Assembly: GCF_027947535.2 (NCBI RefSeq)
Contig: NZ_JAAGKO020000015.1
Location: 62,001 to 126,000 of the forward strand
From: Streptantibioticus silvisoli
Lineage (GTDB): Bacteria > Actinomycetota > Actinomycetes > Streptomycetales > Streptomycetaceae
Direction of reading: 5' to 3'
Length of the DNA: 64,000 nucleotides
Shown: one piece after another, positions 1 through 64,000 of the stretch
How positions within the stretch are numbered: the first letter of the stretch is position 1
Layout: each line of letters opens with the position of its first letter
Program-made: the position numbers and the translations under genes
The notes under the pieces: generated by a model
What the model saw: the letters and a program-made list of their open reading frames with translations, nothing else
What the model was told of the DNA's origin: nothing
The model's database searches: none

Positions 1-1
1 G

Positions 2-52
2 GGCGACCGCACCCTGATCGAACGCCTGCTGGCCTGGCCGTCACTGGACTGA
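2..52 (+). CDS. C-terminal end of an unidentified protein (partial)
   Basis: An open frame enters from the left edge and ends with TGA at 50-52, coding GDRTLIERLLAWPSLD. Base composition and codon use look like a real gene end, and repeat-like DNA begins straight after the stop. Only sixteen residues are visible, so no function can be given. It could also be a chance frame. Confidence 0.35.
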   Translation, partial: GDRTLIERLLAWPSLD

Positions 53-990
53 GCGTCCGCAGGCGGTCGCGAGCGACGTCCGCGAGTGCCGGGGCGCACG
101 GCTGTCTGTCCCAAGCCGCCTCGACCCGACCGCCACGAACCACGTCGACGAGCCCAAGGCCCGACCCGTGCGGCGGTGATGGGCCGTGCGTCGCCGAGCG
201 CGCGTGGATGGCCATGGGTCGTTCGCCCGACGCCGCTCAGCCGCGCACTTCCTGCTGTGCACTGCCTGTGGTGCGCGGCCCTACCTCGGCCCGCGTGGCC
301 AAACCCACCCCGGCCTGCCCCGCCCGGCTCGGGCCAGCAGCCCCGCCGATGGAACTGGTCTGCCGGGCCCCGGTCCGTCCGGCGGTGATCCGTCGTGCGC
401 TGCCGAGCCCGCGCGAACAGTCCGACGGCGCACAGCACAGCCGTGCACCGGTCTGTCGCGCGCAGCCTCGCACGGCCTGCCCGGCCCCGACCCGTCCGGC
501 GGCGATCATCGTGCACTGCTGAGCCCGCACGGTCGTCATGCGTCGATTCGCCCGACGCCGCTCAGTCGCGCACCCCCCTGCTGCGCTCAGCCCCGTCCCG
601 CCTTGAACCGCGCTGCCCAGCGCCGGTCCATCCGCACGGAACCCGCCTGCGCTGGCCCGCCCGCACGGAACCCGCCAGTTCCGACCCACTCCGCCGAACC
701 CGCTTGCGGCAATTCACCCTGCGGCGAGCCCGCCGGGCCGATTCGTCCTGCCGCCACTCCGCCCCGTGCCGAACCCGCTCGCACCAGCCCACCCTGTGCC
801 GAGCCCACCTGCCTGATTCACCCTGCGCCAATTCACCCTCCGCCGGAACCTGCCTCCGCCGGAACCTGCCTGCACCGGTCTGCCTGCGCGGTCCGCCTGC
901 GCCGGAACCTGTCTGCGCCGGTCCGACCGGGAGCGGTCCAGCTGCCGCCGGTCCGCCCTGCGTCGGCCCGATGGCGTTGAGCCCGCCGCG
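53..990. repeat. Degenerate repeat-rich region without a convincing gene
   Basis: Open frames run through this stretch on both strands, but their products are Arg/Pro/Ala-rich and match no family I recognise. The DNA is built from diverged repeats. A block beginning GTCCGGCGGTGATC near 375 recurs near 495 as GTCCGGCGGCGATC, each followed by a similar stretch ending GAGCCCGC. GCCCGACGCCGCTCAG occurs near 224 and again near 547. Short units such as GCCGGAACCTG recur between about 840 and 920. I read it as decayed tandem repeats rather than coding sequence. Confidence 0.5.
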
Positions 991-1779
991 TCAACTCCCG
1001 CTGCGCGCAGGCCAGGCCGGACCCGCGGGCGGTTCATCCCCGGTGGCGGTGTCACGAGGGTCCCGCGTCGGTCCGGCGAACGCGTGGGCGCCGATCCAGA
1101 TGCCGGTGACGGAACTGACGTACCGGGCGCCGCACGCGTCGCCGGGAACGACGAGTTGGCAGCCGCCGGATTCGAGCGAGCGCCCGTCCAACGTCGCGGC
1201 CAGCAGGATGGGGGCGTTGCCGAACTCGGGGTCGGTCTCCGCCCAGGCCACCACCGCCTGATGACAGTCGCGACCGGTGACGGCGACGAGCAGGCGCGAC
1301 CGCTCCTTGCGCCGTGCGGTTCGGACGCCGGGGCAGAACGTGGTGAGCACGTCCCGCAGCAGCGGCCCGGTGAACACGTGGTGCTGCGCGCCGCTGGTCA
1401 GGCAGGAGAACGTCACCTCGGCCCGGTGGCTCGGCCATCGCGCGAGTTCGCCCACCCGGAGGGTGACCGTGCGCATCGCCTCTCCGTGGACGCGGAACTC
1501 GGCCGCCGGCGGCACGGAGGGTGTAGGCCGTGGCGCGGAAAGGGACGGCGGCGTTGATTCGGAGGACGCCGGTCGCGGCGCAGCGACCGGCAGCGGCGAT
1601 GCAGCGGCTGCCGGCTGTGACGCTGCGCCCGACCGAGGTGGGACGGCGACCGATGGTGATGCGGTGGCTGGCGGCCGGGGCGTTGCGGTTGCCCAGGACG
1701 AGGCGGTTGCTGCCGGGGGCGGCGTGGCGGTTGCCGAGGATGACCCGAAGGGTGAACTGGTGGGGCTGGAGCGGTTCAT
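991..1779 (-). CDS. Molybdopterin-binding oxidoreductase-like domain protein
   Basis: This 262-aa protein has a low-complexity Ala/Thr/Pro/Ser-rich N-terminal half and a C-terminal half that resembles the oxidoreductase molybdopterin-binding (sulfite oxidase type) domain. Family-like segments are TFSCLTSGAQHH, FTGPLLRDVL, VAVTGRDCHQAVVAWAE, ILLAATLDG and CGARYVSSVTGIWIG. The cysteine in TFSC is the likely position of a molybdenum ligand, by family analogy. The ATG at 1779 has a GGGAAGG ribosome-binding site about ten bases upstream, so it is preferred over longer in-frame starts. No twin-arginine or membrane segment is visible. The domain is shorter than in true sulfite oxidases, so whether it binds cofactor is uncertain. 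It stands alone, with repeat DNA beyond its 3' end. Confidence 0.7.
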   Translation of the reverse strand: MNRSSPTSSPFGSSSATATPPPAATASSWATATPRPPATASPSVAVPPRSGAASQPAAAASPLPVAAPRPASSESTPPSLSAPRPTPSVPPAAEFRVHGEAMRTVTLRVGELARWPSHRAEVTFSCLTSGAQHHVFTGPLLRDVLTTFCPGVRTARRKERSRLLVAVTGRDCHQAVVAWAETDPEFGNAPILLAATLDGRSLESGGCQLVVPGDACGARYVSSVTGIWIGAHAFAGPTRDPRDTATGDEPPAGPAWPARSGS

Positions 1780-2254
1780 CGGCGTGACCTTCCCGCAGTA
1801 CGCATCCGGCTGAGGGTTGTCCTTCAGGGAGATTCCCCCGGTGCTGCGGCCCAACCGGTCCTGCGGAGCCCGAGCGCCGGATTTTGTCGCGTCTGCGTAG
1901 GCGGTGGTCGACCACGTTCCGCAGATGCGGTTCCGGCGCCGGAACCGGTCACGGGCAGGGGCGGGTGATCTTCGCGTGGTGTTCGCGTGTGCAGGGCGGG
2001 GTGGACTGAGGCGTCACCCCGGGTGCCGGGTCCGTGGCGGATCGCCGTTCATCCGGTGCTCCGGGCGTGGGGAATCGGCACGTCCCCCGGCTCCGCTGCT
2101 GCACGGCGCATCCGCTCGGGCGGCCTGACCCGTGCCGACCTGGCCGTCGAGGATGCCAACCTCCACGCCCGCGCCCGCGCGCTCCACGTACGTCTCGCCT
2201 ACGCCTCCCACGCTCGCCGTCCCGACGCCCTGGGCGGGCGGGAGCGCTCGGGGG
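1780..2254. other. Intergenic stretch with no supported gene
   Basis: About 475 bases between two leftward genes. Several overlapping Arg/Pro-rich frames exist but none has family resemblance or a good ribosome-binding site. The part next to 1779 should carry the promoter of the molybdopterin-domain gene; I cannot place it. Confidence 0.4.
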
Positions 2255-2479
2255 TCAGCTCGTTTCGCCGGGCCATACCTCGGGGCCGCCGCCGTGCCAG
2301 ACGAACAGGTCGCCCGTCAGGTCGATGGCGTCGGGATCGAGGCCGGTGCGGCGGCAGAACTCCAGCACGTCGGCCGGTCCGTGCGCGAGGCCGAGGATCT
2401 CGCGGCCGACGCGTACGCGCCGGCCGCCGCCCGGAGTGGGCGGTTCTATCACCACGCGGAGTTGTTCGGCGGCGTCCAT
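2255..2479 (-). CDS. Small protein of unknown function, 74 aa
   Basis: A compact acidic protein starting MDAAEQLRVVIEPPT and ending FVWHGGGPEVWPGETS. It contains RVGREILGLAHGPADVLEF followed by a DPDAIDLTGD segment. The evenly mixed composition is unlike the Arg/Pro-rich chance frames around it, which argues for a real gene. The ATG at 2479 is chosen because the upstream extension is low quality and a GGGGAC stretch precedes this start. I do not recognise a named domain; it resembles short orphan proteins of streptomycetes. An unusual inverted repeat lies about 110 bases upstream and may control it. Confidence 0.55.
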   Translation of the reverse strand: MDAAEQLRVVIEPPTPGGGRRVRVGREILGLAHGPADVLEFCRRTGLDPDAIDLTGDLFVWHGGGPEVWPGETS

Positions 2480-2585
2480 GTCCCCAGCCTGCCGTCCCGT
2501 GCGCCCGCGCGCCATGGGAGCCGGGGTGCCGGTGTGGATTCCCGGGCCGCACGGGGCGGGGGAGAGGTGTTTGTGGTGGGGAAAC

Positions 2586-2659
2586 CGTTGACTGGTTGTT
2601 GACTTCGACAACGATGTGGTTCGGTGGAGAACGTTGACTCCAGCAACGACCAGTCAACG
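2586..2659. repeat. GTTGAC-rich inverted repeat cluster, candidate operator
   Basis: CGTTGACTGGTTGTTG at 2586-2601 is matched in inverted orientation by CAACGACCAGTCAACG at 2644-2659, with one mismatch in 16. Between them lie two smaller inverted pairs, GTTGT/ACAAC around 2597-2614 and CGTTG/CAACG around 2632-2648. The block is less GC-rich than its surroundings. It sits upstream of the leftward 74-aa gene, which suggests a regulator-binding or promoter region; this is inference. Confidence 0.55.
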
Positions 2660-3878
2660 ATTTGCTGGGGGGAGGTTGCGCTTCGGGGCGGTTCAGCCCG
2701 GTGCCTGGTCTTGATCCTGTTCCTCGTGCCAGGCGGTCGCCGAGGAACGGCCCGCGGGGTTTTGTGCCTCGTGGGCCCAGTTCAGTGATCGGCCGCTTCC
2801 GGCTTTCCGCAGCCGCCTCGTCCAGGTCAGGGGCGGCTCGACCGACCACTCTGCCCCCGATCAGCGGGAGTTGCCTTCAGGGGCAAGGCGGGCGGCTTGG
2901 TGCGTCGGTCTCCGATGGATCTGGTCCCGTACCGACGCCATGGCTTGGCCGTAAGTTCGCCGTGGTCGTGCGGGTGGAGACCGCCGGTCCGGGCCACGTC
3001 TGCGGCCGGGTGAAGCGGAACTCCGGACCGTGCTGGCACAGCCGACTGCTCTGGGGCATGGGGCCGTGGCGGCTTCGGTAACCACGTCACGCGGTCGGCG
3101 CGGATGAACCACCCGACCGTCAGATTCTGCGGGATCCAGGCCGGCCGGCTGACGTTGTATCCGGCATCGGTCGCGGCCATGACGTCCAGGCTCCGGGCTG
3201 CTCCTCACCCTCTGCGTTGAACGGCGGTGACGCGGAGGGGTCGTCTGCGGGGCCGAGGTGGTTGAGCCTGATCGGCGGGTACCTGATCGACGCGGTTCAG
3301 GGCCGTGTCGGCACGCTGCGACGACCGGAGCCACGCGGTAGGCCGTGGCCGAGCCGGACCTTGCTCAGCCTCGTTCGCTCTCCGTGAGAGCCTTACGCCT
3401 CCGCGCCGCGACCCCGCCGCGACCAGGATGCGACTGCTGGGCGCCGCCCACGCTGCCTGCCCGGCCGCCTCGCCCGCGCCGAGTCCGTCGAGTACGGGCG
3501 GACAGGGCGGCCGGGAGGGTCATCTATCTCTATGTCGATTCAAAGGGTGGAACCGACGAAGAGCTCCTGGCCGACCGCCTCGGCATGGTGGCCCACTCGT
3601 GCCCTTCGCCGCCGATTCGCTCCGAGGACCTGCCGGGCTACGCGCACTCATCTGCGACCACGTGCGCGACCACCCCCATGTCATGCCGCTCACCTGGGGA
3701 AACGCCTCGACCGCGAGCACGCCCCGACGAGGAGACCGCCGTTCACCGCCGTAGGGCCCACGCCCGCGACTCCGGTGCCGACCGCGTCAGCGATCCGCCG
3801 GGTGGCCGCCGTCGCCGCACCCCTGGAGGCAGTGGAGGCGAAGGCCTCGCCGGTGCGGGGGAGTTGAGCCTGGCGGGG
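2660..3878. pseudogene. Gene-poor stretch with probable coding remnants
   Basis: No intact gene is convincing. Two patches look like former coding sequence. On the plus strand around 3520-3730, frame-shifted segments read IYLYVDSKGGTDEELLADRL and then, in another frame, PLVPFAADSLRGPAGLRALI continuing to HVMPL. On the minus strand near 3180 a short frame begins MAATDAGYNVSRPAWIPQNL and soon becomes low quality. Neither patch can be assigned to a family. I infer a decayed gene or genes; the alternative is chance protein-like sequence. Confidence 0.3.
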
Positions 3879-4517
3879 TCAGCCTTGCGCCGTCGTGGCG
3901 TCCTCGGTGCCGAACGATCGCAGTACGCAGGCCACCAGTCGCCGGGACGCCTGGCGGGCCGCGCCGGGGTCGGCGGGGGTCAGGGTGATCACGCCCGCGT
4001 TGGCCTTGAGGAGTACGAGCAGGTCGGCGTAGTGGAAGTCGGTGCTCAACCCGCCGGTGTGGTGGGCCCGTTCGGTCAGGGTGGTGAACGCGCGCTCGAA
4101 GGAGCCGCGTTCGGCCGGGAAGCGGTCGCCGTCGAGGAACGTGGACAGCAGGGCCGGCGCCAGGCCCCGGTCGTCCGCCTGGCGTTCGCAGAGCCCTTCC
4201 ACGGTGGTGCGGAACGCGTGCCCCGCGTCGGGGTCCTCCAGTGCCGCCGTCACCGCCGCGACGCAGGCGGTCACCCGTCCGGCGATCACCTCGGTGAGCA
4301 GGTCCTCGGGCGTCGCGAAGTGCCGGAAGGCGGTGGCCAGTCCGACGCCCGCCCGGCGCGCGATCTCCGCCATCGGCACGGCGGTGCCCTCCGCCGCGAA
4401 GACGGCCCGGGCGATTCCCACGATCCGCCCGCGGTTCACCGCCGCGTCGGCGCGCAACCGCCGTGGCGGCTCGACGGGAGGCGGGCCGTCGGCGGCGGAA
4501 GGCGTCAGGTGGTGCAT
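3879..4517 (-). CDS. TetR/AcrR-family transcriptional regulator
   Basis: This 212-aa protein carries an N-terminal TetR helix-turn-helix at about residues 28-75: RIVGIARAVFAAEG, then VPMAEIARRAGVGLATAFRH, then FATPEDLLTEV. The C-terminal ligand-binding part is helical and not assignable to a ligand. The ATG at 4517 is the only reasonable start before the helix-turn-helix. An inverted repeat immediately upstream (4531-4555) is a likely autoregulatory operator. The gene is transcribed away from aroH and its nearest neighbours are non-coding, so the target genes are not evident. The repeat CAAGCGG/CCGCTTG suggests classical TetR self-repression. Confidence 0.88.
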   Translation of the reverse strand: MHHLTPSAADGPPPVEPPRRLRADAAVNRGRIVGIARAVFAAEGTAVPMAEIARRAGVGLATAFRHFATPEDLLTEVIAGRVTACVAAVTAALEDPDAGHAFRTTVEGLCERQADDRGLAPALLSTFLDGDRFPAERGSFERAFTTLTERAHHTGGLSTDFHYADLLVLLKANAGVITLTPADPGAARQASRRLVACVLRSFGTEDATTAQG

Positions 4518-4530
4518 GCGTCGAGGCTAA

Positions 4531-4555
4531 CAAGCGGACCGGCCTCCACCGCTTG
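4531..4555. promoter_or_regulatory. Inverted repeat, candidate TetR operator
   Basis: CAAGCGG at 4531-4537 and CCGCTTG at 4549-4555 form a perfect 7-bp inverted repeat with 11 bases between. It lies 14 bases upstream of the tetR start codon, where a repressor would block its own promoter. Confidence 0.55.
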
Positions 4556-5029
4556 ACGCCGCCGATCACCTTTGCGCAGGCGGGAGTTGGTGCCCGGTGG
4601 TAGGGGAAGGAGGACCGCGCCCACCCTGCCGACGACGGTCGCCGCCCGGACGGCGCCTCGGAAGGTCGGCTCCGGCGCCGCAGACCGACGTCGCCGGGGC
4701 CGTGCCGGGGCCGTGCCGGAGCCATGGCGGACGGTGCCGACCTCATGCGCCGGAGCCGGGCCGGGGCTTCCGGGCCGATGCCCGGAACCTCGACGTCGAC
4801 GGGTCGATGATCACCGGGGTCGCGTACAGCGTGCCTGCGTGCCTGCGTGCCTGCGTGCCTGCGTGCCTGCGTGCCGGCGGACCGATCACCCGCGCGAGCG
4901 TGAGGTCGGTCACCAGGAAGCACCCGCTCACCGCCGCCACCGGCCGTGCGGCTGCCGGGGCGCCCGGGGCGGGGAGGGGCGAAAGCGTCTCATTCTCCGA
5001 ACGTGCCGGTAAGGCGTCCGTGTGACCCG
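4556..5029. other. Intergenic stretch upstream of aroH
   Basis: About 470 bases containing no supported gene. The overlapping frames in it are Arg/Pro/Gly-rich. It contains an 8-bp tandem repeat (annotated separately) and ends at the aroH promoter. Confidence 0.45.
4831..4878. repeat. 8-bp tandem repeat (GTGCCTGC)n
   Basis: Five perfect copies of GTGCCTGC start at 4831, 4839, 4847, 4855 and 4863, followed by one variant copy GTGCCGGC at 4871. It lies in non-coding DNA about 165 bases upstream of aroH. A period of eight would shift frame if translated, consistent with non-coding status. Copy number is likely to vary by replication slippage. Confidence 0.95.
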
Positions 5030-5035
5030 TAGGGT
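5030..5035 (+). promoter_or_regulatory. -10 element of aroH, probable leaderless start
   Basis: TAGGGT at 5030-5035 ends six bases before the GTG start of aroH. That spacing puts the transcription start at or next to the start codon, as in many leaderless streptomycete genes. No clear -35 is visible and no ribosome-binding site precedes the GTG. Confidence 0.5.
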
Positions 5036-5041
5036 GGGGTC

Positions 5042-6391
5042 GTGACCGTGAACGCTGAAACCGTTGCCGGGGGAAACACCTGGCGTGACCTGCCCGCGGC
5101 GCAGCAGCCCGAGTGGCCCGACTCGCAGGCTCTGCGTGACGTCGTCGCGGAGCTGGAGTCGTATCCGCCGCTGGTGTTCGCCGGGGAGTGCGACCAGTTG
5201 CGGGCCAGGATGGCCTCGGTGGCGCGCGGTGAGGCATTCCTGCTCCAGGGCGGCGACTGCGCGGAGGCGTTCGACGCGGTCTCCGCCGACCAGATCCGCA
5301 ACAAGCTGAAGACCCTGCTCCAGATGGGCGCGGTCCTCACGTACGCGGCGTCGGTGCCGGTGGTCAAGGTCGGCCGGATCGCCGGCCAGTACTCCAAGCC
5401 GCGCTCGAAGCCCACCGAGACCCGCGACGGTGTGACGCTGCCCACCTACCGGGGCGACAGCGTCAACGGTTTCGAGTTCACCCCCGAGGCCCGCCGCCCG
5501 GACCCGGAGCGGCTCAAGCGGATGTACCACGCGTCGTCCGCCACGCTGAACCTGGTGCGTGCCTTCACCACCGGCGGGTACGCCGACCTGCGGCAGGTGC
5601 ACGCCTGGAACCAGGATTTCGTGAAGTCCTCGCCGTCCGGTCAGCGCTATGAGGCGCTGGCCCGCGAGATCGACAGCGCGCTGAACTTCATGGAGGCCTG
5701 CGGAACCGACCCGGCCGAGTTCCGCACGGTGGAGTTCTTCTCCTCCCACGAGGCGCTCGTGCTGGACTACGAGTCGTCGCTGACCCGGGTCGACTCGCGC
5801 ACCGGGCAGCTGTACGACGTCTCCGGCCACATGGTGTGGATCGGCGAGCGCACCCGCCAACTGGACGGCGCGCACGTGGAGTTCGCGTCGCGTATCCGCA
5901 ACCCCATCGGGGTCAAGCTCGGCCCGACGACCACCGCGGAGGACGCGCTCACGCTGATCGAGCGGCTGGACCCGGACCGTGAGGCCGGCCGTCTGACGTT
6001 CATCACGCGCATGGGCGCGGACCGGGTCCGCGACCACCTGCCCGAGCTGGTGGAGAAGGTCACCGCCTCCGGGGCCCAGGTGGCGTGGGTCTGCGACCCG
6101 ATGCACGGCAACACCTTCGAGGCGGCCTCCGGCCACAAGACGCGGCGCTTCGACGACGTGCTGGACGAGGTCAAGGGCTTCTTCGAGGTCCACAAGGCCA
6201 TCGGCACGCATCCCGGCGGCATCCACGTCGAGCTGACCGGTGACGACGTCACCGAGTGCGTCGGCGGCGGTGACGAGATCTTCGTCGACGACCTGCACCA
6301 GCGTTACGAGACCGCCTGCGACCCGCGGCTCAACCGCAGCCAGTCGCTGGACCTGGCGTTCCTGGTGGCGGAGATGTACCGGGAGCAGTAG
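5042..6391 (+). CDS. aroH: 3-deoxy-7-phosphoheptulonate synthase, class II (DAHP synthase)
   Basis: This 449-aa enzyme condenses phosphoenolpyruvate and erythrose-4-phosphate, the first step of the shikimate pathway to aromatic amino acids. Class II hallmarks are present along the protein: LLQGGDCAEAF near residue 70, KVGRIAGQYSKPRS near 110, GVTLPTYRGD, FFSSHEALVLDYE, GHMVWIGERTRQLDGAHVEF, NPIGVKLGP, WVCDPMHGNT and GIHVELTGDDVTECVGG. The length matches the plant-like/actinobacterial class. The start is GTG with a -10 box close upstream. It stands alone and is followed by a strong terminator. Allosteric control by aromatic amino acids is usual in the family but cannot be judged here. Confidence 0.97.
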   Translation: MTVNAETVAGGNTWRDLPAAQQPEWPDSQALRDVVAELESYPPLVFAGECDQLRARMASVARGEAFLLQGGDCAEAFDAVSADQIRNKLKTLLQMGAVLTYAASVPVVKVGRIAGQYSKPRSKPTETRDGVTLPTYRGDSVNGFEFTPEARRPDPERLKRMYHASSATLNLVRAFTTGGYADLRQVHAWNQDFVKSSPSGQRYEALAREIDSALNFMEACGTDPAEFRTVEFFSSHEALVLDYESSLTRVDSRTGQLYDVSGHMVWIGERTRQLDGAHVEFASRIRNPIGVKLGPTTTAEDALTLIERLDPDREAGRLTFITRMGADRVRDHLPELVEKVTASGAQVAWVCDPMHGNTFEAASGHKTRRFDDVLDEVKGFFEVHKAIGTHPGGIHVELTGDDVTECVGGGDEIFVDDLHQRYETACDPRLNRSQSLDLAFLVAEMYREQ

Positions 6392-6458
6392 GCGCACCCG
6401 TCGCACGGCCCGGCCCGGCTGCCCGGCCCAGTACGGCACCGCACAGCTGCGGCACAGC

Positions 6459-6504
6459 GCGGGAAGGGGCGGGGATCACATCGATCCCCGCCCCTTCCCG
6501 CTTT
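6459..6504 (+). terminator. Intrinsic terminator after aroH
   Basis: GCGGGAAGGGGCGGGGAT at 6459-6476 pairs perfectly with 6484-6501 across a 7-base loop, an 18-bp stem followed by TTT. It ends the aroH transcript before the iron-regulated gene. Confidence 0.9.
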
Positions 6505-6525
6505 CGGTATTCCCGTTGGCGTGGG

Positions 6526-6561
6526 TAAGGTAAGGCAAGCCTCATGAAGGTAAGCCTTGCC
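6526..6561 (+). promoter_or_regulatory. Iron box(es) of DmdR/IdeR type upstream of bfd
   Basis: TAAGGTAAGGCAAGCCTCA at 6526-6544 matches about 13 of 19 positions of the streptomycete iron-box consensus (TTAGGTTAGGCTCACCTAA). A second partial match, AAGGTAAGCCTTGCC, follows at 6547-6561. The two are related in inverted orientation (GGCAAG and CTTGCC). The site lies about 50 bases upstream of the bfd GTG, so an iron-loaded repressor would shut off bfd. That the two boxes act together is inference. Confidence 0.75.
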
Positions 6562-6596
6562 AACCTGATCGGCCACCCGCCGAGGGGAGAACCCGC

Positions 6597-6932
6597 GTGT
6601 ACGTCTGTTCCTGCTTCGGTATCACCGAGGCGCAGGTGATGCGGCACGCGGACGACGGCCGGCGCACGCCGCGGGCCATCGCCGGCGCCTGCCGGGCCGG
6701 CACGGACTGCGGCGGCTGCGTCAAGCGCATCCAGGCCCTGCTCGGCCGCGCCGCCACCCCCGTGCCCGCCACGGCGCCCGTGCCCGCCACGGCCCCCGTG
6801 TCTGCTGCGGCTCCCGTGCCCGCCACGGCCCTCGCGTCCGCAGCCACCCCGGTGCCCGTCACCGCCCCGGCCGCCGTCCCCTGCCCGGTGCACGCGGCAC
6901 CCGCGGAGCCGGACGTCGCCCGCGCCGCCTGA
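6597..6932 (+). CDS. bfd: Bacterioferritin-associated ferredoxin-like [2Fe-2S] protein with repetitive tail
   Basis: The first 50 residues form a BFD-like [2Fe-2S] domain with four cysteine ligands C4, C6, C38 and C41 (MYVCSCFGIT, then DCGGC). Bfd proteins hand electrons to bacterioferritin to release stored iron. The GTG at 6597 follows a GGGGAGA ribosome-binding site and an iron box, consistent with expression under iron starvation. Bacterioferritin itself lies just beyond on the opposite strand. The remaining 60 residues are a low-complexity Ala/Pro/Val/Thr tail made of PVPAT-like repeats, encoded by an 18-bp degenerate repeat. Such a tail is not part of ordinary Bfd proteins (usually 60-85 aa). 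Confidence 0.88.
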   Translation: MYVCSCFGITEAQVMRHADDGRRTPRAIAGACRAGTDCGGCVKRIQALLGRAATPVPATAPVPATAPVSAAAPVPATALASAATPVPVTAPAAVPCPVHAAPAEPDVARAA

Positions 6933-7074
6933 CCCGTCGCGCAGCTGTCGCGAACCCGCCGCGAACCCGTCGCGGGACCACCCCGCCGGCAGAGCGCCAC
7001 CACGGCGCCACCGCGGCGTCACCACCGGCGTCAGCGGTCGTACCGGCGTCGTGCCGCCGCCGTGGCGTCGCAGG

Positions 7075-7560
7075 TCAGTCCTCGGTGCCGGGCTGTTCGA
7101 TGATCTGGGCGATGTACAGCGGCTCACCCAGGCGCGCGACCAGGTCGAGCTGCGTCTCCAGGTAGTCGATGTGGTGCTCCTCGTCGGCGAGGATGGCCTC
7201 GAAGATGTTGGCCGACGTGACGTCGTTCTTCGCCCGCATCACGTCGATCCCGCGCCGCAGCCGGTCGATCGCCTCGACCTCCACCTGCTTGTCGGCCTCG
7301 AACATCTCTGTCACCGTCTGGCCGACCCGCACGTGGAAGAGCCGCTGGTAGTTCGGCAGGCCCTCCAGGAACAGGATGCGGTCGGTGATCAGCTCCGCGT
7401 GCCGCATCTCGTCGAAGGACTCGGAGCGGGTGTATTTCGCCAGCTTCGTCCAGCCGAAGTTCTCCTGCATCTTCGCGTGCAGGAAGTACTGGTTGATCGC
7501 GGTGAGTTCCGCCGTCAGCTGCTCGTTGAGGAACTCGATGACCTCGGGGTCGCCCTGCAT
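7075..7560 (-). CDS. bfr: Bacterioferritin
   Basis: This 161-aa four-helix-bundle ferritin stores iron in a 24-mer. All ferroxidase ligands are in the expected register: E18, E51, H54, E94, E127 and H130. Met52, the haem ligand between subunits, is also present, so this is a haem-binding bacterioferritin. The ATG at 7560 follows GGAAGG. In-frame sequence upstream is Arg/Pro-rich and is not part of the protein. The gene converges on bfd, separated by 142 bases. The pair forms a store-and-release iron module. No iron box is seen in front of bfr. Confidence 0.97.
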   Translation of the reverse strand: MQGDPEVIEFLNEQLTAELTAINQYFLHAKMQENFGWTKLAKYTRSESFDEMRHAELITDRILFLEGLPNYQRLFHVRVGQTVTEMFEADKQVEVEAIDRLRRGIDVMRAKNDVTSANIFEAILADEEHHIDYLETQLDLVARLGEPLYIAQIIEQPGTED

Positions 7561-7778
7561 GCGCCGCGTCCTTCCGTGGGGGCCGGGGCGGACCCGCGGG
7601 ACCGGCGGCGGGCTTGCGACACCGGGATCCCACGGACACGCCCTTCTCGCTGGGCGCGTCCTCGCACCCACGGTGAGGCCTATCCAGTAAGTACGCGTTC
7701 ACGCCATGTGCCCCGCGTTGTTCCATCGGGCGGCGGGCCCGCGCGGAACCATCCGGACCGGTCTGTCACCATAGGGGC
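7561..7778. other. Divergent promoter region of bfr and the sulfite-oxidase-like gene
   Basis: A 218-base region between two divergent starts. A CACCAT element at 7767-7772 lies six bases before the ATG at 7779, suggesting a leaderless transcript rightward. No clear bfr promoter could be placed. Confidence 0.35.
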
Positions 7779-8393
7779 ATGGGTGAGCCGGAACGCCGCG
7801 ACGGTGGGTTGCCGCCCGGGCAGCGCACCCAGCGCGGCTGGCCGGTCCTGCACTACGGACCCGTACCCCGCTTCAAACCCGACCGGTGGGAGTTCCAGGT
7901 CTTCGGCGCCACGGCCGACGGCGCGAAGCACGCGTGGAACCACGAGGAGTTCTCCGCGCTGCCGCTCAGCACGGTCACCGCGGACCTGCACTGCGTGACG
8001 AAGTTCTCCATGCGGGACGTGGAGTGGACGGGCGTGTCGGCCGCGACGCTGCTCGACCTCGTACCGCCGGCCCGGGGCGTCACGCACGTCATGGTGTGGG
8101 CCGAGTACGGCTACAGCGCCAACCTCCGGCTCGCCGACTTCGCCCGCGCCGACTCGCTGCTGGCCACCCACCGCGGCGGCGAGCCCCTCACCGCCGAGCA
8201 CGGCTTCCCGGTCCGGCTCGTCGTCCCGGGGCTGTACGCGTGGAAGGGGCCCAAGTGGATGCGCGGGGTGGAGTACATGCTCGCCGACCGCCGCGGCTTC
8301 TGGGAGGAACGCGGCTACCACAACCTCGGCGACCCCTGGCGCGAACAGCGCTACTCCTACCAGGAGGAACCGGGCGACGGCCCCGAACTGTGA
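7779..8393 (+). CDS. Sulfite-oxidase-like molybdopterin-dependent oxidoreductase
   Basis: This 204-aa single-domain protein belongs to the sulfite oxidase superfamily in the short MsrP/YuiH-like form. The segments GWPVLHYGPVP, DLHCVTKFSM (cysteine expected to bind molybdenum), WTGVSAATLLDLV, YGYSANLRLADF, PVRLVVPGLYAWKGPKWMRG and FWEERGYHNLGDPWREQRY are characteristic. No signal peptide or membrane segment is visible, so it is probably cytoplasmic. Substrate unknown. It has no partner genes: divergent bfr on one side and repeat DNA on the other. The ATG at 7779 has no ribosome-binding site and probably starts the message. Confidence 0.9.
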   Translation: MGEPERRDGGLPPGQRTQRGWPVLHYGPVPRFKPDRWEFQVFGATADGAKHAWNHEEFSALPLSTVTADLHCVTKFSMRDVEWTGVSAATLLDLVPPARGVTHVMVWAEYGYSANLRLADFARADSLLATHRGGEPLTAEHGFPVRLVVPGLYAWKGPKWMRGVEYMLADRRGFWEERGYHNLGDPWREQRYSYQEEPGDGPEL

Positions 8394-8510
8394 CGGCCGG
8401 TGGACGGTACGGCACGAGGGCCCGCGGCGAGGCGTTCGCACGGTACGCAGCCCCACGGCGCGTAATCGACGGTATGCGGCCCCGCGAGCGCGCGACCTTC
8501 TGGCGTGCAC

Positions 8511-8594
8511 CGCGTGACGTCAACCGTCTGACGCGGACCGCGTGACGTCAACCGTCTGACGCGGACCGCGTGACGTCGACCGCCTGACGCGCGT
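8511..8594. repeat. 28-bp tandem repeat, about three copies
   Basis: Two identical 28-bp units lie at 8511-8538 and 8539-8566. Each contains GTGACGTCAACCGTCTGACG. A third, diverged copy follows at 8567-8594 (GTGACGTCGACCGCCTGACG). It is in the non-coding space downstream of the sulfite-oxidase-like gene. Confidence 0.95.
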
Positions 8595-8635
8595 CTCCTG
8601 CCCCGGAACGCCCGAACCGGTCCGCCCCGAGCGCC

Positions 8636-8795
8636 CTCAGGCCCGCAGCGCCGTCAGACCCGGGTGCCCCGAGACCCGAGCACCCGCAGGCCCGCAGTGC
8701 CTTCAGGCCCGCAGCACCCGCAGGCTCGCAGCACCCTCGGGCCCGCAGGCCCGCAGCACCCTCGGGCCCACAGCGACTTCAGACCCGTAGCGACT
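8636..8795. repeat. Degenerate 15-bp-type repeat running into the end of the nfo gene
   Basis: Units such as AGGCCCGCAGCACCC, AGGCTCGCAGCACCC and GGGCCCGCAGGCC recur, ending with CAGACCCGTAGCGACTTCAG. The last unit contains the nfo stop codon region, so the array directly abuts and slightly enters the gene end. The frame beyond the stop on the minus strand is open through the array, so slippage could change the C-terminus of the protein. Confidence 0.8.
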
Positions 8796-9666
8796 TCAGC
8801 CGGGCGATGTCCGCGGCGTGCTGCTGCTTCGGGCCCGGTGTCTCGATGATCAGCGGTACGCCCTCGGTCGCCGGGTGGGTGAACAGCGCGGCGAAGCCGC
8901 CGGTGCCGATGTGGCCGGCGCCCACGTTCTCGTGCCGGTCCTTGTGGGCGCCGACGACGTCCTTGGAGTCGTTGGCGTGGATGAGGCGCAGCCGGCCCTC
9001 GCCGCAGGTCTTGACGAGTTCGTCCAGGGTCGCCCCGGTGCCGCCGTCCGCCGCGAGGTCGTGGCCGGCCGCGAACGCGTGGCAGGTGTCGAGGCAGACG
9101 CCGAGGCGCGGGTGGTGGTCCAGCGCGTCGAAGTACGGGCCGAGGTCCGCCACCAGGGAGCAGAGCGACGAGCCCTGCCCGGCGGTCGGCTCCAGCAGCA
9201 GCCACGGGTCGTCGTCACGGGTCAGGCCGGCCAGCAGCGGCAGCAGCCGGTCGCGGACCTGCGCCAGCGCGACCGCGCGCTCGCGTCCGCCGGTCGCGGA
9301 ACCGGTGTGCACCACCACCCCGGCCGCGCCGATCTCCCGCCCGCGCCGCAGCGAGTGGGCCAGCGACTCCACCGAGCGGTCGACGGTCCCGGGGGTGTGC
9401 GAGCCGAAGTTGATCAGGTAGGGCGCGTGCACGTACGCCGGGATGCCGGCGCCCTCCGCGCAGCCGGCGCGGAACGCCTCGTCGCGCGCCGGGTCGCCGG
9501 CCGGGGTCGCCCAGCCGCGCGGATTGGCGGTGAAGACCTGCACGGCCTCCGCGCCGATCTCCCGCGCGTAGGCCAGTCCGGTGGCGGCCAGCCCCCCGGC
9601 CACCGGGACGTGGCCGCCGACGGGATTGCGCGAGGCGGCGCGGTCCGCGCCGGCGGGGGAGGTCAT
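8779..9666 (-). CDS. nfo: Deoxyribonuclease IV (endonuclease IV, AP endonuclease)
   Basis: This AP-endonuclease-family TIM barrel of about 295 aa cuts DNA at abasic sites in base excision repair. Zinc-binding motifs appear in order: VGGHVPVAGGL, YVHAPYLINFGS, VVVHTGSATG, WLLLEPTAGQG, VCLDTCHAFAAGHD, LIHANDSKD, DRHENVGAGHIG and PLIIETPGP. The ATG at 9666 is favoured because the alternative four codons upstream has no ribosome-binding site. The 3' end lies within a tandem repeat. The gene is flanked by low-complexity non-coding DNA on both sides and appears monocistronic. Confidence 0.95.
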   Translation of the reverse strand: MTSPAGADRAASRNPVGGHVPVAGGLAATGLAYAREIGAEAVQVFTANPRGWATPAGDPARDEAFRAGCAEGAGIPAYVHAPYLINFGSHTPGTVDRSVESLAHSLRRGREIGAAGVVVHTGSATGGRERAVALAQVRDRLLPLLAGLTRDDDPWLLLEPTAGQGSSLCSLVADLGPYFDALDHHPRLGVCLDTCHAFAAGHDLAADGGTGATLDELVKTCGEGRLRLIHANDSKDVVGAHKDRHENVGAGHIGTGGFAALFTHPATEGVPLIIETPGPKQQHAADIARLKSLRV

Positions 9667-9679
9667 GCCTGCCAGCATG

Positions 9680-9985
9680 CCACGGGCCGCGAGGGCCGCC
9701 GGCCGCCGGTGCGTTCGCGTGGGGCGGCCGGCCGCCGGTCCGTCTCCGTGGCGCCGGCCGCGTCGCCCGTAGCGCCGGCCGCCTCCGTAGCGCCGGCCGC
9801 CTCCTTAGCGCCGCCCGCCCACCCGCGACCCGGAGCGAAGAGCCGCGAGGCCGGAGCCGAGAGCCGTGACCCGGAGCGAAGAGCCGAGCCCCGGAGCCGA
9901 AAGCAGCGCCCCGGAGCCGCGAGGCCGGGACGAGCGCCGCGTCAACGGGCCCTCAGCGGCCCGTCAGCCGGCCGTCAGGGGGCCC
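9680..9985. repeat. Repeat-rich intergenic DNA between the PASTA kinase end and nfo start
   Basis: Two kinds of short repeat are visible. GTAGCGCCGGCCGCC-type units recur around 9740-9815. CCGGAGCGAAGAGCC/CCGGAGCCGAGAGCC-type units recur around 9830-9925. GGCCCTCAGC and GGCCCGTCAGCC words lead into the kinase stop codon. No gene is supported. Confidence 0.7.
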
Positions 9986-11938
9986 TCAGCGGGCCCACAG
10001 GGTGATCGTGGTGTTCTTCGGCTGCATCGAACCCCCGCCGGGCGACTCGTTGAAGACCGTGCCGGTGAAGAACAGGTTGATGACGCTGACCTGGAAGCCG
10101 GCCTTCTTCAGCGCGCTCTTCGCGTCGTCGGTGCTCTCGCCGGTGACGTCGGGGACCTTGAACAGCTGCTGGCCCTTGGAGACCGACAACCGCACGGTGT
10201 CGCCCTTGGCCAGCTTGCCGCCGGCGCCGGGGGACTCCTGGGCGACCGAGTCCTTCGGCACGTTGTCGGAGTAGACCGGGGTGCCGGAGACGTCGGCCTT
10301 CAACCCGGCCGCCTGAAGGGCCTGTTCGGCGTCGGAGACGGTGGAGCCGACCACGTCGGGCACCGGTACGGCCGCGCCGCGGCTGACGGTGAGCGCGATC
10401 GCGTCGCCGGTCCGGCGCGGGGTGCCGGCCGCCGGGGTGGTGGAGACGACCGATCCGGCCGGCACGTTGGCGTCGAAGACCTTCGAGACCGTGCCGGGGG
10501 TCAGCCCGGCCGCGGTGACGCGCTGCCGGGCCTTCGCCAGCGGCAGGCCCGCCAGGCGCGGCACGTCGATCCGCTGCGGGCCGCGCGAGACGACGAGGTC
10601 GACCACGCCGTTGCCCCGGATGCGGCCGCCGGGGCCCGGGTCGGTGGAGATGACGGTGCCCTTGGCCGCGGTCTCGCTGTACGCCTGCGACACGTGCGCC
10701 CCCAGGCCGGCCGACCGCAGCCGCTGCTCGGCGCGGGCCTGGCTGATGGCCAGCACGGCGGGCACGTTGGTGAACTGGCCGGCGCTGACGTACCACACGA
10801 CCGCGCCGCCGCCGAGCAGGACGACCAGCGCCACCAGCAGCGCGACCGGGCCGCGCCGTGAGCGGGCGGGCGCGGCACGGTGGCCGCCGGCCGCGGCGGC
10901 CGGGCCGTCGTCGGCGCCGTCGTCCGCGCGGATCAGGTCCGGCGGCAGTTGCATGCGGGTGGTGTGGTTCAGCCGCCGCCCGGCCTCGTCCGGCAGGGCG
11001 CCGGGCGTGCGCGGCAGCACGGTGGTGCCCTCGGCGTCGGCCGGGGCGCCCGCCGGGAACGCGGTGGCCGGAACGGCGTCCAGCTGCTCGTCCGACAGCG
11101 CCGCCCGTACGTCCTGGACGACCGCCAGCATCTCCACCGCGTCCGCCGGGCGCCGCCCCGGGTCGCGGGAGGCCGCCATCGCCACCAGGGTGTCCAGCGC
11201 CGGCGCCAGGCCCGGGACCAGCCCGGACGGCGGCGGCACGTCCTCGTGCAGGTGCTGGTAGAGAACGGCCGCCGGGGTGCCGCCGCTGTGCGGTTTGGCG
11301 CCGGTCAGCATCTCGTACAGCAGGATCGCGCACGCGTACACGTCCGACCGCTGGTCGGCGACGCCGTCCTGGATCTGCTCCGGCGCGAGGTAGGAGACGG
11401 TGCCCAGGACCGAACCGGTGCTGCTGGTGGTGTCGGTGCCCACCGCGCGTACCAGGCCGAAGTCGGCGACCTTCACCCGGCCGTCGTCCCCGATCAGGAC
11501 GTTCTCCGGCTTCATGTCGCGGTGCACCAGACCGGCGCGGTGCGCGGCGCCCAGCGCGGCCAGCACCGGTTCGGCGATGTCGAGCGCGGCGCGCGGCTGG
11601 AGCGCGCCGCGCTCGCGCAGCACGTCGCGCAACGTGCAGCCGGCCACGTACTCCATGGCGAGGTAGACGTGCGTGCCGTCGTTGCCCTGGTCGAAGACGT
11701 TGACCACGTTGGGGTGGTCGAGGCGGGCGACGGACTTCGCCTCGCGGATGAACCGGTCGACGAACGCGCTGTCGGCGGCCAGCGCGGGGTGCATGACCTT
11801 GACGGCCAGCAGGCGGTCCAGCCGGGTGTCCACGGCCCGGTAGACCGTGGCCATCCCGCCGACCGCGATCCGTGACTCGATCAGATACCGGCCGTCGAGC
11901 GCCTGCCCGACCAGCGGATCCTTGATGGTCGTATCCAC
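9986..11938 (-). CDS. PknB-type Ser/Thr protein kinase with four PASTA domains
   Basis: This 650-aa membrane kinase of the PknB/PrkC class has an N-terminal kinase domain (about 15-275) with a GGMATVYRAVD loop, LAVKVMH lysine, LVHRDMKPEN catalytic loop near 137, VADFGLVRA near 158 and APEQ. A Pro/Ala-rich juxtamembrane part follows, then a single membrane helix at about 363-383 and four extracellular PASTA repeats (starting near VPAVL, VPRLA, VPDVVG and VPDVTG). PASTA repeats sense muropeptides or lipid II, so the likely role is coupling wall synthesis to growth or sporulation. The GTG at 11938 has no ribosome-binding site and a -10 box six bases upstream, so translation is probably leaderless. 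Confidence 0.96.
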   Translation of the reverse strand: MDTTIKDPLVGQALDGRYLIESRIAVGGMATVYRAVDTRLDRLLAVKVMHPALAADSAFVDRFIREAKSVARLDHPNVVNVFDQGNDGTHVYLAMEYVAGCTLRDVLRERGALQPRAALDIAEPVLAALGAAHRAGLVHRDMKPENVLIGDDGRVKVADFGLVRAVGTDTTSSTGSVLGTVSYLAPEQIQDGVADQRSDVYACAILLYEMLTGAKPHSGGTPAAVLYQHLHEDVPPPSGLVPGLAPALDTLVAMAASRDPGRRPADAVEMLAVVQDVRAALSDEQLDAVPATAFPAGAPADAEGTTVLPRTPGALPDEAGRRLNHTTRMQLPPDLIRADDGADDGPAAAAGGHRAAPARSRRGPVALLVALVVLLGGGAVVWYVSAGQFTNVPAVLAISQARAEQRLRSAGLGAHVSQAYSETAAKGTVISTDPGPGGRIRGNGVVDLVVSRGPQRIDVPRLAGLPLAKARQRVTAAGLTPGTVSKVFDANVPAGSVVSTTPAAGTPRRTGDAIALTVSRGAAVPVPDVVGSTVSDAEQALQAAGLKADVSGTPVYSDNVPKDSVAQESPGAGGKLAKGDTVRLSVSKGQQLFKVPDVTGESTDDAKSALKKAGFQVSVINLFFTGTVFNESPGGGSMQPKNTTITLWAR

Positions 11939-11944
11939 AGGGGG

Positions 11945-11950
11945 AGTGTA
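11945..11950 (-). promoter_or_regulatory. -10 element of the PASTA kinase gene
   Basis: On the minus strand TACACT ends six bases before the GTG start. There is no Shine-Dalgarno sequence in between, so the transcript probably begins at the start codon. Confidence 0.5.
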
Positions 11951-12252
11951 CGAGCCGTCAAGGACACCGTCCCCGCCCCCGTCCCCGCCACGACACGCCC
12001 GGTGCGGTACCGGAACACAACCGTGACGGCGGCGGAACGCCCGGGGCCGCCGGGTGCGCCGCGGGGCGGAAGCCGCGGGACGGTGGGGGACTGCGCCGGA
12101 CCGGGCCGCGGTGGACCCGTGCGGTACCGGTGGTGGACCGGAGTGCATCGAGCGCACCGGACCGGGCCGCGGTGGACCGGAGCGAGCCGGACCGGAGCAC
12201 ACCGGACCGGCCGGGCGTGGACCGTACCGCCGGTCACGTCGCCGCGGCCGCC
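11951..12252. repeat. Intergenic DNA with a duplicated 20-bp element
   Basis: GGACCGGGCCGCGGTGGACC occurs exactly at 12098-12117 and again at 12159-12178, 61 bases apart. GTGCGGTACCGG occurs near 12002 and near 12119. The rest is built of GGACCGG-type words. No gene is supported between the thiG stop and the kinase start. Confidence 0.7.
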
Positions 12253-14704
<2,452 letters not shown>

Positions 14705-14706
14705 GA

Positions 14707-14815
14707 CGCCTCTCCTCCCTTCGCCGGCATGACCCGGATCAGGTTCCTACGGTCGGCGGCCGTCCAGCCGCCCTCTCAGCCCGGTGCGCCGGGCTCCCGC
14801 GAGTGCAGTACGGGC
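14707..14815 (-). ncRNA. TPP riboswitch (THI element) controlling thiO-thiS-thiG
   Basis: Read on the minus strand, the leader contains the universal THI core: a GAGCCCGG...CCGGGC helix, then CTGAGA (14774-14779), a variable GGCGGC...GCCGCC arm, then GAACCTGATCCGGGTCATGC and GGCGAAGGGA. The GGAGGAGAGG ribosome-binding site of thiO overlaps the end of the element only a few bases before the ATG. No room exists for a terminator, so control is presumably by hiding the ribosome-binding site when TPP binds. Confidence 0.97.
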
Positions 14816-14882
14816 GTCACCATACCCGGCCGTTCCCGCCCGGCGGCACGGCGTACGGGCCGTACGGCGCTACGGTGAGGCG

Positions 14883-16097
14883 GTGAGCGTGGATCAGAAC
14901 ATGCGGCGGGTCGTGGTGGCGGGCGCGGGGATGGCCGGGGTGCGCACCGCCGTCGCCCTGCGCGAACAGGGCTTCACCGGCTCGGTGACCCTGCTCGGCG
15001 AGGAACCCCACCGCCCCTACGACCGGCCGCCGTTGTCCAAGGCCCTGCTGCTCGGCACCGTCGACGACCCCGCGCTCGACGTCGACTTCGCCGGGCTCGC
15101 CATCGATCTGCGGCTGGGCGTGCGGGCCACCTCGCTGCGCCCGGACCGCCATGAGGTCCTGACCGCCGAGGGCTCGGTGCCCTACGACCGGCTGGTCATC
15201 GCCACCGGCGCGGAACCGCGCACCCTGCCCGGCATCTCCGGCCGCCGCGACGCGCACGTCCTGCGGACCGTCGACGACGCCGAGGCGCTGCGCCCGGTGC
15301 TGGCGGCCCGCCGCGACGTCGTGGTGGTCGGGGCCGGCTGGATCGGCGCGGAGTTCGCCACCGCGGCGGCCGAGGCGGGCTGCCCGGTCACCGTCGTCGA
15401 GGCCGCCGCGCGCCCGCTGGCCGGCGTGCTGCCCGGGTTCGTCGGCGACGTGATGGCCCGCTGGTACGCCGAGGCCGGCGTCACGCTGCTCACCGGCCGC
15501 CGGGTGGCCGGCGTCGCGCAGGCCGGCGTCACCCTCGACGACGGCTCCCACCTGCCGGCCGGTGCCGTGGTGATCGGCGTCGGCGCCCGCCCCGGCACCG
15601 GCTGGCTGGCCGGGTCCGGGGTCGACCTCGACGGCGACCTGGCGGTGCGGGCCGACGACCGGCTGCGCAGCTCGCTGCCCGACATCTACGCGGTCGGCGA
15701 CTGCGCCTCGTTCCCCTCGCGCCGCTACGGCGGGAGGCTGCTGATCCACCACTGGGACAACGCCGTCCAGGGCCCGCTGACCGCCGCCGCCAACCTGCTG
15801 GGCGGCGACGAGCCCTACGACCCGGTGCCGTACTTCTGGTCCGAGCAGTTCGGCCGCTTCGTGCAGTACGCCGGCCACCACGGCGACGGCGACGAGCTGG
15901 TCCTGCGCGGCGACCCCGACAACACCGCCTGGTCGGTGTGCTGGCTGCGCGACGGCGCACTGGTCGCCCTGCTGGCGGTCGGCCGCCCCCGTGACCTGGC
16001 CCAGGGCCGCAAACTCATCGAACGCGGCACCCGCCTGGACCGCTCCGCGCTCGCCGACCCCGCGGTCCCGCTCAAGAGCGTGGTCCGGCCGGGGTAG
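14883..16097 (+). CDS. FAD/NAD(P)-dependent oxidoreductase, ferredoxin-reductase type
   Basis: This 404-aa flavoprotein belongs to the putidaredoxin/rhodocoxin reductase group. The FAD motif is VVVAGAGMAGVRTAVALREQ near residue 9, followed by YDRPPLSKALL, RLVIATGAEPR, an NAD-binding motif VVVVGAGWIGAEFATAAAE, and AVGDCASF near 280. The C-terminal WDNAVQGPLTAAANLLG and YFWSEQFGR segments are typical of the reductase domain. Such enzymes pass electrons from NAD(P)H to a ferredoxin, often for a P450; no partner lies nearby. The GTG at 14883 has TACGGT six bases before it (14871-14876) and no ribosome-binding site, so it is probably leaderless. It is divergent from the thiamine operon. Confidence 0.93.
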   Translation: MSVDQNMRRVVVAGAGMAGVRTAVALREQGFTGSVTLLGEEPHRPYDRPPLSKALLLGTVDDPALDVDFAGLAIDLRLGVRATSLRPDRHEVLTAEGSVPYDRLVIATGAEPRTLPGISGRRDAHVLRTVDDAEALRPVLAARRDVVVVGAGWIGAEFATAAAEAGCPVTVVEAAARPLAGVLPGFVGDVMARWYAEAGVTLLTGRRVAGVAQAGVTLDDGSHLPAGAVVIGVGARPGTGWLAGSGVDLDGDLAVRADDRLRSSLPDIYAVGDCASFPSRRYGGRLLIHHWDNAVQGPLTAAANLLGGDEPYDPVPYFWSEQFGRFVQYAGHHGDGDELVLRGDPDNTAWSVCWLRDGALVALLAVGRPRDLAQGRKLIERGTRLDRSALADPAVPLKSVVRPG

Positions 16098-16109
16098 CCG
16101 GCGCCGGCT

Positions 16110-16345
16110 GCGGTCGGCGGTGGGCCGGGTGGTGGCTGCGGTGCGTGGTGGCCCCGGGGAGGTGGCTGCGGTCGGCGGCGGTGGCCCGGATGGCGGACGC
16201 GGTGGGCGGCGGTGGCCCGGGCGGCGGCTGCGGTGGGCGGCGGTGGCCCGGGTGGCGGACGCGGTGGGCGGCGGTGGCCCGGTCGGCGGCTGCGGTGGGC
16301 GGCGGTGGCCCGGGTGGCGGACGCGGTGGGCGGTAGCCCGGGCCG
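16110..16345. repeat. 31-bp tandem repeat with alternating subunits
   Basis: Units starting GCGGTGGGCGGCGGTGGCCC begin at 16199, 16230, 16261, 16292 and (truncated) 16323. A close copy begins at 16168 and poorer ones near 16110 and 16138. Spacing from 16168 to 16323 is exactly 31 bp. Units alternate at their ends between TGGCGGAC and CGGCGGCT, so the true repeat is a 62-bp dimer. It fills the space between the flavoprotein stop and the next gene. Confidence 0.97.
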
Positions 16346-16402
16346 AGTGGCGGGCGCCACCGCGGGTACCGGTTGTCGCCGGGGGATGGCAGGCTTGCTC
16401 CC

Positions 16403-16768
16403 GTGACCGAGATCGACACCAAGATTGACGCCCTCGTACCGTCCTGGATGACCCTGCCCGACGTGGCGGAGGAACTGGGCCTCGAAGTGACCCGCATCCG
16501 CCCGCTGATCAAGGAGGGCCAGTTCATCGCGGTCCGCCGCGGGGAGAACCGGGTGCTGATGGTTCCCGCCGACTTCCTCACGGACGGCAAGGTGCTCAAG
16601 GGACTCCCCGGCCTGCTGACGCTCCTGAAGGACGACGGCTTCACCGACGAGGAGGCCCTCCAGTGGCTGTTCACCCCTGACGAGACCCTGCCCGGCACGC
16701 CCGTGCAGGCGCTGCGCGAGAATCGCGGTACCGAGGTGAAGCGCAGGGCACAGGCGCTCGCCCTCTGA
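16403..16768 (+). CDS. Rv2175c-family DNA-binding protein
   Basis: This 121-aa protein has a winged-helix-like N-terminal half ([23 protein letters not shown], then [21 protein letters not shown]) and a C-terminal half ([27 protein letters not shown]), matching the Rv2175c family. In mycobacteria that protein binds DNA and is a substrate of a Ser/Thr kinase; the PASTA kinase gene lies 4.5 kb away, so a link is possible but unproven. The GTG at 16403 is used because the protein is conserved from [15 protein letters not shown] onward. No strong ribosome-binding site is visible, so the message may be leaderless. Confidence 0.9.
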
Positions 16769-16823
16769 CTCCGTGCGGCCCGCCCCTGACCGGTCCGGCA
16801 CGGGCCGACCAGGGGAGTCCCGC

Positions 16824-17579
16824 ATGACCCGTACCACCGACGGCCGGCCCACCGGGCCGGCCGTCTCCGCCGTGCCCGCGCCGGAACGCCCCGGCGGTGC
16901 CCCGGCGCCGGCCGGCCGCGCCGCCGCCCTGCGGGCCCGGCTGGCCGGCGCGCGGCTGTACCTGTGCACCGACGCCCGCAAGCGCCAGGGCGACCTGCCC
17001 GCGTTCCTCGACGCGGTGCTCGGCGGCGGCGTGGACGTCGTCCAGCTGCGGGACAAGACGCTGGAGGCCGCCGAGGAGCTGGACCACCTCGCGGTCCTGG
17101 CCGACGCCTGCCGCCGCCACGGCGCGCTGCTGGCCGTCAACGACCGCGCCGACGTCGCGCACGCCGCCGGCGCCGACATCCTGCACCTGGGCCAGGGTGA
17201 CCTGCCGGTGCCGGCCGCCCGCGCCCTCGTCGGCGACGAGATGATCATCGGACGGTCGTGCCACGTCGAGTCCGAGGCCGCCGCGGCCGCCGCCGACCCG
17301 GGCGCCGACTACTTCTGCACCGGCCCGGTCTGGCCCACGCCGACCAAACCCGGCCGCCACGCCCCCGGCCTGCCGCTGGTCCGCTACGCCGCCGGGCTCG
17401 GCACCGGCCGCCCGTGGTTCGCCATCGGCGGCATCGATCCGGCCAACCTCGGCGAGGTTCTCGCGGCCGGCGCGCGCCGCGTCGTGGTGGTCCGCGCCCT
17501 CACCGAGGCCCCCGACCCGGCCGCCGCGGCCACCCGGCTGGCGGCAGCGGTCCGCGCGGTGCCGCTGTCCGGCGAGTAG
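16824..17579 (+). CDS. thiE: Thiamine-phosphate synthase
   Basis: ThiE joins the pyrimidine and thiazole moieties into thiamine monophosphate. The TIM-barrel core shows [93 protein letters not shown] and [15 protein letters not shown]. An N-terminal extension of about 35 Pro/Ala-rich residues makes it 251 aa (family about 210-220). The ATG at 16824 follows AGGGGAG. The gene is not under its own riboswitch as far as I can see, although the rest of the pathway (thiO-S-G) is. It is 55 bases after the Rv2175c gene and may be co-transcribed with it. Confidence 0.95.
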
Positions 17580-17840
17580 CCGCGGTGGCCGGGGCGCTCC
17601 GGTAGCCCGGACGACGGTGGCGGGCGGACGGGGGCCGCGGCGGGAGGAGGCAGTGGCGCGCGGACGGGGCCGGGGCGGGAGGGTCCGCAGAAGCGGCGGA
17701 GGGTGTGGCAGAAGCGGCGGAACGTGCGGGAGGGGCGCCGGGGGAGACCGCGGAGGCGCGGCAAGGGGTGGCTGACCGGCCACGTTCCGCACGGTGTCCT
17801 GAGATACCGGTTATGGTCCGGCTCCCGCGGCGGATAACCT

Positions 17841-18765
17841 GAACGGTATGGCCCTTGGAACGTCGTCGACCAGGACCGATCGCGCGGTCACCATCCGTGA
17901 GCTGCTCGCCTCCGGTGAACAGTCCTACTCGTTCGAGTTCGCCGCGCCGAAGACGGCCAAGGGCGAACGCACCCTGTGGAACGCGATCCGCCGCATCGAG
18001 GCGGTCGGCCCGACGTTCGTCTCGGTGACCTACGGCGCCGGCGGCTCGTCCCGCGAGGGCACCGTACGGGCCACCGACCGCATCGTGTCCGACACCACCC
18101 TCACACCCTGCGCGCACCTCACCGCCGTCAACCACTCGATCGCCGAGCTGCGCAACATCATCGGCCAGTACGCCGACGCCGGCATCCGCAACATGCTCGC
18201 GGTGCGCGGCGACCCGCCCGGTGACCCGATGGGCGAGTGGGTGCCGCACGCGGAGGGCGTCCACTACGCCGCCGACCTGGTCCGGCTCATCAAGGAGTCC
18301 GGCGACTTCTGCGTCGGCGTGGCCGCGTTCACCGAGATGCACCCGCGCTCCAGCGACCCCGACACCGACACCCGGCACTTCGTCGACAAGTGCCGGGCCG
18401 GCGCGGACTTCGCCATCACCCAGATGTTCTTCGACGCGGCCGACTACCTGCGGCTGCGCGACCGCACGGCCGCGGCCGGCTGCGACACCCCGATCATCCC
18501 GGAGATCATGCCGGTCACCAACGTCCGCCAGATCGAGCGCTTCGCCCAGCTGGGCAACGCGCCGTTCCCCGCCGCACTGGCCGACCGTATCCTCGCTGTG
18601 AAGGACGATCCGGCCGCGGTCCGGGCCATCGGCGTCGACTTCGCGACCGAGATGTGCCGCGAACTGATGGCCGAGGAGATTCCCGGTCTGCACTTCATTA
18701 CCCTGAACCACTCAACGGCGTCCCTGGAAATCTACGAGAACCTGGGTCTGCACCACAGGTCCTGA
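17841..18765 (+). CDS. metF: Methylenetetrahydrofolate reductase
   Basis: The coding region begins at the ATG at 17848; the seven bases before it separate it from a TAACCT element (17835-17840), a plausible -10 box giving a nearly leaderless message. The 305-aa FAD enzyme reduces methylene-THF to methyl-THF for methionine synthesis. MetF motifs are [106 protein letters not shown] and a C-terminal [22 protein letters not shown] perfect GC-rich hairpin follows the stop. The region upstream (17580-17834) is GC-rich, non-coding and without clear structure. Confidence 0.96.
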
Positions 18766-18786
18766 CAGGGCTCCGCGATCGGCGAT

Positions 18787-18810
18787 CCCCGCCGCCCACC
18801 GGCGGCGGGG
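18787..18810 (+). terminator. GC hairpin between metF and the next gene
   Basis: CCCCGCCGCC at 18787-18796 pairs perfectly with GGCGGCGGGG at 18801-18810 across a 4-base loop. No T-run follows. It may terminate metF transcription or partly attenuate the downstream gene that starts 21 bases later. Confidence 0.55.
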
Positions 18811-18831
18811 TGAACGTGAGGAAGTGCGGAC

Positions 18832-20220
18832 ATGGGCTACACGGTGCTCTACATCGCATTCGGTGTCGTCGCGCTGTGGTTGCTTGCCGAAGTGCTGCTC
18901 CAGCACAAGGCACGGTTGCGCTGGCGCCTGCTGGCCTTCACCGGGTTCCTGGGGGTGGCCGCCGGAGTGGCGGCGTCCCAGGTGATCCTGATCGTGGTGG
19001 GCGCGCTGGCGTTCGGCACCGGCCAGACCTTCGTGACGCTCTCCCACCGGCGCGGCTTCAGCACCGGCTGGGCGCTCGGCGGCAAACCCGGTTCCAGTCG
19101 CCGCCGGCGCGGCACCGCGGCAGACGGTCCCGGCGCGGACCCCGACGCGGACCTTGGCGCCGGCCCGGTCGGACCGCCCGGGGCGGCCGACCCGTTCGCC
19201 GAACCCGCCGCCGGGCAGGACCTCGATGCCACCGCCACCTTCGAGGCTGTCGACGCCTCCGGCACCTCCGATGGCTTCGACGGTTTCGACACCTCCGGCT
19301 CCTCCGATGGTTTCGACGCCTTCGACGACGGCACCCGGCAGACGGCGGCGACCACTGCCGCGACCGCCGCCTACGACGCCGGGTACGAAGGCGCCTACGG
19401 CGGCGGCTACGAGGGCGGCCACCAGGACTCCTACGCCGACCATGCCCCTTACGGTGCCCAGGACTCCTACGGCGAGCGGTACGACGCGTCGGGCGGCACT
19501 ACGTATGACGGTGCCGCGTACGACGGTGCCCCGGACGGCGCACCGGAGACCGACGCGCCGGTGTACTCGCCGACCCCGCTGCCGGACGACACCGGTGAGT
19601 ACGGCGTGTACGCCGGCCGCTCCTCCCACGCCGGCGACCCGTACGGCAACGGCACCTCCGGCTACGGCGCCGACGGCCACGGCACTCCCGGTTACGGCGC
19701 CGACGCACCCGGCACCGGATGGCCCGCCGCCCCGGACGACGACGTCTTCGCCAACGGCGCCCCCGCCCACGACCCGTCCTACGCCGCCGGTTACGCCGCC
19801 CCCGACACCGCCGGGCAGCCGAGCCACGACCCGTCCTACGCTCCCTACCCGGCCGACCCGTACGCCCCGCAGCCCGACTACGGCACGGACCCGTACCGGG
19901 CCCAGCCGGACTACGCGGCCCAGCAGCAGCCCGGCGCCCCGCTGAACGGCTATCCCCAGTCCGGCTACGGGCAGACCGCCTACCAGCAGCCGCAGTACGG
20001 CACCGACGGCTACCCGCAGGACCCGTACCAGCAACAGCCCTACGGCTACGACGCCGCGCCGCAGGACGGCACCTGGACCGCCGATCCCTACGCCGCCCAG
20101 CAGCAGCACATCCCCCAGCAGGGCACCCCCGCCCCCGCCCCCGACGAGCAGCCGCCGGACGACCCCTACGGCCAACAGCCCCACCCGCAGTACGAGTCGT
20201 ACCAGGGGTACGGGTACTGA
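18832..20220 (+). CDS. Membrane-anchored protein with long Tyr/Gln/Gly/Pro-rich tail, function unknown
   Basis: The first 85 residues contain two to three hydrophobic helices (YTVLYIAFGVVALWLLAEVLL, then LLAFTGFLGVAAGVAASQVI and VILIVVGALAFGTGQTFV). A basic patch (SSRRRRG) follows. The remaining 370 residues are low complexity, first Asp/Ala/Gly-rich and then built of Tyr-containing repeats such as YGTDPYRAQPDY and YQQPQYGTDGYPQDPYQ. It ends YESYQGYGY. The tail should be disordered and cytoplasmic or extracellular; tyrosine/glutamine-rich tails of this kind can phase separate, but that is inference. A similar protein follows metF in other streptomycetes as I recall, so it is probably conserved. 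The ATG at 18832 follows a GTGAGGAAG site. Confidence 0.85.
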   Translation: MGYTVLYIAFGVVALWLLAEVLLQHKARLRWRLLAFTGFLGVAAGVAASQVILIVVGALAFGTGQTFVTLSHRRGFSTGWALGGKPGSSRRRRGTAADGPGADPDADLGAGPVGPPGAADPFAEPAAGQDLDATATFEAVDASGTSDGFDGFDTSGSSDGFDAFDDGTRQTAATTAATAAYDAGYEGAYGGGYEGGHQDSYADHAPYGAQDSYGERYDASGGTTYDGAAYDGAPDGAPETDAPVYSPTPLPDDTGEYGVYAGRSSHAGDPYGNGTSGYGADGHGTPGYGADAPGTGWPAAPDDDVFANGAPAHDPSYAAGYAAPDTAGQPSHDPSYAPYPADPYAPQPDYGTDPYRAQPDYAAQQQPGAPLNGYPQSGYGQTAYQQPQYGTDGYPQDPYQQQPYGYDAAPQDGTWTADPYAAQQQHIPQQGTPAPAPDEQPPDDPYGQQPHPQYESYQGYGY

Positions 20221-20506
20221 GGCGGGCGGAGGCTGACGCGGGCGTTGTTGCCGGCCGGCGCTTCCGGCCGGTGACGTCGGCGGTGCGTGACGCCGTCACG
20301 GCCGGTCGCCGGTGAACCGGACCCGCCGGCGCCTGTGGTTGACGTCGGCGACCGGTCACCGGTGCGGGGGACGACTGAGCGCCCGCGGTTGACGCCCAGC
20401 GATCGAGCAGGCCCCAGCGGCCCGTCACCGCTGGGCAGCCCCAGCGGGCCCGTCACCGGTGAGCGGGCCCCAGCGGCTGGTCACCGGTGAAGAAGGCACC
20501 GCCTCG
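20221..20506. repeat. Intergenic DNA with a ~28-bp repeat, three copies
   Basis: GCCCCAGCGG followed by CCCGTCACC or a close variant begins at 20411, 20438 and 20467. Upstream, GGTTGACG words occur near 20338 and 20380. No gene is supported. The array ends at the stop codon of the leftward flavoprotein. Confidence 0.8.
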
Positions 20507-21940
20507 TCAGCGGCTGCCGCCGGGGCCGCCCGCCAGCAGATCGGCCACGATCGCGCCGGACATGCCCGCGTGCGGCAGGCCGCCGCCGGGGTGCGCCGAG
20601 CCGCCGACCCGGTAGAGCCCCTGCGGTCCGGGGCGGTTGGCGGTCCGCAGGTAGGCGCCGGCCGCCCCCGCGAGCGCCGGTCCTGCCACCGCACCGCCCG
20701 GGGCGCCGGTCTCCCGTTCGGTGTCGGCCGGGGTACGCACCACGCGCCACAGCTCCCGCTCCGGCAGGTCCGGTATCGCCGCCCGGGCCGCCGCCACGAC
20801 CCGGTCGGCGAACGCCCGCGCGTACCCGGGCGCGTCCCAGTCCACCGCGCCGGGGCCGTGCGGGCAGACCGTGACGCCGAGCCGGACGGCCTCGTGGTCC
20901 GCGTCGGGGACCAGGGCCGGGTCGTCGGGCCGCAGCACGGTCACCGTGGGAGCGGGGCCGTCCGGCGTGCCGTCGTGCGGTGCGGCCAGGCCGTGGACGA
21001 CGGTGCGGTGGGCCGTGTCCGGCGGGCGGGGCCCGCGCAGCGCCAGGCAGACGGTCAGCCGGCCGGTGTCGCCGTCGAGCGCGCGGCCCGGGGTGCCGCG
21101 CACCACCGCGTCGGCCGCCTGGTGCGTACCGTCGCTCAGCACGACGCCGTCCACCCGGCCGTCCCGCTCCGGTACTTCCTCGACACCGGTACCGAACCGG
21201 AACTCCACGCCGCGTGCCAGGCAGCGCGCGTACACCGCGTCGGCCAGCGCCCGCAGGCCGCCGCGTACGTACCAGGTGCCGAAGGTCTGCTCCATGTACG
21301 GCAGCACCGTCGCGCTCGCGGGCGCCGAGCGCGGGTCGAGGCCGTACTCCAGCACGGCGGTGTCCAGCAGCGCGGCCAGGCCCGGGTCGCGCAGCTCGTG
21401 GCGGCCGACGGACGCGATCGTGGGCGGCACCGCGCGGCGCAGCAGGCCGCGGCGCGGCGCCGGGTAGGGGTCCCGGCCCAGCGGCGCGGTGTCCGGCGCG
21501 AGCGTGTCCTCCAGCAGCGGGCGCCGGGTGACCTCCCAGACCTCGCGGGCCCGGTTCAGCACCGTGCTCCAGCGTTCGCCGGCGCCGCCGCCGAACGCCT
21601 TGTCCAGCGCCGCCACGACACCGCCGCGTGAGGCGTTCGGCAACGTCAACTCCCTGCCGTCCGCCAGCAGATGGCGGCCGGACGGATCGACCTGGACCAG
21701 GTCCACGCACTGCTCCAGCGGTTCCCTGCCCGTCTTGACGAACAGGTCCCGGTAGACGGCCGGCAGGAGCAGCAGCCCCGGTCCGGTGTCGAACGCGAAA
21801 CCGTCCCGCGCCAGCTGCCCGACGCCGCCGCCGTAGGTCCGCGCGCGCTCGTACACGACCACCCGGTGGCCCGCGACGGCCAGCCGGGCGGCTGCCGCCA
21901 GCGAGCCCATGCCCGCGCCGATCACCGCGATCCGTGCCAT
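20507..21940 (-). CDS. CrtI-like FAD-dependent oxidoreductase (phytoene-desaturase family)
   Basis: This 477-aa flavoprotein has an N-terminal Rossmann motif, MARIAVIGAGMGSLAAAARL, with VVVYERARTYGG. It continues FAFDTGPGLLLLPAVYRDLF, TWYVRGGLRALADAVYARC and a C-terminal YRVGGSAHPGGGLPHAGMSGAIVADLL. These are hallmarks of carotenoid desaturases and related isomerases. No other carotenoid gene lies nearby, so the substrate is unknown; many streptomycete homologues outside crt clusters are unassigned. The ATG at 21940 follows TACAGT by seven bases without a ribosome-binding site, so it is probably leaderless. A strong palindrome lies 45 bases upstream. Confidence 0.9.
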   Translation of the reverse strand: MARIAVIGAGMGSLAAAARLAVAGHRVVVYERARTYGGGVGQLARDGFAFDTGPGLLLLPAVYRDLFVKTGREPLEQCVDLVQVDPSGRHLLADGRELTLPNASRGGVVAALDKAFGGGAGERWSTVLNRAREVWEVTRRPLLEDTLAPDTAPLGRDPYPAPRRGLLRRAVPPTIASVGRHELRDPGLAALLDTAVLEYGLDPRSAPASATVLPYMEQTFGTWYVRGGLRALADAVYARCLARGVEFRFGTGVEEVPERDGRVDGVVLSDGTHQAADAVVRGTPGRALDGDTGRLTVCLALRGPRPPDTAHRTVVHGLAAPHDGTPDGPAPTVTVLRPDDPALVPDADHEAVRLGVTVCPHGPGAVDWDAPGYARAFADRVVAAARAAIPDLPERELWRVVRTPADTERETGAPGGAVAGPALAGAAGAYLRTANRPGPQGLYRVGGSAHPGGGLPHAGMSGAIVADLLAGGPGGSR

Positions 21941-21984
21941 GCCAGGGACTGTATCGGGCACCACCGACAATCCGGTCCGCCAGG

Positions 21985-22017
21985 TGAGTACTCCTACTCA
22001 GAGCGAGAGATGAGTAG
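21985..22017. promoter_or_regulatory. Palindromic operator TGAGTA-N4-TACTCA plus extra half-site
   Basis: TGAGTACTCCTACTCA at 21985-22000 is a perfect 6-bp inverted repeat around CTCC. A further half-site TGAGTAG at 22011-22017 is inverted relative to CTACTCA at 21994-22000, giving a second palindrome with a 10-base spacer. It lies just upstream of the CrtI-like gene. A dimeric regulator binding two registers is the simplest reading; which regulator is unknown. Confidence 0.75.
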
Positions 22018-22324
22018 CGCGACGGATGGGCGCGGCGCCGCCGGCCGGGCAGAGTGGTCCCCGTGAGCGGCCCTTCCGGCACCGCCGACACGGGGCGGCG
22101 GTGCCGGAAGGCGCGCGAGGCACGGGGGAACCGGGGGAACGGGGGTCCACGGGCGGCCGGTTCGGGGGAAATGGCGGTCCGCGGGACGGGAGACCGGGGG
22201 AGGCCGGACCACGCGTCCGGGGGCCGCGGGGAGCGTGACGGCGGGGGAAACGGACCGGTGCGAACCGGCCGGCCGCGCACGCTCCCCGCCGGTCCGCCCG
22301 CTCCCGGCCACGAGCGCGCCCGAG
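22018..22324. other. GC-rich non-coding stretch
   Basis: About 300 bases, purine-rich on the plus strand (runs of GGGGGAA type) and with no supported gene. It lies between the palindrome and the 42/43-bp repeat array. Confidence 0.4.
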
Positions 22325-22555
22325 GCGTCAACCGGCCGCACCGCCGGCCCACTCGGCCGTACCGTCGCGTCAACCGCCTGCCACCGCACGTCACCCGCGA
22401 GCGCCTGTCGCGTCAACCGGCCGCACCGCCATCCCACCCGGCCGCACCCGCGCGTCAACCGCCCGCCACCGCACCCCACGTGCGAGCGTCCGTCGCGTCA
22501 ACCGGCCGCACCGGCGCATCACTCCGTCGGCACCGCTTACGTCAACCGCCCGTCA
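22325..22555. repeat. 42/43-bp tandem repeat forming an 85-bp dimer
   Basis: The word (G/A)CGTCAACCG begins at 22325, 22367, 22410, 22452, 22495 and 22539, a spacing alternating 42/43/42/43/44. Odd units continue GCCGCACCG and even units continue CCNGCCACCGCAC, so the higher-order unit is about 85 bp, present about three times. The array ends exactly at the stop codon of the leftward tetR gene. Confidence 0.95.
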
Positions 22556-23161
22556 GGCCACCACTCCTCCGGTGCGGCAACGCGCCAGGCGGGCGAGTGC
22601 GGCGTGGACCTCGGTGATGTCGCGGCCGGGCTGGAACGCCTGCCAGTCCAGCGCGGTCGACAGCATCATCCCGAGGAAGGCGGAGGCCGTGAGCGGCACA
22701 TCGGTGGCCTCGTCCAGCTCGCCGCGTTCCACCGCCTCGGCCAGCACCGTCTCCAGCACCGCGACGGCCTCCTGACGGGCGGTCACCAAGGTTGCCTGCC
22801 AGGGCCGGTTGGTGCGCCACAGCTCGGCCACGACGAGCCGGGTGAACGCCGGACGGCGGGCGACGAAGTCCAGTGCGGCGCCGATCATCGCGTCGAGCGC
22901 CTCGGTCCTCGACCCGCCCGCCGCCAGCGCGTCGTGCGCGGACCGGCGCAGCGCCTCGGTCAGCGTGCCCACACCGTGCCGCAGCAACTCGGTGAACAGG
23001 TCGTTCTTGCCGCCGAAGTTGTAGTACACCGTGCCCTTGGCCACTCCGGCGCGTTCGGCGATCTCGTCGACCGTGGTGGCGGAGAAGCCCTGCTCCGCGA
23101 TGAGCGTGACGGCCGCCTCGTACAACCTGCGCCGGGTGATCTCACGTCGTGCGCTGTTCAT
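22553..23161 (-). CDS. TetR/AcrR-family transcriptional regulator
   Basis: This 202-aa regulator has an N-terminal TetR domain at about 8-55 (ITRRRLYEAAVTLIAEQGFSATTVDEIAERAGVAKG in two parts, then TVYYNFGGKNDLFTELL). The C-terminal domain contains FVARRPAFTRLVVAELWRTNRPW, a pattern common in this family. The ATG at 23161 is the natural start. It is followed by repeat DNA and then, on the same strand 610 bases further, the CrtI-like gene; it is divergent from the HEPN gene. A near-palindrome about 45 bases upstream is a candidate operator. Ligand and targets are unknown. Confidence 0.92.
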   Translation of the reverse strand: MNSARREITRRRLYEAAVTLIAEQGFSATTVDEIAERAGVAKGTVYYNFGGKNDLFTELLRHGVGTLTEALRRSAHDALAAGGSRTEALDAMIGAALDFVARRPAFTRLVVAELWRTNRPWQATLVTARQEAVAVLETVLAEAVERGELDEATDVPLTASAFLGMMLSTALDWQAFQPGRDITEVHAALARLARCRTGGVVA

Positions 23162-23206
23162 GCACAGATTCTCCCCTCCTTCCCCGCCTGCCCGTCAGGG
23201 GGCGGT

Positions 23207-23221
23207 GAAACGCGTGTTTTC
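23207..23221. promoter_or_regulatory. Near-palindrome, candidate operator of the tetR gene
   Basis: GAAACGCGTGTTTTC is an imperfect palindrome centred on ACGCGT in the 188-base divergent promoter region. Its place between tetR and the HEPN gene would allow control of both. Only symmetry and location support this. Confidence 0.4.
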
Positions 23222-23295
23222 GCAGGTCAGGGTCGATTGTCAGTGGTGTGCCCCACTATGGGAACAGCGGTTGGGCCACCCGGTCCGGCAGCGGT

Positions 23296-23320
23296 GTTCG
23301 ACAGCAACGGTTCGACAGCA
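23296..23320 (+). repeat. 14-bp-spaced direct repeat upstream of the HEPN gene
   Basis: GTTCGACAGCA occurs at 23296-23306 and again at 23310-23320. The two copies lie 30 bases before the start codon, in the probable 5' leader. No function can be assigned. Confidence 0.6.
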
Positions 23321-23349
23321 CGCTCACGTTCCACGACAGGAGGGTCCCC

Positions 23350-23850
23350 ATGGTCGCCAACGCCCGTACGCGCCGCACCGCCGGTACCGCCCCGGTGTCC
23401 GGTCCGCCGAGCGACATCCACCCCGTCACGCGCCGGGCGCCCGCCCCGCCCGCCGCGCTGGACCTGCTGGCCCAGGCGCACACCGGACTGGCGGAGGCCG
23501 CCGCGCTCGAAGCGCCCAACGAGCGCTACGCCACCGCCCATCTCGCCGCCCTGCGGGTCGCCGCCGCCGTGCTGGCGGTCCGGGCCCACCCCGAGGCCGA
23601 CCATCGCCGCAAGCGGATACGCAGCGCCTGGGAGGTGCTGCCCGAGGCCGCGCCCGAACTCGCCGAGTGGAGCGCCCTGTTCGCCTCCGGCGCGGCCCGC
23701 CGTGCCCGGGCCGAGGCCGGGATAACCGGTGCCGCCACCGACCGGGACGCCGACGACCTGGTGCGGGCCGTGTCGATGTTCGCCCGCATCGTCGAACGGC
23801 TGCTGGCCCTCCAGGCCCCGCTGCCCTCGGCCGCGGCCGAACCGGCCTGA
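23350..23850 (+). CDS. SAV_6107-type HEPN-domain protein
   Basis: This 166-aa protein has a disordered N-terminal 30 residues and an all-helical remainder (ALDLLAQAHTGLAEAAALEA, ATAHLAALRVAAAVLAVRAH, IRSAWEVLPEAAPELAEWSALF, DDLVRAVSMFARIVERLLAL). I recognise it as the SAV_6107-like HEPN family. HEPN proteins are often RNases using an R-x4-6-H motif; R78 and H85 are spaced as R-x6-H here, but whether these are the catalytic pair is not known. The ATG at 23350 follows AGGAGGG. A methyltransferase gene follows on the same strand after 300 bases with its own promoter. Confidence 0.85.
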   Translation: MVANARTRRTAGTAPVSGPPSDIHPVTRRAPAPPAALDLLAQAHTGLAEAAALEAPNERYATAHLAALRVAAAVLAVRAHPEADHRRKRIRSAWEVLPEAAPELAEWSALFASGAARRARAEAGITGAATDRDADDLVRAVSMFARIVERLLALQAPLPSAAAEPA

Positions 23851-24153
23851 CCCCGGGCCCGCACCCGCCGTCACCCCTGCCGTCGTCCCCGCCGCCGCGC
23901 GGATACGAGCGGATACGAAGGGGGCCCGGCGGCGGGTGCGGCGGGGGTGCGGCGGCGGGTACGACGGGGAGTTCGGCGGGGAGGCCGGCCGCCGGGGTGA
24001 TCGCGCTGGTCCGGGCCGGGAACGGGCCGTCCCGCGGGGTGGACGGGTGAGGGGCCCGGGAGGTGCGGAGGCTCTAGGGTGGGGACGGCCGAGTCCGTTC
24101 CGCATCGCGAGCCCACAGCCGGTGGCGATGCCGCGTTGAGGAGACACCCCGCC
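23851..24153. other. Intergenic region with promoter of the methyltransferase gene
   Basis: Mostly GGCGGGTGCGG-type low-complexity DNA. TAGGGT at about 24074-24079 is a plausible -10 element, and GAGGAGA just before the GTG at 24154 is the ribosome-binding site, giving a leader of roughly 70 bases. Confidence 0.45.
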
Positions 24154-24918
24154 GTGTCAGACCCGTTGCGACCCCGAGCGTCCCTGCGCACCGCTGTGGT
24201 CTGGGAGGTGTTGCGGGAGGCGCTGGACCGGCAGGCCAAGCACAGCGGCCGCAGCGGCGACGACGCGCTCGACGTGCTGGACACCGGTGGCGGCACCGGG
24301 AACTTCGCCGTGCCCGTCGCCCGGCTCGGCCACCGCGTCACCGTGGTCGACCCCAGCCCCGACGCGCTGTTCGCCCTGGAGCGCCGCGCCGCCGAGGCCG
24401 GGGTCACCGACCTGGTGCGCGCCGTACAGGGGGACGCCCACGGGCTGCTCGACGTGGTGGACCGGGAGGCGTACGACGTCGTGCTGTGCCACGGCGTGCT
24501 GGAGTACGTCGAGGACCCGGAGGGCGCGCTGCGCAACGTGGTGGGCGCGCTGCGCGAGTCCGGCACGCTGAGCCTGCTGGCGGCCGGGCGCAACGGCGCG
24601 GTGCTGGCACGGGCCATCGCCGGCCACTTCACCGAGGCGCAGCGCGGGCTGGCCGACCCGGACGGCCGCTGGGGCGAGGGCGACCCGCTGCCGCGCCGCT
24701 TCACCGGCGAGGACCTGACCCGGCTGGTGACCGCGGCCGGCCTGGACGTGGCCTCAGTGCACGGGGTGCGGGTCTTCGCCGACCTGGTCCCGGGCGTGCT
24801 GGTGGACACCGAGCCGGGGCAGCTGGAGGCGCTGCTCCAGCTGGAACTGGCGGCCGCCGCGCTGCCGGCGTTCCGCTCCATCGCGACCCAGTTGCACGTA
24901 CTGGCCCGGCGCGGCTGA
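24154..24918 (+). CDS. Class I SAM-dependent methyltransferase
   Basis: This 254-aa Rossmann-fold methyltransferase has motif I VLDTGGGTGNFAVPVARLG near residue 43, VTVVDPSPDALFALERRA, AVQGDAHGLLDVV, DVVLCHGVLEYVEDPEGAL and a post-motif GTLSLLAAGRNG. The second half (GHFTEAQRGLADPDGRW, RFTGEDLTRLVTAAGL, VRVFADLVPG) resembles CmoA/YafE-like enzymes. The substrate is unknown. GTG at 24154 follows GAGGAGA. It sits downstream of the HEPN gene in the same direction, followed by a 23-bp repeat array. Confidence 0.93.
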   Translation: MSDPLRPRASLRTAVVWEVLREALDRQAKHSGRSGDDALDVLDTGGGTGNFAVPVARLGHRVTVVDPSPDALFALERRAAEAGVTDLVRAVQGDAHGLLDVVDREAYDVVLCHGVLEYVEDPEGALRNVVGALRESGTLSLLAAGRNGAVLARAIAGHFTEAQRGLADPDGRWGEGDPLPRRFTGEDLTRLVTAAGLDVASVHGVRVFADLVPGVLVDTEPGQLEALLQLELAAAALPAFRSIATQLHVLARRG

Positions 24919-24960
24919 CGGGTCCCTCCGGGGGCGTCCGGGGGTCCGTGGCCGCCGGTC

Positions 24961-25098
24961 GACCGGTGCTGTCCGGGGTGGCCGACCGGTCCCGATCGGG
25001 GTGGCCGACCGGTGCTGTCCGGGGTGGCCGGCCGGGCCCGTCCGGGGTGGCCGACCGGTGCTGTCCGGGGTGGCCCACGGGTTCCGTTCGGGGCGGCG
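24961..25098. repeat. 23-bp tandem repeat, six copies, alternating subunits
   Basis: Units begin at 24961, 24984, 25007, 25030, 25053 and 25076, an exact 23-bp period. Copies 1, 3 and 5 begin GACCGGTGCTGTCCGGGG and are alike; copies 2, 4 and 6 vary. The array is thus a 46-bp dimer repeated about three times. It lies downstream of the methyltransferase gene. Confidence 0.97.
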
Positions 25099-25383
25099 GA
25101 CCCGTTCCGTTCGGCGCGGGCGGGGTGTGGGGTGGGCGCGATCCGGCGTCTCGCCCGATTCGCGCCCTCAGAACGTATGATCTGGGTAAACCACGACAGC
25201 ATGATGAACCGATGGCCGGGGAATGCACTTCATCGTCACTCCGTGCGTGTGCTCCCGGCCGGCGGGCGGATGGCGCAGTGGGTTGATTGGCGCAGTGGGG
25301 CGGGTTTCACGGGGGCGAATCCCTGCCTATCCTGAAAGGGTCGTAACGGTCGCCCCCCGGCGATCGACGAGTAGGAGGACTCC
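25099..25383 (+). promoter_or_regulatory. Leader/promoter region of the DUF3040 gene
   Basis: This stretch is visibly less GC-rich than its surroundings. TATGAT at 25176-25181 is the best -10 match in the area, 200 bases upstream of the gene. TATCCT at about 25328-25333 is a second candidate near the gene. Either two promoters serve the gene or the first makes a short RNA; the sequence alone does not decide. TAGGAGGAC precedes the GTG. Confidence 0.45.
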
Positions 25384-25791
25384 GTGCCGCTCTCGGAGCA
25401 CGAGCAGCGCATGCTCGAGCAGATGGAGCGAGCGCTGTACGCCGAAGATCCCAAATTCGCGTCGGCGCTTGAGGGAAGCGGGCTGCGCACGTTCACTCGT
25501 CGGCGGGTCTACCAGGCGGTAGCGGGTTTCGCGGTGGGCATCGCGCTCCTGATGGGCGGGGTGATCGAGGAGATCATCTGGATCAGCGTGGCCGGGTTCC
25601 TGGTCATGCTGGGCAGTGCGGCGTTCGGGATCACGGCGTGGCGGCGTTCGCGTCCGATGGGCCCGCAGGCCATACAGCCCGGTCACGGCCCGGGCCCGTT
25701 CGGCCGGCACAACCAGCGCCGCAAGGGCCGCGTCATGGACCGCATCGAGGAACGCTGGCAACGGCGTCGCGACGAGCAGCAGGGCATGTGA
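25384..25791 (+). CDS. DUF3040 membrane protein
   Basis: This 135-aa actinobacterial protein starts MPLSEHEQRMLEQMERALYA, the signature of DUF3040. A short amphipathic N-terminus is followed by two membrane helices (VAGFAVGIALLMGGVIEE and IIWISVAGFLVMLGSAAFGIT) and a basic tail (RRKGRVMDRIEERWQRRRDEQ). The function of the family is not known. In streptomycetes a gene of this family lies near the dcw cluster, as here. GTG at 25384 has a strong TAGGAGGA site; a strong terminator follows. Confidence 0.93.
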   Translation: MPLSEHEQRMLEQMERALYAEDPKFASALEGSGLRTFTRRRVYQAVAGFAVGIALLMGGVIEEIIWISVAGFLVMLGSAAFGITAWRRSRPMGPQAIQPGHGPGPFGRHNQRRKGRVMDRIEERWQRRRDEQQGM

Positions 25792-25875
25792 GGACGACCG
25801 CGGTTCCGCGGAACGATCACACGACAGCACGACGGCGGACGATCACCTGATCCGTTCAGACGATCATCCGACGTG

Positions 25876-25911
25876 AAGGGAGCGGTCCCCACCCGGGACC
25901 GCTCCCTTCTT
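25876..25911. terminator. Strong intrinsic terminator, probably bidirectional
   Basis: AAGGGAGCGGTCCC at 25876-25889 pairs perfectly with GGGACCGCTCCCTT at 25895-25908 over a 5-base loop, then CTTGT. It ends the DUF3040 transcript and, read on the other strand, could stop read-through from the leftward moxR operon. Confidence 0.88.
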
Positions 25912-26210
25912 GTCGTCGTGCTCCCGCGGGTCTCGCCGCCGTGCTCCCGCCGGTGTCCCGCTGCCGCCGGCTGCCGCTGCCACCGTTCGCCTGTCGTCCC
26001 GGCTCCGGCCCGCCACCTGTTGGGCCGCCGCGGTCCTGTGCCGGTGCCGGCGGCGCGGCGCGGCGCAGGGGGCCGGTCCGCGGTCCGGCTGCTGCCGGGT
26101 GTGGGAGACGCTTCCGGTGCGGGACGCGTTTCCGGCGCTGGGGGAGCGCATCCGGTGCCGGGGGAGCGCCTCCGGTGTCGCGCGGCACCGTCCCGGCGTC
26201 CAACCGCTCC

Positions 26211-26338
26211 CGGGCGCCGACCCGCTCCCGGGCGCCGACCCGCTCCCGGGCGCCGACCCGCTCCCGGGCGCCGACCCGCTCCCGGGCGCCGACCCGCTCC
26301 CGGGCGCCGACCCGCTCCCGGGCGTCGACCCGACCCCG
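26211..26338. repeat. 18-bp tandem repeat, six perfect copies plus a variant
   Basis: CGGGCGCCGACCCGCTCC begins at 26211, 26229, 26247, 26265, 26283 and 26301 without change; a variant copy starts at 26319. It lies beyond the terminator, between the DUF3040 gene and the transglutaminase stop. Translated frames give RAPTRS or GARERV repeats, but no start, ribosome-binding site or family supports coding. Confidence 0.98.
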
Positions 26339-26460
26339 GGCCCGCCGGTCCTCTCCCGCCCCGGCATCGCGTGGCACCGCCCCGGGCGTCGACCCGACCC
26401 CGGGCCCCCGGTCCGCTCCCGCCCCGGCACCGTGTGGCACCGCCCCGGGCGCCGACCCGA
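26320..26460. repeat. 63/64-bp tandem repeat, two copies plus start of a third
   Basis: GGGCGTCGACCCGACCCCGG begins at 26320 and 26384, and a variant GGGCGCCGACCCGACCCC at 26447. Internal segments (CTCCCGCCCCGGCA, GTGGCACCGCCCCGGGCG) are shared. The array follows the 18-bp array directly and starts with the same GGGCG(C/T)CGACCCG word, suggesting one grew from the other. Confidence 0.9.
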
Positions 26461-26471
26461 CCCCCGCACCG

Positions 26472-26585
26472 CCTCCGACGTCCGCCTTTCCCCCGGAGGC
26501 CGACGTCCGCCTCCGACGTCCGCCCTTCCCCCGGAGGCCGACTTCCGCCTCCGACGTCCGCCCTTCCCCCGGAGACCGGACTCCG
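26472..26585. repeat. 38-bp tandem repeat, three copies
   Basis: CCTCCGACGTCCGCC begins at 26472, 26510 and 26548, each followed by CTT(T)CCCCCGGAG and CCGAC(G/T)TCCG. It is the third distinct minisatellite in a row in this interval. Confidence 0.93.
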
Positions 26586-26696
26586 CCCCCCGGCCCCGAC
26601 ACCGCCCGGGAGACACCTCCGCCGGGACACCTACCGCCCGACCCCGGTGCCCCCGCGGGGTCCCCCCGGTGCCTCCCCCGGGGGACCCCGCATGCC

Positions 26697-29444
26697 CTAC
26701 GCCCCCGGGTCCGCCGGAGGGCCGGGGGCGAAGCGGGCGGTGAGGGGGGTGAGCGCGTTCGCCACGGCGACGCGGGCCGCCGACCAGCGGGTCTGCCAGC
26801 GCCACAGGACCCGGAGCGCCGACCGGGGGGCCAGCAGGGCGCGGAGTCGGGCGGGACCGTTCGCCCGCTCGGCCAGGGCGCGCAGGACCAGCCGCACGTC
26901 GTCGGCCACCGCGGGCGCGGGCAGCGGGTACCGGGCGTAGAGGGCCTGCTCGACGGCGTCGCGGACCCGCAGGACCGCTGCCGCTGGTTCCGCCGTCAGC
27001 CGGGCCCGTGCGACCAGCCGGTCCGCCGCCGATCGCGGGGTCTGCGACGCCTCCGGCGGCAGCCCGTAGTCCCAGGCGGAGTCCACCAGCTCCCGCCAGG
27101 CGTTCATCGTGCGCTCCCCGTCGGCCGCCGTGCCGTCGACGAACACCGCCCCGGCCACCCCGGCCCCCCCGACGGCACCGTCGACCGGTACGCCACCGGA
27201 GCCCACAGCACCGTCGGTCGGGCCTCCACCGGCCCCCACCGCACCCCCAGCCACCGCACCCCCAGCCACCGCACCCCCGCCGGAGGCCGCACCCCCGCCG
27301 GAGGCCGCACCCCCGCCGGAGGCCACGCCCCCGCCGGAGCCCACCGCACCGTCGGCCGGGCCTCCACCGGCCCCCACCGCACCCCCAGCCACCGCACCCC
27401 CGCCGGAGGCCACGCCCCCGCCGGAGGCCACGCCCCCGTCGAACGCCACCGCCCCGCCGGAGGCCGCACCCCCGGCGGACAGCCGCGTCGCGCGCAGTCG
27501 TACCCGCCACAGCATCGGCACGCAGGCCAGGGCCAGCAGGGCGAGGAGGGCGGCCGCGCCAGCCAGCAGGCCGGTGTCGGTGCCGCCGCCCGTGGTGGGG
27601 CCGCCGATGGGACCGTCGCCGCCGGCCGAGCAGCCGCCGGTGCGCCGGTCCGCCGAACCGCAGTGCGGTGCGGCGGACGCGGTGTCGGCCGGGGCCGCCG
27701 GGGCGGACGCCGAGGGGGCGGGCTGGTCGGTGCCGCCGGGGGCGGCCGGGCCGCGCGCGTAGTCCGGGGCGCTGCCGCGGCTCGGCGTCGGCTCGAACCG
27801 GGTCCAGCCGACGCCCTGGAAGTACAGCTCGGGCCAGGCGTGCGCGTCCTTCAGGCCGACCGTCCAGGAGCCGTCGGGCTGCTGGGTGCCCGGGACGAAG
27901 CCGACGTCCACCCGGGCCGGGATGCCCAGGGTGCGGGCCATCGCCGCCATGGTGAAGGCGAAGTGCACGCAGAACCCCCGCTTGTCGCGCAGGAACTGGG
28001 TGATCGCCTCGGTGCCGCTGCCCTCGGCGACCTGCGTGTCGTAGGTGAAGCCACCCGTGGTGGTGAACCAGTTCTGGAGCTTGACGGCCTGGTCGTAGGC
28101 GTCGGGGGCCCCGCGGGTGACCTGCTCGGCCGTCGCCTTGACGACCGGCGGCAGCGAGGCGGGCACCCGGGTGTACTCCTTCTCCAGCGCCGCGGGCGGC
28201 GCGGGGGCGTCGGCCAGCTGCCGGGCGGTGGGATCGACCTGGAGGCTCTGCACCTGGTAGGTGGTGCCGGACGTGGTCTGGCCGCTGTCGCCGACCACCG
28301 TGCGGCCCTCGGGTTCGTACCGCCACGAGCCGTTGACCTGGACGCGGGTGGCCGGGTACGGCATCGGCAGGTAGTTCTGCGCGTAGCCGTGGGCGGCGGC
28401 GACGGAGGTGGAGAACGGCTTGGAGCGCACCGCGGCGGTCAGGCCGGCCGGGGCGGGCAGCGCGGTCGGCAGGTCGGTGACCTTGCGTTGCGAGGCCCGC
28501 CAGGCGGTGCCGTCGAACTGGTCGAGGGTCACTATGCGCAGGTAGACCCCGCCGGCGCCGGCGTTCGTGCGGTACGACAGCACCTCGCGGTCGTCCGGCT
28601 GGTTGAGGCTGTTCTGCAACGACACCAGCGGGTTGACGGCGGTGATCGTGTCACCGCGCCCCAGGCCGCCCCCGCCGGCCGGCCCCAGCAGCCCGGCGCC
28701 CATCGCGGGCAGCGCGACCGGGGCCAGCAGCGCGATGCCCAGCACCAGCACCGCGATCCGCCGCCCGGTCCTGGCCGCCGCCAGCGGTGGCCCGTCGCCG
28801 CCGCCGTCCTGGGCGACCGGCGCGCCCGAGAACGCGGTCCGGCGCGGCGTGCCGCTGAAGACCCGCCCCCAGCGCGACAGCCGGTCGCGGCCCTCCGCCA
28901 GGAGCAGCACCAGGTAGCCCAGCGCCGCCAGCACGAACCACAGCCAGCGGTCGCCGCCGGTGGCCAGCCCGGAGGCGATCGAGAACAGCGCCAGCAGCGG
29001 CAGCCCGGCCACCGCGGCGCTGGTGTACGTCACCGCCACCACGTCGACCACCAGCGCCACCAGCAGCACCCCGCCGACCAGCAGCAGCCGGATGCCGGCC
29101 GTCACCGGCGCCGGGATCGCGTACTGCCCGACGTCGTTGGCGCCCTGCGAGGCCAGCTGGACCAGCCGGGCGACCGCCTGCGGTCCCGGCAGGAAGAGCA
29201 GCACCGCCTGCTCCGGTGCGAAGAACAGCGTCAGCAGCAGCAGCGTGCCCACGCACTGCGCCAGCACGGTCAGCGGCCGCGGCAGCGGAGCCCGGCGCAC
29301 CGCGGCGCCCAGCGCGGCCTGCGCCACCACCAGCAGCACCGCCTCGCCGAACCAGCCCATCGGCGCGGCCAGCGGCAGCAGCGACAGGGACGTCAGCAAG
29401 GTCGCCAGCGTGGCGCACAACGCCATCCGGGCCCGACCGCTCAT
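26697..29444 (-). CDS. Transglutaminase-like membrane protein (TgpA type, DUF3488-transglutaminase-DUF4129)
   Basis: This 915-aa protein has six or more N-terminal membrane helices (residues about 8-260), then an extracytoplasmic part with a transglutaminase core: GFCVHFAFTMAAMARTLGIP (catalytic cysteine), VGLKDAHAWPELYF (histidine) and WTRFEPTPSRG, where a glutamate stands where many relatives have aspartate. A further membrane helix (LLAGAAALLALLALACVPML) leads to a cytoplasmic C-terminal DUF4129-like region. Between the last helix and DUF4129 is an insert of about 90 Gly/Ala/Val/Ser residues made of GGGVAS/GGGAAS repeats. The start overlaps the DUF58 stop by one base, so moxR-DUF58-tgpA are coupled. 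Role: probably protein crosslinking or wall-linked processing; unknown in detail. Confidence 0.93.
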   Translation of the reverse strand: MSGRARMALCATLATLLTSLSLLPLAAPMGWFGEAVLLVVAQAALGAAVRRAPLPRPLTVLAQCVGTLLLLTLFFAPEQAVLLFLPGPQAVARLVQLASQGANDVGQYAIPAPVTAGIRLLLVGGVLLVALVVDVVAVTYTSAAVAGLPLLALFSIASGLATGGDRWLWFVLAALGYLVLLLAEGRDRLSRWGRVFSGTPRRTAFSGAPVAQDGGGDGPPLAAARTGRRIAVLVLGIALLAPVALPAMGAGLLGPAGGGGLGRGDTITAVNPLVSLQNSLNQPDDREVLSYRTNAGAGGVYLRIVTLDQFDGTAWRASQRKVTDLPTALPAPAGLTAAVRSKPFSTSVAAAHGYAQNYLPMPYPATRVQVNGSWRYEPEGRTVVGDSGQTTSGTTYQVQSLQVDPTARQLADAPAPPAALEKEYTRVPASLPPVVKATAEQVTRGAPDAYDQAVKLQNWFTTTGGFTYDTQVAEGSGTEAITQFLRDKRGFCVHFAFTMAAMARTLGIPARVDVGFVPGTQQPDGSWTVGLKDAHAWPELYFQGVGWTRFEPTPSRGSAPDYARGPAAPGGTDQPAPSASAPAAPADTASAAPHCGSADRRTGGCSAGGDGPIGGPTTGGGTDTGLLAGAAALLALLALACVPMLWRVRLRATRLSAGGAASGGAVAFDGGVASGGGVASGGGAVAGGAVGAGGGPADGAVGSGGGVASGGGAASGGGAASGGGAVAGGAVAGGAVGAGGGPTDGAVGSGGVPVDGAVGGAGVAGAVFVDGTAADGERTMNAWRELVDSAWDYGLPPEASQTPRSAADRLVARARLTAEPAAAVLRVRDAVEQALYARYPLPAPAVADDVRLVLRALAERANGPARLRALLAPRSALRVLWRWQTRWSAARVAVANALTPLTARFAPGPPADPGA
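27130..27485. repeat. Coding minisatellite in the transglutaminase gene
   Basis: On the plus strand units such as ACCCCCGCCGGAGGCC and CACCGCACCCCCAGCC recur, and a longer block ending GTCGG(C/T)CGGGCCTCCACCGG occurs twice, near 27211 and 27353. The unit length is a multiple of three. It encodes the Gly/Ala linker of the protein. Confidence 0.85.
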
Positions 29445-30817
29445 CACACGAATCCCTTCTGGTCCGCCGCCTGCCGGTGGGCCCGGTCGGCCTGCCGCCA
29501 CAGGTCGGCGAGTTCGTCGCCCGGCCGGACCAGCAGCACGGTCCACCCGGCGCCGCGCAGCACGTCGATCCCGGCCCGGGCGCCGTCGGCGCCGTCGTCC
29601 CGCCCGTCCAGCACGAACGCCACCGCGCCGGCCGTGCGGTGCCGCATCCGGGCCAGCACTTCGGCGTCCTCGGCCGCCACCTCCCCGACGAACGCCACCA
29701 GCAGCCCGCCGGGGTGGTCGCGCAGCGCCTCGCGGGCCCGGGTGAAGCCGGTGTTGCCGGAGTGGTCCACCACCGCCAGCGCCTCCAGCAGCGTGCCGGT
29801 CGCCTCGGGCCGGTCCGCGCCGGACCAGCCGTCCGGGCCGCTGTCCCGGCCCGGCGCGCCGGCGCCGTCGTCGGTCAGCAGCCGGGCCGCGAGCCCGCGT
29901 TCCATCAGGTGCACGGCGACCGACGCCGCGCCGGAGACCGCCCATTCGAACGCCGAGTCCGGCCCGGCACCGGGGTAGGCGCCGCGCCGGGTGTCCAGCA
30001 GCACCGTGCAGTACGACCGCTGCGGCTGCTCCTCGCGGCGCACCATCAGCTGCCCGTAGCGCGCGGTGGACCGCCAGTGCACCCGGCGCAGGTCGTCACC
30101 GTGCCGGTAGCCGCGCGGGATGACGTCGTCCTCGCCGGACAGCGCCAGCGACCGGTCGCGGCTCTCCCCGCGCCCCGCCGCCCGGCCCGCCAGGCCCACC
30201 GGCGGCAGCGGGTCGACCCGCGGCACCACGGTGAGCGTGTCGGCGTCGCCGAACGAGCGGGTCAGCTCGCACATGCCGAACGGGTCGGTCAACCGCAGTT
30301 GCAGCGGCCCGAGTTCGTAGCGCCCCCGCAGGTCGGAACGCACCCGGTAGGACACCTCGCGGGTGCCGCCGGCCTCCACCCGGTCCAGGACGAACCGCGG
30401 CCGCGGGCCCAGGACGTACGGGACCTGGTCCTGGAGCATCAGCAGGCCGGTCGGCAGCCGGGAGACGTTCTCCAGCCGCAGCGACACCCGTGCCTGCGAC
30501 ATCGCCTCCACCCGCGACGGCGCCAGCGACCGGCCGCCCGTCACCTGGTGGCGGACGCGGAACAGCACCAGCACGCACACCAGCGGCAGCACCGCCATCA
30601 GCAGTCCGACCCGCAGCAGGTCGGACTGGCCCAGCAGGTAGGCGCACACGCACGCCGCGGCCCCCGCCGCCAGGAACGACCGGCCCCGGGTGGTCAGTCC
30701 GCCGAACGCCTGCCGCAGACCGCCGCCGGCCGGCGGCCCCGCGCCGTCGGGCGGTCCGGCCCCGCGGCCCCGGGCCGCGGACCCTCCCGCGCCGGCCGGG
30801 TCGCCCGGCCGCGTCAC
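29444..30817 (-). CDS. DUF58 domain-containing membrane protein
   Basis: This 457-aa protein has a Gly/Pro-rich start, two adjacent membrane helices (FLAAGAAACVCAYLLG and LLRVGLLMAVLPLVCVLVLF), a beta-rich middle and the DUF58 signature DDVIPRGYRHGDDLRRVHWRSTARYGQLMVR, followed by a von Willebrand A-like part. DUF58 proteins accompany MoxR ATPases. The GTG at 30817 overlaps the moxR stop (GTGA) and its own stop overlaps the transglutaminase ATG, so the three genes are translationally coupled. The trio is widespread; a role in assembling or activating an envelope complex is inferred from MoxR co-occurrence. Confidence 0.92.
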   Translation of the reverse strand: MTRPGDPAGAGGSAARGRGAGPPDGAGPPAGGGLRQAFGGLTTRGRSFLAAGAAACVCAYLLGQSDLLRVGLLMAVLPLVCVLVLFRVRHQVTGGRSLAPSRVEAMSQARVSLRLENVSRLPTGLLMLQDQVPYVLGPRPRFVLDRVEAGGTREVSYRVRSDLRGRYELGPLQLRLTDPFGMCELTRSFGDADTLTVVPRVDPLPPVGLAGRAAGRGESRDRSLALSGEDDVIPRGYRHGDDLRRVHWRSTARYGQLMVRREEQPQRSYCTVLLDTRRGAYPGAGPDSAFEWAVSGAASVAVHLMERGLAARLLTDDGAGAPGRDSGPDGWSGADRPEATGTLLEALAVVDHSGNTGFTRAREALRDHPGGLLVAFVGEVAAEDAEVLARMRHRTAGAVAFVLDGRDDGADGARAGIDVLRGAGWTVLLVRPGDELADLWRQADRAHRQAADQKGFV

Positions 30818-31806
30818 CGGACCGCCTGGTCCCACGGGCTGTGCGCCTGCGGCACCGGGGTGCGGGCCACGATGTCGGCGACCGTCTCCTCGGCGGTGCG
30901 GCGGTTGGTGTACGCCTGCGCGCTGGGCAGCAGCCGGTGCGACAGCACGGCCGACGCCAGCTCCTGAAGGTCGTCGGGGCGGGCGAAGTCCCGGCCGTCC
31001 AGCGCGGCCGCCGCCCGGGCCGCCCGCACCAGGTGCAGCGTGGCGCGCGGCGAGGCGCCCAGCCGCAGCTCGGGGTGGTCGCGGGTGGCGTTGACCAGCT
31101 CCACCGCGTACCGCAGCACCGGCGGCGCCACGTGCACGGTGCGCACCGCCTCGATCAGCTTGACGATCTCGTGGGCGTGCGCCACCGGCCGCAGGTCGTC
31201 CAGCGGGCTGACGCCGCCGTGCGCCTGGAGCATCCGCAGTTCGGCGTCCGGGCTGGGGTAGCCGATCGCGACCCGGGCCATGAACCGGTCGCGCTGCGCC
31301 TCCGGCAGCGGGTAGGTGCCCTCCATCTCCACCGGGTTCTGGGTGGCGATGACCATGAAGGGGCCGGGCAGCGGGTAGGTGTTGCCGTCGACGGTGACCT
31401 GGCGCTCCTCCATCGACTCCAGCAGCGCCGACTGGGTCTTGGGCGAGGCGCGGTTGATCTCGTCGCCGACCACGATCTGCGCGAAGACCGCGCCGGGCTT
31501 GAACTCGAACTCGTTGCGCTGCTGGTCGAAGACGCTGACCCCGGTGATGTCGGAGGGCAGCAGGTCGGGCGTGAACTGGATGCGCCGCACCGTGCAGTCG
31601 ATGGAGCGGGCCAGCGCCTTCGACAGCATCGTCTTGCCGACGCCCGGCACGTCCTCGATCAGCAGGTGGCCCTCGGCCAGCAGAACGGTCAGCGCCAGCC
31701 GTACGACCTCGGGCTTGCCCTCGATCACCCGCTCCACCGAGTCGCGCACCCGCGCCACGATCGCGGTCAGATCGCCGAGCCCCGCTCGCGATTCGTAGGT
31801 CGTCAC
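30814..31806 (-). CDS. MoxR-family AAA+ ATPase
   Basis: This 330-aa AAA+ ATPase has Walker A HLLIEDVPGVGKTMLSKALA, Walker B GDEINRASPKTQSALLESME, sensor-1-like VIATQNPVEMEGTYPLPEAQ and arginine finger RDRFMARV. MoxR proteins act as chaperones that insert cofactors or mature partner complexes. GTG at 31806 follows AGGAGGGCCGG. It leads the three-gene unit with DUF58 and the transglutaminase. A terminator-like hairpin stands directly before its ribosome-binding site, which may attenuate expression (see findings). Confidence 0.95.
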   Translation of the reverse strand: MTTYESRAGLGDLTAIVARVRDSVERVIEGKPEVVRLALTVLLAEGHLLIEDVPGVGKTMLSKALARSIDCTVRRIQFTPDLLPSDITGVSVFDQQRNEFEFKPGAVFAQIVVGDEINRASPKTQSALLESMEERQVTVDGNTYPLPGPFMVIATQNPVEMEGTYPLPEAQRDRFMARVAIGYPSPDAELRMLQAHGGVSPLDDLRPVAHAHEIVKLIEAVRTVHVAPPVLRYAVELVNATRDHPELRLGASPRATLHLVRAARAAAALDGRDFARPDDLQELASAVLSHRLLPSAQAYTNRRTAEETVADIVARTPVPQAHSPWDQAVR

Positions 31807-31828
31807 CCCGGCCCTCCTAGGCCATGAA

Positions 31829-31855
31829 AGCCTCCGGTGCCGGGCACCGGAGGCT
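31829..31855 (-). terminator. Perfect hairpin between carbonic anhydrase and moxR
   Basis: AGCCTCCGGTGC (31829-31840) and GCACCGGAGGCT (31844-31855) form a 12-bp stem with a 3-base loop. On the minus strand it is followed by TTTCAT, like an intrinsic terminator for the carbonic anhydrase gene. It ends about 12 bases before the moxR ribosome-binding site. Confidence 0.75.
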
Positions 31856-31959
31856 CTTGTCCATGGTCCGGCGGCCCTGCGGGCGGCCGGACCTCCCCGA
31901 TAGGCGCGGCCGGTCGCCCGGCGCGCTCGTTGCATTCTGGCCTTTACCGGGCCTCCGCG

Positions 31960-32529
31960 TCACGGTTCCCGGTGGGAAGTCCGGTTGGTCCCGCCCGGCG
32001 CGGCGGTGATCTCCCGCAGCCGGCCGGTGCGCACGTCGAAGACGAAGCCGCGGACGTCGCCGGTGTGCGGCAGGAACGGCGAGGTGCGGACCCGGTTGAT
32101 CGACTGCCGCACGTCCTGCTCCGCGTCGGTGAACGACTCCACCGCCCAGGTCGGCCGTTGTCCCACCTCGCGTTCCAGGTCGGTGCGGAAGTCCTCGGTG
32201 AGCGACTGAAGACCGCAGCCGGTGTGGTGGATCAGCACCACCGACTCGGTGCCCAGCGCCCGCTGGCTGATGGTGAGGGAGCGGATGGTGTCGTCGGTGA
32301 CCACACCGCCGGCGTTGCGGATGGTGTGGCAGTCGCCCAGGTGCAGGCCGAGCGCGGCGTGCAGGTCGATGCGGGCGTCCATGCAGGCGACGACGGCGAC
32401 CTTCAGCACCGGCCGCGCGTCCATGCCGGGATCGGTGAACGCGCTCGCGTAGCGCTCGTTGGCCGCGACCAGACGATCGGTTATCGATCCGGCGTTGGGT
32501 CGGGAGGGAACTGACTCGGGACTCGGCAT
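31960..32529 (-). CDS. Beta-class carbonic anhydrase
   Basis: This 189-aa zinc enzyme interconverts CO2 and bicarbonate. The metal-binding cysteine and its Asp-Arg dyad are C49, D51 and R53 (VACMDARID); the later HHTGCGL supplies His and Cys ligands. IRNAGGVVTDDTIRSL is also typical. The ATG at 32529 follows AAGGAC by four bases, and a TACC-type -10 may lie just upstream. In-frame sequence further upstream is Arg-rich and not part of the protein. It probably supplies bicarbonate for carboxylases. It is separated from moxR by a terminator. Confidence 0.95.
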   Translation of the reverse strand: MPSPESVPSRPNAGSITDRLVAANERYASAFTDPGMDARPVLKVAVVACMDARIDLHAALGLHLGDCHTIRNAGGVVTDDTIRSLTISQRALGTESVVLIHHTGCGLQSLTEDFRTDLEREVGQRPTWAVESFTDAEQDVRQSINRVRTSPFLPHTGDVRGFVFDVRTGRLREITAAPGGTNRTSHREP

Positions 32530-32539
32530 GTCCTTGACG

Positions 32540-32818
32540 GTAGACGGCCGACCGCTTTCCGTCGCGTTCCGGCCGGGGGCGAATCCGTCAATTCGGTGCC
32601 GCGGTGAGGTAGCCCACACGGGGCGCGCGCTCAGCCGTACGGGTGAACTTCGCGCCGTGCGGCGGCGATCGGCCGCCCCGCGCCGCGCGCCCCGGAGCGC
32701 GGTCGGCCGCCCGCGCTCCGCCGCCGCCGTGCCCCGCACTCCGCGGCCGTCCCCCGAACCACCCCCCTGGCCTGCGGTTTCTCGCCGAACACCGCCCGGA
32801 TGGCGGTCCGGTCGGCGG
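32540..32818. other. Intergenic DNA between carbonic anhydrase and the dcw cluster
   Basis: About 280 bases with very GC-rich sequence and no supported gene. Overlapping frames in it are Arg/Pro-rich. Confidence 0.4.
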
Positions 32819-32861
32819 TTGACGGTGGGAGGCGGTGGAGTAAAGTGGCGCGAAGTGGGAG
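32819..32861 (+). promoter_or_regulatory. mraZ promoter with four 10-bp MraZ boxes
   Basis: Four contiguous 10-bp units share N3-G-TGG-N3: ACGGTGGGAG (32822), GCGGTGGAGT (32832), AAAGTGGCGC (32842) and GAAGTGGGAG (32852). This fits the tandem AAAGTG(G/T)N3-type boxes bound by MraZ octamers in other bacteria. TTGACG at 32819-32824 and TAAAGT at 32841-32846, 16 bases apart, form a promoter covered by the boxes, so MraZ would repress its own operon. Confidence 0.82.
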
Positions 32862-32897
32862 GGCGCAGGCGGCGGGACGAGCGAGCGGGAGGTGCGG

Positions 32898-33329
32898 ATG
32901 TTCCTCGGGACCTACGCGCCCCGGCTGGACGACAAGAGCCGCCTGGTGCTGCCGGCGAAGTTCCGCGACCAGCTCGCCGACGGCGTGGTCGTCACCCGGG
33001 GCCACGAACGCTGCCTGTGCGTCTGGCCGCTGACGGAGTTCCGGTCGGTGACCGAGCAGCTGCGCCGCGCGCCGGTGACCTCCAAGAACGCCCGGGACTA
33101 CATGCGGGTGCTGTTCGCCGGCGCCAGCGACGAGGTCCCGGACAAGCAGGGCCGCATCACCGTTCCGCAGGCGCTGCGCGACTACGCGGGCCTGGTCCGC
33201 GACTGCGCGGTCATCGGCGCCAACAGCCGGGTGGAGATCTGGGACGCGGCCGCCTGGGAGAGTTACCTGGCCGGGCAGGAGGACAGCTTCTCGGCGCTGT
33301 CCCAGGAGGTGCTGCCCGGAATACTGTGA
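32898..33329 (+). CDS. mraZ: Transcriptional regulator MraZ
   Basis: This 143-aa regulator is the first gene of the dcw cluster. It has two MraZ repeats with DXXXR motifs: [26 protein letters not shown] and, in the second half, [21 protein letters not shown]. MraZ forms rings that bind repeated boxes upstream of mraZ and represses the division operon. The ATG at 32898 is preferred to a GTG two codons earlier because the family begins MFLG and GGGAGG lies at the right distance. Confidence 0.97.
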
Positions 33330-33616
33330 CCCCGGCGCCCCGGTCCGCCCGGACCGCCGCCCGCCCGCGCACACCCGTACGTGCCACCGGGCCTCCTCCC
33401 GCTCCACGGTCTGCTGGTGCTACTTCCCCGGCGCCAGCCGGCCACTTCCCTGCGAGCGGGCGGGGACCCGGCGCCACGTCCGGCCCGGGCCCGCCGCGCG
33501 GACCGCGCGGCGCCCGCGACGCCCCGCACCCCGGGACACCGCGGCCGGGCCGACGACCCGCACCCCAGGCCCGGCGCGACCCCGCGCCGGGCGGCCCAGT
33601 CCGACCAGAGGGCGAC
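33330..33616. other. GC-rich spacer between mraZ and rsmH
   Basis: About 290 bases with no supported gene other than the small frame that follows. A GGTCCG/CGGACC inverted pair occurs near 33341-33356. The sequence is dominated by CCCGG and CGGCC words. Confidence 0.4.
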
Positions 33617-33688
33617 ATGAGCACCACCAGCCACACACCGTCCCCGCGGCCCGCGCCGCACACCGGCCACGCCGGAAAGGGGCGGTGA
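33617..33688 (+). CDS. Possible 23-aa leader ORF coupled to rsmH
   Basis: ATG at 33617 begins a 23-codon frame ([20 protein letters not shown] and KGR). GAGGG lies seven bases upstream. Its TGA overlaps the GTG start of rsmH as GTGA, the same arrangement used by most gene pairs in this cluster. Translation of it could deliver ribosomes to rsmH, which has no separate good site apart from AAGGGGCGG inside this frame. It may equally be a chance ORF. Confidence 0.35.
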
Positions 33689-34659
33689 CCGTGCCCGCGC
33701 TGCACGTGCCGGTGATGCTCCGGCGCTGTCTCGACCTGCTCGCCCCCGCCCTGGCCGCCCCCGGCGCGGTCGTGGTGGACGCCACCCTCGGCCTCGGCGG
33801 CCACAGCGAGGCGCTGCTCACCACCTTCCCGGCCGCCCGGCTGGTCGGCGTCGACCGCGACCCGGCCGCGCTGCGGCTGGCCGGCGAGCGGCTGGCGCCG
33901 TTCGGGGACCGGGCCACCTTGGTGCACGCCGTCTACGACGAACTGCCCGACGTCCTCGACGGGCTGGGCATCCCCAGGGCCGACGGCATCCTGTTCGACC
34001 TCGGGGTCTCCTCCATGCAGCTCGACGAGGCCGACCGCGGCTTCGCCTACGCCCGGGACGCGCCGCTGGACATGCGGATGAACCAGGGCACCGGCATCTC
34101 CGCCGCCGAGGTCCTCAACACCTACCCGCCCGGTGAGCTGGTGCGCATCCTGCGCTCCTACGGCGAGGAGAAGTTCGCCCGCAAGATCGTCGACTCGGTG
34201 GTCCGCGAACGCGAGAAGGAACCGTTCACCAACAGCGCCCGGCTGGTGGAGCTGATCCGCGCCGCGCTGCCGCAGGCCGCCAAGCGCACCGGCGGCAACC
34301 CCTCCAAGCGCACCTTCCAGGCGCTGCGCATCGAGGTCAACCGCGAACTGGCCGTGCTGGAGCGGGCCATCCCCGCCGCGGTCGCCGCGCTGCCGGTCGG
34401 CGGCCGCATCGCCGTGCTGTCGTACCAGTCGCTGGAGGACCGGGTGGTCAAGCAGGTGCTCGCGGCCGGCGCCGCCACCACCGCGCCGCCCGGCCTGCCG
34501 GTGGTCCCGGAGCGCTACCAGCCCCGGCTGAAGCTGCTGACCCGCGGCGCCGAACTGCCCGGGGAGCAGGAGATCGCCGAGAACCGCCGGGCGGCGCCGG
34601 CCCGGCTGCGCGGTGCCGAACGGCTGCGCGAGGACGTCACCGCGGGGAACCGGCGGTGA
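33685..34659 (+). CDS. rsmH: 16S rRNA (cytosine(1402)-N4)-methyltransferase
   Basis: RsmH (MraW) methylates N4 of C1402 in the decoding centre. The 324-aa protein shows [15 protein letters not shown], the SAM motif [90 protein letters not shown] and [18 protein letters not shown] at 33685. Its stop overlaps the ftsL start by GTGA, so the two are translationally coupled. Confidence 0.97.
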
Positions 34660-35147
34660 CCCCGGCGGCGCGGCCCCGGCCCACCTTGACCCGGATGCTG
34701 TCCGGCGGCCGGGACCGCCGCGCCGCCCGGGCACCGTTCGTGCTGCTGGTGGTCGCCCTGCTGGCCACCGGCCTGATCTCGCTGCTGCTGCTGAACGCCT
34801 CCGTCAACCAGGGCGCGTTCCAGCTGTCGAAGTACAAGAAGCAGACCCAGCAGTACACCGACGAGGAACAGGCGCTCCAGCAGGACGTGGACCGCGACTC
34901 CGCCCCCGGTGAGCTGGCCTCGAAGGCCCACCGGCTCGGCATGGTCCCCGGCGGCAACCCGGCGTTCCTGCGGCCGAACGGCACCGTGCGCGGCGTGCCC
35001 GGCGAGGCCCCCGCCCCGCCGCCGCCCCCGCCGGCCGCCGCCCCGGCGCCCTCGCTGGCGCCGGGCTCCACCGCGCTGCCCACCATCGACCCGTCCACGC
35101 AGGCGCGGACCAGCGGCGCGGGCGCCTCCCCGACCACCGGAAGGTGA
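34656..35147 (+). CDS. ftsL: Cell division protein FtsL
   Basis: This 163-aa bitopic protein has a basic N-terminus, one membrane helix ([21 protein letters not shown], about 25-45), a heptad-type coiled coil ([20 protein letters not shown]) and [18 protein letters not shown], the actinobacterial FtsL end. It then has a long Pro/Ala/Ser-rich tail. FtsL acts with FtsQ and DivIC at the septum. Its GTG start overlaps the rsmH stop. Assignment rests on topology and position because FtsL sequences diverge strongly. Confidence 0.9.
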
Positions 35148-35151
35148 GCGC

Positions 35152-37143
35152 GTGACCGAGCAGAAACGGCCGCGGCCCGGCCAGTTGCCCCGTCCCACCC
35201 GCCCGGTCCGCCCGGCCGTGGGCCCCCGCGGCCCGCCGCGGGCCGGCGGCGGCCGCGGCCCGGTCCGGCCGCCCCACGGGCCGCCGGCCGGCGCGGCGCT
35301 GCGCTTGGGGCGCCCCAAGCCGCGGCTGCGGCTGCTGAGCGTGCTGCTGACGCTGGTGATGGCGGCGTTCGTCATCCGGCTCGTCCAGGTCCAGATCGTC
35401 GACGCCACCACGCTGGACGCCAAGGCCGACGTCAACCGCTACCAGCCGGTGCAGATCGCCGCCCAGCGCGGCGACATCACCGACCGCGACGGCGTGCCGC
35501 TGGCCACCACCGTCGACGCCTACGACATCACCGCCGACCCGTACCTGTTCACCCCCGGCCAGGCCAAGGTCTCCGGCGCACCGCAGAAGGCGGCCAAGCT
35601 GCTGGCGCCGCTGCTGGGCGGCGACGCGAAGACCATCGCCGCCCAGCTGGCCACCCCCAGGTCCCGCTACGTGCTGCTGGCGCGCGGCCGCAGCCCGCAG
35701 GTGTGGAACCAGGTCAAGGCCCTGCAGAACAAACTGGCCGGCCAGGCGTCCGAACACGGCCTGCCCGGCCTGCTCAACGGGGTGCTGGCCGAACCGACCA
35801 GCAAGCGGGTCTACCCCAACGGCACCCTCGCGGCCGGCGTGCTGGGCTTCGTCAACGCCGCCCAGCGCGGCGCCGGCGGCCTGGAGGCGGAGTTCGACAA
35901 GGAGCTGACCGGCCGCCCCGGCACGATGACCTACGCCCAGTCCGGCGGCCAGATGATCCCGCAGGCCGGCATCCAGGAGCAGGCGGCGGTGCCGGGCACC
36001 GACGTCGAACTGACCTTGGACCGCGACATCCAGTGGGCCGCGCAGAACGCCATCACCGACCAGGTGAAGAAGTCCAAGGCCGACCGCGGCTACGTCGTCG
36101 TGCAGGACGTGCGCAGCGGCCAGGTGCTGGCGATGGCCGACGCGCCCGGTTTTGACCCCAACGACCTGGCGGACGCCAACCCCGCCGCGCTGGGCAACCC
36201 GGCGTTGCAGGACGCCTACGAGCCGGGCAGCGTCAGCAAGCTGATGTCGATGTCGGCCGTCATCAACCAGGGCGTCGCCACCCCGCTGACCCACGTCGTG
36301 GTCCCGCCGACCCTCCAGCGCGGCGACCGGGTCTTCCACGACGACACCGACCACGGCACCGAGGACCTCACGCTGGCCGGGGTGCTGGCGGAGTCCAGCA
36401 ACATGGGCACGATCATGGCCACCGGCCAGCTCGGCAGCACCCAGGCGCAGGCGGACCGGGTGCTGTACTCGTACCTGAAGAAGTTCGGCATCGGCGACCC
36501 GACCGGCCTGGACTTCCCCGGCGAGACCCCGGGCATCCTGGCCGCACCGCAGGACTGGTCGACCTCGCAGCAGTACACCATCCCGTTCGGCCAGGGCCTG
36601 TCGGTCAACGCCATGCAGGCCACCTCGATCTACTCCACCATCGCCAACGGCGGTGTGCGGGTGACGCCGAGCCTGGTGCGGGGCACCACCGGCCCGGACG
36701 GCCGCTTCACCCCGGCGTCCGCCCCGCGGCGCACCCGGGTGGTGACCGCCGCGACCGCCAAGTCCGTCACCCAGATGCTCGAATCGGTCGTCGGCAGCGA
36801 GATGGGCACCGGCACCATGGCCCAGATCCCCGGCTACCAGGTGGCCGGAAAGACCGGTACGGCCAACCGGGTGGACCCGGCCACCGGCCGCTACCACGGC
36901 TACACCTCGTCGTTCATGGGCTTCGCGCCCGCCGACGACCCCCGGGTCACCGTCTCCTGCGTGATCCAGAACCCGACCGTCGGGTCCTACTTCGGCGGCT
37001 CCATCTGTGGCCCGGTCTTCAAACAGGTGATGGAGTTCGCACTGAAGACCCTTCAGGTCCCGCCCTCCGGAGCGCAGGCGCCCCAAGTGCCGGTCACCTT
37101 CGATCCGGGGACTCCGGCCCGGTCCGGGAAGCCCGCGAGGTAG
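35152..37143 (+). CDS. ftsI: Septal penicillin-binding protein FtsI (PBP3)
   Basis: This 663-aa class B PBP makes septal peptidoglycan crosslinks. After a Pro/Arg-rich cytoplasmic N-terminus comes one membrane helix (LLSVLLTLVMAAFVIRLVQVQ, about 61-81), then the PBP dimerisation domain (RGDITDRDGVPLATT) and the transpeptidase domain with SVSK at 360-363, SSN at 415-417 and KTG at 567-569. A short C-terminal tail follows. The GTG at 35152 lies five bases after the ftsL stop, with GGAAGG overlapping the ftsL end. In streptomycetes FtsI is needed for sporulation septa. Confidence 0.97.
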   Translation: MTEQKRPRPGQLPRPTRPVRPAVGPRGPPRAGGGRGPVRPPHGPPAGAALRLGRPKPRLRLLSVLLTLVMAAFVIRLVQVQIVDATTLDAKADVNRYQPVQIAAQRGDITDRDGVPLATTVDAYDITADPYLFTPGQAKVSGAPQKAAKLLAPLLGGDAKTIAAQLATPRSRYVLLARGRSPQVWNQVKALQNKLAGQASEHGLPGLLNGVLAEPTSKRVYPNGTLAAGVLGFVNAAQRGAGGLEAEFDKELTGRPGTMTYAQSGGQMIPQAGIQEQAAVPGTDVELTLDRDIQWAAQNAITDQVKKSKADRGYVVVQDVRSGQVLAMADAPGFDPNDLADANPAALGNPALQDAYEPGSVSKLMSMSAVINQGVATPLTHVVVPPTLQRGDRVFHDDTDHGTEDLTLAGVLAESSNMGTIMATGQLGSTQAQADRVLYSYLKKFGIGDPTGLDFPGETPGILAAPQDWSTSQQYTIPFGQGLSVNAMQATSIYSTIANGGVRVTPSLVRGTTGPDGRFTPASAPRRTRVVTAATAKSVTQMLESVVGSEMGTGTMAQIPGYQVAGKTGTANRVDPATGRYHGYTSSFMGFAPADDPRVTVSCVIQNPTVGSYFGGSICGPVFKQVMEFALKTLQVPPSGAQAPQVPVTFDPGTPARSGKPAR

Positions 37144-37152
37144 GAGGCCACC

Positions 37153-38865
37153 GTGACAACGATCACACCATCCGACGATTCGGGAACCAAACACCACAGT
37201 GCCCGCCCGGGGCCTTTTCGCCCCGAGCCCGGCCCGCCCGGTAACCTCACCGCCGTGCCACTCGCTGATCAGCCCTCAACGTCTCAGGGTTCGGCCGCCC
37301 CGGGCCTGCCACGGCCGGACCAGGTCCGCCCCACCCCCCTCGCGGAACTGGCCGCGGCGCTCGGGGTCGCGGCCCCGGCCGGCGGATCACCCGCCACCGG
37401 GATCACCCACGACTCCCGCGCGGTGCGCCCGGGTGACGTCTACGCCGCCCTGCCCGGTGCCCGCTTCCACGGCGCCGACTTCGCCGCCCAGGCCGCCGAA
37501 CGCGGCGCCGTCGCCGTGCTGACCGACCCGGCCGGCCTCGACCGGGCCGCCGCCACCGGCCTGCCGGTGCTGCTGGCCGGTGAACCGCGGGCCCGGATGG
37601 GGGAGCTGGCGGCCGGCATCTACGGCACCCCCGGCGACGACCTGCTCCAGATCGGCATCACCGGCACCTCCGGCAAGACCACCACCGCCTACCTGGTCGA
37701 AGGCGGGCTGCGCGCGGCGTACGGCGAGGCCACCGGGCTGATCGGCACCGTGGAGTCGCGCATCGGCCACGACCGGGTCAAGAGCGAACGCACCACCCCG
37801 GAGGCCACCGACCTGCAGGCGCTGTTCGCCACCATGCGCGAACGCGGCACCCGCGCGGTCGTCATGGAGGTCTCCAGCCACGCCCTGGTGCTCGGCCGGG
37901 TCGACGGCGCGGTCTTCGACATCGCCGTCTTCACCAACCTCAGCCCGGAGCACATGGACTTCCACCGGGACATGGAGGACTACTTCCAGGCCAAGGCGCA
38001 GCTGTTCACCCCGGAGCGCAACCGGGTCGGCGTCGTCAACCTCGACGACGAGTACGGCCGCCGCCTGGTCAAGGAGGCGGGCGTGCCGGTGACCACCTAC
38101 AGCGCCGAGGGCCACCCGGACGCCGACTGGCGCGCCGAGGACGTCGAGGTCGGCCCGCTGGGCAGCACCTTCACCGCGATCGGCCCCAGCGGCGAACGCG
38201 TCCCGGCCGCCGCCCCGCTGCCCGGCCCGTTCAACGTCGCCAACACGCTGGCCGCCATCACCGCGCTGGTCACCGCCGGCCTCGACCCGCGCACCGCCGC
38301 CGACGGCGTCGCCGCGGTCCCCGGCGTCCCCGGCCGCCTGGAGCGGATCGACGCCGGACAGGACTACCTGGCGCTGGTCGACTACGCCCACAAGACCGAC
38401 GCCGTCGAGTCCGTCCTGCGGGCGCTGCGCAAGGTCACCGAGGGCCGCATCCACATCGTGCTGGGCTGCGGCGGCGACCGGGACCGCGGCAAGCGCGCCG
38501 CGATGGGCGCCGCCTGCGCCCGGCTGGCCGACAGCGCCTTCCTCACCTCCGACAACCCCCGCTCGGAGGACCCGCTGGCGATCCTGTCCGCCATGCTGGC
38601 CGGCGCCGCCGAGGTCCCCGCCCACGAACGCGGACACGTCACCGTCGAGCCGGACCGGGCCATCGCCATCGCCTCCGCGGCCGCCGCCGCCCGCCCCGGC
38701 GACACCGTCGTGGTGGCCGGCAAGGGCCACGAGCAGGGCCAGGACATCGCCGGCGTGATCCGCCCCTTCGACGACCGCGAGGTGCTGCGCGCCGCCATCG
38801 AGCGCTCCCGCACCCGTACCGCCGACCGTCCGTCAGAGCGAACGAAGGACACCGACCAGCAGTGA
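37153..38865 (+). CDS. murE: UDP-MurNAc-tripeptide synthetase MurE
   Basis: MurE adds the third residue, diaminopimelate, to UDP-MurNAc-dipeptide. The 570-aa protein shows ATGITHDSRAVRPGDVYAAL, the P-loop GITGTSGKTTTAYL (K175), TTPEATDLQALFA, VMEVSSHAL, SPEHMDFHRDMEDYFQAKAQLF with the carbamylated lysine, and DNPR at 467-470, the signature for diaminopimelate. Streptomycetes use LL-DAP. GTG at 37153 has TAGGAGG ideally placed. About 55 disordered residues precede the fold, and an internal GTG at 37255 with TAACCT just before it could give a shorter form. Confidence 0.97.
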   Translation: MTTITPSDDSGTKHHSARPGPFRPEPGPPGNLTAVPLADQPSTSQGSAAPGLPRPDQVRPTPLAELAAALGVAAPAGGSPATGITHDSRAVRPGDVYAALPGARFHGADFAAQAAERGAVAVLTDPAGLDRAAATGLPVLLAGEPRARMGELAAGIYGTPGDDLLQIGITGTSGKTTTAYLVEGGLRAAYGEATGLIGTVESRIGHDRVKSERTTPEATDLQALFATMRERGTRAVVMEVSSHALVLGRVDGAVFDIAVFTNLSPEHMDFHRDMEDYFQAKAQLFTPERNRVGVVNLDDEYGRRLVKEAGVPVTTYSAEGHPDADWRAEDVEVGPLGSTFTAIGPSGERVPAAAPLPGPFNVANTLAAITALVTAGLDPRTAADGVAAVPGVPGRLERIDAGQDYLALVDYAHKTDAVESVLRALRKVTEGRIHIVLGCGGDRDRGKRAAMGAACARLADSAFLTSDNPRSEDPLAILSAMLAGAAEVPAHERGHVTVEPDRAIAIASAAAAARPGDTVVVAGKGHEQGQDIAGVIRPFDDREVLRAAIERSRTRTADRPSERTKDTDQQ

Positions 38866-40274
38866 TCGCACTCACCCTCGCCGAGGTCGCTCAGGCGGTC
38901 GGCGGGAGCACGCACGACATACCCGACCCGACGGTCCCGGTCACCGGCCCGGTGGTGATCGACTCCCGTGAGGCCGGACCGGGCAGCCTGTTCGCCGCCT
39001 TCCGCGGCGACCGGGTCGACGGCCACGACTACGCCGCCAAGGCGGTCGCCGAAGGCGCGGTGGCGGTGCTCGCCACCCGCCCGCTCGGGCTGCCCGCCAT
39101 CGTGGTCGACGACGTCCAGCGCGCGCTGGGGGCCCTGGCCACCCACGTCATCGACCGGCTCGGCGTCGACGTGGTCGCCCTCACCGGCTCCTCCGGCAAG
39201 ACCAGCACCAAGGACCTCATCGCCCAGCTGCTGCGGCGGCACGCGCCCACCGTGTGGCCGCACGGCAACCTCAACAACGAGATCGGCCTGCCGCTGACCG
39301 CGCTGCGCGCCGAGCAGGACACCCGGCACCTGGTGCTGGAGATGGGCGCCCGCGGCGTCGGCCACATCCGCTACCTGACCACCTTGACCCCGCCGCGCGT
39401 CGGCCTGGTGCTCAACGTCGGCACCGCGCACATCGGCGAGTTCGGCGGCCGCGACAAGATCGCGCTGGCCAAGGGCGAACTGGTCGAGGCGCTGCCCGCC
39501 GACGGCGTCGCGGTGCTCAACGCCGACGACCCGCTGGTGCGCGCGATGGCCTCGCGCACCACGGCGCGCGTCGTGCTGTTCGGCGAGGCCGCCGACGCCG
39601 ACGTACGCGCCGAGGACGTCCGGCTCGACTCCCGCGGACGGCCCGGCTTCACCCTGCGAACCCCCTCCGGGTGCGCCCCGGTGACCTTGCGCCTGTACGG
39701 TGAGCACCACGTGTCGAACGCGCTGGCCGCGGCCGCCGTCGCCGGTGAACTGGGCATGCCCGTCGAGGAGATCGCCTCCGCGCTCTCGTCGGCCGGCACC
39801 CTTTCCCACTGGCGGATGGAGGTCGTCGAGCGGCCGGACGGTGTGACGGTCGTCAACGACGCCTACAACGCGAATCCCGACTCCATGCGGGCCGCGCTGC
39901 GCGCACTGGTCGCCATGGCCGGCCCCGGTGGCCGTACCTGGGCCGTGCTGGGCGAGATGGCCGAACTCGGCGGGGAGTCCCTCGCCGAACACGACGCGGT
40001 GGGACGGCTCGCCGTCCGGCTCAACGTCAGCAAGCTCGTGACCGTGGGCGGCCAGGCGGCCGCCTGGCTGGACATGGGCGCCAAGAACGAGGGTTCGTGG
40101 GGTGAGGAGTCGGTGCATGTGTCCGACGCGGAGACGGCGATCGACCTGTTGCGTGGCCAACTGCGCCCGGGAGACGTCGTGTTGGTGAAGGCATCGCGAT
40201 CGGTCGGCCTGGAGCGCGTGGCCCAGGCGCTGCTGGACGGCGTGGACGGCGACCAGGGCGAGGCCACTGCCTGA
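38862..40274 (+). CDS. murF: UDP-MurNAc-tripeptide-D-Ala-D-Ala ligase MurF
   Basis: MurF adds D-Ala-D-Ala to complete the pentapeptide. The 470-aa protein has [20 protein letters not shown], the P-loop [65 protein letters not shown] and [13 protein letters not shown] at 38862 overlaps the murE stop by four bases, and its own stop shares a base with the mraY ATG. Both junctions indicate translational coupling. Confidence 0.97.
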
Positions 40275-41338
40275 TGAAGCAGATCCTCATCTCCGGTGTG
40301 TTCGGCCTGTTCCTGTCGCTCATCGGTACCCCCATCCTGATCAAGCTGCTGGCCCGCAAGGGCTACGGCCAGTTCATCCGGGACGACGGCCCGCGCGGCC
40401 ACCACAGCAAGCGCGGTACGCCGACGATGGGCGGTATCGCCTTCATCCTGGCCACCTTGATCGCGTACGGCGCCACCAAGCTGATCGTCGGCGAGCGCCC
40501 GACGGTCTCCGGCCTGCTGGTGCTCTTCCTGTTCACCGGCATGGGCCTGGTCGGCTTCCTCGACGACTACATCAAGATCGTCAAGCAGCGCAGCCTGGGC
40601 CTGCGGGCCAAGGCCAAGATGGCCGGCCAGCTCATCGTCGGCATCGCGTTCGCCATCCTGGCGCTGAACTTCCCCGACCAGCGCGGCGCCACCCCGGCGT
40701 CCACCAAGCTGTCGTTCACCCAGGACTTCGGCTGGTCGATCGGCCCGGTCATCTTCGTGATCTGGGCGCTGTTCATGATCCTGGCGATGTCCAACGGCGT
40801 GAACCTCACCGACGGCCTCGACGGGCTGGCCACCGGCGCCTCCGTCATGGTCTTCGCCGCCTACACCGTCATCGGGGTCTGGCAGTACGGCCAGTCGTGC
40901 GCCAACGCGCTCACCGCCGGGCCCGGTTGCTACGAGGTGCGCGACCCGCTCGACCTGGCGGTGGTGGCCGCCGCGCTGATGGGCGCCTGCTTCGGCTTCC
41001 TGTGGTGGAACACCTCGCCGGCCAAGATCTTCATGGGCGACACCGGATCGCTCGCGCTGGGCGGCGCGCTGGCCGGGCTGGCGATCTGCTCGCGCACCGA
41101 GATGCTGATGGCCATCCTCGGCGGCCTGTTCGTGCTGATCACCCTCTCGGTCGTCATCCAGGTCGGCTCGTTCCGGCTGACCGGCAAACGCGTCTTCCGG
41201 ATGGCACCGCTCCAGCACCACTTCGAACTCAAGGGCTGGAGCGAGGTCCTGGTGGTCGTCCGGTTCTGGATCATCCAGGGCATGTGCATGGCCGTCGGCC
41301 TCGGCCTGTTCTACGCGGGCTTCGTCGCCGCCAAGTGA
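40274..41338 (+). CDS. mraY: Phospho-MurNAc-pentapeptide transferase MraY
   Basis: MraY transfers phospho-MurNAc-pentapeptide to undecaprenyl phosphate, forming lipid I at the membrane. The 354-aa polytopic protein contains [80 protein letters not shown] and [16 protein letters not shown], with about ten membrane helices. The aspartates of LDDY and FMGDTGS are the catalytic Mg site. It overlaps murF by one base. Confidence 0.98.
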
Positions 41339-41396
41339 CGCCCGCCCGCTGACGTCCGCCGGGCAGCCGGCGGGCGACGAACCACAGGGGTAGCGC

Positions 41397-42833
41397 ATGA
41401 GTACCGCCGAGGACCTCGCCGGGCAGCACGTCACCGTCGCCGGCCTGGGCGTCAGCGGCGTCCCGGCCGCCCGGGCGCTGCACGCGCTCGGCGCCCGCGT
41501 CACCGTCGTCAACGGCGGCGACGGCGAGCGCGAGCGCGGTGAGGCCGCCGCGCTGAGCAACCTCGGGGTCACCGTGCGGCTGGGGGACGGCGAGACGCTG
41601 CCGCCGGGCACCGACCTCGTCGTCACCACCCCCGGCTGGAAGCCCGCCGCACCGCTGTTCACCGCCGCCGCGGCGGCCCGCGTCCCGGTGTGGGGGGACG
41701 TGGAGCTCGCCTGGCGGCTGCGCGGCCCCGGCGCCGCCGACTGGCTCGCCGTCACCGGCACCAACGGCAAGACCACCACCGTGCGCATGCTCGCCGCGAT
41801 CCTGACCGCGGCGGGCCTGCGCACCGCCGCGGTCGGCAACATCGGCGTCTCGCTGGTGGAGACGGTGCTGTCCGGCGAGCCGTACGACGTGCTCGCCGTC
41901 GAGCTGTCCAGCTACCAGCTGCACTGGGCGCCCAGCGTGCGCCCGCACTCCGCCGCCGTGCTCAACCTGGCCCCCGACCACCTCGACTGGCACGGCTCGA
42001 TGGCCGGCTACGCCGCCGACAAGGGCCGCGTCTACACCGGCAACCGGGTCGCCTGCGTCTACAACACCGCCGACCCGGCCACCGAGGACCTGGTGCGGGC
42101 GGCCGACGTCGAGGAGGGCTGCCGCGCGATCGGCTTCACCCTCGGCCCGCCGGCCCCCTCCCAACTCGGCCTCGTCGACGGCCTGCTGATCGACCGGGCC
42201 TTCGTCGCCGACCGCCGCGGCAGCGCACAGGAGCTGGCCGGGACCACCGACGTCGACCCGCCCGCCCCGCACAACATCGCCAACGCGCTGGCCGCCGCCG
42301 CACTGGCCCGCGCCTACGGGGTGCCGCCCGGGGCGGTCCGCGACGGGCTGCGCGCCTTCCGCCCCGACGCCCACCGCATCACGCACATCGCCACCGTCGA
42401 CGGCATCGGGTACGTCGACGACTCCAAGGCCACCAACCCGCACGCCACCGCCGCCTCGCTCGCCGCCTACGACCACGTGGTGTGGATCGCCGGCGGGCTC
42501 GCCAAGGGCGCCGACTTCGACGACCTGGTGGCCGGGGCGGCCGGCCGGCTGCGGGCGGTCGTGCTGATCGGCGCGGACCGGGCGCTGATCGCCGACGCGC
42601 TTCGGCGACACGCCCCCGAGGTCCCGGTCGTCGACCTGGAACGGACCGACACTGGGGCGATGGCGGCAGCGGTCGGCGCCGCGACGGAACTCGCCCTGCC
42701 GGGCGACACCGTCCTGCTCGCCCCGGCCTGTGCCTCGATGGACATGTTCACGAACTACGGCATGCGCGGCGACGTCTTCGCGGCGGCGGTACGCGCCCTG
42801 CCGTCCCAAGCGTCACCGTCACAGACGCGATAG
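41397..42833 (+). CDS. murD: UDP-MurNAc-L-alanine:D-glutamate ligase MurD
   Basis: MurD adds D-Glu to UDP-MurNAc-L-Ala in the cytoplasm. The 478-aa protein starts with a Rossmann-like HVTVAGLGVSGVPAARALHA, then has VVTTPGW, the P-loop WLAVTGTNGKTTTVRML, NIGVSLVE, LAVELSSYQLHW, LNLAPDHLDWHGSM with a following YAADKGRVY lysine, FRPDAHRITHIATVDGIGYVDDSKATNPHA and VWIAGGLAKGADF. ATG at 41397 follows CAGGGG. It is separated from mraY by 58 bases without a visible terminator, so it is likely part of the same transcript. Confidence 0.97.
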   Translation: MSTAEDLAGQHVTVAGLGVSGVPAARALHALGARVTVVNGGDGERERGEAAALSNLGVTVRLGDGETLPPGTDLVVTTPGWKPAAPLFTAAAAARVPVWGDVELAWRLRGPGAADWLAVTGTNGKTTTVRMLAAILTAAGLRTAAVGNIGVSLVETVLSGEPYDVLAVELSSYQLHWAPSVRPHSAAVLNLAPDHLDWHGSMAGYAADKGRVYTGNRVACVYNTADPATEDLVRAADVEEGCRAIGFTLGPPAPSQLGLVDGLLIDRAFVADRRGSAQELAGTTDVDPPAPHNIANALAAAALARAYGVPPGAVRDGLRAFRPDAHRITHIATVDGIGYVDDSKATNPHATAASLAAYDHVVWIAGGLAKGADFDDLVAGAAGRLRAVVLIGADRALIADALRRHAPEVPVVDLERTDTGAMAAAVGAATELALPGDTVLLAPACASMDMFTNYGMRGDVFAAAVRALPSQASPSQTR

Positions 42834-42884
42834 CACCGGGTCCGCCGCCGCGGCCCGGACCGGCGCCCGGCACACGGAGGGAAC

Positions 42885-44234
42885 ATGACGCCGCAGCAGC
42901 GGTCAGCGGTCAGGACACGGCAGCGCCGCCCCGGCGTCCCGCCGCCCGCCCGGGGCTCCCGGGGCGCCCCGGGCGGCGGCGGGCCGCTGCGCGGGCTGCG
43001 GTCCGGCTACGACCGCCTCAGACGCGCCTGGGACCGCCCGCTGACCGCCTACTACGTCATCGTCGGCGGCAGTTCACTGATCCTGGTGCTCGGCCTGGTG
43101 ATGGTCTTCTCCGCCTCCCAGGTCGAGGCGCTCCAGATGGGGCTGCCCGGCACGTTCTTCTTCCGCAAGCAGCTGCTGGCCGCCGTCATAGGCACCGTGC
43201 TGCTGGTGGTCGCCACCCGGCTGCCGGTCGCCGGCCACCGCCGGTTCGCCCGGCCGCTGCTGCTGGCCACCGTCTTCCTGCTGATGCTCGTCCAGGTCCC
43301 CGGCATCGGCATGCGGGTGCACGGCAACCAGAACTGGATCTCCGTCGGCGGCCCGTTCCAGATCCAGCCCAGCGAGTTCGCCAAGCTGGCGCTGATGCTG
43401 TGGGGTTCGGACCTGCTGGCCCGCAAGTACGACAAGAAGCTGCTGCTGCAGTGGAAGCAGCTGCTGGTGCCGCTGGTGCCCGTCATGCTGCTCATCCTCG
43501 GCCTGGTGCTGATCGGCGGCGACATGGGCACCGCGATCGTGCTGGCCGCCATGCTCTTCGGCCTGCTGTGGCTGGCCGGCGCCCCCACCCGGCTGTTCGT
43601 CGGCGTGCTCGGGGTGGCCGGCGCGGTCGGCCTGCTGCTGATCAAGACCAGCGCCCACCGCGTCTCGCGGTTCGCCTGCATCCTGGCCACCGAACCCGGC
43701 AAGGGCGACCAGTGCTGGCAGGCCGTCCACGGCCTGTACGCGCTCGCCTCCGGCGGGGTGTTCGGCTCCGGGCTGGGCGCCAGTGTGGAAAAGTGGGGCC
43801 AACTGCCGGAGCCGCACACCGACTTCATCTTCGCCGTCACCGGCGAGGAACTCGGCCTGGCCGGGACGCTGTCGGTGCTGGGCCTGTTCGCGGCTCTAGG
43901 CTATGCGGGTATCCGCGTGGCCGGACGCACGGAAGACCCCTTCGTGAGATTCGCCGCGGGAAGCGTGACCACCTGGATCATGGCGCAGGCCGTGGTCAAC
44001 ATCGGTTCGGTGCTCGGCCTGCTGCCGATCGCCGGAGTCCCGCTCCCGCTGTTCTCCTACGGGGGCTCGGCCCTGCTGCCCGCCATGTTCGCCATCGGGC
44101 TGCTGATCTCCTTCGCCAGGAGTGAACCCGCCGCCCGGGCGGCGCTGGCCGCGCGGGGGGCCGGTCCTGTGACAAGGGCAATGAATCGGAGCATGCGACG
44201 GCTGCCCCTCGGGCGGCCGTCCAGGAAGCGGTGA
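42885..44234 (+). CDS. ftsW: Peptidoglycan glycosyltransferase FtsW
   Basis: This 449-aa SEDS-family protein polymerises lipid II at the septum together with FtsI. After a Pro/Arg-rich N-terminus there are about ten membrane helices. Conserved segments are VMVFSASQVEAL, NQNWISVGGPFQIQPSEFAKLAL, LVLIGGDMGTAIVLAAMLF, GVFGSGLGASVEKWGQLPEPHTDFIFAVTGEELG and GVPLPLFSYGGSALLPAMFAIGLL. ATG at 42885 follows GGAGGGAAC. murG starts six bases after its stop. Confidence 0.97.
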   Translation: MTPQQRSAVRTRQRRPGVPPPARGSRGAPGGGGPLRGLRSGYDRLRRAWDRPLTAYYVIVGGSSLILVLGLVMVFSASQVEALQMGLPGTFFFRKQLLAAVIGTVLLVVATRLPVAGHRRFARPLLLATVFLLMLVQVPGIGMRVHGNQNWISVGGPFQIQPSEFAKLALMLWGSDLLARKYDKKLLLQWKQLLVPLVPVMLLILGLVLIGGDMGTAIVLAAMLFGLLWLAGAPTRLFVGVLGVAGAVGLLLIKTSAHRVSRFACILATEPGKGDQCWQAVHGLYALASGGVFGSGLGASVEKWGQLPEPHTDFIFAVTGEELGLAGTLSVLGLFAALGYAGIRVAGRTEDPFVRFAAGSVTTWIMAQAVVNIGSVLGLLPIAGVPLPLFSYGGSALLPAMFAIGLLISFARSEPAARAALAARGAGPVTRAMNRSMRRLPLGRPSRKR

Positions 44235-44240
44235 ATTTCG

Positions 44241-45335
44241 GTGCATGTCGTTCTCGCCGGCGGTGGGACCGCCGGTCATATCGAGCCCGCGCTCGCCCTC
44301 GCGGACGCCCTGCGCAGGCAGGACCCGACCGTGGGGATCACGGCGCTCGGTACCGAACGCGGCCTGGAGACCCGGCTGGTGCCCGAACGCGGCTACGAAC
44401 TCGCCCTCATCCCGGCCGTGCCGCTGCCGCGCCGGCCCACCACCGAACTCATCACCGTCCCCGGCCGGCTGCGCGGCACCATCAAGGCCGCCGAGCAGAT
44501 CCTGGAGCGCACCAAGGCCTCCTGCGTGGTCGGCTTCGGCGGCTACGTGGCGCTGCCGGGCTACCTGGCCGCCAAGCGGCTCGGGGTGCCCATCGTGGTC
44601 CACGAGGCCAACGCCCGCCCCGGCCTGGCCAACAAGATCGGCTCGCGCTACGCCCACGGCGTCGCGGTCAGCACCCCCGACAGCAAGCTGCGCGACGCCC
44701 GCTACATCGGCATCCCGCTGCGCCGCACCATCGCCACCCTGGACCGCGCCGCCGCCCGCCCGCAGGCCCGCGCCGCGTTCGGCCTGGACCAGAACCTGCC
44801 GACGCTGCTGGTCTCCGGCGGCTCGCAGGGCGCCCGGCGGCTGAACGAGGTCGTCGCCGCCATCGCGCCGCGCCTCCAGCAGTCCGGCGTGCAGATCCTG
44901 CACGCGGTCGGCCCGAAGAACGAGATCCCGCAGATCGGCCACATGCCCGGCATGCCGCCGTACGTCCCGGTGCCCTACGTGGACCGGATGGACCTGGCCT
45001 ACGCCGCCGCCGACATGATGCTGTGCCGGGCCGGCGCGATGACGGTCGCCGAACTGTCCGCGGTCGGGCTGCCGGCCGCCTACGTACCGCTGCCCATCGG
45101 CAACGGCGAACAGCGGCTCAACGCCCAGCCGCTGGTCAAGGCGGGCGGCGGCCTGCTGGTCGACGACGCCGAGCTGACCGGGGAGTGGATCCTGCGCAAC
45201 GTCATGCCGGTGCTGACCGATCCGCACCGGCTGTACGAGATGTCGCACGCCGCCGCCGAGTTCGGCCGCCGGGACGCCGACGACCTGCTCGTCGGCATGG
45301 TGCACGAGGCGGTCGCTGCCGGCCGGGCAGGATAG
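44241..45335 (+). CDS. murG: UDP-GlcNAc:lipid I GlcNAc transferase MurG
   Basis: MurG converts lipid I to lipid II on the inner face of the membrane. The 364-aa GT-B enzyme has the glycine-rich loop VVLAGGGTAGHIEPALALA, GFGGYVALPGYLAAKRLGVP, VVHEANARPGLANKI, TLLVSGGSQGARRLNEV, YAAADMMLCRAGAMTVAELSAVGLPA and PLPIGNGEQRLNAQPL. GTG at 44241; the ribosome-binding site is weak and overlaps the ftsW end (AGGAAG), which fits coupling. The next gene is ftsQ, so murC is not in the cluster, as usual in Streptomyces. Confidence 0.97.
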   Translation: MHVVLAGGGTAGHIEPALALADALRRQDPTVGITALGTERGLETRLVPERGYELALIPAVPLPRRPTTELITVPGRLRGTIKAAEQILERTKASCVVGFGGYVALPGYLAAKRLGVPIVVHEANARPGLANKIGSRYAHGVAVSTPDSKLRDARYIGIPLRRTIATLDRAAARPQARAAFGLDQNLPTLLVSGGSQGARRLNEVVAAIAPRLQQSGVQILHAVGPKNEIPQIGHMPGMPPYVPVPYVDRMDLAYAAADMMLCRAGAMTVAELSAVGLPAAYVPLPIGNGEQRLNAQPLVKAGGGLLVDDAELTGEWILRNVMPVLTDPHRLYEMSHAAAEFGRRDADDLLVGMVHEAVAAGRAG

Positions 45336-45371
45336 CGGCGGGGGACCGGAGCGAAACAGGAGGCGGGCCAG

Positions 45372-46169
45372 GTGGCCGGACCGACGATCCCTCAGCGCAG
45401 TGACCGGATGCCGCCGGCCCAGCGGCGCCCGGTGCCGCCCGCGCGGCCCCGCCGCCGGCTCACCCGGCGCGGCGCGCTCGCCCTGCTGGCGGCCGTCGCG
45501 CTGCTGGCCGGCGGCGTGCTGTACGTGCTGTACGGCTCACCGTGGCTGCGGGTGCGGCACGTGCGCGTCACCGGCACCCGGGTGCTGACCCCGGCGGCGG
45601 TGCGCGCCGCCGCCGGGGTGCCGGCCGGTGAGGCGCTGGCGTCGGTGGACCCCGGCGCGGTGGCGGCCCGGCTGCGCGCGACGCTGCCGCGGATCGCGTC
45701 GGTGCGCGTCCAGCGGTCGTGGCCGGACGCGATCGCGCTGGAGGTGACCGAACGCGAACCGAAAGCGCTGCTGAAAAAGGGCGGAAAGTTCGTCGAAGTG
45801 GACGCGGACGGTGTGCGTTATGCCACTGATCCGACGGCGCCGCGCGGAGTTCCGCTGGTGGAATTGACCGGCGCCGCCCGCTCCGGCTCTTCCGATGCGG
45901 CCTATTTCAGCACCGCGGTCCTGTTGCACTCGGCGGTGCAAGTGGCCGCCGATCTTCCCGAATCGGTACATAGCCAGACAAAATTCATCGAGGTCGGCTC
46001 GTTCGACGGAATCACCCTGGAACTCACCCGGGGCCGCAGCGTGCTGTGGGGCAGTCCGCAGGACGGCCGCCGCAAGGCGGTCGCGCTCACCGCGCTGCTC
46101 ACCGCGGACGCCGGGGCCGCGCACTACGACGTCAGCGCCCCCAGCGCCCCCGCGTCATCAGGGAGTTGA
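45372..46169 (+). CDS. ftsQ: Cell division protein FtsQ
   Basis: This 265-aa bitopic protein has a basic Pro/Arg-rich N-terminus, one membrane helix (ALALLAAVALLAGGVLYVLYG, about 35-55), a POTRA domain (WLRVRHVRVTGTRVLTPAAVRAAAGVPAGEAL in two parts, RIASVRVQRSWPDAIALEVTERE) and the FtsQ domain (FVEVDADGVRY ... GITLELTRGRSVLWG). It links early and late division proteins. GTG at 45372 follows AGGAGGCGGG. The ftsZ promoter region begins at its 3' end. Confidence 0.95.
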   Translation: MAGPTIPQRSDRMPPAQRRPVPPARPRRRLTRRGALALLAAVALLAGGVLYVLYGSPWLRVRHVRVTGTRVLTPAAVRAAAGVPAGEALASVDPGAVAARLRATLPRIASVRVQRSWPDAIALEVTEREPKALLKKGGKFVEVDADGVRYATDPTAPRGVPLVELTGAARSGSSDAAYFSTAVLLHSAVQVAADLPESVHSQTKFIEVGSFDGITLELTRGRSVLWGSPQDGRRKAVALTALLTADAGAAHYDVSAPSAPASSGS

Positions 46170-46444
46170 CTCGGAGTTCCGTATCGGTGACCCTGGTTGG
46201 CTCAGGTGGGGCATGATCACATAGGGTCGAAAGAAAAGCAGTAGGTTCGGCGTGTTCGTTGAACGAGTACGGCTTGTCGACTTAGTGTCCTGTCCAGGCG
46301 GACACAAGGAACGCTTTTAACCCTAACCCTAATCCTCAGGGTGAGGGTTGGGGTCGGCATCCGAACCGTCCCATCGGCATCCGCCGGTCCACCGCTTCCG
46401 TGGCGGACGGACCGGCACGTTAATCGAGGCGAGAGGCCTTCGAC
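46170..46444 (+). promoter_or_regulatory. ftsZ promoter and leader region
   Basis: This 275-base spacer is much less GC-rich than its surroundings, as expected for the multi-promoter region that drives ftsZ in vegetative and sporulating hyphae of Streptomyces. Likely -10 elements are CATAGGGT near 46215-46222 and TAGGTT near 46241-46246. A hairpin with a telomere-like AACCCTAACCCT arm lies at 46319-46349. GAGAGG near 46429 is the best ribosome-binding site. Which promoter is developmental cannot be told from sequence alone. Confidence 0.65.
46319..46349 (+). repeat. Inverted repeat with AACCCT units in the ftsZ leader
   Basis: AACCCTAACCCT (46319-46330) pairs with AGGGTGAGGGTT (46338-46349) at 11 of 12 positions, loop of 7. 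It lies about 95 bases before the ftsZ start and is preceded by TTTT. It could form a leader RNA hairpin or a protein-binding site. Confidence 0.8.
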
Positions 46445-47674
46445 GTGGCAGCACCGCAGAACTACCTCGCAGTCATCAAGGTCGTCGGTATCGGCGGCGG
46501 CGGTGTCAACGCCATCAACAGGATGATCGAGGTCGGTCTCAAGGGCGTCGAGTTCATCGCGATCAACACCGACGCGCAGGCCCTGCTCATGTCCGACGCC
46601 GACGTCAAGCTCGATGTCGGCCGCGAGTTGACCCGGGGCCTCGGCGCCGGCGCCAACCCCGACGTCGGCCGCAAGGCGGCCGAGGACCACCGCGAGGAGA
46701 TCGAGGAGGTCCTCAAGGGGGCCGACATGGTCTTCGTCACGGCCGGCGAGGGCGGCGGCACCGGCACCGGCGGCGCGCCCGTGGTGGCCAACATCGCCCG
46801 CTCGCTGGGCGCGCTGACCATCGGGGTGGTCACCCGTCCGTTCACCTTCGAGGGCCGCCGCCGCGCCAACCAGGCCGAGGACGGCATCGCCGGCCTGCGC
46901 GACGAGGTCGACACCCTCATCGTCATCCCCAACGACCGGCTGCTGTCCATCTCCGACCGCCAGGTCAGCGTGCTGGACGCCTTCAAGTCGGCCGACCAGG
47001 TGCTGCTGTCCGGCGTCCAGGGCATCACCGACCTGATCACCACCCCGGGCCTGATCAACCTCGACTTCGCCGACGTCAAGTCCGTGATGTCGGAGGCCGG
47101 TTCGGCGCTGATGGGCATCGGTTCGGCCCGCGGCGACGACCGCGCGGTCGCGGCGGCCGAGATGGCCATCTCCTCCCCGCTGCTGGAGGCGTCCATCGAC
47201 GGCGCCCGCGGCGTGCTGCTGTCCATCTCCGGCGGCTCCGACCTCGGCCTGTTCGAGATCAACGAGTCCGCCCAGCTGGTCAGCGAGGCCGCCCACCCCG
47301 AGGCCAACATCATCTTCGGCGCCGTCATCGACGACGCGCTCGGCGACGAGGTGCGGGTCACCGTCATCGCGGCCGGCTTCGACGGCGGCCAGCCGCCGAC
47401 CAAGAGCCGCGACAAGGTCATCAGCACCTACACCTCCTCCCCCCGCGAGGAGAACACCGGTTCGGCCGCGCCGCGGCTGGCCCCGCAGCCCACCGACAGC
47501 TCCCGGCCGTCCTTCGGCGGCCTGGGCAACCTCACCCCGCGCGAGCCGGTCGAGGCCCGCGACGCCGACGGCGAGACCCCGGCCACCCCGCCGATCTCGC
47601 CCCAGGTGCCGCCGGCCCGTCCCTACCAGGACAGCCAGGCCGAGGAACTCGACGTTCCCGACTTCCTCAAGTGA
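46445..47674 (+). CDS. ftsZ: Cell division protein FtsZ
   Basis: This 409-aa tubulin-like GTPase forms the Z-ring. It contains [30 protein letters not shown], the GTP-binding signature GGGTGTG at 103-109, the synergy-loop region [20 protein letters not shown] and a C-terminal peptide [10 protein letters not shown] that binds SepF and FtsW partners. A flexible Pro/Thr-rich linker joins core and peptide. GTG at 46445 is used because the family begins [19 protein letters not shown]. Expression is from the large promoter region upstream. Confidence 0.99.
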
Positions 47675-47702
47675 CACCGGCGCCGGACCGAGCGAGACCG
47701 CG

Positions 47703-48437
47703 TTGATAGGCCAGTCATACGAAACGGGCGGCGCCCGCTTCGCCTTCACCGACCGGTGGGGCGGGGTGAGCGCCGCTCCGTACGCCCAGCTCAACCTCGG
47801 CGGCGCGGTCGGCGACGACCCCGCCGCCGTCCTGGGCAACCGGAACCTCGCCGCCCGCACGCTGGGGGTGGACCCGGCGGACGTGGTGTGGATGAACCAG
47901 GTGCACGGCAAGGACGTCGCGGTGGTCGACACCCCCGGCGGGCTCGCCGGGGCGACCCCGGTCGACGCGGTCGTCACCACCCGCCCCGGACTCGCCCTGG
48001 CCGTGCTCACCGCCGACTGCGTGCCGGTGCTGCTGGCCGACCCGGTCGCCGGCGTCGCCGGCGCCGCGCACGCCGGACGCCCCGGCCTGCTGGCCGGCGT
48101 CGTCCCCGCCGTCGTCGAGGCGATGACCGCGCTCGGCGCCGAACCGGAACGCCTCGTCGTACACACCGGCCCCGCCGTCTGCGGCCGTTGCTACGAGGTG
48201 CCGCAGGACCTGCGTCAACTCGGCGCCGACACCGTCCCCGAAACGTGGGCCACCACCCGCTGGGGCACCCCGGCGCTCGACATCGTGGCCGGCGTCCAGG
48301 CCCAGCTCGGCCGGCTCGGCGTCACCGGGCGCACCGCCTCCGCGGTCTGCACGCTGGAGTCCGCCGACCACTTCTCCTACCGCCGCGACCGGACCACCGG
48401 CCGCCTGGCGTCCTACGTCTGGCTGGAGTCCCGATGA
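47703..48437 (+). CDS. pgeF: YfiH/PgeF-type polyphenol oxidase family protein
   Basis: This 244-aa protein belongs to the laccase-domain (DUF152) family; E. coli PgeF removes wrongly built muropeptide precursors. Motifs are RFAFTDRWGGVSAAPYAQLNL, VVWMNQVHGKDV, LAVLTADCVPVLLAD, GAAHAGRPGLLAGV and VHTGPAVCGRCYEV, which carry the metal-binding His/Cys residues. The proposed start is a rare TTG at 47703, since MIGQSYETGGARFAFTDRWGG matches the family start; GAGCGAGA lies upstream. Its stop overlaps the next gene by ATGA. Confidence 0.92.
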   Translation: MIGQSYETGGARFAFTDRWGGVSAAPYAQLNLGGAVGDDPAAVLGNRNLAARTLGVDPADVVWMNQVHGKDVAVVDTPGGLAGATPVDAVVTTRPGLALAVLTADCVPVLLADPVAGVAGAAHAGRPGLLAGVVPAVVEAMTALGAEPERLVVHTGPAVCGRCYEVPQDLRQLGADTVPETWATTRWGTPALDIVAGVQAQLGRLGVTGRTASAVCTLESADHFSYRRDRTTGRLASYVWLESR

Positions 48438-49186
48438 CCGGCGAACCGACGACCGACCCCGTCTCCCCGGACGAGCGCAAGGCCCAACTCGCCGCCAATC
48501 TCGCCCGGGTCGAGCACCGCATCGCCGCCGCCTGCGACGCGGCCGGCCGTGACCGCTCGCAGGTCACCCTCATCGTGGTGACCAAGACCTACCCCGCCGA
48601 CGATGTGACATTCCTCGCGCAACTGGGTGTCCGCCAGGTCGCGGAGAACCGCGACCAGGAGGCCGCCGCCAAGGCCGCCGCCTGCGCCGGAGCCGGGCTG
48701 AGCTGGCACTTCGTCGGCCAGTTGCAGACCAACAAGGCGCGTTCGGTGGTCGGTTACGCCGATCACGTCCACTCCGTCGACCGGCTGCGGCTGGTGACCG
48801 CGCTGTCCGACGCCGCCGTGCGGGCCGGCCGGGAGGTCGGCTGCCTGGTGCAGGTCGCGCTCGACGCGGCGTCAGGGACGGTCGGCGGTCGCGGCGGTGC
48901 CGCCCCGCAGGACGTCGAGGCGGTCGCCGACGCGATCGCCGCCGCGCCCGGCCTGCGGATCGAGGGCCTGATGGCGGTCGCACCGCTGGCGGGGGAGTAC
49001 GCCGGTCAACCTCGTGCCGCGTTCGACAGGCTTTCGGATATCGCGTCCGTCCTGCGCGGATCGCATCCGGCTGCGAACATGGTTTCCGCCGGGATGAGTT
49101 CGGACCTCGAGGAAGCCGTTGCGGCGGGTGCGACACATGTACGCGTCGGTACTGCGGTACTCGGAGTCCGTCCCCCCCTCCGGTAA
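48434..49186 (+). CDS. YggS/PROSC-type pyridoxal phosphate homeostasis protein
   Basis: This 250-aa single-domain TIM barrel binds pyridoxal phosphate. Typical segments are LIVVTKTYPADDVTFLAQLG (the PLP lysine is in VTKTY), VAENRDQEAAAKAAA, WHFVGQLQTNKARSV, VHSVDRLRLV, VQVALD, IEGLMAVAPLAG and MVSAGMSSDLEEAVAAGATHVRVGTAVLG. The family keeps free PLP low and affects amino-acid balance. ATG at 48434 overlaps the previous stop. The order ftsZ-pgeF-yggS-sepF-yggT-divIVA is conserved in Gram-positive bacteria. Confidence 0.95.
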   Translation: MTGEPTTDPVSPDERKAQLAANLARVEHRIAAACDAAGRDRSQVTLIVVTKTYPADDVTFLAQLGVRQVAENRDQEAAAKAAACAGAGLSWHFVGQLQTNKARSVVGYADHVHSVDRLRLVTALSDAAVRAGREVGCLVQVALDAASGTVGGRGGAAPQDVEAVADAIAAAPGLRIEGLMAVAPLAGEYAGQPRAAFDRLSDIASVLRGSHPAANMVSAGMSSDLEEAVAAGATHVRVGTAVLGVRPPLR

Positions 49187-49310
49187 CGTCACGAAGAAGT
49201 CGGACCACAGCAGAAAATATGGTCACGCTTCGCCCAACACGGAGCAGGCCCAGTGGATCTCCCTCACCTGGTGACGGTTTCGATCCACCACAGAGCGGAG
49301 GACGGAGAGC

Positions 49311-49871
49311 ATGGCCGGCGCGATGCGCAAGATGGCGGTCTACCTCGGCCTCGTGGAGGACGATGGGTACGACGGCCCGGGGTTCGACCCCGACGACGAG
49401 TTCGAACCCGAGCCCGAACCCGAGCGGGTGAGACGGCAGCACCAGCCGCCGGCCGAGGAGCCACCCCGCGTCGCGCACCCCCCGGCCCCCCGGGAACCGC
49501 GGATCGCCCCAGTGGCATCCATCACACCTGAACGCCGCACTCTGGAGAAGAACGCACCGGTGATCATGCCCAAGGTCGTGTCGGAGCGAGAGCCCTACCG
49601 GATCACGACGCTGCACCCGCGGACGTACAACGAAGCCCGTACGATCGGGGAACACTTCCGGGAGAGCACCCCGGTGATCATGAATCTGACGGAGATGGAT
49701 GACACGGACGCCAAACGTCTGGTGGACTTCGCAGCAGGTCTCGTCTTCGGTCTGCACGGCAGCATCGAGCGGGTGACGCAGAAGGTGTTCCTGCTGTCTC
49801 CTGCTAACGTCGATGTCACGGCGGAGGACAAAGCCCGTATCGCCGAGGGCGGATTCTTCAACCAGAGCTGA
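49311..49871 (+). CDS. sepF: Cell division protein SepF
   Basis: SepF anchors FtsZ to the membrane in bacteria lacking FtsA, as here. The 186-aa protein starts with an amphipathic membrane-binding helix ([17 protein letters not shown]), followed by an acidic/Pro-rich linker ([20 protein letters not shown]) and the SepF core ([65 protein letters not shown]). ATG at 49311 follows GGACGGAGAGC. The 124-base spacer upstream has TATGGT near 49217 as a possible -10. Confidence 0.97.
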
Positions 49872-49933
49872 GACGACAAGTACGTGGAACCGGACCGTGA
49901 GGGCCGCAGGACAGCAGGGGAAGGGGTGGCGCG

Positions 49934-50218
49934 ATGAACGTGTTCTGGCAGATCGTTCAGATCGTGTTGCTGGTCTTCCTGATCGTGCTGATCTTCCGGT
50001 TGGTGATGAACTACGTCTTCCAGTTCGCCCGGTCGTGGCGCCCCGGCAAGGCCATGGTGGTGGTGCTGGAAGCCACCTACACTGTCACCGACCCGCCACT
50101 CAAGCTTTTGCGGCGGTTCATCCCGCCGCTGCGTCTCGGGGGCGTAGCGCTCGACCTGTCCTTCTTCGTATTGATGATCATCGTCTACATCCTGATCTCC
50201 GTCGTGGCCAGGCTGTGA
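49934..50218 (+). CDS. YggT family membrane protein
   Basis: This 94-aa protein has two hydrophobic segments (IVQIVLLVFLIVLIFRLVMNYVF and LDLSFFVLMIIVYILISVVA) separated by a cytoplasmic loop with TVTDPPLKLLRRFIPPLRLGG, the YggT signature. Family members lie between sepF and divIVA in many Gram-positive bacteria and have been linked to osmotic tolerance or division, but the mechanism is unknown. ATG at 49934 follows GGGGAAGGGG. Confidence 0.94.
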   Translation: MNVFWQIVQIVLLVFLIVLIFRLVMNYVFQFARSWRPGKAMVVVLEATYTVTDPPLKLLRRFIPPLRLGGVALDLSFFVLMIIVYILISVVARL

Positions 50219-50265
50219 ACGAGTACGGTCTAGCCGAATGCCGACGATCACGTTGAGGTGAAGAG

Positions 50266-51564
50266 ATGCCGTTGACCCCCGAGGACGTTCGTAACAAGCA
50301 GTTCACGACCGTCCGCCTCCGAGAAGGCTATGACGAGGATGAGGTCGACGCCTTCCTCGATGAGGTTGAAGCCGAGCTGACCCGTCTGCTGCGCGAGAAC
50401 GAGGACCTGCGCGCCAAGCTGGCGGCGGCCACCCGCGCCGCCGCGCAGAACCAGCAGCAGAACATGCGCAAGCAGGAGCAGCAGGAGAGGCCCGGGGCTC
50501 CGGTACCCGCCGCCATATCCGGTCCGCAGCCGGTGCCGCCGGGACAGCAGCAGCAAATGGGCGGTCCGCCCCAGCTGCCCGGTGCACCCCAGCTGCCGGC
50601 CGGCCCGAGCGGGCAGCAGCAGCACGGACCGCAGGGCGGTCCGATGGGTCCCGGCGGCCCCATGGGCCAGGGACCGATGGGCCAGGGACCGATGCAGGGT
50701 TCCGGTCCGATGGGCCAGGGCGGCCCCGGCCCGATGCAGGGCCCCGGCGGTCCCATGGGCCAGGGCGGCCCCGGTCCGATGGGCCAGGGTCCCATGGGCC
50801 AGGGCCCGATGGGGCAGGGTCCGATGGGCCAGCCGCAGATGCAGCAGCAGATGCCGCCGCAGATGATGCAGCAGCCGCAGCACCCCATGCAGCAGCAGGG
50901 CGGCCCGCACGGCGACAGCGCCGCGCGTGTCCTCTCCCTCGCCCAGCAGACCGCCGACCAGGCGATCGCGGAGGCCCGTTCCGAGGCCAACAAGATCGTC
51001 GGCGAGGCGCGCAGCCGTGCCGAGGGCCTGGAGCGCGACGCCCGCGCCAAGGCCGACGCGCTGGAGCGGGACGCGCAGGAGAAGCACCGTGTCGCGATGG
51101 GCTCGCTGGAGTCCGCCCGCGCCACGCTGGAGCGCAAGGTCGAGGACCTGCGCGGCTTCGAGCGCGAGTACCGCACCCGCCTGAAGTCCTACCTGGAGAG
51201 CCAGCTGCGCCAGTTGGAGAACCAGGCGGACGACTCGCTGGCCCCGCCGCGCACCCCGGCAGCCGCCTCGCTCCCGTCGTCGTCCACCATGGGCGGCGGT
51301 ATGGGCGCCGGCACGATGGGCAGCGGCATGGCCGCGGCCGGTGCCGGTGCGCTCGGGCACGGCGGCCACAACGGGCACAACGGCGGCCAGACCTACGGCG
51401 GCCAGCAGATGGGCGGTCAGGGCGGACACACCTACGGCGGTCAGCCGCAGATGTCGCCGGCCATGACGCAGCCGATGGCGCCGGTCCGTCCGCAGGGCCC
51501 GCAGCCCTTGCAGCAGGCGCCGACGCCGATGCGCGGCTTCCTGATCGACGAGGACGACAACTGA
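50266..51564 (+). CDS. divIVA: Polar growth determinant DivIVA with collagen-like linker
   Basis: DivIVA (Wag31) marks hyphal tips and directs polar growth in actinomycetes. The N-terminal domain MPLTPEDVRNKQFTTVRLRE with EDEVDAFLDEVEAELTRLLREN binds membrane and starts the first coiled coil. A long second coiled coil spans about 235-325 (RVLSLAQQTADQAIAEARSE ... LESQLRQLENQADD). Between them, residues about 75-230 are Gly/Pro/Met/Gln-rich with GPMGQ repeats. A His/Gly/Gln-rich region follows and the end is MRGFLIDEDDN. ATG at 50266 follows GAGGTGAAGAG. The linker is typical in kind but unusually repetitive. Confidence 0.97.
   Translation: MPLTPEDVRNKQFTTVRLREGYDEDEVDAFLDEVEAELTRLLRENEDLRAKLAAATRAAAQNQQQNMRKQEQQERPGAPVPAAISGPQPVPPGQQQQMGGPPQLPGAPQLPAGPSGQQQHGPQGGPMGPGGPMGQGPMGQGPMQGSGPMGQGGPGPMQGPGGPMGQGGPGPMGQGPMGQGPMGQGPMGQPQMQQQMPPQMMQQPQHPMQQQGGPHGDSAARVLSLAQQTADQAIAEARSEANKIVGEARSRAEGLERDARAKADALERDAQEKHRVAMGSLESARATLERKVEDLRGFEREYRTRLKSYLESQLRQLENQADDSLAPPRTPAAASLPSSSTMGGGMGAGTMGSGMAAAGAGALGHGGHNGHNGGQTYGGQQMGGQGGHTYGGQPQMSPAMTQPMAPVRPQGPQPLQQAPTPMRGFLIDEDDN
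50640..50840. repeat. Coding tandem repeat in divIVA (GPMGQ)
   Basis: CCGATGGGCCAGGG-type 15-bp units recur between about 50641 and 50835, some in direct succession. They encode GPMGQ and GGPGPMGQ. The period is a multiple of three, so length variation would keep the frame. Confidence 0.9.
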
Positions 51565-51607
51565 GCGCAGCCGCAGGGCTGAACATGTGACAGCGGACAT
51601 GCAAGAA

Positions 51608-51650
51608 CGGGCCGGGGCCAGGAGATCTTCTCCTGGCCCCGGCCCGTTGT
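51608..51650. terminator. Bidirectional terminator between divIVA and ileS
   Basis: CGGGCCGGGGCCAGGAGA (51608-51625) and 51629-51646 form a perfect 18-bp stem with a 3-base loop, then TTGT. It lies between the convergent divIVA and ileS genes and should serve both. Confidence 0.93.
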
Positions 51651-51658
51651 CGGTGCGG

Positions 51659-54787
<3,129 letters not shown>

Positions 54788-55063
54788 CGGTTCGTCCTCC
54801 GGCGGAACGCTGCATCACGGCGTGCGGCGAAGGGACGAGAGCGCGCTCCCGCGGTACCACCCTCCTTGGCCGCCGGCGCGTGCGCGCCGCCGACCCGCTC
54901 ATTGGGCCGCGATGCCGGTTCTACTCGCCCGCGGTCGTACCGGGGGGTTTCCTCCGACGGCTCCGGGGTGATCTTCACACCGCGCACACCCCCGGGCTCC
55001 CACCGTCCCCGGGTCGCTGCTGGCTGCGTGCGGCGCTACTCGTCCCCATCCACGCCTTTCGCT
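54788..55063 (-). ncRNA. T-box riboswitch of ileS (translational type)
   Basis: On the minus strand the leader contains the T-box bulge sequence AGGGTGGTACCGCG (54850-54863), and the ileS Shine-Dalgarno GGAGGACG follows 55 bases later. A complementary GTCCCTTCGCC stretch between them can form the alternative helix. Upstream, GTGAAGATCACC presents an ATC triplet (54970-54972), the isoleucine codon, in the expected specifier-loop position. With no terminator before the gene, control should be of translation: uncharged tRNA-Ile binding frees the ribosome-binding site. Confidence 0.93.
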
Positions 55064-55069
55064 GTGCCC

Positions 55070-55075
55070 AGTGTA
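55070..55075 (-). promoter_or_regulatory. -10 element of the ileS T-box transcript
   Basis: TACACT on the minus strand lies about seven bases before the presumed start of the T-box leader. No clear -35 is visible. Confidence 0.5.
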
Positions 55076-55291
55076 CGGGGAGCCGGCCGCTGGTTCCGCC
55101 GGATTACCGGGCCGGCGGCGCCGTAGGCCGAACGGCGGGAACCGGCGGCGCGGTACGGGTCGTTATCCGGGCATATCGGATTACCCGCCCGGCGGCTGGG
55201 CAGAACGCAGGGCAGACCCGCCCGCCGGGCGGTCCGCAGCGTGCCGCATCCGGACGCGGGCGGCAGCACACGAGGTGAAGGGGGCGCGGCC
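55076..55291. other. Divergent intergenic region ileS / DksA-like gene
   Basis: About 215 bases that should hold the promoter of the rightward DksA-like gene. No convincing element could be placed; GAGGTGAAGGGGG just before 55292 is the ribosome-binding region. Confidence 0.4.
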
Positions 55292-55849
55292 ATGGTGGCG
55301 AGGAAGAGCGCCGCGAAGTCCGCGCGGCCGCAGCAGGCGGCACCGGCGAAGAAGGCCGCCGCCGGGAAGCAGGGTTCCGGGACCGCCCGGAGCCGTACCG
55401 GGAGGGGACACACCGCGATGACCGCGAACGAGACGGCGCCCCCGGCGCGCGAGCCCGCCGGGCTGCCGGTGCGGCCGGGGGAGGAGCCCTGGACCGCCGC
55501 GGAGGCCGGTGAGGCCCGCGCCCAGCTCGACGACGACGCCGCCCGGCTGCGCGAGGAGATCCGGCTGTCGGAGGCGGCCGTCTCCGGCCTGATGCGCGAC
55601 TCCGGCGACGGGGCCGGCGACGACCAGGCGGACGTCGGCACCAAGAACATCTCCCGCGAGCACGAGATGTCCCTGGCCGACAACGCCCGCGAGATGCTGA
55701 TCCAGACCGAGCACGCCCTGGAACGCCTCGACAACGGCACCTACGGCCGCTGCGAGTCCTGCGGCAACCCGATCGGCAAGGCCCGCGTGCTGGCCTTCCC
55801 CCGGGCCACCCTCTGCGTCGAGTGCAAACAGCGCACCGAACGGCGCTGA
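55292..55849 (+). CDS. TraR/DksA-family zinc-finger protein
   Basis: This 185-aa protein has a Lys/Ala-rich basic N-terminus (MVARKSAAKSARPQQAAPAK), a helical hairpin (ARAQLDDDAARLREEIRLSE ... DNAREMLIQTEHALERLDNG) and a C-terminal zinc finger CESCGN...CVEC (YGRCESCGNPIGKARVLAFPRATLCVECKQRTERR in two parts). DksA/TraR proteins bind RNA polymerase in the secondary channel; in actinobacteria the exact role is less clear. The basic N-terminus is unusual for DksA and may bind nucleic acid. ATG at 55292 follows AAGGGGG. Confidence 0.92.
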   Translation: MVARKSAAKSARPQQAAPAKKAAAGKQGSGTARSRTGRGHTAMTANETAPPAREPAGLPVRPGEEPWTAAEAGEARAQLDDDAARLREEIRLSEAAVSGLMRDSGDGAGDDQADVGTKNISREHEMSLADNAREMLIQTEHALERLDNGTYGRCESCGNPIGKARVLAFPRATLCVECKQRTERR

Positions 55850-55934
55850 GGTCCACTGACCCATCCCGATCCGGTGCCGTACTCTCGTCTCGTCAGGCAC
55901 GGCCTGGCGCGGGACTCAAGGCTGAGGGACTTAC

Positions 55935-56669
55935 GTGACGAAGGCGGAGCGCACCATCGGTACGCCAGGGTTCGAACCGGCCGCCGGTGAGCCGGCGGAC
56001 GGACAGCACAGCGACGGCCGCCGGCCGGACGGCGACCGGCCGGCCCCGCCGGCCGCCGGTGAGCCGGCCGCGGACGCGGTGCCCCCCGTGGGCGCGGCGG
56101 ACGGCCCGGACCCGGTGGACCCCGGCGCGGACCCCGACGGCGAGCCCGGCACCGGCGGCGACGCCGGGGCGGCTCCCGGGCGTGGCAAGCGGCGGATGCC
56201 GGCGCTGCTCGGCGTCGCGGCGCTGGCGTACCTGCTCGACATCGTCAGCAAGACCCTGGTGGTGCACCACCTGGAGGGGCGCCCGGCCATCCCGGTCCTC
56301 GGCTCCTACCTCCAGCTGTGGGCCACCCGCAACTCCGGCGCCGCCTTCGGCATCGGCCAGGGCATGACCATCGTCTTCTCCGTGATCGCGCTCATCGTGA
56401 TCGGCGTCATCGCCCGGCTGTCGCGCAAGCTCTACAGCGTGCCGTGGGCGATCGCGCTGGGCCTGCTGCTCGGCGGGGCGCTGGGCAACCTCACCGACCG
56501 GATCTTCCGCTCACCGGGCGTCTTCCGCGGCGCGGTCGTCGACTTCATCGCCCCGAAGGACTTCGCCGTCTTCAACCTCGCCGACTCCGCGATCGTCTGC
56601 GGCGGCGTCCTCATCGTGTGGCTGTCCTTCCGCGGCCTGGACCCGGACGGCACCCTCCACCGGGACTGA
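55935..56669 (+). CDS. lspA: Lipoprotein signal peptidase LspA with long N-terminal extension
   Basis: LspA removes the signal peptide of prolipoproteins at the membrane. The membrane core (about residues 88-235) shows [56 protein letters not shown] and [16 protein letters not shown], with the catalytic aspartates in LTDR and LADS. The first 85 residues are Pro/Ala/Gly/Asp-rich with PAAGEPA repeats and have no counterpart in ordinary LspA (about 160-170 aa). GTG at 55935 is the annotated start; a start nearer the core (for example at the Met before PALLGV) is possible but lacks a ribosome-binding site. Confidence 0.95.
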
Positions 56670-56670
56670 G

Positions 56671-56706
56671 CCGACCCCGGGCGGACGAGCGGGCCCGCGG
56701 GGTCGG
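56671..56706 (+). terminator. Hairpin between lspA and the pseudouridine synthase gene
   Basis: CCGACCCCG (56671-56679) pairs with CGGGGTCGG (56698-56706), with further pairing possible inside the loop. It follows the lspA stop by one base and ends just before the next promoter's CATACT (56708-56713). No T-run follows. Confidence 0.6.
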
Positions 56707-56720
56707 GCATACTCGACCTG

Positions 56721-57662
56721 GTGAGTACCCTTCCCGAGATCCGAACGCTTCCGGTGCCCGACGGCCTTGAGGGCGAGCGGGTGGACGCAGCGCTGGCCCG
56801 CATGTTCGGCTTCTCCCGTACCAAGGCGGCCGAACTCGCCGCCGACGGCAAGGTGCGGGTGGACGGCTCCGCGGCCGGCAAGTCCGACCGCGTCAGCGGC
56901 GGCGCCTGGCTGGAGGTGGAGATGCCCGCCCCGGCCGCGCCGGTGCGGATCGTCGCCGAACCGGTCGAGGGCATGGAGATCGTGCACGACGACGACGACG
57001 TGGTGGTCGTCGCCAAGCCGGTCGGCGTCGCCGCGCACCCGTCGCCCGGCTGGAGCGGCCCCACCGTCATCGGCGGCCTCGCGGCGGCCGGCTTCCGCAT
57101 CTCCACCTCCGGCGCCGCCGAACGCCAGGGCATCGTGCACCGGCTGGACGTCGGCACCTCGGGGCTGATGGTGGTCGCCAAGTCCGAGCGGGCCTACACC
57201 CTGCTCAAGCAGCAGTTCCGCGAGCGCACGGTCGACAAGCGCTACCACTCGCTGGTCCAGGGCCACCCCGACCCGCTCAGCGGCACCATCGACGCGCCCA
57301 TCGGCCGCCACCCCACCCACGACTACAAGTGGGCGGTCGTCGCCGAGGGCAAGCCCAGCGTGACGCACTACGACCTGATCGAGGCGTTCCGCGCCGCCAG
57401 CCTGCTCGACATCAAGCTGGAGACCGGCCGCACCCACCAGATCCGGGTGCACATGTCGGCGCACCGCCACCCGTGCGTCGGCGACCTGACCTACGGCGCC
57501 GACCCGACGCTCGCCAAGCGCCTCGGCCTGACCCGGCAGTGGCTGCACGCCGTCCGGCTGGGCTTCGAGCACCCCGGGCACGGCGGCTGGGCGGAGTTCT
57601 CCAGCCCCTACCCCGACGACCTGGCCGCCGCGCTGGAGACCGTCCGCGAGGAGAGCGCGTGA
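56721..57662 (+). CDS. RluD-type 23S rRNA pseudouridine synthase
   Basis: This 313-aa RluA-family enzyme has an N-terminal S4 domain ([35 protein letters not shown]) and a catalytic domain with [31 protein letters not shown] (catalytic aspartate in HRLD) and [19 protein letters not shown]. It probably makes pseudouridines in helix 69 of 23S rRNA, like RluD; the exact target is inferred. GTG at 56721 follows CATACT by seven bases, so the transcript may be leaderless. It follows lspA as in many bacteria. Confidence 0.94.
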
Positions 57663-57698
57663 CCGGCACCGGCCCGACCGTGCGGGAAGGCGGCCGCC

Positions 57699-58277
57699 GT
57701 GGCCGCCGCTGAGACCGTCGTGCTGTTCCACTCCGCCTACGGGCCGCGCGCCGCGGTCCACGAGGCGGCGGCCCGGCTGCGCGCCGAGGGCCACGAGGTG
57801 CTGGTGCCCGACCTGTTCGACGGGCGCACCACCGACGACCTCGACGAGGGCCTGGCGATCCGCGACGAGCTGGGCACCGGGGAACTGCTGCGCCGCGCCG
57901 TGGCGTTCGTCGCCCCGCACTCCGCCCGCGGCCTGGTCTACGCCGGCTTCTCGCTGGGCGGCGCCATCGCGCAGAACCTCGCGCTGGGCGACGAGCACGC
58001 CCGGGGCCTGCTGCTCCTGCACGGCACGTCGGACCTGGCCGACGACGCGGCCACCGACATCGCGGTGCAGCTGCACGTCGCCGAACCGGACCCGTACGAG
58101 ACCGACGACTGGCTGACCGCGTGGTACCTGCGGATGGGCCGCGCCGGGGCCGATGTCGAGGTGCACCGCTACCGCGGCGCGGGCCACCTGTACACCGACC
58201 CCGGCCTGCCCGACTGGGACGCGGAGGCCGCCGACCGCACCTGGGCGGTGGCCTCCGCGTTCCTGGCGGAGCTGTAG
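57699..58277 (+). CDS. Dienelactone hydrolase-like alpha/beta hydrolase
   Basis: This 192-aa alpha/beta hydrolase begins VVLFHSAYGPRAAVHEAAARL and has VLVPDLFDGRTTDDLDEGL, a nucleophile elbow YAGFSLGGAIAQNLAL, LLLLHGTSDL and a histidine in YRGAGHLYTDPGLPDWD. True dienelactone hydrolases use cysteine at the elbow; a serine is present here, so it is a family member with unknown substrate. GTG at 57699 follows GGAAGG and lies 36 bases after the pseudouridine synthase stop, suggesting co-transcription. It converges on the DsbA-like gene with only seven bases between stops. Confidence 0.9.
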   Translation: MAAAETVVLFHSAYGPRAAVHEAAARLRAEGHEVLVPDLFDGRTTDDLDEGLAIRDELGTGELLRRAVAFVAPHSARGLVYAGFSLGGAIAQNLALGDEHARGLLLLHGTSDLADDAATDIAVQLHVAEPDPYETDDWLTAWYLRMGRAGADVEVHRYRGAGHLYTDPGLPDWDAEAADRTWAVASAFLAEL

Positions 58278-58284
58278 CGCGGCG

Positions 58285-59091
58285 TTACTTGCCGATCGCC
58301 TTGTCCAGCGCCGGGGTGAACTGCGCCAGCGGGATGACGCCCTCGGGCGGGTTGTTGAAGCCGGTCACCGCGAACTTCTTGCCGTCCACCATGGCGGTCG
58401 GCGTGCCCTGCACACCGCTGCTGGTGAACGACGCCGACATCTTCGACGCCCAGCTGTCGTACTTGCCGTCCTTGACGTTCTTCTGGAAGGCCGCGTTGTC
58501 CTTCAGCGCCGGCACCTCGTTGGAGATCTTGAACAGGTAGCTGTCGTCCTTGAACTTGTCGGTCTGCTCGTCGGGGTGGTTGGCCTTGGAGTACAGCGCG
58601 GTGTGGAACTCGATGAACGCCTTCGGGCTCACGTCGAGCGCCGCGCCCAGCGCGCTGAGCGCGTTCATCGAGCCGCTGCCGCCGAGGTTGCCGTCGAGGA
58701 AGGTGCCGAAGGTGTACTGGATCTTGTAGTCGCCGGCGTCCGCGCCCTTGACGATCTGCGCGCCGTCGGTCTGCTCGAAGGACGCGCAGATCGGGCAGCG
58801 CGGGTCTTCGTACAGGTGCAGGGTGTGCTTGGCGGAGGCGCTGCCGTAGATGACGGTGGTGCCGTTGGTGCCCGAGGCGTTCGCCGGGACCACCAGCGGC
58901 TTGCTCGGTCCCTTGTGCGTCGCCTTGGTGACGCCGATGGCTATGCCGGCCACGACTCCGATGACCACGACGACGCCGACCACGGCGAAGATCTGCCGCC
59001 GTGCCTTGGCCCGCTTGGCCTCCTTCTCCCGCTCGGCCTTGAGCCGGTCGCGGGCGGACGATTTCTGGTCCCAGGCGTTCCTGCTGCTCAT
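58285..59091 (-). CDS. DsbA-family thioredoxin-fold membrane protein
   Basis: This 268-aa protein has a basic N-terminus (SARDRLKAEREKEAKRAKAR), one membrane helix (IFAVVGVVVVIGVVAGIAIGV, about 34-54) and an extracytoplasmic thioredoxin fold with the CPIC active site (LYEDPRCPICASFEQ) and the cis-proline region GVQGTPTAMVDGKKF. It probably acts in disulfide exchange of exported proteins. It resembles the DsbA-like DSBA_4/thioredoxin_4 family of actinobacteria. ATG at 59091 is preceded by GGAAACC. The next gene upstream on the same strand encodes a membrane protein, but it lacks the VKOR pattern expected of a disulfide-generating partner. Confidence 0.94.
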   Translation of the reverse strand: MSSRNAWDQKSSARDRLKAEREKEAKRAKARRQIFAVVGVVVVIGVVAGIAIGVTKATHKGPSKPLVVPANASGTNGTTVIYGSASAKHTLHLYEDPRCPICASFEQTDGAQIVKGADAGDYKIQYTFGTFLDGNLGGSGSMNALSALGAALDVSPKAFIEFHTALYSKANHPDEQTDKFKDDSYLFKISNEVPALKDNAAFQKNVKDGKYDSWASKMSASFTSSGVQGTPTAMVDGKKFAVTGFNNPPEGVIPLAQFTPALDKAIGK

Positions 59092-59158
59092 GATGGTTTC
59101 CGCTCTCCGTGACGTGGTGGTGTGCTGACGACCGGGTACCGGCCCGCCCCGCCAGGGG

Positions 59159-59818
59159 TCAGGCCGCCACCGGCCGCGGCGGACCACGGCGTACCAGGCA
59201 GTGCGCGACGGTGAGCGACGGTGGCCGGCGTGGGCCGGCGGCTCCGGCCGGCGTCACCCGGGGCTGCGGCTCGGTGAACCGGCCGTACAGCACCGCGGCG
59301 GCGCGGGCCAGCGGGCGGAACGCGAAACTGGCCGCCGCCCGCAGCGACTGCTGGACGGCCGTCTCGCCGCGCCGCAGCCACCACGACGCCAGCAGCCCGA
59401 TCGCCAGGTGCGCGCTCAGCAGCGCCCACGGCAGCGCCGGGTGGACGGCCGCCTGCACGGGGTCGCCGGGCAGCAGCGTGCCGACCCGGCCGCCGCCGCA
59501 GATGACGTCCACACCGAACGACCGCAGCGGGCCGGTCACCGGGCCGCCGCCGGGGCCGTAGCAGGTGCGCTGGCCGCTGGTGAACAGGGTGTCCGCCGCC
59601 AGTTCCAGCGGCACCATCAGCGCCGCGATCGCCCACAGGCTCCGCTCACGGCGGCCGGTGGCGAAGGCGATCAGGAACATCGCGGTGAAGACCACGCCGA
59701 CCAGCGGCAGCGGCAGCGGAGTGCGCGACAGCAGCACGTGGGAGGTCGTGGACAGCGTGGCGCACAGCGCGGCGAACAGCGCGGCCCGCGCGGCCCTGAG
59801 CTGACGACTCCCCTCCAT
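59159..59818 (-). CDS. Integral membrane protein of unknown function
   Basis: This 219-aa protein has four to five predicted membrane helices (ALFAALCATLSTTSHVLL, LPLVGVVFTAMFLIAFATG, SLWAIAALMVPLELAADTLF, PWALLSAHLAIGLLASWWL) and a central loop with two cysteines (QRTCYGPGGG and DVICGGGRVG). The C-terminal 60 residues are Arg/Pro-rich. I do not recognise a family with certainty. The ATG at 59818 fits a leaderless start after CACACT; a GTG six codons upstream (59836) is the alternative. It is followed on the same strand by the DsbA-like gene after 67 bases, and the two cysteines could make it a redox partner, which is only a guess. Confidence 0.78.
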   Translation of the reverse strand: MEGSRQLRAARAALFAALCATLSTTSHVLLSRTPLPLPLVGVVFTAMFLIAFATGRRERSLWAIAALMVPLELAADTLFTSGQRTCYGPGGGPVTGPLRSFGVDVICGGGRVGTLLPGDPVQAAVHPALPWALLSAHLAIGLLASWWLRRGETAVQQSLRAAASFAFRPLARAAAVLYGRFTEPQPRVTPAGAAGPRRPPSLTVAHCLVRRGPPRPVAA

Positions 59819-59836
59819 GAGGCCGAAGTGTGCCAC

Positions 59837-60038
59837 GCCGGGCCGTCAAAGGGGCCTAAAGGTCCGGCACCGTTCGCCGCGACCCGCGTTTTCCGGCCGC
59901 GAAACCGCTGGTCGAGGCGGTGCCGACGGCGTGCGCAGGACCGTTGTCGGTGACCCTCCCTACACTTCTCACGTCAGGACAAAACGGACTGGCGGCGCCG
60001 GGGGCCGGTGCGGCCGGACGCGGAAACGGAGGTGACCG
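59837..60038 (+). promoter_or_regulatory. Promoter region of the dnaE gene
   Basis: TACACT at about 59959-59964 is the best -10 element, about 75 bases before the start. Immediately before the GTG lies GGAGGTGACC, a near-perfect ribosome-binding site. Confidence 0.55.
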
Positions 60039-63000
60039 GTGACGACCCCGCCCTTCGCCCACCTGCACGTCCACACCCCGTACTCGCTGCTGGACGGCGC
60101 CTGCCGAACGGCCGACCTGCTGCGGGTGTGCCGGGAGACCGGCATGACCCACCTGGGCATGACCGACCACGGCAACCTGGCCGGCGCCCCCGGCTTCCAC
60201 CGGCAGGCCCTCGAAGCCGGCGTCACCCCGGTCATCGGCATGGAGGCCTACGTCGCCCCCGGCCCCCGTGCCGACCGCACCCGGGTCCACTGGGGCACCC
60301 CCGACCGGCGCCGCGACGACGTGTCCGGCGGCGGGGCCTACACCCACGTCACGCTGTGGGCCACCGACGCCACCGGGCTGCGCCACCTGACCCGGCTGTC
60401 CGGCGACGCCTACCGCACCGGCCGGCTGGCGGGCCGCCCGCGCACCGACCGCGAGTCGCTGGCCGCGCTGTCCGGCGGCCTGGCCGCCTCCACCGGCTGC
60501 CCGTCCGGCGAGGTCCAGACCCGGCTGCGCCTGGGCCAGTTCGACGCCGCCCTGGCCGCCGCCACCACCTACCGCGACATCTTCGGCGCCGACCGCTACT
60601 TCCTGGAGCTGATGGACCACGGCCTGGAGATCGAACGGCGGGTGCGTGAGGACCTGCTGGAGATCGGCCGCAGACTCCGCATCCCGCCGCTGGTCACCAA
60701 CGACGCCCACTACACCTACCCGCGCCAGGCGGCCGCCCACGACGTGCTGCTGTGCGTGCGCACCGGCTCCACCCTCGCCGACCCCGACCGGTTCGCCTTC
60801 CGCGGCACCGGCTACCACCTGCGCACCCCGCGGGAGATGTACGCCCTGGACTCCTCCGACGCCTGGCAGCGCGGCTGCGCCAACACCGTGCTGCTGGCCG
60901 AACGCGTCGACCCGGCCGGCTGGTTCGCCCCCCGCGACCTGCGCCCGCACCCCGCGCTGCCGGCCGGCCGCGACGAGGCCGGTGAGCTGCGCGCCGCCGT
61001 CGCCCGCGGCCTGGCCCGCCGCTACCCCGGCGGTGTGCCGCGGGACCGGCGGGCCCGCGCCGCCCACGAGACCGGTGTGATCATCTCCACCGGGTTCGCC
61101 GGCTACTTCCTGGTCGTGGCCGAGATCGTCGCCTGGGCCCGCTCCCGGGGCATCGCCGTCGGCCCCGGCCGCGGCTCCGCGCCGGCCAGCCTGGTCGCCC
61201 ACCTGCTCGGCATCACCGGGTTCGACCCGGTCGACCACGGCCTGGTCTTCGAACGCTTCCTCAACCCCGAACGCGGCACCGCGCCCGACATCGACATCGA
61301 CCTCGACGAACGCCGCCGCCCCGAGGTCGTCGCGCACGTCACCGCCCGGTACGGCGCCGACCACGTCGCGCTCGTCGGCACCCACCCCACCGTCAAGGCC
61401 CGCAACGCGGTCCGCGACGCCGCCCGGGTCCTCGGCCGGCCCTACGCGCTCGGCGACCGCGTCGCCAAGGCGCTGCCCGCCGCCCCGGCCGGCGTCCCGC
61501 TCGCCGCCGTCCTGGAGCCGGACCACCCCCGGCACCGGGAGACCGCGGTGCTGCGCGCGATGTACGACGCCGACCCGCGGGTCCGCGAGATCCTGGAGAC
61601 CGCGAGCGGCATCGAGGGCCTGGTCCGGCACAACGGCGTGCACCCGGCGGGCGTGGTCGTCGCCGGTGAACCGCTGGCCGACCACGTCGCGCTGTGGACC
61701 CGCCCCGGCGAGCAGACCCCCGTCACCCAGTGGGACCACACCGCCTGCGAGGCGCTCGGCCTGCTGAAGATCGACCTGCTCGGCCTGCGCAACCTCACCG
61801 TGCTGTCCGACGCCGCCCGGCTGGTGGAGGCGGCCGGCCGCACCGCGCCCGCCCCCTTCGCCCTGCCGCCGGACGACGCCGCGACCTGGTCGCTGCTGGG
61901 CCGCGGCGAGACGCTGGGCGTCTTCCAGTTCGACGGCGGCCCGGTCCGCGCCCTGCTGCGGATGATCCGCCCCGACCGCCTCGCCGACCTGTGCGCCGCC
62001 ACCGCCTTGTACCGCCCCGGTCCGATGGGCGCCGACGCCCACCTCGCCTACGCCCGGCGCAAGCACGGCGAGGAACCGGTCACCGCGATCCACCCCGAGG
62101 TCGACCGGGCGCTGCGGCCGGTGCTGGCCGACACCTACGGCCTCATCGTCTACCAGGAGCAGGTCCAGCGCGTCGCCCAGGTCGTCGCCGGCCACCCCCT
62201 CGGCCGCGCCGACCTGCTGCGCCGCGCCCTGAGCGGCGGACCGGCCGCCGCGCTCGACGCCGAGTACGGCCCGTTCCGCGACGGCGCCCGGCGCAACGGC
62301 TACGGCGACGAGGCGATCCACGCGGTCTGGCAGACCCTGGTGGCGTTCGCCGGGTACGCCTTCAACAAGGCGCACGCGGTCGCCTACGGCCTGATCGGGT
62401 ACGCCACCGCCTACTACAAGGCCCACCACCCGGCCGCCTTCATGGCCGCGCTGCTCACCTCGGTCCGCGACGACCGCGCCCGCGCCGCGCTCTACCTGAG
62501 CGAGGCCCGCCGCATGGGCCTGACCGTCCTGCCGCCCGACATCAACGCCTCCGGCGCCGGCTTCACCGCGCCCGACGCGACGACCCTGCGCTTGGGCCTG
62601 TCCGCCGTGCGCAACGTCGGCCGGGACGCGGTCGACTCCGTGCTGGCCACCCGCGAACGGCACGGCCGGTACGCCTCGTTCCCCGACTTCCTCACCGCCT
62701 GCGGGACTGCCGTCCGCCACCGCCGGGTCGTCGACTCCCTGATCCGCGCCGGCGCCTTCGACTCCCTGGGGTACACCCGCAAGGGGCTCGCCGACCGGGC
62801 CGGTCCGTTGCTGGCCGGTGTCGTGGCAGCCGAACAGCGGGAGGCGGCAGGGCAGTTCGGCCTCTTCGCACTGCCCGCGGCGCCGTCGGGCGGCCCGCCC
62901 GGCGCCCCCGCCTTCGACGACCGCGAATGGGAACCGGCCCACCGCCTCGCCCAGGAACGCGAGATGCTCGGCCTCCACGTCGGCGACCACCCGCTGCGCC

Positions 63001-63554
63001 GGGTCGCCGACCGGCTGGCGGAGCACACTGACACCACGCTGGCCGCCCTGACCGCCGACGACCTGCCGGACGGCACCGCGCTCACCGCCGGCGGACTGCT
63101 CACCGGCATACGCCCGCGCACCACCCGCCGCGGCGACCCGTACGCCGAGGCCACGCTGGAGGACCTCACCGGCAGCGTCACCTGCGTCGTACTGCCCGCC
63201 GCCTACCGGCAGGCCGGCGCCGCGCTGGCCGAGGACGCCGTCGTGCTGGTCACCGGACGGCTCGAACACCGCGACGGCACCCCGCGGTTGGTGGCCGGCG
63301 AGGTCACGGTCCCCGACCTGGCCGGACCCGCCGCGCCGGCCGGCCCGCCGGTCACCGTCGACGTCCCGGCCGCCCGGCTGACCGCACCGCTGGTACGCCG
63401 GCTCGGCCGGGTGCTGGCCGGCCACCGCGGCGGCACCGAGGTCCGGGTCCGGGTGCGCGACGACCACGGCACCACGGTGCTGCGGCTGGACCGCGACCAC
63501 CGGGTCACCGCCGACCCGGCCCTGTACGCCGACCTCGACGCGCTGCTGGGCTGA
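60039..63554 (+). CDS. dnaE: DNA polymerase III alpha subunit (DnaE1-like, divergent)
   Basis: This 1171-aa C-family polymerase starts with a PHP domain (FAHLHVHTPYSLLDG, GMTDHGNLAGA, LELMDHGLEIE, VTNDAHYTY), followed by GVIISTGFAGYFLVVAEIVAWA, PGRGSAPASLVAHLLGIT, catalytic aspartates D417/D419 in PDIDIDLDERRRP, and D579 in GLLKIDLLGLRNLTVLSD. It continues TLGVFQFDGGPVRALL, LYRPGPMG, YGLIVYQEQVQRVAQVVAG, FAGYAFNKAHAVAYGLI, an HhH region and an OB domain near GLLTGIRPRTTRRGDPYAEA. Length and domain order match replicative DnaE1. However, the MGKKKP motif expected near 732 reads LSGGP. It sits at the usual streptomycete dnaE place downstream of ileS/lspA. A second, canonical dnaE elsewhere cannot be excluded. 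Confidence 0.93.
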   Translation: MTTPPFAHLHVHTPYSLLDGACRTADLLRVCRETGMTHLGMTDHGNLAGAPGFHRQALEAGVTPVIGMEAYVAPGPRADRTRVHWGTPDRRRDDVSGGGAYTHVTLWATDATGLRHLTRLSGDAYRTGRLAGRPRTDRESLAALSGGLAASTGCPSGEVQTRLRLGQFDAALAAATTYRDIFGADRYFLELMDHGLEIERRVREDLLEIGRRLRIPPLVTNDAHYTYPRQAAAHDVLLCVRTGSTLADPDRFAFRGTGYHLRTPREMYALDSSDAWQRGCANTVLLAERVDPAGWFAPRDLRPHPALPAGRDEAGELRAAVARGLARRYPGGVPRDRRARAAHETGVIISTGFAGYFLVVAEIVAWARSRGIAVGPGRGSAPASLVAHLLGITGFDPVDHGLVFERFLNPERGTAPDIDIDLDERRRPEVVAHVTARYGADHVALVGTHPTVKARNAVRDAARVLGRPYALGDRVAKALPAAPAGVPLAAVLEPDHPRHRETAVLRAMYDADPRVREILETASGIEGLVRHNGVHPAGVVVAGEPLADHVALWTRPGEQTPVTQWDHTACEALGLLKIDLLGLRNLTVLSDAARLVEAAGRTAPAPFALPPDDAATWSLLGRGETLGVFQFDGGPVRALLRMIRPDRLADLCAATALYRPGPMGADAHLAYARRKHGEEPVTAIHPEVDRALRPVLADTYGLIVYQEQVQRVAQVVAGHPLGRADLLRRALSGGPAAALDAEYGPFRDGARRNGYGDEAIHAVWQTLVAFAGYAFNKAHAVAYGLIGYATAYYKAHHPAAFMAALLTSVRDDRARAALYLSEARRMGLTVLPPDINASGAGFTAPDATTLRLGLSAVRNVGRDAVDSVLATRERHGRYASFPDFLTACGTAVRHRRVVDSLIRAGAFDSLGYTRKGLADRAGPLLAGVVAAEQREAAGQFGLFALPAAPSGGPPGAPAFDDREWEPAHRLAQEREMLGLHVGDHPLRRVADRLAEHTDTTLAALTADDLPDGTALTAGGLLTGIRPRTTRRGDPYAEATLEDLTGSVTCVVLPAAYRQAGAALAEDAVVLVTGRLEHRDGTPRLVAGEVTVPDLAGPAAPAGPPVTVDVPAARLTAPLVRRLGRVLAGHRGGTEVRVRVRDDHGTTVLRLDRDHRVTADPALYADLDALLG

Positions 63555-63577
63555 GCCGCACCCGGAGCGCACGCACC

Positions 63578-63612
63578 GCAGGGCGCGCCCGCGAGGGAAC
63601 GCGCCCTGCTGC
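63578..63612 (+). terminator. Terminator hairpin after dnaE
   Basis: GCAGGGCGCG (63578-63587) pairs with CGCGCCCTGC (63600-63609), loop of 12. No T-run follows, as common in this GC-rich DNA. Confidence 0.65.
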
Positions 63613-63756
63613 ACCGCCCGGTCAACGCCCCGGCCGGCGGCCCGCCTTGACGGTCCGCTGCCGCTCCGGGGGCGGCGGTGCGCGCCGGGTCGGGGGTGAC
63701 GGTCCGCGTCCGGTCGCGCGGGGGTCCGTCCGGCCCGAACGGCCGCGCCCGGGGGA

Positions 63757-63930
63757 TCAGTTGTGGCCGAACTTCTTCTTCCGCTTGCGCGACATCTCCT
63801 GGTTCAGCCCCGAGGCGGCCGGCGACTGCGGCGGCGCCTCCATCGTGGTGCCCTGCTCGCCGCCGCCGGCCGCGGTGCCGCGGGAAGGGGTGGCGGTCCG
63901 GTCGCGGTTCTGGTTCCTGTTCTTGGCCAT
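63757..63930 (-). CDS. Small basic protein, 57 aa, function unknown
   Basis: The protein starts MAKNRNQNRDRT, has a Ser/Gly/Pro-rich middle and ends MSRKRKKKFGHN. GGAGGAACGATC places an ideal ribosome-binding site before the ATG at 63930. A highly charged tail ending KKFGHN recurs in short streptomycete proteins as I recall, so this is probably a conserved small protein. The Lys/Arg-rich end suggests nucleic-acid or ribosome binding; this is inference. It converges on dnaE across about 145 bases of structureless GC-rich DNA (63613-63756). Confidence 0.75.
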   Translation of the reverse strand: MAKNRNQNRDRTATPSRGTAAGGGEQGTTMEAPPQSPAASGLNQEMSRKRKKKFGHN

Positions 63931-64000
63931 GATCGTTCCTCCAGGGGAGACGTGGACGATGGGCCACCAGGCGCTCACCCGGAGTGACGACCGGGGCGCG

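Follow-up and report, generated by a model that had tools for sequence, protein, structure and literature searches.

What is the telomere-like inverted repeat that precedes the cell-division gene ftsZ in Streptantibioticus silvisoli? The question arose from a stretch of 64,000 nucleotides of this genome (contig NZ_JAAGKO020000015.1, positions 62,001 to 126,000 of the forward strand), hereafter the window. The ftsZ gene lies on the plus strand at 46445-47674 (NCBIfam TIGR00065, 422.7 bits, cut-off 295.2), and the open reading frame on its 5' side (45372-46169, plus strand) was taken as ftsQ from gene order and from the original prediction. That prediction described two telomere-type repeats followed by a complementary arm seven bases on, placed them in an AT-rich promoter region, and proposed a quadruplex on a G-rich complementary strand. 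The tandem AACCCTAACCCT at 46319-46330 and the complementary arm were both seen, and neither the tandem nor its complement had another occurrence in the window. The ftsQ-ftsZ spacer (46170-46444) is AT-rich relative to the window, with 59.3% G+C against 74.2%, but not in absolute terms. The G-rich sequence AGGGTGAGGGTTGGGGT had been assigned to the wrong strand; this right arm (46338-46354) lies on the plus strand, as does the C-rich arm.

The stretch comprising the tandem and the dyad (46319-46354, within the spacer) reads AACCCTAACCCTAATCCTCAGGGTGAGGGTTGGGGT. It holds a 35-bp imperfect dyad centred on 46337 (46320-46354, no strand assigned), in which 46320-46330 correspond to 46344-46354, with further inner pairs, and 14 of the 17 pairs between the 17-bp arms are strict Watson-Crick pairs. 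Folding with RNA parameters also paired 46320-46330 with 46344-46354. Ten equally good dyads were counted in the window, against zero to three in each of 20 dinucleotide shuffles; therefore, the palindrome alone is only moderately unusual, and its significance lies in having been conserved in an equivalent position across Actinobacteria.

The element is an already known kind of operator, here unusually symmetric. FtsR of C. glutamicum is reported as a MerR-type activator of ftsZ, and its operator, at which binding was established by ChAP-Seq and EMSA, is the 25-bp imperfect inverted repeat AACCCTAAAGTAAAGGTTGAGGGTA, conserved in Actinobacteria according to its discoverers (PMC6683498). The sequence AACCCTAATCCTCAGGGTGAGGGTT at 46325-46349 on the plus strand, also centred on 46337, matches this published motif and stands 96-120 bp 5' of the GTG start of ftsZ. 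A matrix derived from other families scored this core at 26.1 bits, against a best score of 5.7 in 40 shuffles. Genome-wide, it was the only match without mismatches to the pattern AACCCT-N7-AGGGTNAGGGTT; the other matches at up to three mismatches numbered six, three of them overlapping registers at the operator and three elsewhere, and a control pattern gave 1+1 matches.

The regulator itself is encoded elsewhere in the genome. FtsR was identified with 279.8 bits to NCBIfam NF050798 (curated cut-off 150), and its C-terminal part matches the structure of Rv1828, the M. tuberculosis FtsR (PDB 5ydc, E 3.4e-14). The cluster, located via the bfn gene, has the conserved and published order garA-ftsR-bfn-merR, where garA encodes an FHA protein and merR is a second MerR gene. 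With high probability, the dyad serves as operator for FtsR, a dimeric regulator of the MerR family whose dimers would bind the duplex inverted repeat and raise ftsZ transcription, as has been described in C. glutamicum. We infer the binding, the sign of the regulation and the promoter geometry in S. silvisoli from analogy with that system. The likeness covers the 25-bp imperfect inverted repeat, its position in the ftsQ-ftsZ spacer and an FtsR encoded after garA/odhI, whereas S. silvisoli differs in an additional left AACCCT, which makes both arms tandem, and in the promoter context, its site probably lying 3' of an upstream promoter. Rv1828 is an orthologous regulator acting on the same gene; its site at ftsZ P1 is reported between -35 and -10 (discussion of PMC6683498), whereas in S. 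silvisoli the TTGACA that precedes many sites is replaced by CGCTTT. A named regulator with a precise 25-bp target replaces the telomere and quadruplex idea, and would provide a control point for ftsZ in a filamentous actinomycete beside the inputs already known from Streptomyces, WhiA/WhiB and BldD.

The match to the FtsR operator supports the regulatory element that had been predicted in the ftsZ promoter region, and the conservation suggested for other ftsQ-ftsZ spacers was borne out. We compared the ftsZ-upstream sequences of 80 named genomes and of genomes from the order and class of S. silvisoli, and found the same element across relatives, usually as AACCCT-N7-AGGGTTAGGGTT in the ftsQ-ftsZ spacer. 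The cross-locus site scan scored 257 loci, those with fewer than 150 upstream bases being left out. The ordinary site is asymmetric, with one half-site on the left and two on the right. Among the fetched 400-bp ftsZ-upstream stretches, the tandem AACCCTAACCCT was present only at the window's own locus (L015), and the extra left half-site, AACCCT at 46319-46324 on the plus strand, is the source of the telomere-like appearance. Because the left half-site is doubled in S. silvisoli, two registers overlap, 6 bp apart and on opposite strands, the second FtsR-type site occupying 46319-46343 on the minus strand (one mismatch to the pattern, 16.4 bits). A second register above 5 bits was found in 139 of the 144 sites from outside Streptomycetaceae and was present in 20 of 74 from Streptomycetaceae. 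Additionally, NNGACA precedes 144 of 218 sites by 13 bp and was removed in the window by the change, which left CGCTTT.

The co-occurrence of site and regulator was surveyed in 295 genomes of the class with at least 95% completeness, of which 272 had FtsR above the cut-off. For spacer scoring, 131 of the 295 were picked, namely all 23 FtsR-negative genomes and 108 FtsR-positive genomes spread over families; apart from 11 already fetched, they were picked before the spacers were seen. One genome with only 59 bases upstream (G106) was dropped, and the remaining 130 were scored with a leave-one-family-out matrix, each against its own 40 shuffles. As a result, the site stood above the shuffles in 107 of 107 FtsR-positive genomes and in 4 of 23 FtsR-negative ones, a difference for which Fisher p-values overstate the evidence because the joint losses represent few independent events, mainly in one clade. 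The two lowest FtsR-positive genomes among the 107 scored 3.6 and 6.2 bits.

The loss was clearest within family f17, where 15 FtsR-positive genomes scored 36.1 to 39.5 bits and 18 FtsR-negative genomes -13.4 to -2.4 bits. In these 18 genomes and in G266, garA and bfn were found with no ftsR match between them, and the ftsZ site was gone. We infer that the f17 FtsR-negative genomes are Nocardiopsis-like (spacers L185-L195, L201, L204, L213, L222, L223, L225 and L227; clusters L302-L319), because the named loci of Nocardiopsis (L070), Thermobifida fusca (L072) and Streptomonospora (L073) also have neither site nor FtsR. L072 and G161 share an identical spacer on contigs of equal length and are probably one species, so that they are not independent. 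This joint loss of ftsR and the ftsZ site, observed directly in the genomes, supports the proposed FtsR-ftsZ link well outside Corynebacterium. As a separate observation, TTGACA was still present in eight of the fetched class spacers lacking FtsR and in L072 and L073.

Some genomes departed from the rule. Among the discordant FtsR-negative genomes, G058 and G121 had no bfn match and the contig of G093 ended beside bfn; therefore, ftsR is probably missing from these three assemblies only. G010 and G033 carried a site with no FtsR detected, and their weak or absent bfn match again points to assembly gaps. In G279 (genus g10; L200 and L320), the garA-bfn gap is 97 bp, ftsR is cleanly gone and a 28.7-bit ftsZ site is kept, so that the site was either retained without FtsR or is used by another protein. 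The reverse case was found in family f3, where 12 of 12 spacers examined had no site (at most 2.6 bits; L121-L127, L131 and L134-L137) and FtsR exceeded the cut-off, alone or with neighbours in frame, in 10 of 14 genomes. Eight of these 12 spacers belong to genus g19, all with a diverged FtsR above the cut-off. FtsR therefore does not always imply an ftsZ site, and the f3 protein may be either rewired or binding a different sequence. Low site scores were also obtained for three FtsR-positive named loci, L083 (2.9 bits), L084 (9.8 bits) and L105 (10.1 bits).

Around the operator, the promoter context was assigned by eye and by conservation. The candidate upstream ftsZ promoter (46259-46288, plus strand) would consist of TTGAAC (46259-46264), 18 bp and TAGTGT (46283-46288); a scan for consensus sigma-70 promoters and terminators found nothing. 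The operator would probably sit 3' of the start site of this promoter, in the leader of its transcript, and bound FtsR could double as a roadblock for transcripts from it. Conservation in relatives extends to a GCGTGT element near 46250. For WhiA of S. venezuelae, the consensus GACAC and a ChIP target 158 bp from ftsZ are reported (PMC3781837); a possible contact was placed at GACAC on the minus strand of 46285-46289 (GTGTC on the plus strand) because 46445-158 = 46287. A second candidate WhiA contact, GACAC at 46301-46305, lies between the upstream promoter and the operator. Classical MerR operators, likewise palindromes bound by a dimer of the family, are described in promoter spacers of 19-20 bp (PMC9909328). 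The 25-mer is preceded by TTGACA or CTGACA, 13 bp away, at 100 of 218 sites and, in 97 of these 100, a NANNNT-like hexamer follows 19 bp on, a MerR-type spacing that is suggestive only, because hexamer and FtsR motif overlap. In contrast to the classical arrangement, the Streptomycetaceae and the window do not have that TTGACA.

A leader position would also suit an RNA hairpin in the 5' leader of ftsZ that acts on translation or on the stability of the transcript; we regard this reading as quite improbable. The region 46300-46445 folds as RNA at z = -3.37, and transcription from the candidate upstream promoter would make the element part of the leader. However, the six outer pairs, compared over 148 distinct sites, deviated to A-C 54 times and to G-U 43 times, and this lack of a G-U bias counts against an RNA stem, in which G-U changes would be expected to be favoured. 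When all 12 pairs are counted, G-U deviations numbered 149 and A-C 92, but 77 of the G-U cases came from the single pair 11-15. Moreover, Rfam gave no match up to E 1, the distance from site to start codon varies from 37 to 310 bases, the C. glutamicum site is reported 5' of a mapped start site, at -61 to -85 (PMC6683498), and the site is lost jointly with a DNA-binding protein. A structured RNA leader was rejected, as the pairing is not kept through G-U changes and Rfam has no match. These sequence comparisons make binding of FtsR to double-stranded DNA the best explanation of the element.

If the site is bound as duplex, its user might be a regulator other than FtsR, be it BldD, WhiA/WhiB or a protein as yet unknown, with the link to FtsR being coincidental. 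WhiA/WhiB and BldD are reported to control the ftsZ region in Streptomyces (PMC3781837, PMC4850268), and G279 keeps its site without ftsR. This explanation is nevertheless very improbable, given that the WhiA consensus GACAC is not part of the dyad, that the motif matched is the FtsR motif, backed in C. glutamicum by the ChAP-Seq and EMSA of PMC6683498, and that the site is lost jointly with ftsR.

A G-quadruplex on the G-rich plus strand regulating ftsZ, as in the original prediction, is extremely improbable. Three tracts of at least three G are present at 46339-46353, and an intermolecular or two-tetrad fold is conceivable; however, the canonical motif (four tracts of at least three G, loops of 1-7) is absent from both strands in 46301-46380, whereas elsewhere in the window it occurs 26 times on the plus and 44 times on the minus strand. 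Among 218 homologous sites, just 4 were accompanied by the motif within 20 bp on either side. The canonical quadruplex was rejected for want of the four-tract motif, and we found no literature on a G-quadruplex upstream of ftsZ in Streptomyces; the element is very probably not a quadruplex. Nor is it a telomere: a telomere-type repeat array was rejected, with two copies on one arm at one place in the window, and the likeness is incidental, arising from a 6-bp half-site that this one genome has doubled.

With FtsR as the preferred regulator of the ftsZ site, its own cluster was searched with the ftsZ-trained matrix. Of 60 garA-ftsR loci, 39 had a site ahead of ftsR, with a score reached by 0 of 100 shuffles. 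Outside Streptomycetaceae, 15 of 30 loci have a site of at least 12 bits, unmatched by shuffles, on the 5' side of the first candidate start of garA, the first gene of the cluster. Strong sites lie at L338, L340, L341, L342, L346, L347, L348 and others, the strongest being those of L348 (39.0 bits) and L342 (32.3 bits). Their position suggests autoregulation or a control of GarA by FtsR. The Streptomycetaceae sites inside garA were set aside; they are coding, in a constant frame and in a conserved PSTS-x-GGF-like stretch, and were not counted as support because protein constraint may explain them. The garA-ftsR region of the window's genome (L142) has no site above 5 bits, and neither does L345, the single f6 locus inspected, have a garA-upstream site. 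A three-mismatch match overlapping the start codon of ftsR in S. silvisoli was put down to chance, since 1+1 matches across the genome were obtained with the control pattern too.

The discoverers of FtsR suspected a functional link with GarA (PMC6683498), and in the titles, abstracts and listings searched for FtsR/Rv1828 an action of FtsR at garA was not reported. The ChAP-Seq table of the same C. glutamicum study includes no odhI/ftsR peak, so control of garA would not show in that species. Our wider proposal is tentative and somewhat doubtful as a whole: FtsR may also control the garA-ftsR operon in many actinobacterial families, closing a loop that connects 2-oxoglutarate metabolism, through GarA, with division, through FtsZ, and the operator may be a nested two-register site whose second register was partly regained in S. 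silvisoli by the AACCCT doubling. The garA-upstream sites make this link between metabolism and division directly testable. Elsewhere in the window, a TPP riboswitch was detected at 14698-14810 on the minus strand with 62.5 bits.

Follow-up and report, generated by a model that had tools for sequence, protein, structure and literature searches.

Few bacterial proteins are as conserved as the replicative polymerases, and swaps of them are rarely seen. At the dnaE locus of Streptantibioticus silvisoli (GCF_027947535.2), the encoded polymerase lacks the lysine-rich MGKKK stretch of replicative DnaE proteins, and the initial annotation left two readings side by side: either replication in this lineage relies on an altered polymerase, or what sits at the dnaE locus is a specialised paralogue. 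We addressed this question in a window of 64,000 nucleotides, the whole stretch of DNA analysed (contig NZ_JAAGKO020000015.1, positions 62,001 to 126,000), and in the remainder of this genome and of its family; S. silvisoli is the one genome sampled for its genus.

A DnaE1 with intact active sites at the ancestral locus

The gene, hereafter diverged dnaE (Table 1), encodes a DNA polymerase III alpha subunit, matching NCBIfam NF004226 over residues 2-1170 with 1170.7 bits (cut-off 1002). Pfam recognised PHP, Pol3 alpha, finger, HHH_6, and OB domains, and Pfam and NCBIfam together gave the domain order of DnaE1 (PHP, Pol3, HhH, OB, C-terminal). The best solved relative in both sequence and fold is Mycobacterium tuberculosis DnaE1 (PDB 7PU7, 5LEW), with which diverged DnaE aligns up to residue 1171, indicating a full-length protein that includes the C-terminal domain. 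AlphaFold2 predicts the usual fold of Pol III alpha (mean pLDDT 79, pTM 0.63), and the top structural match of the model is again M. tuberculosis DnaE1, with other Pol III alpha structures also matching. The active sites had been described as intact, and we found all of their residues present: D417, D419, and D579 in the polymerase site and the nine PHP metal ligands (H10, H12, D19, H44, E69, H103, C154, D222, and H224) of a proofreading centre of the M. tuberculosis type. This nine-residue metal site is intact in DnaE1 outside the alpha-, beta-, and gamma-Proteobacteria (PMC3919608). The Q939, L942, and F943 columns of the clamp motif are invariant in alignment A1.

Table 1. Features of the dnaE region; positions are counted from the first nucleotide of the window.
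Feature	Position	Strand	Remarks
ileS-type ORF	51659..54787	-	Conserved locus; named from length, locus, and conservation
DksA/TraR-type protein	55241..55849	+	Syntenic
lspA, signal peptidase II	55935..56669	+	Syntenic
rluD-type pseudouridine synthase	56721..57662	+	Syntenic
Dienelactone hydrolase-family protein	57699..58277	+	Syntenic
DsbA/thioredoxin-like protein	58285..59187	-	Syntenic
Conserved 225-aa protein	59159..59836	-	Adjoins dnaE in the family; no Pfam match
1252-aa antisense ORF	59856..63614	-	Spans the whole of dnaE; most likely a high-GC by-product
dnaE (diverged DnaE)	60039..63554	+	1171 aa, starting with GTG; strongly diverged native DnaE1 (A-type) in the canonical dnaE1 position
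PHP domain, residues 8-194	60060..60620	+	Pfam; D222 and H224 lie just past this stretch
Catalytic D417 and D419	61287..61295	+	Present in diverged DnaE
K577 and catalytic D579	61767..61775	+	Present in diverged DnaE
Residues 728-744, RRALSGGPAAALDAEYG	62220..62270	+	RR pair (728-729) kept; DNA and translation
LSGGP replacing MGKKK, residues 731-735 (L731, S732, G733, G734, P735)	62229..62243	+	Alignment
QFGLF, residues 939-943	62853..62867	+	QxxLF-type sliding-clamp motif; sequence match

Synteny comparison placed diverged dnaE in the standard dnaE1 neighbourhood of the family, that is, at the ancestral locus, with housekeeping genes upstream and an ABC transporter as the nearest recognised genes downstream. 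Mutasome genes (ImuA/ImuB, Y-family) were not among these neighbours. Likewise, no LexA-type box (GAAC-N4-GTTC, one mismatch allowed) was found between 55378 and 64000, and we rejected SOS regulation of the gene through a site nearby. The assembly is an 8.7-Mb draft in 130 contigs with an estimated contamination of 2.9%, which would leave room for a sequencing, assembly, or contamination artefact. We regard such an artefact as hardly credible, given that the frame is open throughout without a stop codon, GC at the three codon positions is of coding type (0.79/0.55/0.97), and the changes extend across the whole protein in a consistent mutation pattern. Contamination in particular is rejected by the neighbouring ileS-type gene, which is family-like, occurs as a single full-length copy in the genome, and is 87% identical to that of the nearest relative.

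Loss of a basic loop in the fingers

Residues 728-744 read RRALSGGPAAALDAEYG, with LSGGP at the motif, and the reported loss of the lysines is real. The stretch is not one residue shorter, as had been stated, since it aligns free of gaps with actinobacterial DnaE1 and with M. tuberculosis DnaE1 (PDB 7PU7; RRALSGGPAAALDAEYGPF / RRAMGKKKREVLDAEYVPF), the latter having RKAMGKKK where diverged DnaE has RRALSGGP. Nor would a sequencing correction restore the motif: the underlying DNA, ctg agc ggc gga ccg, contains no AAG run in any frame, and with the frame open, a frameshift or sequencing slip is rejected. The strong conservation attributed to the motif held in our comparison, with MGKKK present in 167 of 170 C-family polymerase copies; the three exceptions were diverged DnaE, its nearest relative (L018, MGKKD), and the DnaE2 of the same genome. 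Among the sequences compared, no relative had the same substitution in a sole DnaE1. RRxMGKKK is a near-universal trait of the DnaE1 compared rather than a published defining criterion, and no paper mentioning the motif was found in the open-licence literature. At the same position, DnaE2 proteins of the family (L003, L244, L245, L247) have RRALS, and the lysine loop looks like a hallmark of DnaE1 rather than of the C family as a whole.

In the AlphaFold2 model, LSGGP forms a short loop joining two predicted fingers helices (residues 721-731 and 736-752). The preceding RR pair, which we take from Taq and PolC structures to sit in the fingers near the phosphates of the incoming nucleotide, presumably contacts that nucleotide. 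Judging from C-family structures in general, the MGKKK loop probably adds positive charge at this place, and diverged DnaE would grip nucleotide or DNA more weakly, a minor defect for an accessory enzyme and a serious one for a replicase.

The loss is also unusual within the protein itself. Diverged DnaE is changed at 47 of 269 near-invariant columns, and the five columns of MGKKK are the longest run of adjacent changes among them; shuffling the changed columns produced such a run 47 times in 20,000. It is also non-conservative (K to G, G, and P), while the commonest lysine change elsewhere is K to R (22 of 46). This five-column change stands out from the background of GC pressure described below and is not due to chance. 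Such clustering could signal a new selected function, for example gap synthesis at low dNTP, patching of linear-chromosome ends, or tolerance of a DnaE inhibitor, for which losing MGKKK would have been adaptive; the RRALS of family DnaE2 suggests that an accessory polymerase can work in this state, and in Nocardia, a dnaE homologue located next to the nargenicin cluster has been proposed as a self-resistance decoy (PMC8922275). We consider a new selected function improbable. No orthologue of comparable similarity or with the same motif was found in 394 other family genomes, the next best reaching 63% over the segment, hence there is no sign of a conserved function. The equivalents of three nargenicin contacts (Q630, R659, and H779, corresponding to Q638, R667, and H787 of M. 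tuberculosis) are unchanged, on which grounds a target change of the nargenicin type was rejected, and neither the absence of a LexA-type box nor the downstream ABC transporter speaks for a dedicated role. NarR/NgnU of that cluster resembles diverged DnaE as an extra DnaE in an actinomycete and differs in adjoining its cluster (cited in PMC8922275), whereas the S. silvisoli locus is a housekeeping one, with no biosynthetic cluster for a DnaE inhibitor among the nearest genes on both sides.

Vertical ancestry and accelerated divergence

Diverged DnaE fell inside the clade of native Streptomycetaceae DnaE1 (A-type) in every tree, with support of 98-100 and also after Dayhoff-6 recoding. AU tests rejected both joining it to the B-type lineage introduced below (p-AU 2e-6) and placing it outside A (p-AU 5e-4). 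Its exact position within A is uncertain because of its long branch and odd composition. The tree pairs it with L018 (support 99), and the pair survives Dayhoff-6 recoding; nearly all of the 11 states uniquely common to the two are expected from the same mutation pressure, and by neighbouring proteins the genome carrying L018 (G012) is not the nearest relative of S. silvisoli. L018 (also L146; G012:C1:4777736-4781077) is itself a canonical-locus DnaE1 of another genus that is drifting (MGKKD, Lys 3.1%), in a genome with a second, normal A-type copy elsewhere (L147), and it is possible that G012 represents an earlier stage of the process seen in S. silvisoli. A separate observation concerns G083 (C1:2075981-2076802 and surroundings), where the segment search gave only a shortened DnaE1 frame of 933 aa, possibly due to an assembly break or frameshift.

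With canonical-locus A-type DnaE1 such as those of S. noursei (L070) and S. coeruleorubidus (L108), diverged DnaE shares the locus, domain order, PHP centre, catalytic residues, RR pair, and clamp motif. It differs from them in LSGGP, in its 47 near-invariant changes, in a lysine content of 0.6% (about 5% in typical relatives), and in identity, which is 54-61% to members of the A clade that are 72-99% identical among themselves (median 89). By contrast, the ileS-type protein encoded nearby reaches 87% with its nearest relative. Its end branch measures 1.2-2.0 changes per site, compared with about 0.005-0.25 for the rest of the clade; it is longer than that of the sister sequence by a factor of about 15, and no sole DnaE1 in the set has one like it. 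In a leave-one-out control, the other sequences had a median of 0 changed near-invariant columns and a maximum of 14. The reported enrichment in Arg and Ala was borne out as well (11.1% and 15.9%, vs. about 6% and 9% in typical relatives), and over 958 conserved positions the protein had a net gain of 118 G/A/R/P and a net loss of 128 F/Y/M/I/N/K. These changes follow GC-rich mutation pressure.

How much selection still acts on such a protein is a matter of two sets of observations. The first would suit early decay, in which the gene, superseded by a B-type DnaE1 and under little selection, remains open for lack of time or through some non-catalytic use. Besides the shift in composition, states unseen in relatives occur equally often in invariant (17%) and in variable columns (18%), which suggests weak constraint and possibly recent decay, and the canonical copy of G012 is drifting likewise in the presence of a second A-type copy. 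The second set argues against decay. When a relative's gene was left to drift neutrally until protein identity had fallen equally far (about 1.3 changes per site), at least 6 in-frame stops arose, with a mean of 12, where diverged dnaE has neither stop nor frameshift. Agreement with the consensus is 82% at near-invariant columns (222 of 269 kept) and 49% at variable ones, and alongside the PHP ligands and catalytic residues, six of 15 invariant lysines are kept (K453, K477, K577, K675, K777, and K794), nine being lost. We read the constraint on diverged DnaE as weakened but real, and early decay as an unlikely alternative.

A second DnaE1 and the fate of the native copy

A search of the genome for a second dnaE, which the initial annotation had proposed, recovered three DnaE genes in all. 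Next to diverged dnaE there is a second DnaE1 on contig C120 (L002), which is of B-type, 47% identical to diverged DnaE, with RRAMGKKK intact and 7 of 270 near-invariant columns changed. The third is a DnaE2 (L003) beside a Y-family polymerase gene: its ORF (L144:6867-10925, minus strand) abuts or overlaps a frame of 730 aa (L144:5545-7734, minus strand) that contains a Y-family polymerase domain. In its layout, this arrangement resembles the module of DnaE2B, inactive PolY, and RecA described in Streptomyces (PMC12926913). Diverged DnaE is like DnaE2/ImuC (L003) in being lysine-poor and Arg/Ala-rich and in having RRALS at the same site. It differs in that L003 is only 37% identical, belongs to another clade, has broken PHP ligands, and neighbours a Y-family polymerase; DnaE2 also lacks the C-terminal domain (PMC3919608). 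A DnaE2 at the dnaE1 locus was rejected by the tree, in which diverged DnaE lies away from L003, by the domains, and by the intact PHP site.

The B-type lineage is widespread. We tallied DnaE1 types in 150 sampled family genomes among the matches listed, and in these approximate counts the 149 genomes other than S. silvisoli comprised 85 with A only, 41 with B only, 22 with both, and one unresolved, genomes with B only having single DnaE1-like matches. B-type copies (among them L151, L152, L154, and L257) are 69-80% identical to L002 and have the ordinary MGKKK, and they are about 46-48% identical to diverged DnaE. They occur on many Streptomyces plasmids, with 55 plasmid records matching at 60-80% identity, such as on pSVL1, a linear plasmid of S. 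vietnamensis, which makes the plasmid-borne form a second DnaE1 within the same bacterial family. Most of the loci examined have A-type in the canonical position. In three genomes, belonging to genera g2 and g3, this position is taken by a B-type copy (L151, L152, L154) that runs in the opposite orientation to A, as if B had replaced A. The 22 sampled genomes with both types had no comparable loss of identity in A (an approximate count, among the matches listed), and therefore acquisition of B alone is insufficient for A to diverge.

These findings bear directly on the reading that S. silvisoli replicates with an altered polymerase. Diverged DnaE does occupy the canonical dnaE1 locus and keeps the domain set and active sites of DnaE1, but the intact L002 is the better candidate for the replicase, being a conventional DnaE1 of the type that is the only one recovered in 41 of 149 genomes (approximate, among the matches listed), and the long end branch of diverged DnaE resembles that of no sole DnaE1 in the set. 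We consider this reading very improbable, and diverged DnaE as the sole replicase is rejected. The rival proposal of a specialised paralogue is largely supported, in that a conventional DnaE1 and a DnaE2 accompany diverged DnaE, which sits at the ancestral locus; specialisation for a newly selected function seems improbable.

On balance, we think it probable that B-type L002 became the replicase and that the native, diverged copy has been kept as an accessory polymerase. Diverged DnaE would then be a native, vertically inherited Streptomycetaceae DnaE1 that kept its ancestral locus and lost the main replicase role, while L002, from a plasmid-associated lineage and with every feature of a working replicase, most likely replicates the chromosome. 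Presumably because it was freed from this role, the native copy evolved at roughly ten or more times the rate of its relatives. Its changes are those of GC-rich mutation pressure, with K to R, I to V/L, and a net gain of G/A/R/P, and the basic MGKKK loop after the RR pair was lost during this acceleration. Most of the changes can be put down to selection having relaxed after the replacement. The native copy does not seem to have been abandoned, with an open frame and with the PHP ligands, polymerase aspartates, K577, RR728-729, and clamp motif in place; it is most likely still active and proofreading-capable, and may serve in occasional gap or repair synthesis as an accessory enzyme of the DnaEX type. 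Family DnaE2 proteins have RRALS, and therefore a neutral loop seems compatible with a non-replicative polymerase.

Genomes with two DnaE1 have been recorded before, and strongly diverged extra copies have been named DnaEX (Timinskas et al., 2013; PMC3919608). Diverged DnaE fits this description, being strongly diverged, additional to an ordinary DnaE1 and a DnaE2, and too diverged to resemble a primary replicase. It differs from DnaEX, and is new with respect to the open-licence literature, outside which an earlier description is possible, in that divergence has affected the native gene, in its original place, while the conventional copy comes from a plasmid-associated lineage. The accessible part of a 2026 survey of bacterial polymerases describes no plasmid-type DnaE1 replacement (PMC12926913). 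A bolder interpretation, which we regard as speculative, is that the displaced native polymerase was retained and remodelled into an accessory C-family polymerase of a new type, its fingers loop free of lysine and its proofreading centre intact, and that a plasmid-derived replicase displaced the native one in several Streptomycetaceae genera.

For annotation, these results advise caution, in that a gene at the canonical dnaE locus should not be called the replicase without checking the whole genome. They also draw attention to the plasmid-associated DnaE1 lineage, besides which no other DnaE1 was recovered in roughly one in four of the sampled family genomes (among the matches listed). Finally, the S. 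silvisoli locus, where the native gene has stayed in place, looks like a snapshot taken after a swap, and may serve as a natural experiment on which residues remain necessary to a C-family polymerase that has ceased to be the replicase.
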